Source: Candidatus Saccharimonadota bacterium (GTDB taxonomy: Bacteria > Patescibacteriota > Saccharimonadia > Saccharimonadales > AQU-01). Taken from it: a DNA stretch of 40,411 nt. The notes beneath the pieces are model-generated. The model made no database searches. It saw only the letters and a list, made by a program, of their open reading frames with translations, and was not told the DNA's origin. The DNA is taken from positions 1-40,411 of the forward strand of contig JAHBAU020000022.1 in the NCBI GenBank assembly GCA_018499905.2. Direction: 5' to 3'. Made by a program: the position numbers and the translations under genes. Of the stretch, positions 1-40,411 are shown piece after piece; the first letter of the stretch is position 1; every line of letters begins with the position of its first letter.

Positions 1-80
1 TCTTTACACTCATCACGAAAATCTTGCTCGTAAAGAGTTTGCAGGGCAATGATGCGACCAAGGTGACGATTTGCACTCAT
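1..80 (-). CDS. nusB: Transcription antitermination factor NusB, N-terminal fragment cut by window edge
   Basis: Only the first 26 codons are present; the gene continues off the left edge. The start is the ATG at 80 and the peptide begins MSANRHLGRIIALQTLYEQD. The basic N-terminus followed by an R-x3-A-L-Q-x-LYE helix is the usual start of NusB, the small helical protein that binds boxA RNA with NusE during rRNA antitermination. It lies 82 nt downstream of rpmF on the same strand, with a TATAAT box (139-144) in the gap, so it may be read from rpmF and from its own promoter. The call rests on a short fragment. Confidence 0.7.
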   Translation of the reverse strand, partial: MSANRHLGRIIALQTLYEQDFRDECK

Positions 81-138
81 AGATATTGTTAACCTGATCA
101 GGGGCGCTAACTTTAATTAAACGCGCACCCTCACGACT

Positions 139-167
139 ATTATAACCTAAACAGCCTGGAGTTTAGG
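139..167 (-). promoter_or_regulatory. Hairpin at the rpmF stop and a TATAAT box before nusB
   Basis: A perfect 7-bp inverted repeat (146-152 with 161-167, loop 153-160) covers the rpmF stop codon. Directly downstream on the minus strand is TATAAT (139-144), 58 nt before the nusB start. It may be an attenuator or processing hairpin plus an internal promoter. No good -35 box is seen. Confidence 0.35.
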
Positions 168-309
168 CTTTGGTTTTGCCGGCTTCTCGGCGAGTCGTAT
201 AGGCCTTGACTGGCGATTTGGCGTTGACAGCTCTAGCGAGCTTGAGGGCCAGATGACTACGACGGGTGCCGGTCCGTCGGGGGCTGGTACGCTTCTTTGG
301 CTTACCCAT
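163..309 (-). CDS. rpmF: 50S ribosomal protein L32
   Basis: A 48-aa, strongly basic protein starting MGKPKKRTSPRRTGTRRSH. The K-K-R-T-S-x-x-R-x-x-x-R-R-S-H pattern is the conserved N-terminal extension of L32, which buries into 23S rRNA in the large subunit. The C-terminal half has no CxxC/CxxH zinc-binding pair, as in the zinc-free L32 type. The ATG at 309 has an AGGAG-like Shine-Dalgarno about 11 nt upstream, and a clear promoter lies at 367-395, leaving a 5' leader of roughly 50 nt. It is followed by nusB in the same orientation. Confidence 0.85.
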   Translation of the reverse strand: MGKPKKRTSPRRTGTRRSHLALKLARAVNAKSPVKAYTTRREAGKTKA

Positions 310-366
310 AGTACTTATGCTCCTGTCGTGTGTGACACGTTAATTAATGAATTAAGGCTAGGGGCT

Positions 367-395
367 AGTGTACCCTAAAACCCAACTTTTCTCAA
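367..395 (-). promoter_or_regulatory. Promoter of rpmF
   Basis: On the minus strand, TTGAGA (390-395), a 17-nt spacer and TACACT (367-372): a good sigma70-type promoter. The start codon is 57 nt beyond the -10 box, so this gene has a normal leader with a Shine-Dalgarno, unlike most first genes in the window. Confidence 0.6.
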
Positions 396-444
396 GAGGT
401 GGCCTTCCTGTATTTCAAAACCCAAGGATAAGCCGGGGTCCTGT

Positions 445-511
445 CAGTCGGTCACCCCTAAAATTTTTTGTTTAGGTAAACAAAAAGATTTTGGGGTCGC
501 CCCACCGACTG
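445..511. terminator. Long imperfect hairpin downstream of leuS
   Basis: Outer arms 445-452 and 504-511 are perfectly complementary (CAGTCGGT/ACCGACTG). Inside lies a second A/T-rich arm pair (about 454-474 with 478-497) closing on a short loop near 475-477. It sits between the leuS stop and the rpmF promoter. On the plus strand a T-run follows at 520-525; on the minus strand (leuS direction) there is no T-run. It probably ends or protects the leuS transcript. The 310-552 gap otherwise holds only the rpmF promoter and leader. Confidence 0.5.
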
Positions 512-552
512 CCACCCCATTTTTTAATTAAAGTTTGAGACGAAGCTGCTCT

Positions 553-3459
553 TTATTTGATCACAAGATTGACTAGCCGGCCAGGCACGTAAATCTCTTT
601 GACTATTTCTTTGCCCTTCACCAACGGCTCAATTTTTTTGGCTGCTTTGGCACTGCTTATCACCGTGGCTTGATCTGTGCCAGCGGCAACTTCAATTGTG
701 TCTCGCAGTTTTCCATTAATTTGTATGGCAATAGTCAGTGTGGCTTCTTGCAGATAGGTCTCGTCATATGCGGGCCAATGCCCCTGATGGACGGTATCGG
801 TTCGCCCCAGATCGTGCCACACTTCTTCGGCAATATGCGGTGCAAATGGACCGAGCAGCTGCGCGAGCGTCGACAACACTAAATCCCATGCTTCCCGTTC
901 GCCATAGCCATGCTTTGCCTTAATAAGAAACAATTCGTTGACCGCAGCCATCATCGCTGCCACCGCAGTATTAAACCCGAGCTCATCCATATCCTTCGTC
1001 ACTTTGTAAGCTGTTTTGTGCGCCAGCTTTGTCAGCTGCTCGGCAACTGCGTCATTAGCTTGAGGGGTTGTTTGCTCCAGATATTCCTGAACTAAAGTCC
1101 AGTAGCGATTTAAAAACCTGTAGGTACCCGGTACACCGGTACTACTCCAACTGGTATCTTGATCATACGGAGCAATGAACAGCTCGAACAGGCGCAGGGC
1201 ATCAGCGCCATACCCCGATTCAATAATATCCATCGGATCGACCGTGTTTCCAAGTGACTTACTCATCTTGCGGCCATCTTCGGCATTTATATAGCCGTTA
1301 TATATCAGGCGCTTGATCGGCTCCCGCTCTGCTGCCAAACCAGCATCACACAAGACCTTTTGAAAGAAGCGAATATATAAAAGGTGTGCCACGGCGTGAT
1401 CTGCCCCAAAGTAAAAATCAATCGGGAACCAATAATTAGCTTTCTTTGGATCAAAGGCCTGTTTGTCATTATGTGCGTCGGTGTAGCGGTGCAGATACCA
1501 GGTGCTGCAAACATAGCCATCCATCGTATCTGTTTCACGCTTCGCAGGCTTGCCGCAGGTTGGGCAACTCGTATTGACCCAGTCTTCTACACCGGCCAAT
1601 ACCGACGAGTTCTTGCCGTCCGGCACGTAATTCTTTACTTCAGGCAACACAACCGGCAGTTGGTCCTCTGGTACCAAGACCGGCCCATGTTCGTCGCAGT
1701 ACACAATCGGCACCGGAGCACCCCAATAGCGTTGGCGGCTTATGAGCCAGTCGCGCATCCTGTAGGTTGTTTTTTCTTCTGCAACGCCCTGTTTGGCCAG
1801 GTCGGCAACAATCTTGTCCCGAGCCTCGGCAGCCGACATGCGGTCATAATTACCCGAGTTAATTAATTGTCCTTCTCCTGGTAGATAACTGCGGTTCCAA
1901 AGCATATTCCAGACTTGTTTTTGATGATCGGGCGTTATGCGGTCTAGCACTTTGTCCTTTTCAACCCATACAAGTGTGTGGTTTTTCTGCTCATTGGCGG
2001 CAATTTCGCCTTGTTTATCAAGATTTTCGACTTCAGCAAGCAGTACCGTCGTGATGGCCCGACGGTTCTCACCCTTGTGCGAGGCACAATACTCGGCGGC
2101 AGTGAGCCATTCAAGTTTGTCGATAATCTTTACATGCTCTAATGCAGCCTCTTCTCGAATTTCCATGAGGGCTGCTTCTTCGGGAGTTTGACCATCCTCA
2201 ACCCCGCCCATAATACCGGTTGTAATACCTTCCAGACTTTCGTGCCAATCAAGCAAGGCAAATTTACCGGTCGATTTGTCTAAAAGATGGACGATCACAG
2301 TTGGCCGCTCGACCATTTTCATGCCAGGTTTTGGAGGATTATTGGTATCAGCAGCGTTTGGCATCACCACCTGCTTAATAGGCAGGTCAAACTTCTTGGC
2401 AAAAGCATAGTCGCGCTCGTCATGGGCTGGCACCGCCATAATTGCCCCGGTACCATAGCTGGCCAGCACATAGTCAGCCACCCAGACAGGCACTTTCTCA
2501 TTATTTACCGGGTTGATGGCGTAAATTCCACTAAATACACCGGTCTTTTCTTTGTTCTCCTGTCGTTCGACTTCAGATTTTTTGAGCGCCGATTTCACAT
2601 ACTCATCGACGGCTTGTTTTTGCTCAGTGGGCACAGCAGATTGCAAGAGTTCATGCTCTGGTGCGACCACCATAAAGGTCACGCCAAATAGCGTGTCTGG
2701 CCGTGTGGTAAATACTTTTAATACTTGGTCGCTGCCATCAACCTTAAAGCTAACCTCGGCACCCTGGCTCCTACCAATCCAGTTCTTCTGCATAGTTTTG
2801 ATCTTTTCGGGCCAGTTCAAATCGTCAGTTGCGTCGAGAATCTCATCAGCATAGTCGGTAATCTTGAAGAACCACTGATTGACCTTTTTCTTGGTGACTT
2901 CCGGATCATCGGCCCCTTCGTGCCGCCAGCACTTCCCGGCAGCGGTTACCTGCTCGTCGGCCAGCACGGTATTACACTTCTCGCACCACCATTGGGACTT
3001 TTCGTCTTTGTAAGCCAGTCCACGTTCGTACATCAAAGAAAACACCCACTGGGTCCATTTGTAATACTCTGGGTCGGATGTGTTTACCTCTCGTGACCAG
3101 TCGTAACTCATACCCAAACGGAGCAATTGTTTCTTAAAGTAAGCGACATTTTTTGCCGTTGATTCAGCGGGTGGAGTGCCGGTTTTAATGGCAAAGTTTT
3201 CGGCAGGCAGCCCAAAAGCATCCCAGCCCATGGTACTGACAGTGTTGAAACCTTTTTGGCGATAAAACCGTGCCACGGCATCGGTTATGGAATAATTGCG
3301 TACGTGGCCAGTATGCAAACCCGTACCACTTGGATATGGCAGCATGGGTGTCGCATAAATCTTAGCCTTCTCAGCATCTTCAATTGCCTCGTAGACTTTA
3401 TCTTCCGTCCACTTGGCTTGCCAGCGCGGCTCTATATCTTTGGGATTATACCGATTCAT
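553..3459 (-). CDS. leuS: Leucyl-tRNA synthetase with an internal NUDIX domain
   Basis: Charges tRNA-Leu with leucine (class Ia). The HIGH-type motif reads HTGH (residues 49-52), KMSKS is at 731-735, and CxxC pairs near 159-162 and 632-635 fit zinc ribbons. The CP1 editing domain is recognisable by TTRPDTLFG (251-259) and AHDERDYAFA (345-354), which carries the editing aspartate. At 968 aa it is about 100-150 aa longer than usual: residues ~385-525 are a NUDIX-type domain (box G418 to L440, core MEIREEAAL) placed between the AHDERD motif and the LINSG motif where CP1 returns to the core. The box deviates from consensus (Q424 for the first Glu, M432 for Arg, A439 for Gly) but keeps the metal-binding Glu residues E433, E436 and E437. 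The ATG at 3459 has GGAG about 8-9 nt upstream and overlaps the stop of the leader ORF at 3456-3539. Confidence 0.97.
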   Translation of the reverse strand: MNRYNPKDIEPRWQAKWTEDKVYEAIEDAEKAKIYATPMLPYPSGTGLHTGHVRNYSITDAVARFYRQKGFNTVSTMGWDAFGLPAENFAIKTGTPPAESTAKNVAYFKKQLLRLGMSYDWSREVNTSDPEYYKWTQWVFSLMYERGLAYKDEKSQWWCEKCNTVLADEQVTAAGKCWRHEGADDPEVTKKKVNQWFFKITDYADEILDATDDLNWPEKIKTMQKNWIGRSQGAEVSFKVDGSDQVLKVFTTRPDTLFGVTFMVVAPEHELLQSAVPTEQKQAVDEYVKSALKKSEVERQENKEKTGVFSGIYAINPVNNEKVPVWVADYVLASYGTGAIMAVPAHDERDYAFAKKFDLPIKQVVMPNAADTNNPPKPGMKMVERPTVIVHLLDKSTGKFALLDWHESLEGITTGIMGGVEDGQTPEEAALMEIREEAALEHVKIIDKLEWLTAAEYCASHKGENRRAITTVLLAEVENLDKQGEIAANEQKNHTLVWVEKDKVLDRITPDHQKQVWNMLWNRSYLPGEGQLINSGNYDRMSAAEARDKIVADLAKQGVAEEKTTYRMRDWLISRQRYWGAPVPIVYCDEHGPVLVPEDQLPVVLPEVKNYVPDGKNSSVLAGVEDWVNTSCPTCGKPAKRETDTMDGYVCSTWYLHRYTDAHNDKQAFDPKKANYWFPIDFYFGADHAVAHLLYIRFFQKVLCDAGLAAEREPIKRLIYNGYINAEDGRKMSKSLGNTVDPMDIIESGYGADALRLFELFIAPYDQDTSWSSTGVPGTYRFLNRYWTLVQEYLEQTTPQANDAVAEQLTKLAHKTAYKVTKDMDELGFNTAVAAMMAAVNELFLIKAKHGYGEREAWDLVLSTLAQLLGPFAPHIAEEVWHDLGRTDTVHQGHWPAYDETYLQEATLTIAIQINGKLRDTIEVAAGTDQATVISSAKAAKKIEPLVKGKEIVKEIYVPGRLVNLVIK

Positions 3460-3539
3460 GACGACGCTCCGCTCGTGACTACAAAACTGCCTATCAAGGC
3501 AGTTTTGGGCTCTATATCTTTTGGGTTATAACGATTCAT
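3456..3539 (-). CDS. Putative leuS leader peptide (27 aa) duplicating the LeuRS N-terminus
   Basis: The ORF starts MNRYNPKDIEP, identical to the first 11 residues of LeuRS, then diverges (KTALIGSF...) and stops at TGA (3458-3456), which overlaps the leuS ATG as ATGA. The two 33-nt copies differ at four positions, all third codon positions and all synonymous, so this is an old duplication with protein-level constraint or a diverged recombination product. An 11-bp hairpin (3482-3507) lies inside the ORF, and its only Leu codon (TTG) falls at the hairpin apex. No Shine-Dalgarno is visible; a TACTAT box lies 8 nt before the ATG. Translational coupling or attenuation of leuS is an inference; a non-functional duplication is the alternative. 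Confidence 0.5.
   Translation of the reverse strand: MNRYNPKDIEPKTALIGSFVVTSGASS
3482..3507 (-). promoter_or_regulatory. 11-bp hairpin inside the leuS leader
   Basis: Arms 3482-3492 and 3497-3507 are perfectly complementary with a 4-nt loop. On the minus strand the 3' arm ends in TTTTG, a weak intrinsic-terminator tail. A ribosome on the leader ORF would melt it. The leuS Shine-Dalgarno lies just downstream, outside the stem. Confidence 0.5.
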
Positions 3540-3547
3540 ACTAAAGA

Positions 3548-3553
3548 ATAGTA
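3548..3553 (-). promoter_or_regulatory. -10 box of the leuS leader transcript
   Basis: TACTAT on the minus strand, ending 8 nt before the leader ATG at 3539, which places the expected start of transcription at or next to the start codon. The -35 region (TTTTCC, 17 nt upstream) is weak. Confidence 0.4.
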
Positions 3554-3633
3554 CCAGTTAAGGTGTAAATGGAAAATGCTCCGGGAACTTATTGGACAAC
3601 CTATTTTTCTGTTTATCACTCAGCAGCACATTA

Positions 3634-5208
3634 CTATCGGTATGTTCGCATCTCATGTAATCTACCGCGATTCTCAGCATAGAGATCATTGCCAGCCAAA
3701 AATTGAAACGGGTAGCTCGTATCTGCACCGTGGACCATACTATCATCATGCATGCCCAAGCTGGTTCGGCCTACTTCTTCAATCAAAAGGGCCAGGTTGG
3801 CCGCGTCTAAACGCCCCCTGGTCAACGCGCGTGCATAGGCTGCATCAATTTCTTCAGTCATGGCAGCCACTTCTTGGCCAAACTGCCGATCAACACCAGG
3901 TATGATCAGCTCATGACCTAGTTGGGTATATGCTGAAAAATCCTCAAGAAAAGCTTGAAACTGCCCAAATCGATCGCTTACTCTCCCACCATCACGCATC
4001 CTTGGATTAAGTATGCGTGACTTCATCACGCCTGGCAGTCGAAATACAATTGCACCAACTGCCCCGTCATAGTGCATAGACGGTGTACTTTCATCAATGA
4101 CCGCCTCTTGAATCTGTATGCCAGGGACCGAAGCATCGCCTGGAAATATATCATGGAGGGGGTCCACGAAAGTGCAGTTATCTTCGCCTCCGTACGTAAT
4201 CGAATCTATATGGTGTTGTATACCTGGCACACGATGTCGACCCTGGAACGCCTGTAGCCGCTTCATTAAGTAACGTAGGATCTCTGCGTCTTTGTCGCCG
4301 ACAACTTCATAATGCTCAAGATCGCTGAAAATCTCTTGGCCGTACAACGCATCATATGGATGCAAATCGCCCGAAACACCTGGAATTGACCGATTGAAAT
4401 CCTGGGCATAATCCCGGTAGCTGACGCGGTTTTTTAAATCATATTGTTGTACCAAAAGTGCCGCTCGCTGTGCCGGATGCAACCAGTTCTCACTTCCTAA
4501 ATAAGAAAAGCCAACGGTGTAGACAAGTCCAAATCTTTCATTTAGAAACTTAATCATTCCGGTTTCATCCAAACCAAATAATTCATTGAAACGCACCTTA
4601 GTATTAAACTGTTCCATCGGCAGCCAACGCATGCCGTACATTTGACGAAGCCCAAACTCAGTACGATCATTATTCAAGTCAGGATACTTGGCTGTTACCC
4701 TTGGTGCTGCCGGAACGTCAAGCAGGCCTAAAGCTTTGGCATGTCTCATAAAATCAAACTGCGGTTTTAGTCGTTCTGCATCAAAGTCGTGAGCATCTTG
4801 TGTTCCACCAAATGATTGAATCAGAAAATCGGATGAGTGACTGTACATACGGTGCAATGCATCGTTAACGTAATCTTGAGCAAAATGGGCCTCTACTTCC
4901 TCGGGTGTAGAACCTAGAGCAAAGTCGAGTGCAACCTGGCCAAAAATACCAATATATCGTTTCAAATCGGTACGCTCAATTGGTCCATCACCCATAAAGC
5001 ACAGTTGGGATTTGTCCATTGCAGCCCAAGTCGCCGGGCTTTGCGCAGCCTCGACAATTATCGGATTATTGCCATGGAATAATTCGACCGTCGGCAACAG
5101 CGGATCGATAATAGTAAAATAATCACGCTCAGGACTGAGCATATAAGTCGCGCGTCCATAATTCCGGTCAGTAAAGTATTCTTCGACTACCCTCGGCTCA
5201 ATCCTCAT
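3634..5208 (-). CDS. Orphan 524-aa protein of unknown function
   Basis: Soluble by appearance: no signal peptide or membrane segment, rich in acidic and aromatic residues, only two cysteines. Local sequences include GIFGQVALDFALG near residue 90, HPAQRAALLVQQY in the middle and a GQFQAFLEDFSAYTQLGHELI stretch near 410. I recognise no family or catalytic signature. The ATG at 5208 has a TACAAT -10 box ending 6 nt upstream, so it is probably leaderless and monocistronic; ddl ends 87 nt upstream and the leuS leader promoter follows it. It is probably a protein restricted to this lineage. Confidence 0.75.
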   Translation of the reverse strand: MRIEPRVVEEYFTDRNYGRATYMLSPERDYFTIIDPLLPTVELFHGNNPIIVEAAQSPATWAAMDKSQLCFMGDGPIERTDLKRYIGIFGQVALDFALGSTPEEVEAHFAQDYVNDALHRMYSHSSDFLIQSFGGTQDAHDFDAERLKPQFDFMRHAKALGLLDVPAAPRVTAKYPDLNNDRTEFGLRQMYGMRWLPMEQFNTKVRFNELFGLDETGMIKFLNERFGLVYTVGFSYLGSENWLHPAQRAALLVQQYDLKNRVSYRDYAQDFNRSIPGVSGDLHPYDALYGQEIFSDLEHYEVVGDKDAEILRYLMKRLQAFQGRHRVPGIQHHIDSITYGGEDNCTFVDPLHDIFPGDASVPGIQIQEAVIDESTPSMHYDGAVGAIVFRLPGVMKSRILNPRMRDGGRVSDRFGQFQAFLEDFSAYTQLGHELIIPGVDRQFGQEVAAMTEEIDAAYARALTRGRLDAANLALLIEEVGRTSLGMHDDSMVHGADTSYPFQFLAGNDLYAENRGRLHEMRTYR

Positions 5209-5267
5209 AGAGAAATTGTAAATCTACTATCCTCGATAAACATGAGCGCAACTCACTCTGTTGTCTC

Positions 5268-5288
5268 GTGAAAAGTCGCACTTTTCAC
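5268..5288 (-). terminator. Hairpin after ddl
   Basis: Perfect 9-bp inverted repeat (GTGAAAAGT, loop of 3, ACTTTTCAC) 8 nt past the ddl stop. No T-run follows on the minus strand, so it could stabilise the mRNA end rather than terminate. Confidence 0.4.
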
Positions 5289-5295
5289 AGCATAG

Positions 5296-6456
5296 CTAAA
5301 ACTGCTTGAGGTAGTTGGTCGTAAATGCAGTGTTTTTGGATTGGGCGCGACTAAAACGCTCTTCGGCGTAGCGGATGAGTTCGGATACGAGTTGGACCGG
5401 TGCCATACCGGCTTGCTGCCAGTTGTGTGCATATAAACCACCGGGCAAGGGATTAATTTCGTTAAAGTAGACTTTTTGGGTCTTCGAATCAATCAACAGA
5501 TCGACCCTGGCAATGCCTTCACAGTGAACAGCTTTATAAACATCGAGTGCGGTTTTTTCGGCAATTTTATATAACTCATGGGGTAAATCGGCTGGGATCT
5601 TACTATAGCCCTGAGCACCACTTTTGCCGCCGCTCTTACCTTTTTTGCCGCCACGCATATACTTTGTCTCAAAATCAAAGAAATCTTCTGGCTTCGTTAA
5701 AGGCTGCTCCAGCAACGCAGGCTTAGGTTCATTATTACCAATAATCGGCAGCGTCACTTCAATCAGGTTTTGCACGCCCTGCTCCACAATAACTTTGTCG
5801 TCATAATGCGAAGCGACTTCAAGAGCATTCATGAGCTGCGATGGCTCTTCAACGCGCGTAATGCCAATGCTTGAGCCTAGATGGGCTGGCTTCACGAACA
5901 ATGGGTATTTGAGCTGCTTGATGTCTTCGAGGATTTTCTTGTGTTTGGTTGCCAAGTCATCAGCATAGAACCAAATCCAAGGCGTGCTATAAATGCCACT
6001 CGACATTGTCACCTGCTTAGCCAGTACCTTATCCATAGCAATAGCGCTCGCCGCTACCCCGCAGCCAACGTATGCCACATTGGCCATCTCTAATATGCCC
6101 ATTAGCTCACCGTCTTCACCATGCGTCCCGTGCATCGCGGGAAAGACTACGTCAATCTTGCGATACATCTTGCGGCCGGCAAACTGACTAGATTTGACGA
6201 GAACTAAACCGCCCTCAAACAACAAATGAACTTTTGGCGCCTTCTGCATGAATAGTTCAATATCACCGGACTGATAGAGCTGAATATCCTTGAGTTTTTC
6301 GTCCCAGAACCATTCGCCAGTTTTGGAGATATACACTGGTTCAACCTGGTATTCACCCGTGAGTTCTAGCGGCTTAATGATCGAGGAAATCGCCGTTAAA
6401 ATTGATATGTCGTGCTCGGTTGAGCGCCCTCCAAAAATAACCGCAACTGTTTTCAT
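5296..6456 (-). CDS. ddl: D-alanine--D-alanine ligase
   Basis: ATP-grasp ligase that makes the D-Ala-D-Ala dipeptide for peptidoglycan precursors. It starts MKTVAVIFGGRSTEHDISIL, the characteristic Ddl N-terminus, and has the ATP-grasp stretches FVKPAHLGSSIG and FNEINPLPG (metal-binding E and N). Length of about 386 aa is normal. The reading frame is open upstream to a TTG at 6483, but I prefer the ATG at 6456: TTGACT (6486-6491), a 16-nt spacer and TACCAT (6464-6469) form a promoter within that extension, with the -10 ending 7 nt before this ATG. It follows murF and a small coupled gene, so D-Ala-D-Ala synthesis and its ligation to the UDP-peptide lie together. Confidence 0.95.
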   Translation of the reverse strand: MKTVAVIFGGRSTEHDISILTAISSIIKPLELTGEYQVEPVYISKTGEWFWDEKLKDIQLYQSGDIELFMQKAPKVHLLFEGGLVLVKSSQFAGRKMYRKIDVVFPAMHGTHGEDGELMGILEMANVAYVGCGVAASAIAMDKVLAKQVTMSSGIYSTPWIWFYADDLATKHKKILEDIKQLKYPLFVKPAHLGSSIGITRVEEPSQLMNALEVASHYDDKVIVEQGVQNLIEVTLPIIGNNEPKPALLEQPLTKPEDFFDFETKYMRGGKKGKSGGKSGAQGYSKIPADLPHELYKIAEKTALDVYKAVHCEGIARVDLLIDSKTQKVYFNEINPLPGGLYAHNWQQAGMAPVQLVSELIRYAEERFSRAQSKNTAFTTNYLKQF

Positions 6457-6463
6457 ACCTCTA

Positions 6464-6491
6464 ATGGTACGCCGCTCCAACAATTAGTCAA
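6464..6491 (-). promoter_or_regulatory. Promoter of ddl
   Basis: Minus strand TTGACT (6486-6491), 16-nt spacer, TACCAT (6464-6469), 7 nt before the preferred ATG. It would give a leaderless ddl mRNA independent of the murF operon. Confidence 0.45.
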
Positions 6492-6506
6492 TACAATTAA
6501 GACTAA

Positions 6507-7028
6507 TTAATTGCTGCGCTTATGCCGAGTAACGTAGTGCGCTACAACGTAACCAGTCACCGATGCGGCAATTGCCGAGCTAATAACACCTAATTTACGT
6601 AGCGTGTCTTGCTGTTGCTGATAGTGCACACTATCCATATCGGCCGCTAACGTTTCATACATATACCCTAGCCTCGTATGAAATAGCTCAGCGCTCCCAG
6701 GGTTGGCTAAAAAGCCGTAGACTGCCCTGGCGTTAGCTCCAATCTCAAGAATATGAGGAGAAGTTATATCGTTTGCTTTCAACTCCTCAATCGCTCGATG
6801 TAGTGAATGGCCTCCTTGTTTTGTGAGACCGGCTTCCAAAAAATCAGCCGGCAATACCGGAGCATCGACATGATGGATCAAAATTCCCAGCACTTTAGAG
6901 GCGTGTTCAGATAGGACTCTGACATCATCATTACGGCTGACGGTATACGTTTGGGGATCAAAACGATATACATACGTCGTATCATAATCTTCAAGCGCCC
7001 AGGTGTACGCACCGAGCTGCTCAGGCAT
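6507..7028 (-). CDS. Small protein with possible winged-helix N-terminus and C-terminal membrane helix
   Basis: A 173-aa protein. Residues ~20-85 (FDPQTYTVSRND...L...ASKVLGILIHH) resemble the OmpR/ToxR winged-helix layout: a short beta hairpin, then 'leave-it-to-helix' elements. This is a weak, by-eye match. A hydrophobic helix (LGVISSAIAASVTGYVVAHYV, ~146-166) ends in a basic tail HKRSN, so the N-terminus would be cytoplasmic. Its ATG lies inside the murF stop region (8-nt overlap), which indicates translational coupling. A membrane-bound regulator or scaffold for the wall operon is possible; the function is unproven. Confidence 0.7.
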   Translation of the reverse strand: MPEQLGAYTWALEDYDTTYVYRFDPQTYTVSRNDDVRVLSEHASKVLGILIHHVDAPVLPADFLEAGLTKQGGHSLHRAIEELKANDITSPHILEIGANARAVYGFLANPGSAELFHTRLGYMYETLAADMDSVHYQQQQDTLRKLGVISSAIAASVTGYVVAHYVTRHKRSN

Positions 7029-8460
7029 AGTTATCTGTCCAATCGTTTTGCATCAGAACAAGATCGCCGTTGGCGACAATTTGATCAAGGTTGGTATAGA
7101 AGGCCAACGGATCGTTTTCAGTCTGTATGTCTCCAGCATAACCAGCCTGAAGTAAGGCTGTATGGATGTGCTTCGTGGCCGAGTTATTCATGAGCACTAC
7201 TTTGTCTGGTTTGGCCACAGCAATCAGCTTGCCAATCTCGGCGTGAATTTCGGCTGACTTTGCACCCTGCTCAACGAGGCCTGGGGTGACATAGATTTTT
7301 CGCTTCGCATCCAACTCCGTCAGTAGGCTTAGCCCGGCACGCACACCTTCTAGATTACCGTTGTAGGTGTCATCAATAATCCAGGCACCGCGAATGGCAT
7401 ACGGCGCCATCCGGTGCTCATACGGCTTGGTATTGCTCACACCTTGTTCAATCTGCTGCGGTGTTAGGCCCAGGCTATCGGCTAGGGCAGCTACACACGC
7501 TAGCGGACCAACTAAATGCCTGCCAAGCAAACCACTCTTTAGTTTCAACACTTTTTTGCCCTTGGTCATTCGAAACGTTAGCCCATGGATTGTCTGCTTA
7601 ACATCTGACACCTTCCAGCCGTCTATACCGGCGACGCTATAGGTTTGATACCGATCTTTGATAAGCAGTTTGGCCGCGGGCGACTCGGCATTAACATAGA
7701 CTGGCTTAACCTGTAGGTATTCTGCTAAATCAAAAATATCCTTTGCAGCAGCCTCAAGTGTCTTATATTTATCAAGATGGGCTGGAGCAACGCCGGTGAT
7801 GACGCCAATATCGGGTGTGGTGTATTCGGCGTACTTTCGCACATCACCCGGCTGACCTTCACCGTATTCAATTATCAGCACTTCTTCATCACCCACTAGG
7901 CGCGCAGCAAAGGCGGCATGCGAAACACTGACGTTCTTGTTACCTGGAGTTGCAGCCACCTTTTTCCCAGCCGAGAGCACCGTTGCGAGTAGCTCCTTCA
8001 TAGTGGTTTTGCCATAACTACCGGCCACCGCAATCTTGATGGCTTTGGTTTCGCCAAATATGTGCCTAGAGCGCGCAATCAGCTGTCGCTCTTTTGGCTT
8101 TACGACCAGTTGTCTAGCCAACTCAAGCGGTACCACAATCAGATGCGCCCACACCACTGGATAGCTGATGAGGAGCGCAAATCCAAGCTGCACACCGCCA
8201 ATCATACTGCCGAGCATGCCAAGTGTAATGCAAGCCAGACCGACTCCTGCCTGGAACCCCATGCCGGCACCCAACAGGAACAGTAGAAGCCTCGCGCGGC
8301 GCGTTTTGTCGAGTTCTCGCCGATGTGCGACTTGTGAAAAATCTTTGGTCCGCCAAAACCATTTTAGATACTGCCCAACCTGGTACTCCGTGGACTGCAA
8401 CATATATATGATGCTTTTAGCAAAACTCGGACTATATAAGCTGACGATACCCTTAAGCAT
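7021..8460 (-). CDS. murF: MurF-type ligase with an N-terminal membrane domain
   Basis: Adds D-Ala-D-Ala to the UDP-MurNAc-tripeptide (Mur ligase family). The ATP-binding loop GSYGKTTMK is near residue 148, with the central-domain GEGQPGDV and NAESP stretches and a C-terminal domain with YEHRMAP and DDTYNGN. The usual soluble MurF N-terminal substrate-binding domain is absent; in its place residues 1-130 hold a basic amphipathic region and two hydrophobic helices (~58-88 and ~92-118). The enzyme is thus probably membrane-anchored, perhaps handling a lipid-linked or membrane-proximal substrate. The start lies 1 nt after the hydrolase stop at 8462. The MurF assignment is by motif and by the neighbouring ddl; another Mur-like ligase cannot be excluded. 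Confidence 0.88.
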   Translation of the reverse strand: MLKGIVSLYSPSFAKSIIYMLQSTEYQVGQYLKWFWRTKDFSQVAHRRELDKTRRARLLLFLLGAGMGFQAGVGLACITLGMLGSMIGGVQLGFALLISYPVVWAHLIVVPLELARQLVVKPKERQLIARSRHIFGETKAIKIAVAGSYGKTTMKELLATVLSAGKKVAATPGNKNVSVSHAAFAARLVGDEEVLIIEYGEGQPGDVRKYAEYTTPDIGVITGVAPAHLDKYKTLEAAAKDIFDLAEYLQVKPVYVNAESPAAKLLIKDRYQTYSVAGIDGWKVSDVKQTIHGLTFRMTKGKKVLKLKSGLLGRHLVGPLACVAALADSLGLTPQQIEQGVSNTKPYEHRMAPYAIRGAWIIDDTYNGNLEGVRAGLSLLTELDAKRKIYVTPGLVEQGAKSAEIHAEIGKLIAVAKPDKVVLMNNSATKHIHTALLQAGYAGDIQTENDPLAFYTNLDQIVANGDLVLMQNDWTDNYA

Positions 8461-8461
8461 A

Positions 8462-9211
8462 CTATTTTAAGAATTCTCGGATACGATTAAGCACCATTTC
8501 TGGTTGGTCATGATGAACAAAGTGGCCGGCCGGTGAAATATCGTCCAGGATGGCTTTTGGCATTTCATCAGCCAGCATTTTGCCGTAGCTTAAAGGCGTC
8601 GCTGTGTCTTTGTCGCCATATAGAAGCAGAGCTGGAATTTTTACCTTGGCCGCATCGGGGCGAACATCATCGGCCACAATCTTCTTGAATGATTCCTGTA
8701 AGTTTTCGGCTACCAGCATGTCCGACCCAATAGTGTCATAGACTTTTCGGCGCAGTCGAAAGCGCATCGTTGAGGGTAATGGTCGGGACAAAGCCTTTCC
8801 GGTCTTGGTAATCAGGCGGGCAGCCTTGACTCGGCCCTTATACTCACCTCGGATACCGGACGAGGCCAAAAGCACCAGTTTGTCGGCCGTCAATACACCG
8901 TTACCCAGGCCCTTTAGTGCAATTGCCCCGCCGTTGGAATGGCCGACAATAACACTTGGTTTAATCTTTGTCTTTTTCAAAAAATCACGCACAAACTTGG
9001 CATAATCCAATAAATCCCAGGCTTCAGCCGGAGCCTGCGTCTGTCCAAAGCCCGGTAAATCCAACACGACCACTTGGTGTTTTTCGCTGAGTGCGGCCGT
9101 CAGGTCATGAAAACCAGCCAGCGTATCACCCCAGCCATGTAAAAGCAGTACGGTCTTGCCCTTACCGGTCAATTCATATCGGGTGATAAGCTTATTAACC
9201 ACAACCTGCAT
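8462..9211 (-). CDS. Alpha/beta hydrolase
   Basis: A 249-aa alpha/beta-hydrolase fold enzyme. The oxyanion-hole motif HGWGD is near residue 25, the nucleophile elbow GHSNGG near 92-97, the acid in YGDKDTATP near 198 and the catalytic His in PAGHFVHHD near 230. The substrate cannot be read from sequence; esterase or lipase-like. It is the first gene of the wall operon (hydrolase, murF, small membrane protein, ddl). TATACT (9219-9224) ends 7 nt before the ATG, suggesting a leaderless mRNA. No signal peptide. Confidence 0.88.
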   Translation of the reverse strand: MQVVVNKLITRYELTGKGKTVLLLHGWGDTLAGFHDLTAALSEKHQVVVLDLPGFGQTQAPAEAWDLLDYAKFVRDFLKKTKIKPSVIVGHSNGGAIALKGLGNGVLTADKLVLLASSGIRGEYKGRVKAARLITKTGKALSRPLPSTMRFRLRRKVYDTIGSDMLVAENLQESFKKIVADDVRPDAAKVKIPALLLYGDKDTATPLSYGKMLADEMPKAILDDISPAGHFVHHDQPEMVLNRIREFLK

Positions 9212-9291
9212 ACTTTTAAGTATACGCGAACATGTCAGATTTTTAGGATTTATTTTTGCACTTCAATCTGTTAGAATGCGCTGGTTACGAA

Positions 9292-9368
9292 GGGGCTGTA
9301 GCTCAGTTGGCTAGAGCGCTTCCATGGCATGGAAGAGGTCCAGGGTTCGAGTCCCTGTAGCTCCACCA
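9292..9368 (+). tRNA. tRNA-Ala (anticodon GGC)
   Basis: Full cloverleaf: acceptor GGGGCUG... paired with the 3' end, anticodon arm CUUCC-AUGGCAU-GGAAG with anticodon GGC, T-arm CAGGG-UUCGAGU-CCCUG, and encoded CCA at 9366-9368. It reads GCC (and GCU) Ala codons. It is followed directly by a terminator hairpin and then by the structured repeat at 9419. Confidence 0.97.
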
Positions 9369-9369
9369 C

Positions 9370-9408
9370 AATAAAATGATCTTGTCGTAGGCAAGGTCTT
9401 TTTATTTT
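9370..9408 (+). terminator. Terminator hairpin of tRNA-Ala
   Basis: Starts 2 nt past the CCA end: AATAAAA...CTTG pairs with CAAG...TTTTATT, A/T-rich and followed by TTTT. A hairpin in the same relative position follows tRNA-Leu. Confidence 0.6.
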
Positions 9409-9418
9409 GTGACGACTT

Positions 9419-9535
9419 GGGACTCGAACGGGAATGTCCTTGAATGGACATTTCCCGCCCTTTAGCCTGCAAGCTGTGCTTGCAGGTGGCCTCAGCCAAA
9501 ACTAACTTTGTTTTGGCCGGCCAGGTCGAAGTCCC
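9419..9535 (+). repeat. 117-nt structured element, copy 1 (downstream of tRNA-Ala)
   Basis: In the tRNA sense it begins GGGACTCGAAC and ends AGGTCGAAGTCCC; the two ends pair (GGGACT/AGTCCC plus CGA/TCG around a bulge) to close a multibranch fold. Inside are hairpin 1 (GGGAATGTCC, loop TTGAAT, GGACATTTCCC), the linker CCCTTTAGCC, hairpin 2 (CCTGCAAG, CTGTG, CTTGCAGG), GGTGGCC, hairpin 3 (GCCAAAAC, 7-nt loop, GTTTTGGC) and GGCCAGG. TGGCC and GGCCA can pair to extend hairpin 3. A second copy of exactly the same length lies at 15354-15470 on the other strand, also downstream of a tRNA. Candidate structured RNA or tRNA-linked mobile unit. Confidence 0.75.
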
Positions 9536-9548
9536 TGTAGCTCCACCA
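9525..9548 (+). pseudogene. Partial copy of the tRNA-Ala 3' end
   Basis: The sequence from the T-loop through CCA of tRNA-Ala (compare 9345-9368) is repeated here with only a couple of changes in the T-loop; the last 18 nt (GTCCCTGTAGCTCCACCA) are identical. It overlaps the 3' end of the 117-nt element and is followed at once by a terminator. Direct repeats of a tRNA 3' end are the classic scar of site-specific integration. Confidence 0.7.
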
Positions 9549-9580
9549 TTAAAAAAGACCGATTTCTCGGTCTTTTTTAA
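9549..9580 (+). terminator. Strong terminator hairpin
   Basis: Perfect 14-bp stem (TTAAAAAAGACCGA / TCGGTCTTTTTTAA) with a TTTC loop. It acts as an intrinsic terminator in both directions. It begins directly after the CCA of the tRNA-Ala tail copy. Confidence 0.8.
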
Positions 9581-9612
9581 TTTCGTGCGCGCCCGCGTCT
9601 TCTTAGGCTTCA

Positions 9613-9659
9613 ACCATACACATAACTACTCAATCAAGTGGAGTAGTTATGTGTATGGT
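9613..9659. repeat. Perfect 19-bp inverted repeat
   Basis: ACCATACACATAACTACTC (9613-9631) and its exact complement (9641-9659) with a 9-nt loop. No T-run follows. Without mismatches over 19 bp it looks recent or constrained. Function unknown. Confidence 0.7.
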
Positions 9660-9730
9660 CTAGCGCCACTCTTCCTTACCCCAAGAAAAGAATTTTCTTT
9701 GGGACCCCTATGCCGGCTGGGCTTCATTCC

Positions 9731-9775
9731 CACGAATGTAAAAAAGCCACCTACGGTGACTTTCTTACATTCGTG
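9731..9775. repeat. Stem-loop with 11-bp outer stem
   Basis: CACGAATGTAA (9731-9741) pairs with TTACATTCGTG (9765-9775); an inner AAGCCACC/GGTGACTT stem closes on a TAC loop. The 3' arm overlaps one copy of the TTCGTGCGCGCCC repeat. Possibly a terminator. Confidence 0.6.
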
Positions 9776-9781
9776 CGCGCC

Positions 9782-9808
9782 CACCCGCGACGGGTGTTTG
9801 TTTTTTTG
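9782..9808 (+). terminator. Terminator-like hairpin with T-run
   Basis: CACCCG-CGA-CGGGTG followed by TTTGTTTTTTT, an intrinsic terminator on the plus strand. Confidence 0.65.
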
Positions 9809-9875
9809 GTTTTTATTTTCAAACGTTCACGCCGCGATTAGCGCACGAACCTAGTTTTAGCATAACCTTTATAGC

Positions 9876-10487
9876 CTACTTGTCAACTTTTCCTTTGAGT
9901 AATTCCACAACAAATTTTTGGTAATAGGGATTCTTAAGGCTGTGAGGTGCAGATTTTACTTCTGAAGTGCCGGAATTTAAAAATAACTCGTTATACTTTT
10001 GAGTAAAGTCAACAAGTAACGGGTACTCCTCTTTTTCGTATTCACCATACAAAAAATCTATTTTTGTTGCGGATAAATTCATAACTGAAGCAATCTCTTT
10101 TATTGAGTATTTTTTCAAATCTTCAACACGTCTTTTGCCAAATCTTCCAACTGCGTAATCATAGGTTGTTCTATTTGATAATGATTCTTTGAAGAACGGC
10201 GATAGTGAGCATAGTACTAGCCTGTCTGGTTTAAATATATCTGCTGCCAATAAAGCCACAACTGCTCCAAAAGAATTGCCAATCACTATATTAGATTCTG
10301 ATTTCAAGTGAGAGTACTGTGCTACGAACTGTTTAATGTATCTGCTATGCGTCATTTGCTTCCAGGAGATATCAACAGGGATAAAGGTGTAGCCTAAATG
10401 TTCAAGATCGTTCTTTAGGGGCTGAAACATGGGGTGCCTTGCAGTCATGTCTAGTCTAAAACCCGAAATAAGAAATATGCTGGTCAT
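9876..10487 (-). CDS. Small alpha/beta hydrolase-like protein
   Basis: A 203-aa protein with an alpha/beta-hydrolase N-terminal half: strand MTSIFLISGFR, then the nucleophile elbow GNSFGA near residues 71-76 (Ser nucleophile), followed by LVLCSLSPFF. A possible acid is in DFLYGEYEKEE and a His is in SAPHSLKNP near 185, as in RBBP9/YdeN-like small hydrolases. Its start overlaps the ligA stop by 4 nt (ATGA), so it is translationally coupled. The coding sequence is clearly more A/T-rich, with more Lys, Phe, Tyr and Asn, than its neighbours, hinting at horizontal acquisition. Confidence 0.75.
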   Translation of the reverse strand: MTSIFLISGFRLDMTARHPMFQPLKNDLEHLGYTFIPVDISWKQMTHSRYIKQFVAQYSHLKSESNIVIGNSFGAVVALLAADIFKPDRLVLCSLSPFFKESLSNRTTYDYAVGRFGKRRVEDLKKYSIKEIASVMNLSATKIDFLYGEYEKEEYPLLVDFTQKYNELFLNSGTSEVKSAPHSLKNPYYQKFVVELLKGKVDK

Positions 10488-12514
10488 AGCATTTTTAAGA
10501 GGGTTTCTTCATCGATGACTTCAGTGCCCAGCTTGCGGGCTTTGTCGAGTTTGCTAGCTCCCACATTTGCACCGGCAACTAGATAGGTCGTGTCCTTGCC
10601 GACACTGCTTTGGAATGTACCACCAAGCGAGCGAATTTTCTCGGCCGCTAGATCACGCCCCATGGTCTCAAGGCTACCAGTAATCACAAAGCTTTTACCG
10701 GACAGCGGCCCGCCAACATGCTTCACGTCTTCTGGCCAGACACCGAGTCGCCTAAATTTGGCAAGTAGTGCTTGGTTGTCATCGTCGGTAAACCAGGCAA
10801 TGAGCGACTCCGCAACCGTCTCGCCTATGCCATTTACGTCTTTAAATTCCTGGTAGGTAGCAGTCCCCAAGTTATCCAGATTTTTGAAAGTGTTAGCCAA
10901 ATCAATAGCTGTTTGCGCACCAACATGTCGGATGCCCAGCCCGTACAAAAACCTCGCGAGCGGCGGCTGTTTTTTGTCGACTATTGCCGCCAAGAGATTT
11001 CTAGCGGAGAGATCGGCAAAACGATCAAGAGCAACAACTTGCTCATAGGTTAATTCATAGATGTCGGCAATGTCTTTGACTAGCCCACTATCAACCAAAG
11101 CAACGGCATTCTTTTCACCCATACCATCGATATCAAGTGCGCCTTTTGACGTAAAATGCTCCAAAGCCTTCTTGAGTAGCAGCGGCCCACTAGCCCCTTT
11201 AACCCTATAAACAGCTTCGCCATCGGGTCGAATAAATTCTAGTTCAGGATATTGTCGCTTCAGTTCCGTTTCATAATGGAAGCGTTTCGTTCTATTGGGA
11301 CGCAGCTCAACCAGCACCTTGTTCACCTGCGGGATGATATCACCGGCTTTGTAAATAACCACGGTGTCGCCAACCCGAATGTCTTTTCGTTCAATTTCGT
11401 CTGCATTATGCAGGCTGGCGTGCTGCACCGTCGTACCGGCCACTTGCACCGGATCAAAAACTGCTACCGGTGTTGCAGCTCCAGTACGGCCGATACTTAT
11501 GACGATATCTTTTACAATGGTCGTCGCCTCTTCTGCCGGATATTTAAAGGCTACGGCAGCCCGAGGCGTTTTGCCGACTACGCCAAGTTCGGCATACAGC
11601 GCCCGGTCGTTTAGTTTGACGACCAATCCATCGGTGTTGAACTTCAGATCATGCCGTTTTGTCTCCCAAGAATCGGCAAAAGCTGCCACTGCAGAAACAT
11701 CTTTTAGCACGGTTGCTTGGGTATTGGCCGTTACTCCAAGTGCACGCATCGCATCATAGGCATAGCGATAAGTCGGCACATCTGTGGGGGTAGTGCGCAG
11801 TACATCATAGGCGTGAAAGTGCAGCGGTCTGGCGGCCACAAGCTTAGGATCTAGCTGACGGATGGTACCAGCCGCAAGGTTACGCGGATTGGCAAACGCC
11901 GCCTCACCAGCAGCACGGCGCTGAACATTCAGGGCATCAAAGTCTGATTTGTACATGACAATCTCACCGCGAATCTCGGTGCGACCTTTTTGGAATAGCT
12001 CAAAGCCTTTGGCGGCCCGCAGCCTGAGCGGCACGTTTTCAATCGTTCGTATATTCATGGTCACATCTTCGCCAACGCGTCCATCGCCCCGAGTCACCGC
12101 GGTTACAAGCTCACCATCCTCATAAATCAACGCGCAGGCCAAGCCGTCCATCTTAATATCGGCAAAGTACTGAAGATCACGAGCGCGTGAACCCAGCATT
12201 TTTGAAACCCGCTCCGACCACGCTTCTAACTCTTGATGATCAAACACATCATTCAGGCTGAGCATTGGGACCTGATGAGCTACTTTGACAAATTTATCAA
12301 GCGCCTGGCCGGCAACACGTTGGGTTGGTGAATCAGGCGTTAATAGTTCTGGAAACTGTGCTTCAAGCTGCGAAAGTTCATGTTTTAAGCTATCGGCCGC
12401 CGCCTCGCTCATGGTCGATTCGTCGAGCACATGATAGTGGTAGCGATAATCGTTAATTAGGCTTTTTAGCTTCGCTATTCGTTCCGCAGCTGCTGCTTTA
12501 CTTACTGGTTTCAT
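10484..12514 (-). CDS. ligA: NAD+-dependent DNA ligase without zinc-finger cysteines
   Basis: Seals nicks in duplex DNA using NAD+. Adenylation Lys is in KMDG (K121); MLSLNDVF, GRGD-like TRGDGRVGEDVT and EIRGE stretches fit the adenylation domain; then an OB fold (GRTGAATPVA), HhH repeats (DIDGMGEKNA, FKDVNGIGETVAESL) and a C-terminal BRCT (GKSFVITGSL). The four-Cys zinc finger between OB fold and HhH (expected at ~418-446) is present as sequence (YPELEF...GEAVYRV...GPLLLKKALEHF) but all four cysteines are replaced. Otherwise full length at 676 aa. Overlaps the upstream membrane protein by 4 nt. Confidence 0.96.
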   Translation of the reverse strand: MKPVSKAAAAERIAKLKSLINDYRYHYHVLDESTMSEAAADSLKHELSQLEAQFPELLTPDSPTQRVAGQALDKFVKVAHQVPMLSLNDVFDHQELEAWSERVSKMLGSRARDLQYFADIKMDGLACALIYEDGELVTAVTRGDGRVGEDVTMNIRTIENVPLRLRAAKGFELFQKGRTEIRGEIVMYKSDFDALNVQRRAAGEAAFANPRNLAAGTIRQLDPKLVAARPLHFHAYDVLRTTPTDVPTYRYAYDAMRALGVTANTQATVLKDVSAVAAFADSWETKRHDLKFNTDGLVVKLNDRALYAELGVVGKTPRAAVAFKYPAEEATTIVKDIVISIGRTGAATPVAVFDPVQVAGTTVQHASLHNADEIERKDIRVGDTVVIYKAGDIIPQVNKVLVELRPNRTKRFHYETELKRQYPELEFIRPDGEAVYRVKGASGPLLLKKALEHFTSKGALDIDGMGEKNAVALVDSGLVKDIADIYELTYEQVVALDRFADLSARNLLAAIVDKKQPPLARFLYGLGIRHVGAQTAIDLANTFKNLDNLGTATYQEFKDVNGIGETVAESLIAWFTDDDNQALLAKFRRLGVWPEDVKHVGGPLSGKSFVITGSLETMGRDLAAEKIRSLGGTFQSSVGKDTTYLVAGANVGASKLDKARKLGTEVIDEETLLKML

Positions 12515-13485
12515 AGTAGTTCACGGTAAAGGCTGTAAACATACACATGCACAAGGATTAATGCTACTGAACTTAACAAAATATAAACCCAGGCTGCGAT
12601 GCCAGGAACAATTGATAGTAGCGGAATAAACAGCAGGACCGACATGACAAAAAGTAAGAATGGCAAAAAAAGCAGTTTGCGCATAACACTAAATCGGCGG
12701 CCACGAACTAAGCCGCGGGCAGAACGAAGTGCCTGAAGTGGAGTTACATTCGGGAGATTCACAATGTAAAAAGCAAAAATAGATGAACTCAGCAGGTAGA
12801 GTGTCAAAAACGTCAAACCGAATGAAACGCCCCCCCAAACTATCTTTTCCGCTAGCTGAACAGCACGACCACTCATCACAATTGCGCCGTAAATCCACCC
12901 ACCAATAATCATTGGCAACATCTGTAAACCAATGACAACCAAAACTAGCACAGAAGGAATAAGTGAGCTGGTTGAATTATAAAAAGCTTGTTTGACGGTT
13001 GGTTTTTTATCGGCGCGTATTTGGCGCAATGTCCAAACTGCCACCAGACTCACTAATATTGTCAGTAGCGTCATGTAAGTACTACTGCCGTTTGCAGTAG
13101 CTCCCGATGACGTCAACAAGTAGCCAAATAACGAAACACTCATTGCCAAACCGGTAATTTCAACCGATGAGCTAGTCTGAATATCGTACGCTACGTCATT
13201 CAAATTGATGATAGTAAGGCCGCGCCCTAGAACCAAATTAAGCACAAGGTAAACAAGCGTTATGCCACCAAATAACCGCAAGTGCACCTTGAGAAAAGAC
13301 AGACTTTGGAAAAACAAGCGCCAGCCGCTTGATAGCCTCTTAGGAGGCCCTTGTTCGGATTGCTGTTTTTTTGCCTGTGGCTTACTGACGATACCCGAAG
13401 AATTTTTGACCTTTGCAGTGGCTGTTACGCCGCGTTTTAATGACTTTTTTTTAGCGGTTCTGGTCTTACTTTTCTTCTGGGCCAC
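12511..13485 (-). CDS. Polytopic membrane protein with basic cytoplasmic tail
   Basis: A 324-aa protein. Residues 1-50 are rich in Lys, Ser and Thr (MAQKKSKTRTAKKKSLKRG...) without hydrophobics. Then come about six hydrophobic segments (around 74-90, 110-128, 137-155, 173-200, 215-243, 270-320). No known domain is recognised; the layout recalls bacterial membrane proteins with repeated pairs of helices and no catalytic motif. It starts with GTG at 13485, sharing one base with the htpX stop (TAGTG), and its stop overlaps the ligA start by 4 nt, so htpX, this gene, ligA and the hydrolase form one coupled run. Confidence 0.75.
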   Translation of the reverse strand: MAQKKSKTRTAKKKSLKRGVTATAKVKNSSGIVSKPQAKKQQSEQGPPKRLSSGWRLFFQSLSFLKVHLRLFGGITLVYLVLNLVLGRGLTIINLNDVAYDIQTSSSVEITGLAMSVSLFGYLLTSSGATANGSSTYMTLLTILVSLVAVWTLRQIRADKKPTVKQAFYNSTSSLIPSVLVLVVIGLQMLPMIIGGWIYGAIVMSGRAVQLAEKIVWGGVSFGLTFLTLYLLSSSIFAFYIVNLPNVTPLQALRSARGLVRGRRFSVMRKLLFLPFLLFVMSVLLFIPLLSIVPGIAAWVYILLSSVALILVHVYVYSLYRELL

Positions 13486-14366
13486 TATTCGTGTCTCCCC
13501 ATGTCCTGGAGTCTTCTGACACGCTCTTCGATTGGTGGGTGTGTGCTGAATAGGTTAGCAAAGGCGCGCTTTTTGAGTGGATTGGCAAAAAACAGATGGG
13601 CTGTTGAGGTATTTTGGCGCCTGAGGCTACTGCCAGCTTGACCAATTTTAGTCAACGCCCTGGCCAAGCCATCCGGATGACGCGTCGTCAGCGCACCGGT
13701 GGCATCCGCCAGATACTCTCGCTTGCGGCTAATCGCCAGCTGAATCATGGTGGCAGCAATCGGCGCAATAATGGCCGCAATAATGCCAATAATCATGAAC
13801 GCCCCGCTGGAACTACTGTTGTCATCGTCTCGGTTACCCCAGAACATCGCCCTTAGGAATATATCGCTTAGAATACTGACAACACTTACCAGCCCAAAGG
13901 CAATCATACTGACCCGAATGTCGTAATTCTTAATGTGACCAAGTTCGTGCGCAAACACACCCTCGAGCTCGCTGTCTTCCATAATATCGAGGAGTCCAGT
14001 AGTTGCACAAACCAACGAATGTTGCGGGTCACGACCGGAGGCAAAAGCATTCGGCGCTGGGTCGTTCATGATGTAAACCCGTGGCATCGGCATGCCTTCT
14101 GCAATTGACAGATTTTCAACAATCCGCCAGAGCCTGGGGTTGTCAGCTTTTTCAATTTGTTTGGCGCCATTCACCGCTACCGCTAACTTATCTGCGGCAA
14201 AATACTGAATGATGGCGTACAAAATACCGCCGATACCCACGGCTAGAGTCAAAGAAGGGTTGCCGTAAATTTTACTGAAAACAAATCCTATAACCGCTAC
14301 TAGGCCCGCAAAACCGACCATCAATAATAGTGTCTTACGCTTATTAGCAGCAATCTCTGAATACAC
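13485..14366 (-). CDS. htpX: HtpX family membrane zinc protease
   Basis: Membrane metalloprotease of the M48 family involved in membrane-protein quality control. Two N-terminal hydrophobic helices (~12-30, ~38-56), the zinc motif HELGH at 140-144, further hydrophobic helices around 152-172 and 185-208, and the third ligand in SRKREYLADA near 217. Length of 293 aa is typical. The start is GTG (MYSEIAANKR matches the HtpX N-terminus) with AGGGGTG upstream. The preceding lemA gene is a frequent HtpX partner, and both are on the same strand with a 30-nt gap. Confidence 0.95.
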   Translation of the reverse strand: MYSEIAANKRKTLLLMVGFAGLVAVIGFVFSKIYGNPSLTLAVGIGGILYAIIQYFAADKLAVAVNGAKQIEKADNPRLWRIVENLSIAEGMPMPRVYIMNDPAPNAFASGRDPQHSLVCATTGLLDIMEDSELEGVFAHELGHIKNYDIRVSMIAFGLVSVVSILSDIFLRAMFWGNRDDDNSSSSGAFMIIGIIAAIIAPIAATMIQLAISRKREYLADATGALTTRHPDGLARALTKIGQAGSSLRRQNTSTAHLFFANPLKKRAFANLFSTHPPIEERVRRLQDMGRHE

Positions 14367-14396
14367 TTTACATCACCCCTATTAATGTAATTTTTG

Positions 14397-14954
14397 CTAG
14401 AACTTGACGTTGACAGGTTCTTTGGCAGCGGCAGCCTGTTCTTCTTCTAGTTCAAAGAACTCACGGGCCTTAAAGCCGAGCATACCGGCAAAAAGATTGG
14501 TAGGAAATACTTTGACTTTGATGTTTAGGTCTCTCACAGAGCCGTTGTAGAAGCGGCGTGAGGCCTGAATTTTATCTTCTGTATCGACTAGTTCAGCTTG
14601 TAGCTCTTTAAAATTCTCATTAGCCTTTAGATCAGGATAGGCTTCGGCGACTGCAAAAATACTTTTAAGTGCCGCTTGGAACATATTATCGGCTTTCGCT
14701 GCCTCAGCGGGAGTACCAGCGTTCATCATAGCCGAGCGAGCATCTGTTACTTGCTGGAACGTGTCTTTCTCATGTTTTGCATAGCCTTTAACAGTTTCAA
14801 CCAGATTTGGAATCAAGTCAGCGCGTCGCTTTAACTGAACCGTTATATCACTCCAAGCTTCGTCAACCCGGGTGTTTGTTCGAACCAGGCCGTTGTACAT
14901 GGCAGCCAGAACGATACCAATCAGCACCACTACACCAATGACAATCCACAGCAT
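14397..14954 (-). CDS. lemA: LemA family protein
   Basis: One N-terminal membrane helix (MLWIVIGVVVLIGIVLAAMY) followed by a helical coiled-coil body, with the LemA signatures YNGLVRTNTRVDEAWSDI, RRADLIPNLVETVKGY and RRFYNGSVRDLN. Length of 185 aa is typical. LemA proteins are membrane-anchored helical bundles of uncertain function, often next to htpX or M48 proteases. The ATG at 14954 has GGAG about 9-10 nt upstream. Confidence 0.95.
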   Translation of the reverse strand: MLWIVIGVVVLIGIVLAAMYNGLVRTNTRVDEAWSDITVQLKRRADLIPNLVETVKGYAKHEKDTFQQVTDARSAMMNAGTPAEAAKADNMFQAALKSIFAVAEAYPDLKANENFKELQAELVDTEDKIQASRRFYNGSVRDLNIKVKVFPTNLFAGMLGFKAREFFELEEEQAAAAKEPVNVKF

Positions 14955-15005
14955 TATACGTATCTCCTCTTTATTACACTTTTATTGTAGCACTTTTTAG
15001 GGGTT

Positions 15006-15329
15006 TTATGACCAGGTTCGTTGCTTGTTTATTGCTTCTTTATCACGAAAAGCCTGCTCTAGATCGATGTCGAAATGATTACAGATGTCCAAAAGATAAA
15101 CCAAGACGTCAGCTGCCTCATGCGCAAGTTGATGCTCTTTTGAATCACTGGCCAATTTTACACTTGTGTGTTTGCGAGCTGCTTTGGCTAACTCACCACA
15201 CTCCTCCATGAGTAGCATGAATAATTCAGGAACGGTTTCTTTGTCGAATCCCCTTTCGACAACCATTTGCTTAATGTAAGTTTGGAAATCAAATAGGGTT
15301 GGGTCTTTTTTTAGGTGGAGTTTGCTCAT
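15006..15329 (-). CDS. MazG-like nucleotide pyrophosphohydrolase
   Basis: A 107-aa all-alpha NTP pyrophosphatase. The metal-binding signature EECGELAKAARKH and the downstream EAADVLVYLLDICNHFDID supply the EExxE...ExxD acidic set of the MazG/dUTPase-like superfamily. It likely hydrolyses non-canonical NTPs. The frame extends upstream to a GTG at 15347, but TATAAT (15336-15341) ends exactly 6 nt before the ATG at 15329, so I take that start and infer a leaderless mRNA. The 3' end of the 117-nt element lies only 12 nt before the -10 box. Confidence 0.88.
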   Translation of the reverse strand: MSKLHLKKDPTLFDFQTYIKQMVVERGFDKETVPELFMLLMEECGELAKAARKHTSVKLASDSKEHQLAHEAADVLVYLLDICNHFDIDLEQAFRDKEAINKQRTWS

Positions 15330-15335
15330 GGAGGA

Positions 15336-15341
15336 ATTATA
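15336..15341 (-). promoter_or_regulatory. -10 box of the MazG-like gene
   Basis: TATAAT on the minus strand ending 6 nt before the ATG at 15329. The -35 position falls within the 3' end of the 117-nt element (15354-15361) and has no good TTGACA match. Confidence 0.5.
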
Positions 15342-15353
15342 GCTCACTTAGGA

Positions 15354-15470
15354 GGGACTCGCCTGGCCAGCAGATCAAAAATAGATTTGCTAAGGGCCAC
15401 CCCAAATCCAGTTGGTTTGGGGCTAAAGGGTCGGGGAATGTCCATTCAAGGACATTCCCGTTCGAGTCCC
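15354..15470 (-). repeat. 117-nt structured element, copy 2 (downstream of tRNA-Leu)
   Basis: On the minus strand it starts with the same 34 nt as the copy at 9419 and keeps the linkers CCCTTTAGCC, GGTGGCC and GGCCAGG. Ends pair perfectly (GGGACTCG/CGAGTCCC). Hairpin 1 is GGGAATGTCC-TTGAAT-GGACATTCCC (10 bp perfect). Hairpin 2 is a different sequence but still paired (CCCCAAA/TTTGGGG plus CC/GG). Hairpin 3 also differs yet pairs at 7 of 8 positions on this strand (the odd pair is G-T on the other strand). It starts 46 nt past the tRNA-Leu CCA and ends just before the MazG promoter. Confidence 0.75.
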
Positions 15471-15480
15471 TGCCTTGAAC

Positions 15481-15520
15481 ACCAATAGAAAAGACCCTTT
15501 TTAGGGTCCTTACTATTGGT
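15481..15520 (-). terminator. Terminator hairpin of tRNA-Leu
   Basis: ACCAATAG...AAGACCCT pairs with AGGGTC...CTATTGGT around a TTTT loop. It starts at the CCA end of the tRNA, then reads TTTTC on the minus strand within the 3' arm. Functionally parallel to the hairpin after tRNA-Ala. Confidence 0.6.
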
Positions 15521-15602
15521 GGGCGAGGAGGGACTCGAACCCTCAAGACTTTTGGTCAGCGGATTTTAAGTCCACCGCGTATACCAATTCCGCCACTCGC
15601 CC
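15517..15602 (-). tRNA. tRNA-Leu (anticodon UAA)
   Basis: A class II tRNA of 86 nt with a long variable arm: acceptor GGGCGAG/CTCGCCC, anticodon arm GTGGA-CTTAAAA-TCCGC with anticodon UAA, T-arm GAGGG-TTCGAGT-CCCTC and encoded CCA. Reads UUA and UUG, the codon that sits in the leuS leader hairpin. Confidence 0.96.
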
Positions 15603-15622
15603 AATCCACTAATATTATAAGC

Positions 15623-15696
15623 TGGAGGCACCTACGGGTAACGCTCCCGTCTACGCGGTTTTGCAGACCGCTGCCTAACTTCTCGGCCAAGGCGCC
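15623..15696 (-). tRNA. tRNA-Cys (anticodon GCA)
   Basis: 74 nt: acceptor GGCGCCT with AGGTGCC (one G-U), anticodon arm GCGGT-CTGCAAA-ACCGC with anticodon GCA, discriminator U and encoded CCA. It lies 20 nt upstream of tRNA-Leu, probably co-transcribed. Confidence 0.95.
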
Positions 15697-15780
15697 ATGA
15701 TCTAACAAAGAGTTATTGTAACACCTCTGTTATCGTTCACCCAAGACAGTTTAGGCACACTAAACAGTAAAGAATATTAT

Positions 15781-15807
15781 TTGACATTTTGTCAGACCGA
15801 GTATGAT
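15781..15807 (+). promoter_or_regulatory. Promoter of the L,D-transpeptidase gene
   Basis: TTGACA (15781-15786), 15-nt spacer, TATGAT (15802-15807), 6 nt before the ATG at 15814. The same TTGAC-N16-TATGAT spacing recurs at 17598. The short spacer is unusual for sigma70. Confidence 0.55.
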
Positions 15808-15813
15808 GGAAGA

Positions 15814-16983
15814 ATGAGAAGAATAGTAGTAATTACTTCAGCGGCAGCAGTGCTTGCTGCCGGCTGCACACAGACTATAGAACAGGGTCCAGAAAGCACC
15901 CTTGCACCGTTGCCTTCCACCATTACCTACCCCGAAACAGCTCCTGTAACGACCATTCCCCAAACAACACCAGAAACATTTGCACCTGCGCCGGTTACGT
16001 CTGAAGCAGCGCCAAGCACCCCGCCACCCACAACTCAACCTTTGGACGTTTTAAGGCCAGAATGCGCTATTTTAGTTCAGTCAGGGATGTATCTTAGTGA
16101 CATTTCTGAGTTAAGTGGGGTCAGTATTACAGATTTAGTAACTGAAAACGGCATTGCTGACCCAGACAAGATTGATGAAGGCGACATAATTGATGTATGC
16201 ATAAATGGGATTGATGACCTTGATACCGGAGAACCACGTGTTGCACCCACCACTGCCCCACCAACAACCGCACCAGCACCCGAATCGACTGCCCCACTTA
16301 CGATACCACCCGTAGAACTACCGTCGGGTGTGGAGGCTCAACAAGCCCAACTAAACGCCTTGTTTGGTCCTTATGGTATGCCATCGCTTGACGTTGATGG
16401 CATTTCTGGCCCGCTCACCGATCAACAGAATTGTGCCGCCAAGCTTGTGCTGGGCTTAGCGCCCAGCCGCGCAGATATTGCTCCGGGCAGCGAAGAAGAG
16501 AAAGCACTGATGTCCGCGACCAGCCTACCATTACCTCAGGCCGAAGCAGTTGATGAAGGAAAATGGGCTGTTATTGATCAAACCTGCCAAGTAATGTTTG
16601 TAGGTGAAGATGCTTCACTTGCCTTTGTTTTCCCTGTTTCAACTGGCCGGCCAGAATTTCCGACCCGCAATGACACGCGCCGTGCTCATCGGTATGACCC
16701 CGCACTCGAGAATAATGGCTGGCACGACAGTACAGCATACCCTGCAACAGATGACAATCCGTTGAACGGGAACATGTACAAGCCAGTATATATTGACAAG
16801 GGACAAGCAATTCACGGCGCCAATAACGTTCCGCCCGAACCTGCAAGTCATGGCTGCACACGCACGCGTATTGGAGACCAAGAGCTTTTTATCGCCTGGC
16901 TAGGTCTCGCCGGACAGACAGAACAGACCTTTAGCCTGCCTGATGTCGTTGATCTAGAAGTGACTGTTCAGGGAGCTTACTGA
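15814..16983 (+). CDS. Lipoprotein L,D-transpeptidase with LysM and peptidoglycan-binding domains
   Basis: Cross-links or modifies peptidoglycan outside the membrane. Lipoprotein signal MRRIVVITSAAAVLAAGC (lipobox Cys18), a long Pro/Thr-rich linker, a LysM-like domain (~82-132), a second Pro/Thr linker, a peptidoglycan-binding-like segment (VDGISGPLT near 195) and a YkuD catalytic domain (~250-375) with IHG (H334) and the SHGCTRTR motif (nucleophile Cys348). The longer frame from TTG 15781 is rejected because that TTG is part of the -35 box and the ATG at 15814 follows the -10 by 6 nt. Ends convergently with a 7-bp overlap with the next gene. Confidence 0.92.
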   Translation: MRRIVVITSAAAVLAAGCTQTIEQGPESTLAPLPSTITYPETAPVTTIPQTTPETFAPAPVTSEAAPSTPPPTTQPLDVLRPECAILVQSGMYLSDISELSGVSITDLVTENGIADPDKIDEGDIIDVCINGIDDLDTGEPRVAPTTAPPTTAPAPESTAPLTIPPVELPSGVEAQQAQLNALFGPYGMPSLDVDGISGPLTDQQNCAAKLVLGLAPSRADIAPGSEEEKALMSATSLPLPQAEAVDEGKWAVIDQTCQVMFVGEDASLAFVFPVSTGRPEFPTRNDTRRAHRYDPALENNGWHDSTAYPATDDNPLNGNMYKPVYIDKGQAIHGANNVPPEPASHGCTRTRIGDQELFIAWLGLAGQTEQTFSLPDVVDLEVTVQGAY

Positions 16984-17549
16984 GTTACTGATGGCAGTGA
17001 GATGAAATTAACGTCAGATGGCACCGCTAGGACTGCACTGTCAACGTTCCATGAATCACAATCCATAGAATAGTTTTGGGCACCCGCCGAACCGTTCGAT
17101 GTCGAGACCGAGCTGCTGCCAGTTGATTTGACGTCGCTGGTGTTGAGCATGAATCCAAAGGTACCTTCATCAGTTTTGGTCCAGGTATAGGATTTATCAC
17201 TCAAGACGAGCATGTTTGACTCACCCTCATTATCTTGGTCTGTTTTGACTGCTATCTGCATGCGCCCACGACCATTTCCATCTGTGTACATTGTTCCGCT
17301 ACCTTGACCGTCACTACCGCTATAACTAAATGTACACTTCTGTGCTCGTCCGCCAGTAGCCAAACTCGTCAAACTGGCTTCGGTTTTTGATTCCTGAGTA
17401 GTGCTAGCCTGTTGATCATTGTTTGATGTGTTGCTATTTGTGCCTGCAGTACTGTTGTTTGTGTCATCGCCACCCATCATCATCGCTGCTGCACCAACGC
17501 CGACCAGCACCACTGCAATAACGATACCAATTGCTATTTTGCGGTTCAT
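16977..17549 (-). CDS. Membrane-anchored extracytoplasmic protein, unknown function
   Basis: A 190-aa protein: basic start MNRK, one hydrophobic helix (IAIGIVIAVVLVGVGAAAMMM), a low-complexity Asn/Ser/Thr/Gln linker (~30-55), then a compact beta-rich domain (~60-190) with two cysteines (CTFSYSG near 75 and DCDSW near 170) that could form a disulphide. The pattern suits a surface protein tethered by its N-terminus. The ATG at 17549 has AAGGAG 7 nt upstream, so the GTG at 17555 is not used. Convergent with the L,D-transpeptidase. Confidence 0.75.
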   Translation of the reverse strand: MNRKIAIGIVIAVVLVGVGAAAMMMGGDDTNNSTAGTNSNTSNNDQQASTTQESKTEASLTSLATGGRAQKCTFSYSGSDGQGSGTMYTDGNGRGRMQIAVKTDQDNEGESNMLVLSDKSYTWTKTDEGTFGFMLNTSDVKSTGSSSVSTSNGSAGAQNYSMDCDSWNVDSAVLAVPSDVNFISLPSVTQ

Positions 17550-17597
17550 ACACACTCTCCTTCTTATCTATAATCGACTATAGCACACATTCTTGGT

Positions 17598-17624
17598 TTG
17601 ACTTTTACAAATTTATAGTATGAT
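17598..17624 (+). promoter_or_regulatory. Promoter of the 453-aa membrane protein gene
   Basis: TTGACT (17598-17603), 15-nt spacer, TATGAT (17619-17624), the same geometry as the promoter at 15781. The ATG lies 38 nt beyond the -10 box, with GAAAGG in between. Confidence 0.45.
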
Positions 17625-17662
17625 ATTAATTAGTAGAGTGGTGCGAAAGGTATCTGCAATGC

Positions 17663-19024
17663 ATGTTTCGCTTTGATTATCTTCACTATCGCATGGTTCC
17701 CGATTTAAACTACACCGGGATTGATGCCGAGCGCTTTGCAATCTTAAACCAGTGCCGGCCCATGCCGGAGTCACTTTTACCAGAACCGCTGCCGCACACC
17801 GACCCGCTGGGTTTTGAATTTGCCGACACAGCCCCGACGACTTTTCAAGCCCATATTCGCCCAATTGCATCACCCAGACGATACCTCGCACGGCGAGCTT
17901 TCGGTACGACAATGGATAAGTTGCCACGGTTGGCTTTTGCGTCGACGGTTGTGCTCGCCAGCTTAGCATTGAACGAATACGACAACATCGAAGTTGGGCC
18001 GGCCATATCAGCCGCTGTGACAGAAAGTGGCCTCGCTGAGGTTGATCTGCAAGTTGGTACAAGCATGGCTGCACGAAACGGCGATGTCGACCCGGTGCAG
18101 CTAAAAATGATTCTAGATAGCCCAAACACACGCTCAACTGTTGATGATTTTGAAAGCCGGGCAGTTGATATTGTGCAGTCAGCCAGCGAAAGGGCTAAAA
18201 ATTCCGTCGGTTATGGGGTAAAAGCACTTGCCAGTGCGGCTGTCGGGTCGGCAGCGCTACTAATCAATAATCGCCGGAGCAAAAGGCCACCTACAATTAA
18301 TAGTTCATTATCAAATGCAGCAACCTACATTGGCGATGAAGCTAATCTGCAAAAACTTCCGATCACAAGTCGTCTTCACTTCACACCGTTTGCTCAAGGT
18401 CATATCACGGGCGTCGATAGTCGCGACCAGTTCCAAGTACACGAGGTTACAACCAGTCGTCAGACACGCTCTGTCCAGCGCGGTCTCAGCCTGGCAGCCT
18501 TAGCGGCAGTTACCTTGACCATGGTTCCTAAAATGCTCGATAGCAGCCCGGTAGACTCAGCCAGCAGCAGTATTGATTGTGTAACTAATCGGGTAATTCC
18601 AACGGGCAAGATTCGGACCAACATTCCGAGCTTTATCACAGAACCGTTTGCCAAGCGGGTATCCGGACCGATTATTCCAGCTATTACAGCTGATTTACCG
18701 AACATTACCGGAGCATTAGATGCGGTCGACCGAAGTTTAGTCGGCTACATCGAAGAGCAAACTGAAGATAGCGGTATTGATACGTCTCCCGACCATCAAG
18801 TGAGCCTGAAATCTGGTGTATTTGGTCCAGTCATCCAGAGTGTATCTGGCGTTATTGAACATATCGGTTTTGATCCGGCCAATGATGATGTAGCCCCGCA
18901 CAACCTCGCTGTGCCGCTCGCACTTGTCGCAGCAGCCGGTATGTACGGTTCTCGCAAACGGCCCGAAAGATTTTTAGTCACCCAGCGCGTCCTGGACCGT
19001 GAACTCGGCAGAGCGAAACAGTAG
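17663..19024 (+). CDS. Orphan membrane protein with two helix-loop-helix halves
   Basis: A 453-aa protein, no known domain seen. A cytoplasmic-looking N-terminus (~1-85, ending in SPRRYLARRAFG) is followed by hydrophobic helix 1 (~89-106), a loop of ~80 aa, helix 2 (~182-200) ending in the basic NNRRSKRPP, a polar stretch, helix 3 (~274-290), a loop of ~130 aa, and helix 4 (~415-430) ending in the basic GSRKRPERF. This is a repeated TM-loop-TM-basic layout with both large loops outside. GAAAGG lies 12 nt before the ATG. Possibly a surface protein of this lineage. Confidence 0.75.
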   Translation: MFRFDYLHYRMVPDLNYTGIDAERFAILNQCRPMPESLLPEPLPHTDPLGFEFADTAPTTFQAHIRPIASPRRYLARRAFGTTMDKLPRLAFASTVVLASLALNEYDNIEVGPAISAAVTESGLAEVDLQVGTSMAARNGDVDPVQLKMILDSPNTRSTVDDFESRAVDIVQSASERAKNSVGYGVKALASAAVGSAALLINNRRSKRPPTINSSLSNAATYIGDEANLQKLPITSRLHFTPFAQGHITGVDSRDQFQVHEVTTSRQTRSVQRGLSLAALAAVTLTMVPKMLDSSPVDSASSSIDCVTNRVIPTGKIRTNIPSFITEPFAKRVSGPIIPAITADLPNITGALDAVDRSLVGYIEEQTEDSGIDTSPDHQVSLKSGVFGPVIQSVSGVIEHIGFDPANDDVAPHNLAVPLALVAAAGMYGSRKRPERFLVTQRVLDRELGRAKQ

Positions 19025-19027
19025 CAT

Positions 19028-19606
19028 TTATTCTTTTGGGCTATTAGGATAGGCTTTAATATGTTTCTCAGCTAGGGTGACAGTTTGATTAATTCGCTGT
19101 TCGCGAGTTTTGTCAGTTTTGGCGGCATAAATCCATTCGAGAATGATGCGCTTTGATGGTGCGGGCATTGCCTCATAAAATTCGTTGGCTTTTGGATTAC
19201 TCTTTAAGGCAGTCTCAAGTTCCTGTGGCTTTTCTAAATTGTCGGATTTGTCGAGTGCTTCCCACATGCCATTTTCTTTGGCGACCTTCACGACGGCCCA
19301 GCCGGCATCAGTCATCAGTCCTTCGGCAGCGAGTCGTTCAATGCGAGCTTTGTTGGTCTTAGCCCAGACACTTTTTGTTTTACGCCGACTAATATATAGC
19401 TTTGTACGCTTGTCATCCACGCTTCTGCCAATACTATCGACCCAGCCAAAACACAGCGCCTCTAGCACAATTTCTTCATACTCCAGTGTCCTGTCTTTGC
19501 CCTTATCAAAAATCAGCCATACCGATTGCTCTTTGACGTGATTGCTTTTAAGCCACTGCCGCCATTCCGCCCGTGTCTTCGCATAAAATTCCGGTGCGTC
19601 GTTCAT
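19028..19606 (-). CDS. YdeI/OmpD-associated family protein
   Basis: A 192-aa protein with the YdeI-type N-terminal signature (RAEWRQWLKSNH...SVWLIFDKG, then YEEIVLEALCFGWVDSIGRSVDD, YISRRKTKSVWAKTNKARIERL) and the C-terminal YAAKTDKTREQRINQTV helix. The family is widespread, soluble and poorly characterised. Last gene of a seven-gene operon; its start overlaps the previous gene by 4 nt. Confidence 0.88.
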   Translation of the reverse strand: MNDAPEFYAKTRAEWRQWLKSNHVKEQSVWLIFDKGKDRTLEYEEIVLEALCFGWVDSIGRSVDDKRTKLYISRRKTKSVWAKTNKARIERLAAEGLMTDAGWAVVKVAKENGMWEALDKSDNLEKPQELETALKSNPKANEFYEAMPAPSKRIILEWIYAAKTDKTREQRINQTVTLAEKHIKAYPNSPKE

Positions 19607-20247
19607 TGTATTGCTAACTCTTTATAAGAGGCTTTGAGCTTCGCGATGATCTCTTTGTAGCCGTGTTGGTCTATGTAATCCCAAGCTTTTAGGTAGTTTG
19701 CAGGATCGTAAGAAGTTTCCTTTTTATAATTTTCAATTTCTCGTTCTAACCGCTTGGGTTCTTTCAGCACTTCCAGATATAAATGCTTGTGGATCGCCTG
19801 CACTGGAATATGTACTAACACACCAAACTCATGTTCTTCGCCAAATAATTTCGGCCATTCTTTGGCAAGGGAACCGGTCTGAAAATCAATTGATGTATTG
19901 TCAGTCAATAAACGGTGCAGTAGTTCGTGCGTCAGTACATCAACAAACGTATCCGGATCATTCTGTATGCCAATAACTAACGGGTCGCTAAAAGCCGCAA
20001 ACCAAGGTGCAATGTAAACATCAATAATATTCTGCCTGAATTCCAGCCCAACCACCTCGCACATACCGTTCATGATTTTGGCTTCGTAAGGCTTCCAAGC
20101 CGCTTCATACTCCGCCACCCGCTTTTCCATCAAAGCGTCATCCGCCAGCTCCTGATCCTTACCCCAAAGCTCATGCAAAAACTTCGAAGCATTCTCGCGT
20201 AAGAGCCACGCATCCTTAATTCGTATTTCCGGATAATTTCGTTTCAT
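19603..20247 (-). CDS. HExxH-containing protein, probable metallopeptidase-like
   Basis: A 214-aa protein. DVLTHELLHRLL has the zincin motif HELLH at 107-111, after a strand-like VIGIQND. Possible third ligands lie downstream (EEHEFGVLVHIPVQAIHKH, ~136-154). The C-terminus is helical and Lys-rich. No signal peptide, so an intracellular zinc protein. Family not recognised. Spaced 2 nt from the gene upstream and overlapping the YdeI-like gene by 4 nt. Confidence 0.75.
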   Translation of the reverse strand: MKRNYPEIRIKDAWLLRENASKFLHELWGKDQELADDALMEKRVAEYEAAWKPYEAKIMNGMCEVVGLEFRQNIIDVYIAPWFAAFSDPLVIGIQNDPDTFVDVLTHELLHRLLTDNTSIDFQTGSLAKEWPKLFGEEHEFGVLVHIPVQAIHKHLYLEVLKEPKRLEREIENYKKETSYDPANYLKAWDYIDQHGYKEIIAKLKASYKELAIQ

Positions 20248-20249
20248 AT

Positions 20250-20795
20250 CTATAGTTTCGTCTCTTCGGATAGTTTAACGCGTACTTTTTCTGTCATGGT
20301 ATGAGTACTGATATATGCCAAAGCATCAACATCCGGATTATACAGTTCAACCATGTCCAGATCATTCCGAGGAAACACCCGAGCACCTGATATTTGCTTG
20401 CCAGCTAGAAGTGATTCCTTAAGTTCCTGATATTTTTCGACATTCATAAAAAAATCAATGTCACCAACATGATGTCGGTACGGGTCTGGTCGGCGAATAT
20501 ACAAATGCGTATAGGTCGTTTCGGGTACGTCTCCGTTTGCAGCAATAACTATAGGTTCAAGCAGCTTAAAATATTTCTGATTCGGATCATCGCTGGATTC
20601 AGTGAGCTGTTTCCGCAGCTGGATGAGTGTGTCGTATTCATCTTCATAATGGCAAAACACTCCAATGTTTCCCGCATTGGGCAAATACTCACCAAGGGAC
20701 TGCTTGCACAATTGATAACAAGCCTCATGAATATGAGTGATCGCTTCAAGTAGTTGATCGTGGTTTATGATTGGGCTGAAGCGGTAGTGTTTCAT
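20250..20795 (-). CDS. Orphan 181-aa protein in the kinase operon
   Basis: Soluble protein beginning MKHYRFSPIINHDQLLEAI. It has aromatic and acidic stretches (GVFCHYEDEYDTLIQLR, THLYIRRPDPYRHHVGDIDFFM) and no recognised motif. The RRPDPYRHHVGDIDF part, mixing Arg, His and Asp, could be a binding site. It overlaps the kinase gene stop by 4 nt, so it is translated from the same mRNA. Confidence 0.7.
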   Translation of the reverse strand: MKHYRFSPIINHDQLLEAITHIHEACYQLCKQSLGEYLPNAGNIGVFCHYEDEYDTLIQLRKQLTESSDDPNQKYFKLLEPIVIAANGDVPETTYTHLYIRRPDPYRHHVGDIDFFMNVEKYQELKESLLAGKQISGARVFPRNDLDMVELYNPDVDALAYISTHTMTEKVRVKLSEETKL

Positions 20796-21907
20796 AGTTC
20801 AAAATATTTTAATGATTCTCTTAGATGCACTTTACCTACTTCTATTTTCTCTTTTACTGCATCTGAGGGTTCCCATGTATACCGACGGATCCTGAGCGTC
20901 ATCTTCGACAAGACATACCGTAAACGCATCAATTCAAATCTTTCGTCGAAGTCCTCTGGTTTTTGCGCCACTTGCCAGTATCCCTCCAGAAAACCATGCA
21001 ACCTATCCGGATCAAAGAATGTGCTCCAGCATGCAATGTCCATTACTGGATCACCTGCAACACATTCATCCCAATCAAGTATTCCAGTGACAGCTTCACC
21101 ATCGGTGAGCAGATTCCAATCGGCAAAATCGTTATGTACCAATACAGATTTGCTGTTTTGAATCAGCGGGTTATCGTCGCCAAACAGACGAGTTATTCCC
21201 GTCGCCTGATCTACCGTAATTAGCCCTTCTTTTTGCAAAACATCAAGATTAAACGGCAGGCCCGCACGAAGTGCTTCACCCTGGGTTTGATGCAGGCCAG
21301 CTAGTTCACTCTTTTTCGCTTTCTCGTTGTCGAAAGGCCCAAAACCCCGAACATCAACTTGGTGCACTCGAGCCATCATCCTGCCTACTTGCTCTATAAT
21401 TTTCTGCTCATCTTCAGGATGTAGTTCTAACCATTTCTTAATTGCTGTGCCAGGAAGCTTTTCAATTACCTGAAAGGCAAAATCATCACCACCTTCAAAG
21501 TCATGGACTGCAAAAGTATCATAACTTGGCAATCCAGCTTCCTTAGCGCATCTCGAAGCTACCGACTCAGCATGAAAGTATCCGTTTTTTATTCCCTTCG
21601 GATGACTGCGGATAATTACCGCCTCCCCGCTTGTAAGATGCGCAACACGCACTGAGTTAACATTGCCAAGATTAGTTTGCGCATCCAGATCTAACGGATC
21701 AATCTCAGCGACTTGCCCGTGCGTTATCTCATTGTTTATACGCGATAGCAGTTCGTCATCAGTAAAATACCTATGTCTGTCTGCCCAAATGTGGCCAGCC
21801 TCAGCAGGATCAACACTTCGATCTGTCTGCCAGTAAAAAACATTGGATCGATCAGCAATACCGGAATTAATTTTATCTAGATCGACCTTTAAAGTTTTGC
21901 TTGCCAT
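20792..21907 (-). CDS. APH-type small-molecule kinase
   Basis: Aminoglycoside phosphotransferase/choline kinase fold. The catalytic loop HNDFADWN (HxDxxxxN) is near residue 265 and the metal-binding ILDWDE near 282. Earlier, TSGEAVIIRSHPKG fits the nucleotide-binding strands. It phosphorylates a small hydroxylated substrate in most family members; the operon suggests a metabolic rather than a resistance role. I start at ATG 21907 (MASKTLKVD), which has GGAAGG 8 nt upstream; the TTG at 21925 would run into the upstream gene. Gap to the dehydrogenase is 4 nt. Confidence 0.85.
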   Translation of the reverse strand: MASKTLKVDLDKINSGIADRSNVFYWQTDRSVDPAEAGHIWADRHRYFTDDELLSRINNEITHGQVAEIDPLDLDAQTNLGNVNSVRVAHLTSGEAVIIRSHPKGIKNGYFHAESVASRCAKEAGLPSYDTFAVHDFEGGDDFAFQVIEKLPGTAIKKWLELHPEDEQKIIEQVGRMMARVHQVDVRGFGPFDNEKAKKSELAGLHQTQGEALRAGLPFNLDVLQKEGLITVDQATGITRLFGDDNPLIQNSKSVLVHNDFADWNLLTDGEAVTGILDWDECVAGDPVMDIACWSTFFDPDRLHGFLEGYWQVAQKPEDFDERFELMRLRYVLSKMTLRIRRYTWEPSDAVKEKIEVGKVHLRESLKYFEL

Positions 21908-21911
21908 GCTT

Positions 21912-22892
21912 TTAACCTTCCACAAATTTTATGAGTTCTTCCCAAATGGCGTCGGCGATTTCGATTTCGCCGGACTCTTCAGCCTGCCTTGCAACCGCGT
22001 CACCTTTTTCACCAGGTAATACCACCTGCTTACCCGGCAGCGGCTTCGCAGATTTCACCTGCTTAATCATCTCCGTTGCGCGTTCCATATACTGGTCTTT
22101 ATCCGCAAGCAGTCCAGGGTCAATAGCCATAACAAATGTTCCCGAACCGTCACCTTCATAAACACCAGGTGTGCCAGCCAGTGAAAAGGCACCGCCAAGT
22201 AATTGCACAAACAAAGACAGAGCAAAACCTTTATGGCCTGCAAATGTTCCAATAGAACCACTGAGAACCGCCTCGGGGTCAGTGCTTGGATTGCCGTCTT
22301 TGTCATACCCAACACCTTCGGGTAATTGTTCGCCTTTGATTTTAGCTTCAACAATTCCAAAATAGGCCATGGCAGCTGTCGCGTTGTCAAACACGACTTC
22401 ACCACCTTCGTAAGGGAAGGCGTAGGCAAACGGATTTGTGCCAAACTTTGCTTCGGCAGAACCTGAAGGTGCAACAAACGAGAAATTGCCATTGCCAACA
22501 CAAACGAAAGCAATGTAGCCTTGTTTCGAGATCCGTCGTGCATAGTAGCCAATGGCGCCAGATGAGGTGTAGGTATGGTTTGAGGCCACAATTCCTACTC
22601 CGTGTTCAGCTGCAAGTTCAACAGCCAAATCTGCAGCTCTTGTTGAAGCCACCATAGAGTGCCCTCCAGAAACAAGCGCACCGCATTTGTTGGTTTTTAC
22701 TACCTTATACTCATCAACATCGTCGGCTTTTGGCACTCCCCCGGTCGCAATCTTTGTAATACCTTGGTTGTTGCCCCGCATCTGTGCATATAACAAAACT
22801 TCGGCAATAATTTGTGCATCTTCTCCTTTGTAACCGAGCTTTTCAATCCCTGTAAGAACCTTTGCCTTTAATTCATCAATCTTAACAATCAT
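21912..22892 (-). CDS. Malate/L-lactate dehydrogenase family (Ldh/YlbC-type) oxidoreductase
   Basis: A 326-aa NAD(P)-dependent 2-hydroxyacid dehydrogenase of the Ldh_2 family (unrelated to classical LDH). The typical GVGIVASNHTYTSSGAIGYYARR (conserved His), AKFGTNPFAYAFP and GHKGFALSLFVQLLGGA stretches are all present. It reduces 2-oxoacids or oxidises hydroxyacids; exact substrate unknown. It overlaps the cyclase stop region by 4 nt. One of three enzymes here that would act on small acid or amide metabolites. Confidence 0.9.
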   Translation of the reverse strand: MIVKIDELKAKVLTGIEKLGYKGEDAQIIAEVLLYAQMRGNNQGITKIATGGVPKADDVDEYKVVKTNKCGALVSGGHSMVASTRAADLAVELAAEHGVGIVASNHTYTSSGAIGYYARRISKQGYIAFVCVGNGNFSFVAPSGSAEAKFGTNPFAYAFPYEGGEVVFDNATAAMAYFGIVEAKIKGEQLPEGVGYDKDGNPSTDPEAVLSGSIGTFAGHKGFALSLFVQLLGGAFSLAGTPGVYEGDGSGTFVMAIDPGLLADKDQYMERATEMIKQVKSAKPLPGKQVVLPGEKGDAVARQAEESGEIEIADAIWEELIKFVEG

Positions 22893-23518
22893 GCTGCCTC
22901 CTTCTCGTTAATCTCCGCAATCACACGTGCTGGTGCGGCGTGTAGTTCCAACCTCACTGGCAGCGCATACAGCTTAAATTGTTTGCCAGCCACAGCTTGC
23001 AGGTTGACGAGGTTCTCAATGAGCAAGACATCATTATCAAGCAAGGCTTTGTGCACGGGATACGGTTCATCGTGATCAAAACTCATCATGTCCACACCGA
23101 CGATTTTTGCGCCTTTTGCAACTAAGGCTTTCGCTAACTCTAGGTCAAATTGTGGATATTCAGAAGCATACGCTTGTTCTTGAAAGGTATCACCGGCGCC
23201 AGTATAGAACAACACCGCTCCCCCGACGGGAATTTCTACACCCTCTAATAACTCAAGACCAAGTACGGCCTTTCCGTTGGCGTCGATACACACGGCTTCG
23301 GCCACAAAGCGCTCAATTGGGTAGTCAGACAGCAACATACCCTTTTCGAGCATGTGATCCGGCGCATCAATGTGTGTGCCTAGATGATTATTAATATGGA
23401 TTATGTGATCGACAAACCCGACCGTTTCAAGTGTGCCAGCTTGTTCAAAGACCGGTTTCGCATCTCCCGGAAACACAATCGTATTTTCGTTCACTGGCAT
23501 CGACAGGTCAATTATCAT
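22889..23518 (-). CDS. Cyclase family protein (kynurenine formamidase-like)
   Basis: Metal-dependent hydrolase of the cyclase/KynB fold. The signature HLGTHIDAPDH is near residues 45-55, and GVDMMSFDHDEPYPVHKALL fits the second metal/active-site segment. Length of 209 aa is typical. The start is ATG 23518 with GAGGAGG 6 nt upstream, rather than the GTG at 23542; that ATG overlaps the hydrolase stop (ATGA). No other kynurenine-pathway gene is present, so the true substrate may be another amide or lactone. Confidence 0.9.
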   Translation of the reverse strand: MIIDLSMPVNENTIVFPGDAKPVFEQAGTLETVGFVDHIIHINNHLGTHIDAPDHMLEKGMLLSDYPIERFVAEAVCIDANGKAVLGLELLEGVEIPVGGAVLFYTGAGDTFQEQAYASEYPQFDLELAKALVAKGAKIVGVDMMSFDHDEPYPVHKALLDNDVLLIENLVNLQAVAGKQFKLYALPVRLELHAAPARVIAEINEKEAA

Positions 23519-24108
23519 ACCGCCTCCTCGTTGGTTAAGCACTCACGTAATAATTCTGGAAATGCAGACGAACCCATGTTTTCTAAGCAAAAATGGCCGC
23601 GGTTGTGAAATTCTTGATATTTCACACCGGGCACGGCGTTTCGAATAATTTTAACTGATTCCTGTATGCTTGGCTCGTCGTCATCGGAATTGAAGATAGT
23701 GACGCCAGTTGTACGCGTCGTGAAGTTGGGGTCAATTTCAAACTCAAAAAAATCAGCCGTATCGGACACCGGGTTGTTATCTGGGTTAAACCAAGGCGCC
23801 ACAAGAACTACTTTGCCGACTTTTTTATCTTTATTTTCGCTCAGCCACCGGACCAAGAACCCACCGCCGCAGCTATGGCCAACCAAAATTGTTTCGGGAG
23901 TAATATCGTACCGTTCAAACTCTTTTTTCCATTCATCGTAGCGTGGCCGAAACGGAAAAGGCGGTTCGGCCACCACGGCATGTACATCTTTTATCTGTAG
24001 TTGTTTAGCAAGCCACGCATACCAATGGTTGTCACTGTTGGCCGGAATGTTAGGATCATAATACTCTTCCTTGTCAGGACGGCCTGGCACCACAACAGCA
24101 TTTTTCAT
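23515..24108 (-). CDS. RBBP9/YdeN-type serine hydrolase
   Basis: A 197-aa alpha/beta hydrolase. The N-terminus MKNAVVVPGRPDKEEYYD is followed by WYAWLAKQL and the nucleophile elbow GHSCGGGF near 94-101; acid in FNSDDDEPS and His in NRGHFC. First gene of the seven-gene operon that runs to 19028. TAGAAT (24115-24120) ends 6 nt before the ATG: probable leaderless start. The SET-domain gene ends 43 nt upstream. Confidence 0.88.
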   Translation of the reverse strand: MKNAVVVPGRPDKEEYYDPNIPANSDNHWYAWLAKQLQIKDVHAVVAEPPFPFRPRYDEWKKEFERYDITPETILVGHSCGGGFLVRWLSENKDKKVGKVVLVAPWFNPDNNPVSDTADFFEFEIDPNFTTRTTGVTIFNSDDDEPSIQESVKIIRNAVPGVKYQEFHNRGHFCLENMGSSAFPELLRECLTNEEAV

Positions 24109-24151
24109 AAACTCATTCTAACAGATCTGCTCGAGATGTAGGACGATGCCA

Positions 24152-24592
24152 CTACTGCAAGCCTAGCACAATACCTTTGCAGATTTTTGCTCCGCAGTTA
24201 CATTCCATGCGCCAGTCCTTGCTAGAAAATTGAGCATAGTCAATCGTCAGTTCTTCGCCGGCAGCGATATCTCGTAAAGCCACCAGCCCTTTGCCCATAT
24301 TGGGCTCGCAGCTGTGATTACCATAATTACCTGGGTGCTTTTCTCTATCAGAAATCGCAGCAGTATGTGTACCGTCGCCATTGGCCACCGCATCCCACTC
24401 TTTACCGTTTTCTATGCACCATTTTTGAAATTGTTTAAATTCTTCGTCAGTGTAAATCTTTTCGTCATAAGGTTCTTCACCCTTAGATATCCATATCGTA
24501 GTACCCTTTTTGATAGGCACTTTGGTAAACAGCCCTTTGCCTTGAATGGGGGAATCTTTGATTTCAATGTCTGGATTAAGTATTAAAGCCAT
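24152..24592 (-). CDS. SET-domain protein (putative protein lysine methyltransferase)
   Basis: A compact 146-aa SET domain: N-terminal IQGKGLFTKVPIKKGTTIW, the pseudoknot motifs NHSCEPN (92-98) and GEELTIDY (112-119, catalytic Tyr), and a post-SET-like CNCG...C (131-138) that could bind zinc with the Cys of NHSC. SAM-dependent methylation of a protein lysine is expected. Such domains occur sporadically in bacteria. TACAAT (24600-24605) ends 7 nt before the ATG. Its target is unknown. Confidence 0.88.
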   Translation of the reverse strand: MALILNPDIEIKDSPIQGKGLFTKVPIKKGTTIWISKGEEPYDEKIYTDEEFKQFQKWCIENGKEWDAVANGDGTHTAAISDREKHPGNYGNHSCEPNMGKGLVALRDIAAGEELTIDYAQFSSKDWRMECNCGAKICKGIVLGLQ

Positions 24593-24608
24593 TTAAGGCA
24601 TTGTATCA

Positions 24609-24641
24609 AAACAGCACCGTCACAGAATGGCGGTGCTGTTT
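24609..24641 (-). terminator. Terminator hairpin between small membrane gene and SET gene
   Basis: Perfect 11-bp stem (24609-24619 with 24631-24641), 11-nt loop, TTTTG tail on the minus strand. The tail overlaps the promoter of the SET gene. Confidence 0.65.
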
Positions 24642-24657
24642 GTTGGGCTTGGAAGGT

Positions 24658-24846
24658 TTACTTCCAGCCAAAGGCTTGGCTTAGTATCCAGAGCGAGGCC
24701 GCAATGGATATAAAGAACAAGCCAAGACCAACCGGGCTGCCCCAGCTGAACCACGAGCCCCACGCTCGCCAGTGCTTCATACTGGTTTCGTGGCTCCAGC
24801 CATAGTCCTTTTCATGGTCTTTGGAACTTTTGCTTCTGTCTTGCAT
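24658..24846 (-). CDS. Small single-pass membrane protein
   Basis: 62 aa: a hydrophilic, Lys/Asp/His-rich N-terminus (MQDRSKSSKDHEKDYGWSHE), a Trp-rich segment (HWRAWGSWFSW) at the membrane interface and one hydrophobic helix (VGLGLFFISIAASLWILSQAF). AAGGA lies 5 nt before the ATG, and a terminator follows. Unknown function. Confidence 0.65.
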   Translation of the reverse strand: MQDRSKSSKDHEKDYGWSHETSMKHWRAWGSWFSWGSPVGLGLFFISIAASLWILSQAFGWK

Positions 24847-24895
24847 AAGATTCCTTGTTACTTAATGAGAGCTCGTCGCGTGGTTTGGTTCGACG

Positions 24896-25084
24896 ATGTC
24901 CAAAACCTATGCGCTTGCTTACTCATTCACTGGTGGTCAAATTGTTCGTCCATGGTATTCGCCGAATGAGCAGCGCATGGATGCAGATGGAACGACCACG
25001 TTACAGCAATTCAACCACAACAAGCCTATTGCCGCAACAATTCGTGTATTTACAACGCCAGGTCCACAATCTTGCCGCCAATAG
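24896..25084 (+). CDS. Possible small ORF of 62 aa
   Basis: The only plus-strand reading frame of interest in the 24847-25049 gap. Its peptide (MSKTYALAYSFTGGQIVRPWY...) looks protein-like, but there is no Shine-Dalgarno and no TANNNT box at the usual distance, and it overlaps the ABC-F 3' end by 35 nt. I recognise no family. Otherwise the gap shows no RNA gene or strong hairpin. Confidence 0.25.
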   Translation: MSKTYALAYSFTGGQIVRPWYSPNEQRMDADGTTTLQQFNHNKPIAATIRVFTTPGPQSCRQ

Positions 25085-26702
25085 CTTCCGAAAATCTACT
25101 ATCGTGACTCACATAGACAATTGCGCCATGGTACTGTTGCAAGGCCAATTCTAGCTCTTCGATACTCGGCAAATCGAGGTGATTGGTAGGCTCATCTAAA
25201 AAGAGAATCTGAGGACGGTTAGCCAGCATAGCGATCAGCTGGAATCGTGCTTTTTGTCCGCCGCTGAGCACACGAACAATTTTTGAACCGTCACTATTTG
25301 CATCAAAGAGATAGTCATCCAACAAGCCCCGAATTTTCTGATCGGTAATTGGTAGATCATTGTCACGATACACGTGCTCAATGGCATCATGGAGGGTCAT
25401 CTCAAGATATCGTTCTTCAAATGTCTGTTTATATACTCCAACCGAGGCTTGATAGGAAATTTCTATCTGTCCGCCGGACACTTTTGACCGTAGCTGTTGC
25501 CCATTTAGCGTGTCTATCAGGGCAGTCACCAGTGTGGTTTTACCGGCACCATTTCTACCACGGAGTTGTAGCCTAGTATTGCTATAAAGCTCAAAATTCA
25601 CAGGCTGGAACAGCGGTGCATCATAACCCAACGACAAGGCATTGACCTTTAATAAACGACGCTCTACATCTTCTTGTTTGGGCAGATTCAAACGAATGGT
25701 TGCAGACTTGTGCTCACTGTAAGCATTTTTTAGCTTTGTACTTAGGTCTTTGACTGAGTCTTGGTCGATCCAAAAACTAGGTTTATCTTGTTCTTTTAAT
25801 TCGGCAAGCTCTTTGACTGTTCGCTGTTCGAGACTCTTGAAGCGACGGATAGTTCCTGGGGTCCTAGATTTCTCTTTGAGTCGTCGAAATCGGATCAGAT
25901 CGGCCTCTAGATTAACAATGCGTGATTTGGCAATCTGATACTCGTTCACTGCGCCACTCATCCGATCAGTATTGATCTTGAGATATTGGTCGTAATTACC
26001 AATGTAATTCACCGCTTCCCCATCACGAATCTCCACAATCCGATCAACATGCATTAAGACATCTCGGTCATGCGTAATAATCAGCATGGCTTCGTTGGCA
26101 GCCTTTAGCCACTTAATAAAGCTAGCCTTGGCAATATAGTCCATGTGATTAGTTGGTTCGTCGATCAAGATAATATGCGCACTGGCTACCTGGACCTTTA
26201 TAAGTTCAACGAGCCGTAATTGTCCGCCGCTGAGGCTACTTATTTTGCGGTCAAAGATATCCCTCGGCAGCTGATAGGCGTCCAAATAGCTCTGAATAGT
26301 ATTCTCAATCTCAAAGTAACCCAAAGTCATAAATCGCTCCAAAGCCTCACCATAGATATGCATTTTTCGCGGCTGCTCACCCATGACAGCTGGATACGTA
26401 TCTAAAATATGCTTGAGCTTAGTAAATTCCGGCAGATCACCCAACACATATTCCAGCATAGTAAGATCGCTGTGCTCGTGATGCTCCTGTCGCGAACTAA
26501 TCAGCGTCAGGCCTTTCTTAATGTAGACCTCACCGGCAAAATCAGTATCAACGCCACTAATAATATCGAGTAGTGTCGTCTTACCGACACCATTACGGCC
26601 AATGAGCCCTACTTTTTCACCCCTATTCAGACTCAGGTCTAGGCCGCTATACAGTTCGTTCGCTCCAAACGACTTAGAAGTGATGTGGACATCAAGTATC
26701 AT
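25050..26702 (-). CDS. ABC-F family ATPase
   Basis: Two fused ABC domains without membrane segments, 550 aa. Walker A motifs GRNGVGKTT (~36) and GRNGAGKTT (~388), signature motifs LSGGQLRL and LSGGQKAR, Walker B IILIDEPTNHMD and ILFLDEPTNHLD. A Lys/Arg-rich linker (~240-310) corresponds to the P-site tRNA interaction motif. ABC-F proteins act on the ribosome in translation or antibiotic protection; sequence alone does not say which subgroup. AGGAAGC lies just before the ATG. Confidence 0.92.
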   Translation of the reverse strand: MILDVHITSKSFGANELYSGLDLSLNRGEKVGLIGRNGVGKTTLLDIISGVDTDFAGEVYIKKGLTLISSRQEHHEHSDLTMLEYVLGDLPEFTKLKHILDTYPAVMGEQPRKMHIYGEALERFMTLGYFEIENTIQSYLDAYQLPRDIFDRKISSLSGGQLRLVELIKVQVASAHIILIDEPTNHMDYIAKASFIKWLKAANEAMLIITHDRDVLMHVDRIVEIRDGEAVNYIGNYDQYLKINTDRMSGAVNEYQIAKSRIVNLEADLIRFRRLKEKSRTPGTIRRFKSLEQRTVKELAELKEQDKPSFWIDQDSVKDLSTKLKNAYSEHKSATIRLNLPKQEDVERRLLKVNALSLGYDAPLFQPVNFELYSNTRLQLRGRNGAGKTTLVTALIDTLNGQQLRSKVSGGQIEISYQASVGVYKQTFEERYLEMTLHDAIEHVYRDNDLPITDQKIRGLLDDYLFDANSDGSKIVRVLSGGQKARFQLIAMLANRPQILFLDEPTNHLDLPSIEELELALQQYHGAIVYVSHDSRFSEAIGGKIVDLAL

Positions 26703-26740
26703 AGCTTCCTAGTCTAGCAGGCTTTGTAGAGAAACCCTCA

Positions 26741-27127
26741 CTACGGCAGACGGATCAGTTCACCGCGGCGTTTGACAATGTTTTTGTAGTCCCACTGAAT
26801 AGTGCGAGATTTCTCCAGCCATCTGCGTACGCTGGCTTCATCAATCTCACTCACTGCGTTATAAAAAATTGAAGCGTCTTTGAATTTGCTATCGCCGACC
26901 AGCTCTGGTTCATGAAACGAACGGCCGCTCCAAAACATCAGCCGGACACCGCGCTTTTCGACAGAATACCCGACTGTTGGGTTACCGTCTAAAAACCACA
27001 CCGGATGGCCATGCCAAACTTTTGATTCAGCTTCAGGCAAACCGTTGCTTAACAGCTTCTGTAGCATCAAGCAGATCTCTTGGTGTTCGCCTTGTTGTTT
27101 CTGGTTGTATGATTCAATATTGTTCAT
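26741..27127 (-). CDS. DUF1801 family protein
   Basis: A 128-aa YdhG/DUF1801-type protein: SKVWHGHPVWFLDGNPTVGYSVEKRGVRLMFW is the conserved core (W-x-G-x-P, then the strand with F/W). Family of unknown biochemical function, frequent next to small enzymes. TATAAT (27134-27139) ends exactly 6 nt before the ATG. A second, different DUF1801-like gene is at 37698. Confidence 0.8.
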   Translation of the reverse strand: MNNIESYNQKQQGEHQEICLMLQKLLSNGLPEAESKVWHGHPVWFLDGNPTVGYSVEKRGVRLMFWSGRSFHEPELVGDSKFKDASIFYNAVSEIDEASVRRWLEKSRTIQWDYKNIVKRRGELIRLP

Positions 27128-27141
27128 AGTCGCATTATAGC

Positions 27142-27735
27142 CTATTCGCCAACGGTGCCAGTCTTAACAGCACCGGCACGCTTGTAGTTTGCAAAGATCA
27201 CCCCGCTGGGCGTAACTGACGTTTCTACTAACGTAAAGGCCGCGGGCATAACGCCCGAATCAAACAACTTCTTGCCCTGCCCGAGTGTGACCGGGAAAAA
27301 TTTTAACCATAACTCATCAACTAAATCATGTTTTAAGAGGGATTGAATAAGCTCTCCACTCCCATGGACCTGCAAGTCACCGCCGTCATCGTTTTTAAGT
27401 GCCTTGACTGCTTCAATATCTTTTAAGATAACCGAATTCTGCCAATCCGAAGTCTCAAGCGTATTACTGACCACATACTTTTTAACATTGTTAACGCCGG
27501 GCCAGATATCTTCGTGTTTTGGCCAGTACGAGGCAAATATGTCAAATGTCCGGCGGCCAAGCAAAAGGTCTGCTGGCTGCATCTGTTTGTCCATCAGTTT
27601 GCCCGACTCTTCATCAAAATACGGCGCTGCCCAACCACCAAATGTAAATCCGCCGGAAGTATCTTCCTCTGGCCCGCCCGGAGCCTGCATAACTCCGTCT
27701 AAAGTAATAAATGATAGGACAATAATTTTTCTCAT
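27142..27735 (-). CDS. Dihydrofolate reductase/RibD C-terminal-like reductase
   Basis: A 197-aa protein starting MRKIIVLSFITLDGVMQAPG, with GGW.APYFD, LLLGRRTFDIFASYWP, KYVVSNTL and LQVHGSGELIQSLLKHDLVDELWLKFFPVTLGQGKKLF: the RibD C-terminal/YyaP-like pattern. Probably an NADPH-dependent reductase. The frame runs up to 27768, but TACAAT (27742-27747) ends 6 nt before the ATG at 27735, which also gives the canonical N-terminus. Confidence 0.9.
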   Translation of the reverse strand: MRKIIVLSFITLDGVMQAPGGPEEDTSGGFTFGGWAAPYFDEESGKLMDKQMQPADLLLGRRTFDIFASYWPKHEDIWPGVNNVKKYVVSNTLETSDWQNSVILKDIEAVKALKNDDGGDLQVHGSGELIQSLLKHDLVDELWLKFFPVTLGQGKKLFDSGVMPAAFTLVETSVTPSGVIFANYKRAGAVKTGTVGE

Positions 27736-27780
27736 AGCCTTATTGTAACCCGCCGAACCAGCAGCCATTTACAAAAAACC

Positions 27781-29463
27781 TTATGCTGTAGGTTGCGGTG
27801 CCTGACCAATACGAGAGACGTATCCATGCATGACCTCATCGGCTTGACGCATAACTTCTGGGTCAAATGGATTTCCTGCTGGTGTTACGACAATACGAAA
27901 TTCTGGATCATATACTTTATTTGGGTCAACTCTTAGGACGTCTCTGGGCAACGGACCCCAAATTGTTGCGCCATCCCGGCGAAACATGTCACGCAAATCA
28001 GTGCGAGTGTCATAGTCTTCAAGTCTTGGTGCAAAATTAACGGCGACGCCATGAGTTTCGTCTGCCCAAAGTGGTGGCTGATCTCGGTCGAATCGTGTTG
28101 AATCGGTTTGACCAGGCATAATTGCATCATCGAGATACCGTTCAATTGTGGCGTTAGTTGCGGGCACACCGAGTAATTCGCAGGCTTCGGCAACATTGAC
28201 ATAGAAATATCCTTCTCGATCAGATTGATTTACCGGTACAGATAGTGTCATGCGTCGCAAACCACGCTGCTTGCCAAGAGCAGCAGCCAATTGATCCTCA
28301 ACAGCATCGCCAACATAGGCTGCACGCAGCTCTAAATCAACATGTGATTTGCCGACGCTTATCTCTCCATGTGTTTTGTGGAAATTACCCAAACCATCAT
28401 AGTCAAAATTAAAATGCGTATTGCGCTCAGTACCGCTTCTTCGCCAAGGACGTTGTGCCCAGCCCCAGTTTTCGCGGACTGCATTGGTGATTCTTCCTTT
28501 TACAAATGCATGCATATCACCACTCGTTGTAGCCTCGGCGAATAATTCAGCTGCCCAGCTACCACCGGAAGTAGCGAACGCGTCGACATTATGCTCAAAA
28601 GCCGTTTGTCCACCAGGAGTCGCATAGGTGCCATTACCATACATAATGAGTGCTTGCTCAAGTTCACCAGGACTGGCAAATCGTATTCCCCTGCGGTATT
28701 CGTCAACCCTAAAATCTCCCGCCTCTAGATCATGTGGGCGAAATGCTTCCTGTTCTATGGCATGAAAACCATTTGGGTTTGTCGCAAGCCATTCGTCGTA
28801 ATGTGCCAGATCCACCATCATCGGCAAGCTTTCACCAACTGAGCCGTCTGCACGATGCACCAGGAGTGTTCTGGTCATTTCTACAGGCACTATGGAGCCG
28901 GACATTGGGTCGGTGGAGTAATGGAACGTATCAGTGTAGTTCCCGCCCAGTCCAGCTGCGGTTGTCTGCTGCACGAGATGCCCATTTTGGTCGTACTCGA
29001 AGAGAACTTGATGGTTAAAAAGATCCGACACCCCGGGTCGATCATCTTGGACCATTGCAGCCCGAGTAACTCTACCGTTTTCATCAAAGTCATATTGCAA
29101 ACCATAGAAAATATCATGACCACCCCGTTCATCCTCTGGCCCCAAATAACCCTGCGCCACGTATGACAACTGTTCATCATCACCGCTAGATGTCCAGGGC
29201 CGCTGCCTATCATAGGGGTTTTGCGCAAATATTGCTCGTACATCTTCAGGACTTACCGCAGCGACTGGCTGCGACAATGCATTAATTATTTGTGGTAGCG
29301 CTTCTTGTGCTTCGGCATGAACTTTTGCATCATGCAGTCGTAGCGGCCACATCCGATCAGTTGGCATGGGCACGAATGGCATGCGTGCTTCTAGTAAGCT
29401 TTCGGGCTGGAGAGGTTCGTGACGTTCTGGGAGAGACTCCGAGCCATCGTTTGCACCTATCAT
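27781..29463 (-). CDS. Orphan 560-aa acidic protein
   Basis: No signal peptide or membrane helix. Two short stretches resemble single YD repeats (QYDFDENGRVTRAAM and FEYDQNGHLVQQTT, ~125-165), followed by a beta-rich region with HYSTDPMSG and an alpha region (VRENWGWAQRPWRR, FVKGRITNAV). A segment near 400 (MTLSVPVNQSDREGYFYVNVAEACELLG) is conserved-looking but unidentified. It starts 2 nt after the stop of the 156-aa gene, so the two are co-translated. Function unknown. Confidence 0.72.
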   Translation of the reverse strand: MIGANDGSESLPERHEPLQPESLLEARMPFVPMPTDRMWPLRLHDAKVHAEAQEALPQIINALSQPVAAVSPEDVRAIFAQNPYDRQRPWTSSGDDEQLSYVAQGYLGPEDERGGHDIFYGLQYDFDENGRVTRAAMVQDDRPGVSDLFNHQVLFEYDQNGHLVQQTTAAGLGGNYTDTFHYSTDPMSGSIVPVEMTRTLLVHRADGSVGESLPMMVDLAHYDEWLATNPNGFHAIEQEAFRPHDLEAGDFRVDEYRRGIRFASPGELEQALIMYGNGTYATPGGQTAFEHNVDAFATSGGSWAAELFAEATTSGDMHAFVKGRITNAVRENWGWAQRPWRRSGTERNTHFNFDYDGLGNFHKTHGEISVGKSHVDLELRAAYVGDAVEDQLAAALGKQRGLRRMTLSVPVNQSDREGYFYVNVAEACELLGVPATNATIERYLDDAIMPGQTDSTRFDRDQPPLWADETHGVAVNFAPRLEDYDTRTDLRDMFRRDGATIWGPLPRDVLRVDPNKVYDPEFRIVVTPAGNPFDPEVMRQADEVMHGYVSRIGQAPQPTA

Positions 29464-29465
29464 TA

Positions 29466-29936
29466 CTATTCTGCGCCTTCTATCACTGGCGTGTGAGTGC
29501 TTGCAGGCGAGATAAGGCTTGTTGGGGCTGCCCAGCCATTATGTGCACCGTCCAGTACATGCAAATTTTCGGCAGCTTGTGCAATAACCCTTTGGACAAT
29601 ACCACCAAAGCGTTCGATAAACTCTGGACTCATGTCACCCATTGAAGCAAATGCATCTAAAATGCCGCGAGCGTCATCTGCAGGCATGCCTTCAGGTACT
29701 GGGACGACTGTCACGCCAAACTGCGCATAAATGTCAGCAATAGCATCAACCAGTGTTTTTGGCTCATCCTGTTCAGCTTGCTCATAACGGGCCCGGGCTG
29801 CTTGCGATCGCTCCAGCATATGATACGGTATTCGTGGTGGTACCGTATCAGTCTCTGCATCATCAACTGGCCGACCAGCTGCTCTTGCACGAGCCGCTTG
29901 TGATCGCTTGAGCAAATGTTCTGGAACCTCTGTCAT
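29466..29936 (-). CDS. Orphan 156-aa protein with a duplicated P-x-H-x-L-x-RSQAARAR motif
   Basis: Starts MTEVPEHLLKRSQAARARAAG and repeats the motif 30 residues later as IPYHMLERSQAARARYEQ; the rest (~75-156) is predicted helical and acidic. The repeated helix could be a docking or nucleic-acid-binding element. I use the ATG at 29936: TTGAAG (29969-29974), a 17-nt spacer and TATAAT (29946-29951) end 9 nt before it. The longer frame to 30074 would overlap the divergent gene and its promoter. Confidence 0.7.
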   Translation of the reverse strand: MTEVPEHLLKRSQAARARAAGRPVDDAETDTVPPRIPYHMLERSQAARARYEQAEQDEPKTLVDAIADIYAQFGVTVVPVPEGMPADDARGILDAFASMGDMSPEFIERFGGIVQRVIAQAAENLHVLDGAHNGWAAPTSLISPASTHTPVIEGAE

Positions 29937-29945
29937 AGTTAGGTG

Positions 29946-29974
29946 ATTATATAACTTTTGTCCATGTTCTTCAA
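29946..29974 (-). promoter_or_regulatory. Promoter of the 156-aa/560-aa gene pair
   Basis: TTGAAG (29969-29974), 17-nt spacer, TATAAT (29946-29951) on the minus strand. Back to back with the promoter at 29981. Confidence 0.55.
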
Positions 29975-29980
29975 TAGTAA

Positions 29981-30008
29981 TTGATATTTGTTTGATATGT
30001 GTTATAGT
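29981..30008 (+). promoter_or_regulatory. Promoter of the 386-aa HExxH gene
   Basis: TTGATA (29981-29986), 16-nt spacer, TATAGT (30003-30008), 8 nt before the ATG at 30017. Its -35 box lies 6 bp from that of the divergent promoter, so the two may be co-regulated or compete. Confidence 0.5.
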
Positions 30009-30016
30009 AACATTAT

Positions 30017-31177
30017 ATGTCTTCTCCTTACGAGTGTGAGCGCCCAACGCTGCGTGATGTTCGCTATCCATCAATTACCCGAATGACCGATGGTTATCCA
30101 GCATATGTTAAAGAAGAATTACCAGAGGGCAGCCAAGAAGCGAGACTTATTAGACAAAATGTCGCCTTACTCCAGGGCGAGATATCACGTGCAGTCGCCG
30201 ATGATGTTGTTGGCCTCAATCTACGAGCAATCAATGCCTACTATGACCAACGAGGCTACAATGTAGAGCCATACCACGTTATTTCTGCTGATGAGCTGCA
30301 AGATGTGAGTGCTCGTTTGCGCCGGTCTTATGTAACCCAACTCGGCGATTCACACGGCCTCTACACACCATACGCCAGAATTTCGCTCATTAAGCGAGAT
30401 CACGAGCGTGAAGAAATGTTTAATCGTAGTGTGACTGAACGTGTAGTTGCGCACGAAATGGCTCATTCCTCATCTGACCATGATCATATTCAGTTCACTG
30501 GAACAACAGCCGATGAGATAATCGAAAATACTCACATGCCCCGAATTGGCAATCGATATATTCCTTACGCTCCAGCGGGGCACCCGGAACGTGCTAAAAA
30601 TATTGAGTATGCGTTTGCCGAAGAGGCATTTGCCGAACTGACGGCTAGCGATTATCTATTTCAAACCTACATTCCAACTTTCGAAGATCCCCAGACTGGC
30701 TTCAAACTCGAGCTAGAGGACCAAGAGCTGTGGCTGCCTGCCCGGCATGTCAATTGCGTACCAGGTGATGAGGGTGCATACAGAACCACTTTCAATACTC
30801 CAGCCATGGCTGCTTACGCTTATGAGATTCTGAACCAAGTCGATCCCGACCATCAAATTCTCAATCTCATGATTCAAGGTCGCAAAGATGTTGTAGCATA
30901 TATAGAAATAGACCAGCGCTTAGACGCCATGGGTGTCGATAATTTAGCACAAGCCATGAAGGATGTAACTTATTCGCCAGGCGGATTTTTGGCTGGATTA
31001 CAGATTGCCGAATTTGTCGCAGCCGAGCACGGCATCACAACCCGACCATCAAGCATGACTCTGCCCTCTGACGTCTATCGGCCAGAAAGCACCGTGTCTC
31101 CTTACGACAGTGGCATGGCAAGCTGCACCGATATCGACCCCATATTCGACGTTTACCCAAGTTCACTTGCCGCATAA
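30017..31177 (+). CDS. Orphan HExxH protein, probable gluzincin-like metallopeptidase
   Basis: A 386-aa protein without signal peptide. VVAHEMAHSSSDHDH carries HEMAH at 146-150, and about 52 residues later FAEEAFAELTA (200-210) supplies candidate third-ligand glutamates, the spacing expected of gluzincins. The N-terminal ~100 aa (VVGLNLRAINAYYDQRG) and the C-terminal ~150 aa are unknown. Divergent from an orphan pair whose promoter is adjacent. Likely an intracellular metallopeptidase or a decayed one. Confidence 0.75.
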   Translation: MSSPYECERPTLRDVRYPSITRMTDGYPAYVKEELPEGSQEARLIRQNVALLQGEISRAVADDVVGLNLRAINAYYDQRGYNVEPYHVISADELQDVSARLRRSYVTQLGDSHGLYTPYARISLIKRDHEREEMFNRSVTERVVAHEMAHSSSDHDHIQFTGTTADEIIENTHMPRIGNRYIPYAPAGHPERAKNIEYAFAEEAFAELTASDYLFQTYIPTFEDPQTGFKLELEDQELWLPARHVNCVPGDEGAYRTTFNTPAMAAYAYEILNQVDPDHQILNLMIQGRKDVVAYIEIDQRLDAMGVDNLAQAMKDVTYSPGGFLAGLQIAEFVAAEHGITTRPSSMTLPSDVYRPESTVSPYDSGMASCTDIDPIFDVYPSSLAA

Positions 31178-31206
31178 TCGTACGTAAATCTCGTCACTGT
31201 TTATGG

Positions 31207-31872
31207 TTATGAACTGCTGGAAACATGAGCGCCAATTTCAGCATTCCACTCATCGATTGGTCGTGCATATAACACTGTGCCGACGCCATGAATTATCTCA
31301 ACTTTTTTATTGAGCTTGGCAGCCAAAAGCATCGATCCAGAACCGTTGGCCGGGGCTTCTGGAATGTTCCAGTCGTTCGCAAACGTTCGAGACCTTACTC
31401 TCCCTTTATCTTCATCTAGCCACGCCCAAACCATTGTGTGCTCCCACTGACTGGTGTCACCAATTTGTATGGCCTCGACGTCAGCCGCACCAGCAAGCTG
31501 TTGCAGATTCCAGGGTGGCATCTTATCTAGTTTGGCCGCCACCCAAACCTTGTCATCCTCAAACGTGACTCGGATATTGCCACCTCGGCTCTTTATCACA
31601 GTCACTGGGTCCTGTTTGATTCCCGCCAAAAAGTGAGCTGCCGCCAGAGCTGGCACCCCAGCAAAGTCAACTTCTCCTTGTGAATGCATGATACTAATAT
31701 CCGCATCAGTCTTACTGTTTATAAACACTGTCTCTGGTGCCTGGAGTTCGACTGCCAATGCCTGTCGTTCGTTGTCAGGGATAGCACGGTTCTCATCAAT
31801 AATAATTGGCACACTGTCGCCAAACTGACCATCATTATTTATACCTACACTGACAATATAAACATCTGCCAT
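31207..31872 (-). CDS. PhzF-like isomerase, short form
   Basis: A 221-aa PhzF/diaminopimelate epimerase-fold protein. The catalytic-Glu motif is APETVFIN (~45-52), and DFAGVPALAAAHFL replaces the usual CGHATLAAAH. The second lobe has RSRTFANDWNIPEAPANGSGSMLLAA, the glycine loop of PhzF. It is shorter than the usual 260-300 aa. TACTAT (31880-31885) ends 7 nt before the ATG. Substrate unknown. Confidence 0.8.
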   Translation of the reverse strand: MADVYIVSVGINNDGQFGDSVPIIIDENRAIPDNERQALAVELQAPETVFINSKTDADISIMHSQGEVDFAGVPALAAAHFLAGIKQDPVTVIKSRGGNIRVTFEDDKVWVAAKLDKMPPWNLQQLAGAADVEAIQIGDTSQWEHTMVWAWLDEDKGRVRSRTFANDWNIPEAPANGSGSMLLAAKLNKKVEIIHGVGTVLYARPIDEWNAEIGAHVSSSS

Positions 31873-31920
31873 GCCCTCAATAGTAGCAGATCAAGCTCGG
31901 TGAATTATTCTGATACAGAA

Positions 31921-32961
31921 CTAGTACTGGGCAATTGCTGCTATTTGAGCTTGCAAGGCGGCCTTCAAATTCTTATCACTGCGCAGGTGACCGGCGTCTT
32001 CGACGATCTGAAGTGTTGATTTATCGGGTCCAATTTGTTCGTGCAGCCATACAGCGTTACTTGGAGGCGTGGACATATCTTCAGCACCATTCAGAATGTG
32101 GACTTTGCCATTGATTTGTCTGATGTTATCGACGTTATCTTCAATATAAATATCGCCCACAAAGCAAAAGGGTTCAGCGCCATAATAATGTAAAGCAATG
32201 GAAGCTTCTTGCAATGGGTTTAGACCAAACAAAGCTGCCATATCAAAAACTTGGACTGGTTCCATATCCTGATTGATACTCGGCTCGTTAATAACGCCGT
32301 ACAAATTCGCTGTCGCTTCGTCAGTTGGATGCATTGGCCGGGCCATCCACAGTTGATGCAGACCATAACGGATGGCAGCCACTTTGGCGCTGTCACCGCC
32401 GGCCTGGATCTGCGCACCAAGCTCCTGTGCCATCTGTTGATAGTTTGTTCTTGCTTCTGGGCTAACCAGATCAAGCAAATTATCAAGCTGCATTGGTGCA
32501 AATGCTTTTATCTCGGGGCTGGTAATCTGATAATCACTATGGTCGGGCACGCCGGTAAAGTTTGCCCAGGTGACCACATTATCAACCATACCCGTCATTT
32601 CAGCGGCAGTCGCCATTGCCCAGAAGGATCCCCATGAACCCCCAGCTAAATTAACGCGATCGTCATCAAAAACCTGCCGAGAAACATGTACGACATCACC
32701 AACTAAATGTCGTGTCGTGTTGGCATGCAAAATATCGTCATTGGCTTGCGTGCTTTCACCCGTTCCTCTTGGATCAAAAAACGCCACCACATGTAGGCTT
32801 GGATCAAATAGTTCGGCATTTGCAGGTGAAAAAGGTTGGCCAGGACCACCAGGTAAATAGACAAAGCGAGTATCGCCTTCTCCGTAGATTTCATAGTGAA
32901 GCGTATGGCCGCCAGATACTTCTAACTCGCCAGCTTCCGCACCAGGAATTTTTGCAATCAT
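31921..32961 (-). CDS. Proline iminopeptidase-like alpha/beta hydrolase
   Basis: A 346-aa S33-family hydrolase. YLPGGPGQPFSP (oxyanion loop), FFDPRGTGES and the nucleophile elbow GGSWGSFWAM (~106-115) are diagnostic of prolyl iminopeptidases; acid in LNGAEDMSTPP and His in EDAGHLRSDKN near the C-terminus. It would release N-terminal proline from peptides. No signal peptide. TATAAT (32970-32975) ends 8 nt before the ATG. Confidence 0.88.
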   Translation of the reverse strand: MIAKIPGAEAGELEVSGGHTLHYEIYGEGDTRFVYLPGGPGQPFSPANAELFDPSLHVVAFFDPRGTGESTQANDDILHANTTRHLVGDVVHVSRQVFDDDRVNLAGGSWGSFWAMATAAEMTGMVDNVVTWANFTGVPDHSDYQITSPEIKAFAPMQLDNLLDLVSPEARTNYQQMAQELGAQIQAGGDSAKVAAIRYGLHQLWMARPMHPTDEATANLYGVINEPSINQDMEPVQVFDMAALFGLNPLQEASIALHYYGAEPFCFVGDIYIEDNVDNIRQINGKVHILNGAEDMSTPPSNAVWLHEQIGPDKSTLQIVEDAGHLRSDKNLKAALQAQIAAIAQY

Positions 32962-33009
32962 AGATGCTAATTATAGCATTTTTTATAAGTATGTGCAACG
33001 TGCTTCTGG

Positions 33010-34413
33010 TTACGAAACGGCCGCTTTCATACCAGGGCTCAGTATGTCATATGGGATAATGCTGGCGCTGCTTGTCAGGTACTTTTTGAGGATGTTGTAC
33101 TCATCCAGGTCAAAGCTTGATTCGTAACGGTCGATAGTTAGATCTTGGTCGGTAAAATCAATTTTGCCCTTGATGACCCAGCGGTCAATCAACAGACCTT
33201 TTGATTCGCTGATTTTTAAGATCACCGGCGTAGTGTATTTCCAGTCTTGTACTTTGGTTTTCTGAAACGCTTGCTCAAAACGAAGGTTATACAGTTCTGG
33301 CGATTCTTTGCCTATACACGCGCCGCTGCACTTGCCTAGCTGATAGCTAAAGCAGGCTTTTGTGGACTTTTCTAAATTCAGCAGTTTTGAACATAATTTC
33401 ATTTCGTCCCGAATAGCCAGCAAATGTTTTTTGACGGCCGCATGTGTGTCAAAGATGCCGTACACATCAAGCACGTCATCAAGTTCTTGCAAGTTGCGCT
33501 CCACGACCGCCACCGTATGGTAGCCACTCGGATCTTTTGTTCGTGTCAGTACCACGCGAGTGTTCTTCTTGCGCAGCATGCGGTTATAGACTGGCAGTTT
33601 TTCTTTGATGAGTTTACTTTCGAGTAACAACGCCTCAATCTCACTGTCGGTTCTGATGACATCCAGCGAGTGCGTGCTCTGTGAAATCCTCATTTCTTTA
33701 TCGAGTTTGGTCGATTGATTAAAGTGCGACAGAATGCGATTTCGCAAGGCAACACTTTTGCCAATATATACTGGTGTGCCAGATTGATCCTTAAAGATAT
33801 AGACGCCTGGCGTATTGGCAATACCTTCCAAATATGACTCATCAAAGTTGGCCGGTAGGCTCTTTAGTTTAAGCTGCCTTTGCAGGGCAGCAATGACGCT
33901 CTCTTCACCTCGTTCACTTGCCATCAGCCGCATAAAATCATGCACCGCCAGTGCGTCGTCATACGCGCGGTGTCGGTTGCTCGTCTGAATATTGTGCCGT
34001 TCAATGATCTTTTGCAGACTGTGGCCTTTAACGCCGGGGTGTAGCGCCCGCGACAATTTGACCGAACATAAAATACGCGGCTTAAAGGAATAACCCAGCA
34101 GTTCCAACTGCCGTTTGATAAACGAAAAATCAAACAGCACGTTGTGCGCCATAAAATAGCAACCCTCATAAAATCGGCTGACATCTGCGGCAATCTCCGC
34201 AAAATACGGCGCGTCTGCTACGGTTGCATTTGAAATGCCGGTAATGGCCGTGATGAATTCGGGGATAGACTGCCCCGGATTTACCAGCGACGTATACTCA
34301 TCAATTATCTTGCCGCCATGCACCTTAATTATGGCAATCTCGGTAATCCCATCCCGGCGGGAACTCCCGCCCGTCGTCTCAATGTCAGTTATGCATATCG
34401 GCAGATCAAGCAT
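33010..34413 (-). CDS. DnaQ-like exonuclease fused to a GIY-YIG nuclease (UvrC/Cho-like)
   Basis: A 467-aa two-nuclease protein. Residues 1-170 are a DEDDh 3'-5' exonuclease (DIETTG at 10-15, MAHNVLFDFSF, and HRAYDDALAVH). Residues ~205-290 are a GIY-YIG domain (PGVYIFKDQSGTPVYIGKSVALRNRI, with Glu in ALLLESKLIK). Then comes a UvrC-type Cys cluster (CFSYQLGKCSGACIG, ~355-370). Such fusions, also known in actinobacteria, probably act in DNA repair on damaged strands. TACAAT (34420-34425) ends 6 nt before the ATG. Confidence 0.92.
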   Translation of the reverse strand: MLDLPICITDIETTGGSSRRDGITEIAIIKVHGGKIIDEYTSLVNPGQSIPEFITAITGISNATVADAPYFAEIAADVSRFYEGCYFMAHNVLFDFSFIKRQLELLGYSFKPRILCSVKLSRALHPGVKGHSLQKIIERHNIQTSNRHRAYDDALAVHDFMRLMASERGEESVIAALQRQLKLKSLPANFDESYLEGIANTPGVYIFKDQSGTPVYIGKSVALRNRILSHFNQSTKLDKEMRISQSTHSLDVIRTDSEIEALLLESKLIKEKLPVYNRMLRKKNTRVVLTRTKDPSGYHTVAVVERNLQELDDVLDVYGIFDTHAAVKKHLLAIRDEMKLCSKLLNLEKSTKACFSYQLGKCSGACIGKESPELYNLRFEQAFQKTKVQDWKYTTPVILKISESKGLLIDRWVIKGKIDFTDQDLTIDRYESSFDLDEYNILKKYLTSSASIIPYDILSPGMKAAVS

Positions 34414-34464
34414 ACCTCTATTGTAGCTCTCGAGGCAGTGACCGACGAATTACTTTCCTTCGAA

Positions 34465-35250
34465 TTAGCCTTCAACAGGGTCGCGAGAGAGGCAGCCGGG
34501 GATGACGACTTTGGATTCGTCATAGATGGTGCTGTCGCCGCGGTATTCTTCCCAGGACTTCTGAAGCGCAGTGATATTCTTAAGCGTGTCGTCTTTGATG
34601 GAATCGTCCAGATAATCAAAGGTACATACGTGCTTAGGTGGATTGCCGGGTGACAAAATACCAATCTCAAGCAGACCAAGTCCGTCGTAGTTGCGGGCGT
34701 CATAATCACTTACTTCGGCAATTACCTGTCCCGCCTTAACCTTGTCGCCCTTTTTGACCTGGGCATTAATAACGTGCTCGGTTTCAAAAATGAGGTCACT
34801 CCCTGGTGCCTGGACGTGCACACTAAAGTCATTGCTGTACAGTTTGGGCACATCGACTACCTCGCCATCTACCAACGACATGACTTTGGTGCCAAGAGGT
34901 ACGATAAAGGTTGGCTGCGGATTTCGCTTGGCCGGACCGGCAGAGTTTGCTGGCACCTCATAGCCATACTCAAAAAAGATCATTTGCATCCCGCCAGCAA
35001 AATTAGCCTTGGTAAACTTAATATCACCAGCCATGTTGGTTGCCGGGTCGTAAGTCCCAAGGTTGATTCCCAGATTTTTTATTTTGGCTTTGGATTCTTG
35101 GGCGACTGCTGCAGCATTGGTTGAGTCAACTTGTTTTGTTTCAGAACTATCTTTACTCAGTACCATATACCCGACGCCACCAACGGCCGCCAGGACAACC
35201 ACGGCCATAATAAGAACCAGATGCGCAAACCCACTATTGTTGTATTTCAT
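34465..35250 (-). CDS. Membrane-anchored M23/LytM-like protein with degenerate active site
   Basis: One N-terminal membrane helix (AHLVLIMAVVVLAAVGGVGYMVL), a Ser/Thr/Ala linker, then a lipoyl/M23-like beta barrel (VPLGTKVMSLVDGEVVDV...HVINAQVKKGDKVKAGQVIAEVSD). The LytM zinc ligands are mostly missing: no HxxxD before VPLG, and LLEIGIL replaces the final HxH. Two cysteines (HVCTF, PGCLS) near the C-terminus may pair. Probably a non-enzymatic wall-binding or regulatory protein. I take the second ATG (35250): TACACT (35257-35262) ends 6 nt before it. Confidence 0.75.
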   Translation of the reverse strand: MKYNNSGFAHLVLIMAVVVLAAVGGVGYMVLSKDSSETKQVDSTNAAAVAQESKAKIKNLGINLGTYDPATNMAGDIKFTKANFAGGMQMIFFEYGYEVPANSAGPAKRNPQPTFIVPLGTKVMSLVDGEVVDVPKLYSNDFSVHVQAPGSDLIFETEHVINAQVKKGDKVKAGQVIAEVSDYDARNYDGLGLLEIGILSPGNPPKHVCTFDYLDDSIKDDTLKNITALQKSWEEYRGDSTIYDESKVVIPGCLSRDPVEG

Positions 35251-35317
35251 ACACATAGTGTACTACTAATGCTTACTTTTGGCGTCAAGAATTAACAATA
35301 TTCTAACGCCAAACTAG

Positions 35318-35512
35318 TCAATCAAGATGCTTCAAGGTTCTGGTTAGGTACCACAGTAATAGCAGGCCGAGTGCGCCGGTTAGTATGTCCAGGACATAGC
35401 CGTCTTGGTTGGCGGTCAGGCGGTCAAGAATATTCCAGGCTGCCCGCCAGAACAGCACCGTCGCAAATGCAATGCCAATATAGTGAATGTTGCCTAAGTC
35501 TTTCTTTTTCAT
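35318..35512 (-). CDS. Small two-helix membrane protein
   Basis: 64 aa with two hydrophobic stretches (YIGIAFATVLFWRAAWNIL and YVLDILTGALGLLLLWYL) and basic ends (MKKK; TRTLKHLD). The LLLLWYL-x-RTLKHLD end is the only distinctive feature. TACTAT (35519-35524) ends 6 nt before the ATG. Unknown function. Confidence 0.7.
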   Translation of the reverse strand: MKKKDLGNIHYIGIAFATVLFWRAAWNILDRLTANQDGYVLDILTGALGLLLLWYLTRTLKHLD

Positions 35513-35550
35513 GCCTACATAGTACCAACTATGATCGTCATCGCGCAGGA

Positions 35551-36195
35551 CTATTTCTTGCGAGTGCCCAGATAGACACCGGCCAAACCGGTTGCCAGGC
35601 CGGCAACGCCAACGTACAGCGCTGTATTTGCAGCACTCTTCGCGTCGTCAGCAGCTTCATCAGCTTCTTGAACAGCCATGTTGGCGGCAGTTTCTGCAAC
35701 CACCTTGGTTACTGAGTACGGGCCGGAATTACCGCCTTCCTCATCGTGGCCACCCTCGCTGGCTTTGTCCCATGACACAACCGTTCCATCAGCATAGGTT
35801 TGATAGGCCTTCCATTGCAGCTCGGTCGCATTCTCGGGAACCTGACCGCTAAAGGTGAACTCGTCTCGGAAGCCCGCTTTGACCTCATTGCCGCTCCAGG
35901 TAATAGAGGTAACCGTGGCGTCTTCGCCGGTGCCTGTTTTCTCAATATCAATTTTCCAGCCAGCCTTTTGTGTTGGCTGGACATACTTCAGGCCTTCAGG
36001 AATTACGAGGTTCACCTTGGTAGTAGAAATGTCTTTTTCGTTTGGTACGCCAATGGTAAATGTCTGAAAGCCGGCTGTCACAACTTCACCCGGTTTCACA
36101 ACCACATGCGCCGAAACCGTGGCGCCCATAAATACAGCCGCCAACCCAATAATCCCGCTAGCCAACGATACTCCTTTACCGAAATGCTTTGTCAT
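35551..36195 (-). CDS. YcnI/DUF1775 family copper-associated protein
   Basis: Secreted or membrane-bound protein of the YcnI family: a signal peptide ending ATVSA, then HVVVKPGEVVTAGFQTFTIGVPNE, so the mature protein starts with the copper-ligand His. The domain continues with GWKIDIEKTG and SITWSGNEVKAGFRDEFTFSGQVP (~50-150), then an acidic linker and a C-terminal membrane helix (ALYVGVAGLATGLAGVYLG) with a basic end. YcnI proteins bind Cu(II) with an N-terminal His, a Glu and a Trp. The start is ATG 36195 with AAGGAG 7 nt upstream. Follows the CopC/YtkA-like gene after 46 nt. Confidence 0.9.
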   Translation of the reverse strand: MTKHFGKGVSLASGIIGLAAVFMGATVSAHVVVKPGEVVTAGFQTFTIGVPNEKDISTTKVNLVIPEGLKYVQPTQKAGWKIDIEKTGTGEDATVTSITWSGNEVKAGFRDEFTFSGQVPENATELQWKAYQTYADGTVVSWDKASEGGHDEEGGNSGPYSVTKVVAETAANMAVQEADEAADDAKSAANTALYVGVAGLATGLAGVYLGTRKK

Positions 36196-36241
36196 ACCTA
36201 TCTCCTTCACTTGCAGTATTAATTGCTTTACTGGCAGTATA

Positions 36242-36772
36242 TCAAACCTTCATTTTGCTCAGCCGAGCAATATCTTTCCGATGATTTAAGGCAACGATAA
36301 TCAGCGCCGCTGCAGAACTCAGCGAGAACACGAGTGCGGCCTGGACCCATGTGTGCGACGGCTGCTCAACAGCCCTACCGATTGTGCCTCGCGACACCCG
36401 CAAGGTATAACTTATGGTGTAGGTGCGATTAGAAACAAAGGACAGCTCCAGGCGGTAGGCACCTTGGCTCGGGAATGTATAGGTTGCAGTAACCGCGCTC
36501 GTGTTTGTTTCCACCGGTACTTCAACCGACTCACTGCTTGCCGTATCGGTCACGACGAGTTTGGCAGAGCTGATGGCATTGCCTCCGGTTTGAATGTCAA
36601 AAAAAAGATTGGCTTCTTGCCCGGCAATCGGATCATCGTCGGGCACAACATGCAGCACAGTCCCAACAGTTCCTGTCGTATCACGGATGAACACATGGGC
36701 TGAAGCCGACTGGTGTTGGAGCAGCAGGCACGCCATGAGCGTTATGATGAATGCGCTTAGCCATTTACTCAT
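36242..36772 (-). CDS. CopC/YtkA-like secreted protein with mature N-terminal His
   Basis: 176 aa: signal peptide MSKWLSAFIITLMACLLL...SASA, then HVFIRD, so cleavage would leave an N-terminal His. A beta-sandwich (~35-140; FFDIQTGG, YTFPSQGAYRLELSFVSN) of YtkA/CopC style follows, then a C-terminal helix (ALVFSLSSAAALIIVALN) with a basic tail. Likely handles copper or another metal outside the membrane. I use ATG 36772, which overlaps the end of the upstream membrane gene by 8 nt. The longer frame to 36898 lies in that gene. Confidence 0.8.
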   Translation of the reverse strand: MSKWLSAFIITLMACLLLQHQSASAHVFIRDTTGTVGTVLHVVPDDDPIAGQEANLFFDIQTGGNAISSAKLVVTDTASSESVEVPVETNTSAVTATYTFPSQGAYRLELSFVSNRTYTISYTLRVSRGTIGRAVEQPSHTWVQAALVFSLSSAAALIIVALNHRKDIARLSKMKV

Positions 36773-37553
36773 GATCTGTATGTATTCCGCTTCCTTGATC
36801 GCCATGATCCACGTGCCGCGAATGATAGTTATTGAAGTAGTACGGCATAAGAAACACTGCGGTAACAGCCATGATCCAGGACGCAAACCACAACACAAAA
36901 GCCTCAGCTGTATTCATATGCAGGTATCGTGCATTCACGAGCTTGATGACCCGGACAAGCTCCAAGCCAAACAGGATAATCAGCGCACCGAACGAGAGTA
37001 ATTGTATTTCTCTATACGCAAGGTGAGTCCCAATCGTCCAGATATGCAGTATGACCATCACGAGGCTGCCATAGACCAAGCGGTGCAGCCATTTCCATTT
37101 TTTATAGGTCATATAGCGAACTACTTTGTCGAATGATGTAGCGGCCATGATAATCAGCACCAGGAGCGCCACTCCTCCCCCGGCCAATGACCACCGAAAC
37201 AGTGATGGTAACAAAGCAAGTTCGCCCACGCCTCCTAGTTGCCCCCACAGCGCTACCGCCGCATGTAACAACGCAAAATACGCAGCCACGACGCCGATTG
37301 CCCGGCGCGCAAAAGCCAAGTGCTGCAGTCGCTGCTTACCGACAACGTAGCCAAGCGGCGAAATAATGAGAGCAACATACCAATACACCAGGCTTAAAAG
37401 GCCAAATACCTGCTGAGCCCGAATATAAAAAAGCTGATCACTAGCAATCTGTTGTCTCAGCACCGCCGTGACTGCCACACTCATAAGAATCGACAGACAC
37501 AGCACATAGAATCGTGAGTTTGCAAGCAAAGACTGCGGTTTTGAATCGGACAT
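36765..37553 (-). CDS. Ferric reductase/YedZ-like transmembrane haem protein with His-rich tail
   Basis: A 262-aa protein with about seven hydrophobic helices in the ferric-reductase-like arrangement. Candidate haem His residues are in FALLHAAVALW and in HRLVYGSLVMVILHIWTIGTH. The C-terminal 20 residues (from YHSRHVDH) contain five His and four acidic residues, a likely metal-binding tail. No flavin/NAD domain, as in MsrQ/YedZ. The next two genes encode secreted proteins with N-terminal His. TATAGT (37562-37567) is 8 nt before the ATG at 37553. Confidence 0.82.
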   Translation of the reverse strand: MSDSKPQSLLANSRFYVLCLSILMSVAVTAVLRQQIASDQLFYIRAQQVFGLLSLVYWYVALIISPLGYVVGKQRLQHLAFARRAIGVVAAYFALLHAAVALWGQLGGVGELALLPSLFRWSLAGGGVALLVLIIMAATSFDKVVRYMTYKKWKWLHRLVYGSLVMVILHIWTIGTHLAYREIQLLSFGALIILFGLELVRVIKLVNARYLHMNTAEAFVLWFASWIMAVTAVFLMPYYFNNYHSRHVDHGDQGSGIHTDHE

Positions 37554-37697
37554 CTGCATCAACTATAGCAAAGACCTGGGTCGCGGCAGATATGTCGCAA
37601 GGTAATCGCAGCTACATGCCAATAGACGACGCCAGGCCACAAGAGGCGATTTAACTTTTTTCCAATTATCGCTGAATAACACAGGATTTATTGCGGG

Positions 37698-38144
37698 CTA
37701 GGACTGCCACAATATACGGTCAATCGGCCCGGCTTTGGCTAATTTTGTAATGTGATCGTACGACTGCTGCAGAATTTCTTCCAGAACCGACTGGTCTATG
37801 TCGTCCAGCTGCTTAATGTAAATGCAGTAGCCGGTAATCGTGTGCTTGCCTAACTTTGAGAGAAGCGTAGCGTAGCGGGTTGTGCCGTCCATCAAATAAA
37901 TCGTAATCTTACCTTTTCTTGGGTAAAAGCCCAAAGTATGCGCCTCGCCTTTGCGCCCGCTGGTATATTCATATTTGTAGACACCGTAGCCAATGGTGCC
38001 TATGCCATACAAAATCGGTTCTTCCCCGCTGATGTGCCGCATCAGTTTCATAATGACCGCGGTGTCATCCTTTAGTTCTGTATCATCTAATGATTCTACG
38101 TACTGCTCAAGACTGATGTCATGTCGTTCGTCTGCTTTGCTCAT
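37698..38144 (-). CDS. DUF1801-like protein
   Basis: A 148-aa protein: VMKLMRHISGEEPILYGIGTIGYGVYKYEYTSGRKGEAHTLGFYPRKGKITIYL is the DUF1801 core, followed by YATLLSKLGKHTITGYCIYIKQLDDID. Function unknown. I use ATG 38144 because TATACT (38151-38156) ends 6 nt before it; the frame upstream is open to 38189. The 37562-37697 gap downstream shows no gene or strong hairpin. Confidence 0.8.
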   Translation of the reverse strand: MSKADERHDISLEQYVESLDDTELKDDTAVIMKLMRHISGEEPILYGIGTIGYGVYKYEYTSGRKGEAHTLGFYPRKGKITIYLMDGTTRYATLLSKLGKHTITGYCIYIKQLDDIDQSVLEEILQQSYDHITKLAKAGPIDRILWQS

Positions 38145-38233
38145 ACGCGTAGTATAGCAACCATAGTGCCAAGAATTATTACACGGCAATTGGTCACATA
38201 GTGAGACGATGGATAAATAACAAGGAGGGCTTC

Positions 38234-38620
38234 ATGTTTACAGCAGTCGCAGCATTTAGTGGATTTTCAGTGGATGATGGGCAGAAAGCTAAAGAGTTCT
38301 ATACAAATACACTCGGCTTACAGCTTGCAGACGAAACAATGGGACTCATGTTTAGCTTGCCTGATGGCGGTTCGGTCTTTATATACGAAAAGGATGATCA
38401 TCAGGCGGCGACTTACACTGTACTAAATTTTGTTGTAGATGATATTGATGCCTCGGTTGATGTGCTAACTCAAAACGGCGTCACTTTTGAACGCTATGAT
38501 GACATGCCCGGTGCGCAGGATGAAAAAGGCATTATTCGTGGTGGTGGCGATAACCCTGGCCCAAGCATTGCTTGGTTCAAAGATCCGGCAGGCAATATTT
38601 TAGCCCTTATTCAGAAGTAG
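38234..38620 (+). CDS. VOC/glyoxalase family protein
   Basis: 128 aa with two beta-alpha-beta-beta-beta modules: FSVDDGQKAKEFYTNTLGLQLADE and VDDIDASVDVLTQNGVTFERYDDM, ending in WFKDPAGNILALIQK, the typical VOC C-terminus with its metal-ligand Glu/Asn region. Could be a dioxygenase, isomerase or binding protein. AAGGAGG lies 7 nt before the ATG at 38234, a strong Shine-Dalgarno, so the GTG upstream is not needed. Confidence 0.88.
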   Translation: MFTAVAAFSGFSVDDGQKAKEFYTNTLGLQLADETMGLMFSLPDGGSVFIYEKDDHQAATYTVLNFVVDDIDASVDVLTQNGVTFERYDDMPGAQDEKGIIRGGGDNPGPSIAWFKDPAGNILALIQK

Positions 38621-38623
38621 CTA

Positions 38624-39025
38624 CTAGGCGGAGTGGTTGTTGTCGCCGGTGACTTCGAGGGCTTCTAAGTCATCAAGTGCGCTCAAAAACGTGGTAGAAC
38701 TGTCGCCAAGCTCAATCTGCACGGCGACCCGCCAATTGGGGTTATCGCCGGTTGGACCTTGATACTGCGGTACGCCATCAATAATTGGGTTTGCAGGGTC
38801 GTCACTAACAACCTGCATATCTATAGCGTCTGAACTATTTGGGTCAGCAGCGACTCGCCGTATTGCCTCTGCGGCATAGCGCACTTGTTCTAAGGTCATG
38901 GCGCTCACAAACCGTGCCGCTTGTGTCGGATCTGTTCGTCCAGTCTCACGAATAGCCTCGAAAGACGGCATATCAACCTGGCCATCGCCAGATCGTACGG
39001 TATTCACTCGGTACAGCTGTAACAT
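38624..39025 (-). CDS. Orphan 133-aa protein
   Basis: Acidic soluble protein with FSEAIRE-like helices (SFEAIRETGRTDPTQAARF, LEQVRYAAEAIRRVAADP) and a beta C-terminal half (WRVAVQIELGDSSTTFLSALDDLEALEV). The DPTQAARFV and AAEAIRR stretches recall the Ala/Arg-rich helices in the 156-aa orphan at 29466, but this is not a clear homology. TATAAT (39035-39040) ends 9 nt before the ATG at 39025. Convergent with the VOC gene, 3 nt apart. Confidence 0.65.
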   Translation of the reverse strand: MLQLYRVNTVRSGDGQVDMPSFEAIRETGRTDPTQAARFVSAMTLEQVRYAAEAIRRVAADPNSSDAIDMQVVSDDPANPIIDGVPQYQGPTGDNPNWRVAVQIELGDSSTTFLSALDDLEALEVTGDNNHSA

Positions 39026-39127
39026 AATAGATGTATTATACAATTATTTATGTTATTTTGCAACCTTTAGTGTTATTAGTGCTGTATTCGTTTCAACGGC
39101 TCTATTCTGCAAAAATGGCGGCCGATC

Positions 39128-39511
39128 TTAGCCTTCGACTGCGACTGCAAAGCCGCCGTAGGCCATTTTGGTCATGTCGTTTGGCATTTCAAACGGCTCG
39201 GTTGCGTTGGCGTACTCTTCGTCCATTTCTTTCATGACTTTGGCGTTGACTTCATCCCGGTGTTCTTTTGACTCAAACACAATGAATGAGAACCAAACGT
39301 TATCCTCAGGTCCAGCGCCAGCCATTTCGGCAAAGGCACGCGATTTCATGTCACCCATTTCCTGTTGCTTTAAATCATCACCACGGCATTCAAAATATTG
39401 CAGTGCGCCGTGCTTCATCCACGAGTCGCGTCCCATTTCGGCCATTTTTTGGTATTCGGCCTCTTTGCCTTTTGGTATAACTAGTACGAATCCATCAATA
39501 TATTTTGCCAT
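39128..39511 (-). CDS. DUF1428 family protein
   Basis: 127 aa: MAKYIDGFVLVIPKGKEAEYQKMAE...WMKHGALQYFECRGDD and VWFSFIVFESKEHRDEVNAKVMKE are characteristic of DUF1428, a dimeric alpha-beta barrel (ABM-like) family of unknown function. AGGAGC is 10 nt before the ATG. Stands alone between two minus-strand genes. Confidence 0.9.
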   Translation of the reverse strand: MAKYIDGFVLVIPKGKEAEYQKMAEMGRDSWMKHGALQYFECRGDDLKQQEMGDMKSRAFAEMAGAGPEDNVWFSFIVFESKEHRDEVNAKVMKEMDEEYANATEPFEMPNDMTKMAYGGFAVAVEG

Positions 39512-39570
39512 GTTAATTGCTCCTGCTTAGCTTGCTTGTCCTCTAAGTTTACACCTAGACAGCTTACATC

Positions 39571-40263
39571 TCAGCCGACCGAAGGGCGTTTGATGACCAG
39601 GTCTTCTTCGGGTTGCTCGGACGAGAGGTTGGTCATCACTTTTTCAATGGCATAGTCGACGCTCATGTACTGATCAATATCCTCAGGTACTTGCTCATGG
39701 TAGATGTCGGTCTGCATGCCGCCCGGGAATATCTGATAGACTGCAACGCCCGTGTCTGCAAGCTCCTCACGAAGTGACTCGGTCATACCTTTTAAAGCAA
39801 ATTTCGAAGATACATACGCAGACAACTTAGGCTTGCCGCTTAAACCCGCCGTAGAATTAATGTTGATGATCAGACCATTACCCTGCTTTTTCATAATCGG
39901 CAGTACGGCTTTGCAGCCATTAAAGTAACCAAAAAAGTTAACGCCATATAAATAATGTAAGCGCTCGAGATCCACATCTTCCAGATTGCTCGGCGCAATT
40001 TGAACGCCGGCATTATTCACCCACACATCAATTCGCCCAAATGTATCGACTGCTTGTTTGGCTACCGCTAAAGTGTCATCAAATAAGCTGGCATCGGCCA
40101 CGGTGTATTCAGCACCAATCTCGCTCGCTGTCGCTTTGACCTCGTCCTCATTAGTGCTGGTTATCAAGACCCTTGCGCCCTGTTTGATCATTCGTTCCGC
40201 AAAAGCCTTGCCAAAACCCTTGCTGCCGCCGGTCACCACAACTGCTTTATCTGTAAAATTCAT
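39571..40263 (-). CDS. Short-chain dehydrogenase/reductase
   Basis: A 230-aa classical SDR: Rossmann loop TGGSKGFGKAFA (11-22), NNAGV near 85, the catalytic Ser in NINSTAG and YVSSK (Tyr and Lys ~150-154). NAD(P)H-dependent redox on an unknown carbonyl or alcohol. TATACT (40270-40275) ends 6 nt before the ATG. Confidence 0.92.
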   Translation of the reverse strand: MNFTDKAVVVTGGSKGFGKAFAERMIKQGARVLITSTNEDEVKATASEIGAEYTVADASLFDDTLAVAKQAVDTFGRIDVWVNNAGVQIAPSNLEDVDLERLHYLYGVNFFGYFNGCKAVLPIMKKQGNGLIININSTAGLSGKPKLSAYVSSKFALKGMTESLREELADTGVAVYQIFPGGMQTDIYHEQVPEDIDQYMSVDYAIEKVMTNLSSEQPEEDLVIKRPSVG

Positions 40264-40392
40264 GCGCTCAGTATAGCAAAGTTACACTCAAGGAAGTCGC
40301 GATAATACATACACACCCCTGCAGAAGTTGCGATTCAAAATCACCTCGGGCTCGTTGATTTATTGCCTAATCGGGGAGAATAGATCTAAAAC

Positions 40393-40411
40393 CTGTCTCT
40401 TATACACATCT
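40393..40411 (+). other. Tn5/Nextera mosaic-end adapter sequence at contig end
   Basis: The last 19 nt read CTGTCTCTTATACACATCT, the complement of the Tn5 mosaic end used in Nextera libraries. It is a library artefact, not genomic. The ~130 nt between 40264 and 40392 hold only the SDR promoter and no recognised gene. Confidence 0.95.

Follow-up and report, generated by a model that had tools for sequence, protein, structure and literature searches.

Putative tRNA-anchored gene cassettes with folded end sites in Saccharibacteria

The core of the integron attC site has the R''/R' consensus RYYYAAC / GTTRRRY. Integron attC sites recombine as folded structures, and the crossover falls in the R box (PMC4792948). 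The DNA of CTXphi is single-stranded when it integrates; two inverted attP copies ~90 nt apart fold to a ~150-bp structure, and the host Xer recombines this structure with dif (PMC5357621). In tRNA-targeted islands, the T-loop is a known crossover subsite (PMC4383910).

The stretch of DNA analyzed here (the window, 40,411 nt) comes from a Candidatus Saccharimonadota bacterium (GCA_018499905.2, contig JAHBAU020000022.1, positions 1-40,411, forward strand). It contains two 117-nt elements, at 9419-9535(+) and 15354-15470(-), with identical leading 34 nt, as a sequence-only reading of the window had reported. That reading also gave the order as tRNA, terminator-like hairpin, element, which holds at both loci, with 50 nt between tRNA end and element at tRNA-Ala and 46 nt at tRNA-Leu.

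The family to which these elements belong shares with integrons, including integrase-less arrays (CALINs), short units that each combine one small gene with one structured site, a uniform gene orientation, arrays (also in genomes without an integrase), and paired site arms that differ between cassettes. Unlike in integrons, the acceptors are tRNA genes of many types rather than attI beside intI, the core is a tRNA T-arm at odds with RYYYAAC/GTTRRRY, each site is a four-helix junction, and most units are gene-free. Tested as integrons, the loci show oriented one-gene-plus-site cassettes in arrays, and none of IntI, an attI acceptor or an attC core.

Like phages of the CTXphi type (IMEX), the units carry two inverted target copies ~90 nt apart that can pair on one strand and rebuild the target, they have no integrase of their own, and a host recombinase would be needed. 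In contrast to CTXphi, the target appears to be a tRNA T-arm and not dif, three covarying hairpins lie between the copies, and there is no phage. Compared by eye, the arms match the tRNA and no dif-type site; the genome has a Xer. As in tRNA-targeted islands (Islander type) and tycheposons, the tRNA is left complete and a displaced 3' fragment lies downstream, at the far end of the unit. Instead of an integrase gene inside the element, however, the units here are tiny, structured and arrayed, with an inverted T-arm copy in nearly every one. No family tested takes the element as a member, although the mechanism proposed below has precedents; in the open-licence literature searched we found no tRNA-anchored cassettes or integrons in Saccharibacteria/CPR.

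Window elements and their covarying family

The features of the two loci are as follows (strand in parentheses, basis at the end of the line where one applies).

9292..9368 (+): tRNA-Ala (GGC), the anchor, with its 3' end from T-loop C56 to CCA at 9348-9368; ARAGORN, Rfam, sequence
9369..9409 (+): terminator-like hairpin directly 3' of the tRNA-Ala CCA; inverted repeat, then T-run
9419..9535 (+): putative four-helix attachment site, Ala type; folding, covariation, model R2 at 83.5 bits
9419-9429 (+): 5' arm of helix P1 of the Ala site, an inverted T-arm copy
9430-9456 (+): hairpin P2 of the Ala site, followed by the linker CCCTTTAG
9466-9486 (+): hairpin P3 of the Ala site
9488-9522 (+): hairpin P4 of the Ala site
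9527-9535 (+): 3' arm of P1 of the Ala site
9527..9548 (+): displaced tRNA-Ala 3' end (T-loop to CCA), with one A more than the tRNA; sequence and general boundary profile
9549..9579 (+): second terminator-like hairpin, 3' of the displaced Ala copy; sequence
15517..15602 (-): tRNA-Leu (TAA), the anchor, with its 3' end from C56 to CCA at 15537-15517; ARAGORN, Rfam, sequence
15481..15519 (-): terminator-like hairpin behind tRNA-Leu; sequence
15354..15470 (-): putative four-helix attachment site, Leu type; sequence, folding, model R2 at 95.0 bits
15470-15460 and 15361-15354 (-): 5' and 3' arms of P1 of the Leu site
15350..15361 (-): displaced tRNA-Leu 3' end, recognisable part (CGAGTCCCTCCT); sequence
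15006..15347 (-): MazG-like ORF directly downstream of the Leu site; Pfam MazG, 28.5 bits

The 5' arm reads GGGACTCGAAC, which is its own tRNA's T-arm (GTTCGAGTCCC) in reverse complement. At the Ala locus, the 3' end of the element at 9527-9548 (CGAAGTCCCTGTAGCTCCACCA) repeats, in displaced position, the tRNA-Ala 3' end at 9348-9368 (CGAGTCCCTGTAGCTCCACCA). At the Leu locus, the 3' end matches its own tRNA over 12 nt. The MazG-like ORF behind it may be cassette cargo; the model search of the window found no further site 3' of this ORF. Past the second Ala terminator (9550-9860) there is a run of hairpins with a repeated TTCGTGCGCGCCC motif.

The closed stem enclosing three hairpins, described earlier from the letters alone, is more stable in both copies than in 200 of 200 shuffles (DNA parameters; z = -7.1 and -5.7). 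Two covariance models were built, R1 from nine copies and R2 from a hand-defined four-helix structure with 26 sequences. In the 26-sequence alignment, 91.3% of the cells of the four-helix structure are paired (92.8% for P1) vs. 73.5% after shuffling, and changes on both sides are seen in 26 of the 32 pairs. The covariation score is 0.476 and drops to 0.131 or less when the partner is slid by one column. P1 is 8-11 bp long, and its arms read NTCGAAC / G(T)CGAN, following the tRNA T-arm. The single-stranded linkers that had been noted in the two copies are conserved in the family alignment, as is the elaborate fold. Both window copies belong to one covarying four-helix family. Pairing of the CCTT linker with the AAGG that precedes the 3' arm, a pseudoknot considered by eye, is unsupported, as several copies break it.

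The search by covariance model that the sequence-only reading had proposed yielded many more copies in this genome and in other Saccharibacteria. With blastn, four copies were found in the window's genome, and relatives gave a few. R1 has 13 matches in the window's genome and also matches 27 of 198 relatives, and R2 detects the family in 40 of 393 genomes of the Saccharibacteria order (33 of 156 genera), among which it is scattered. A phylum-wide draw of 380 genomes added three carriers outside the order (G444, with four copies, G536 and G711). Across 84,980 species, a strict pattern matched 15 stretches, whose records are titled Saccharibacteria, Saccharimonadia or Ca. Chaera renei, or otherwise only "bacterium". 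In the viral collection, a single contig carries the element (L204, IMG/VR 3300037470_001284; 68 bits), ~1 kb from tRNA-Cys and tRNA-Leu genes, and it is probably the host flank of a provirus. A looser pattern gave one match in a phage-like viral contig (L205), which has no model score and was dismissed as chance. Nothing outside the tRNAs reaches an Rfam gathering score, and a permissive Rfam scan of the Ala locus returned chance-level matches only. A lack of further copies, a lack of covariation or an Rfam match had been named in advance as grounds for abandoning the element; copies are many, covariation is strong and Rfam matches are none, as befits a real family.

Two related structures were seen alongside. 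A short variant of ~70 nt keeps P1 and P2 and has one small hairpin (CACTTTTG...CAAAAG) in place of P3/P4; it occurs mostly at tRNA-Gln (L051:5187-5258, L041, L042, L160, L163, L164, L179, L180, L182, L183). A second structural class (GGTGAGA-hairpin-CGCAAGG ... GGTCGAGTCCC, ~130-140 nt) lies at tRNA 3' ends and also forms units flanked by exact tRNA 3'-end copies; it is found in the same arrays as the four-helix sites and in the window's own genome (L098:5507-5690; L178, oriented 4235-4420; L177, oriented 3226-3425 and 4355-4640; L240; L243; L011:241-460). Some of its copies are found 3' of tRNA 5' fragments (L062, L176, L201).

tRNA-matching arms, displaced tRNA ends and apparently inserted units

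We assembled a set of 99 distinct elements and looked for a tRNA gene in front of each, on the same strand and within the stretch examined. Such a gene was found for 87 of the 99, and in 69 of the 99 it lies at 41-57 nt (median 49). The putative acceptors are tRNA genes of 13 amino-acid types. In 54 of 67 close pairs, the 9-mer of the 5' arm matches its own tRNA's T-arm exactly in reverse complement, compared with a mean of 20 and a maximum of 31 in 20,000 shuffles; with the commonest T-arm left out, 24 of 28 still match. Examples of 5' arms are GGGAATCGAAC at tRNA-Glu, TGGATTTGAAC at tRNA-Tyr, GGGACTTGAAC at tRNA-Leu(caa), CGGATTCGAAC at tRNA-Asp and GGGGATTGAAC at tRNA-His.

On the other side of the element, identity between the tRNA and its displaced copy is 1.0 at T-loop C56 and 0.64-1.0 over the acceptor strand and CCA, with background on either side. 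Where the tRNA reads GGTTCGA, the element reads GG(T)CGA, and on this basis we place the exchange at or after C56. A tRNA 3'-end copy stands at both borders, and therefore the segment consisting of tRNA 3' end, terminator and element has the appearance of a unit that was inserted. Most copies have an unrelated terminator behind the second tRNA 3' end; in a few (L031, L036, L060 and G194), the duplicated stretch extends through the terminator.

Comparison of related genomes shows gain or loss of whole units, although the flanks are diverged and give no base-exact joins. A unit is present at tRNA-Arg(tct) in G011 and absent in its congener G042, and the same is true of tRNA-Lys(ttt) in G072 and its congener G086. 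Within one family, tRNA-Leu(taa) is occupied in G085, G194, G147 and G131 and empty in G030, G203, G051 and G209. From such occupied and empty sites, the Ala hairpin at 9369..9409 would be part of the inserted unit. A joined-flank search for the tRNA-Glu cassette of G072 found no empty site, and the flank is not conserved.

Units are ~190 nt long without a gene, or carry one unrelated gene; the gene-free ones are the majority. We found eight loci with an ORF between tRNA and element, in all eight of which the ORF has the orientation of the tRNA:

tRNA-Glu, G072: ~240 aa, no Pfam match
tRNA-Tyr, G075: ~250 aa, no Pfam match
tRNA-Lys(ttt), G072: RibD_C/DHFR-like
tRNA-Gln, G068: HAD phosphatase
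tRNA-Gln, G123: Imm5-like
tRNA-Gln, G033: cupin
tRNA-Gln, G008: 95 aa, no Pfam match
tRNA-Lys, G131: GIY-YIG

The tRNA-Lys locus of G072 is an array with four copies of the tRNA 3' end (att), three exact and one with one mismatch, delimiting three units or cassettes. Tandem units are also present at tRNA-Leu in G069, with an assembly gap within the first. In the window's genome, an array at tRNA-Lys(ctt) seems to span two contigs (C41 and C21, with a 268-bp overlap at 96%) and probably continues into deaminase-like and SGNH-hydrolase-like ORFs (named by eye) and then a further element. Contig C21 begins (L010:1-19) with AGATGTGTATAAGAGACAG, which resembles a Nextera adapter end, and the assembly breaks inside this cassette array. 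The long segment from tRNA-Cys to tRNA-Leu in G135 and G147 was rejected as a cassette array, since it holds no copies of the tRNA-Cys 3' end.

These observations bear on how the element should be classified. An elaborate conserved fold with conserved single-stranded linkers is what many ncRNAs have, and the element could be a structured ncRNA, made by transcription past the tRNA terminator or together with the cassette gene, and act at the RNA level, for example in tRNA maturation via its T-arm copy. However, a terminator-like hairpin precedes the element in most copies, the element comes and goes among congeners and is found in tandem with tRNA 3'-end copies, and the displaced tRNA 3' end would go unexplained. 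G-T pairs are also rare, at 17 of 740 in the element vs. 39 of 944 in tRNA acceptor stems, a weak difference. We regard an ncRNA as unlikely. The suggestions of a structured ncRNA and of a tRNA-processing device made from the letters alone thus found no support, given that most copies lie beyond a terminator-like hairpin. The third suggestion, a miniature mobile unit targeting tRNAs, is supported by the displaced tRNA 3' end as one boundary, the empty orthologous tRNAs of congeners, the tandem units and the arms that follow the tRNA. The sequence-only interpretation as a whole is partly supported, and the T-arm-complementary 5' arm, the displaced tRNA 3' end, gene carriage and arrays are features beyond it.

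A displaced tRNA 3' fragment is the hallmark of tRNA-integrating islands (PMC4383910), and the elements might be decayed attR sites of ordinary islands or prophages in which that fragment was kept by chance. At tRNA-Lys in G042, a 6.85-kb island (L014:10976-17822) is inserted between the tRNA and its terminator-element unit and is absent in the congener G011; its ORFs include a 529-aa serine-recombinase-like protein (named by eye) and a kinase-like one. The presence of such an island at one of these loci would agree with a remnant origin, but it joins at the tRNA end (CCTCCA) and not at the T-loop. Decay, moreover, would not retain a covarying four-helix fold with arms tailored to many tRNA types, and an origin as island remnants is very hard to credit.

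Candidate recombinases and a proposed mechanism

A Phage_integrase survey found one tyrosine recombinase, of Xer type, in the window's genome. Among 27 carriers, 26 have at least one tyrosine recombinase (the exception is a genome 74% complete) and 22 have a single one; the survey found no dedicated integrase common to them, Xer alone being shared. The Xer of the window's genome passes the XerA-type NCBIfam model and fails as an integron integrase (TIGR02249, 134.7 bits vs. a cut-off of 265). As Xer is a housekeeping protein universal in these genomes, its presence discriminates nothing and is permissive evidence only. That the host's single Xer is the enzyme is speculative, and we incline somewhat against it. 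In G021, the Xer gene (L089, G021:C8 ~69945-71741) is interrupted in frame, giving a 768-aa ORF, by an insert that looks like an intein with a homing-endonuclease-like part.

Alternatively, the same cassette sites could be moved not by the host Xer but by a dedicated integrase acting in trans from a phage, a plasmid or a co-resident cell, leaving arrays without an enzyme like CALINs; this reading differs from the main one in the enzyme only. It agrees with the lack of a shared dedicated integrase among the carriers, and CALINs are common and still able to exchange cassettes (PMC9668308). On the other hand, the searches turned up no integrase of a phage or plasmid alongside such sites, and only one contig of the viral collection holds an element. 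We consider an enzyme in trans possible, at rather less than an even chance.

Another type of mover would be implied if the element were a non-autonomous, MITE-like transposon (e.g., of a Y1/HUH or group II-type enzyme) that inserts just past tRNA terminators, the tRNA 3'-end copies being long target duplications. The position close behind terminators and the duplicated stretches that take in the terminator speak for it. Against it, 13 of 15 carriers lack reverse transcriptase, and 7 of the 15 (the window's genome and six others) lack Y1 transposase, by which membership in IS200/IS605 or REP elements was tested. Both are absent from the window's genome and were rejected as movers. The ends also follow the tRNA, unlike fixed transposon ends, and the unrelated terminator at the second tRNA 3' end in most copies does not suit a target duplication. 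A transposon of this kind is quite improbable.

We think it likely that the elements form a tRNA-anchored cassette system with folded DNA attachment sites, working like integron attC or CTXphi attP. In this proposal, each unit would comprise, in this order, a tRNA 3' end (T-loop C56 to CCA), either a terminator or a small gene, and the four-helix site. It would recombine with a tRNA gene at the T-loop, either at C56 or after it. The tRNA would receive a new 3' end from the incoming unit and stay intact, and the old 3' end would be pushed downstream to become the 3' arm of the site; the 3' arm would match the tRNA because it is the displaced tRNA end. On a single strand, the inverted 5' arm would pair with the 3' arm, and the resulting short helix (P1, which may stack on P2) would re-create the T-arm target. 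Since this fold requires a matching 5' arm, units would be tRNA-specific. A single exchange at C56 and subsequent replication would account for the observed product, repeated insertion would give arrays, and the excised junction would read ...AGG(T) joined to CGANTCCC-acceptor-CCA-terminator-5' arm.

Mobility of the units is suggested by sequence comparison, from which we infer recombination as the cause, a single-stranded step and strand exchange at C56. The fold and its covariation are observed; in the proposal, the folded single strand would be what recombines. Some observations argue against the cassette reading: a P1 of 8-11 bp is short for a full tyrosine-recombinase core site, and the terminator-spanning duplications could also come from local tandem duplication. 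The cassette reading also leaves unexplained how the 5' arm adapts to a new tRNA.

How episymbiotic bacteria with ~1 Mb genomes gain genes is largely open, and tRNA-anchored cassettes, if true, would be a built-in capture device that explains the small accessory genes behind tRNAs. They would also join integrons and CTXphi as systems whose recombination substrate may be a folded single strand. It is an evenly balanced question whether Patescibacteria have independently built an integron-like gene capture, with tRNAs as acceptors, T-arm-mimicking sites as cassette ends and Xer or another enzyme as recombinase, by which a reduced genome would acquire genes at numerous tRNA loci while having no mobile-element gene itself. 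Tiny parasitic Saccharibacteria appear to collect gene cassettes at their tRNA genes, in an integron-like manner but without an integron.
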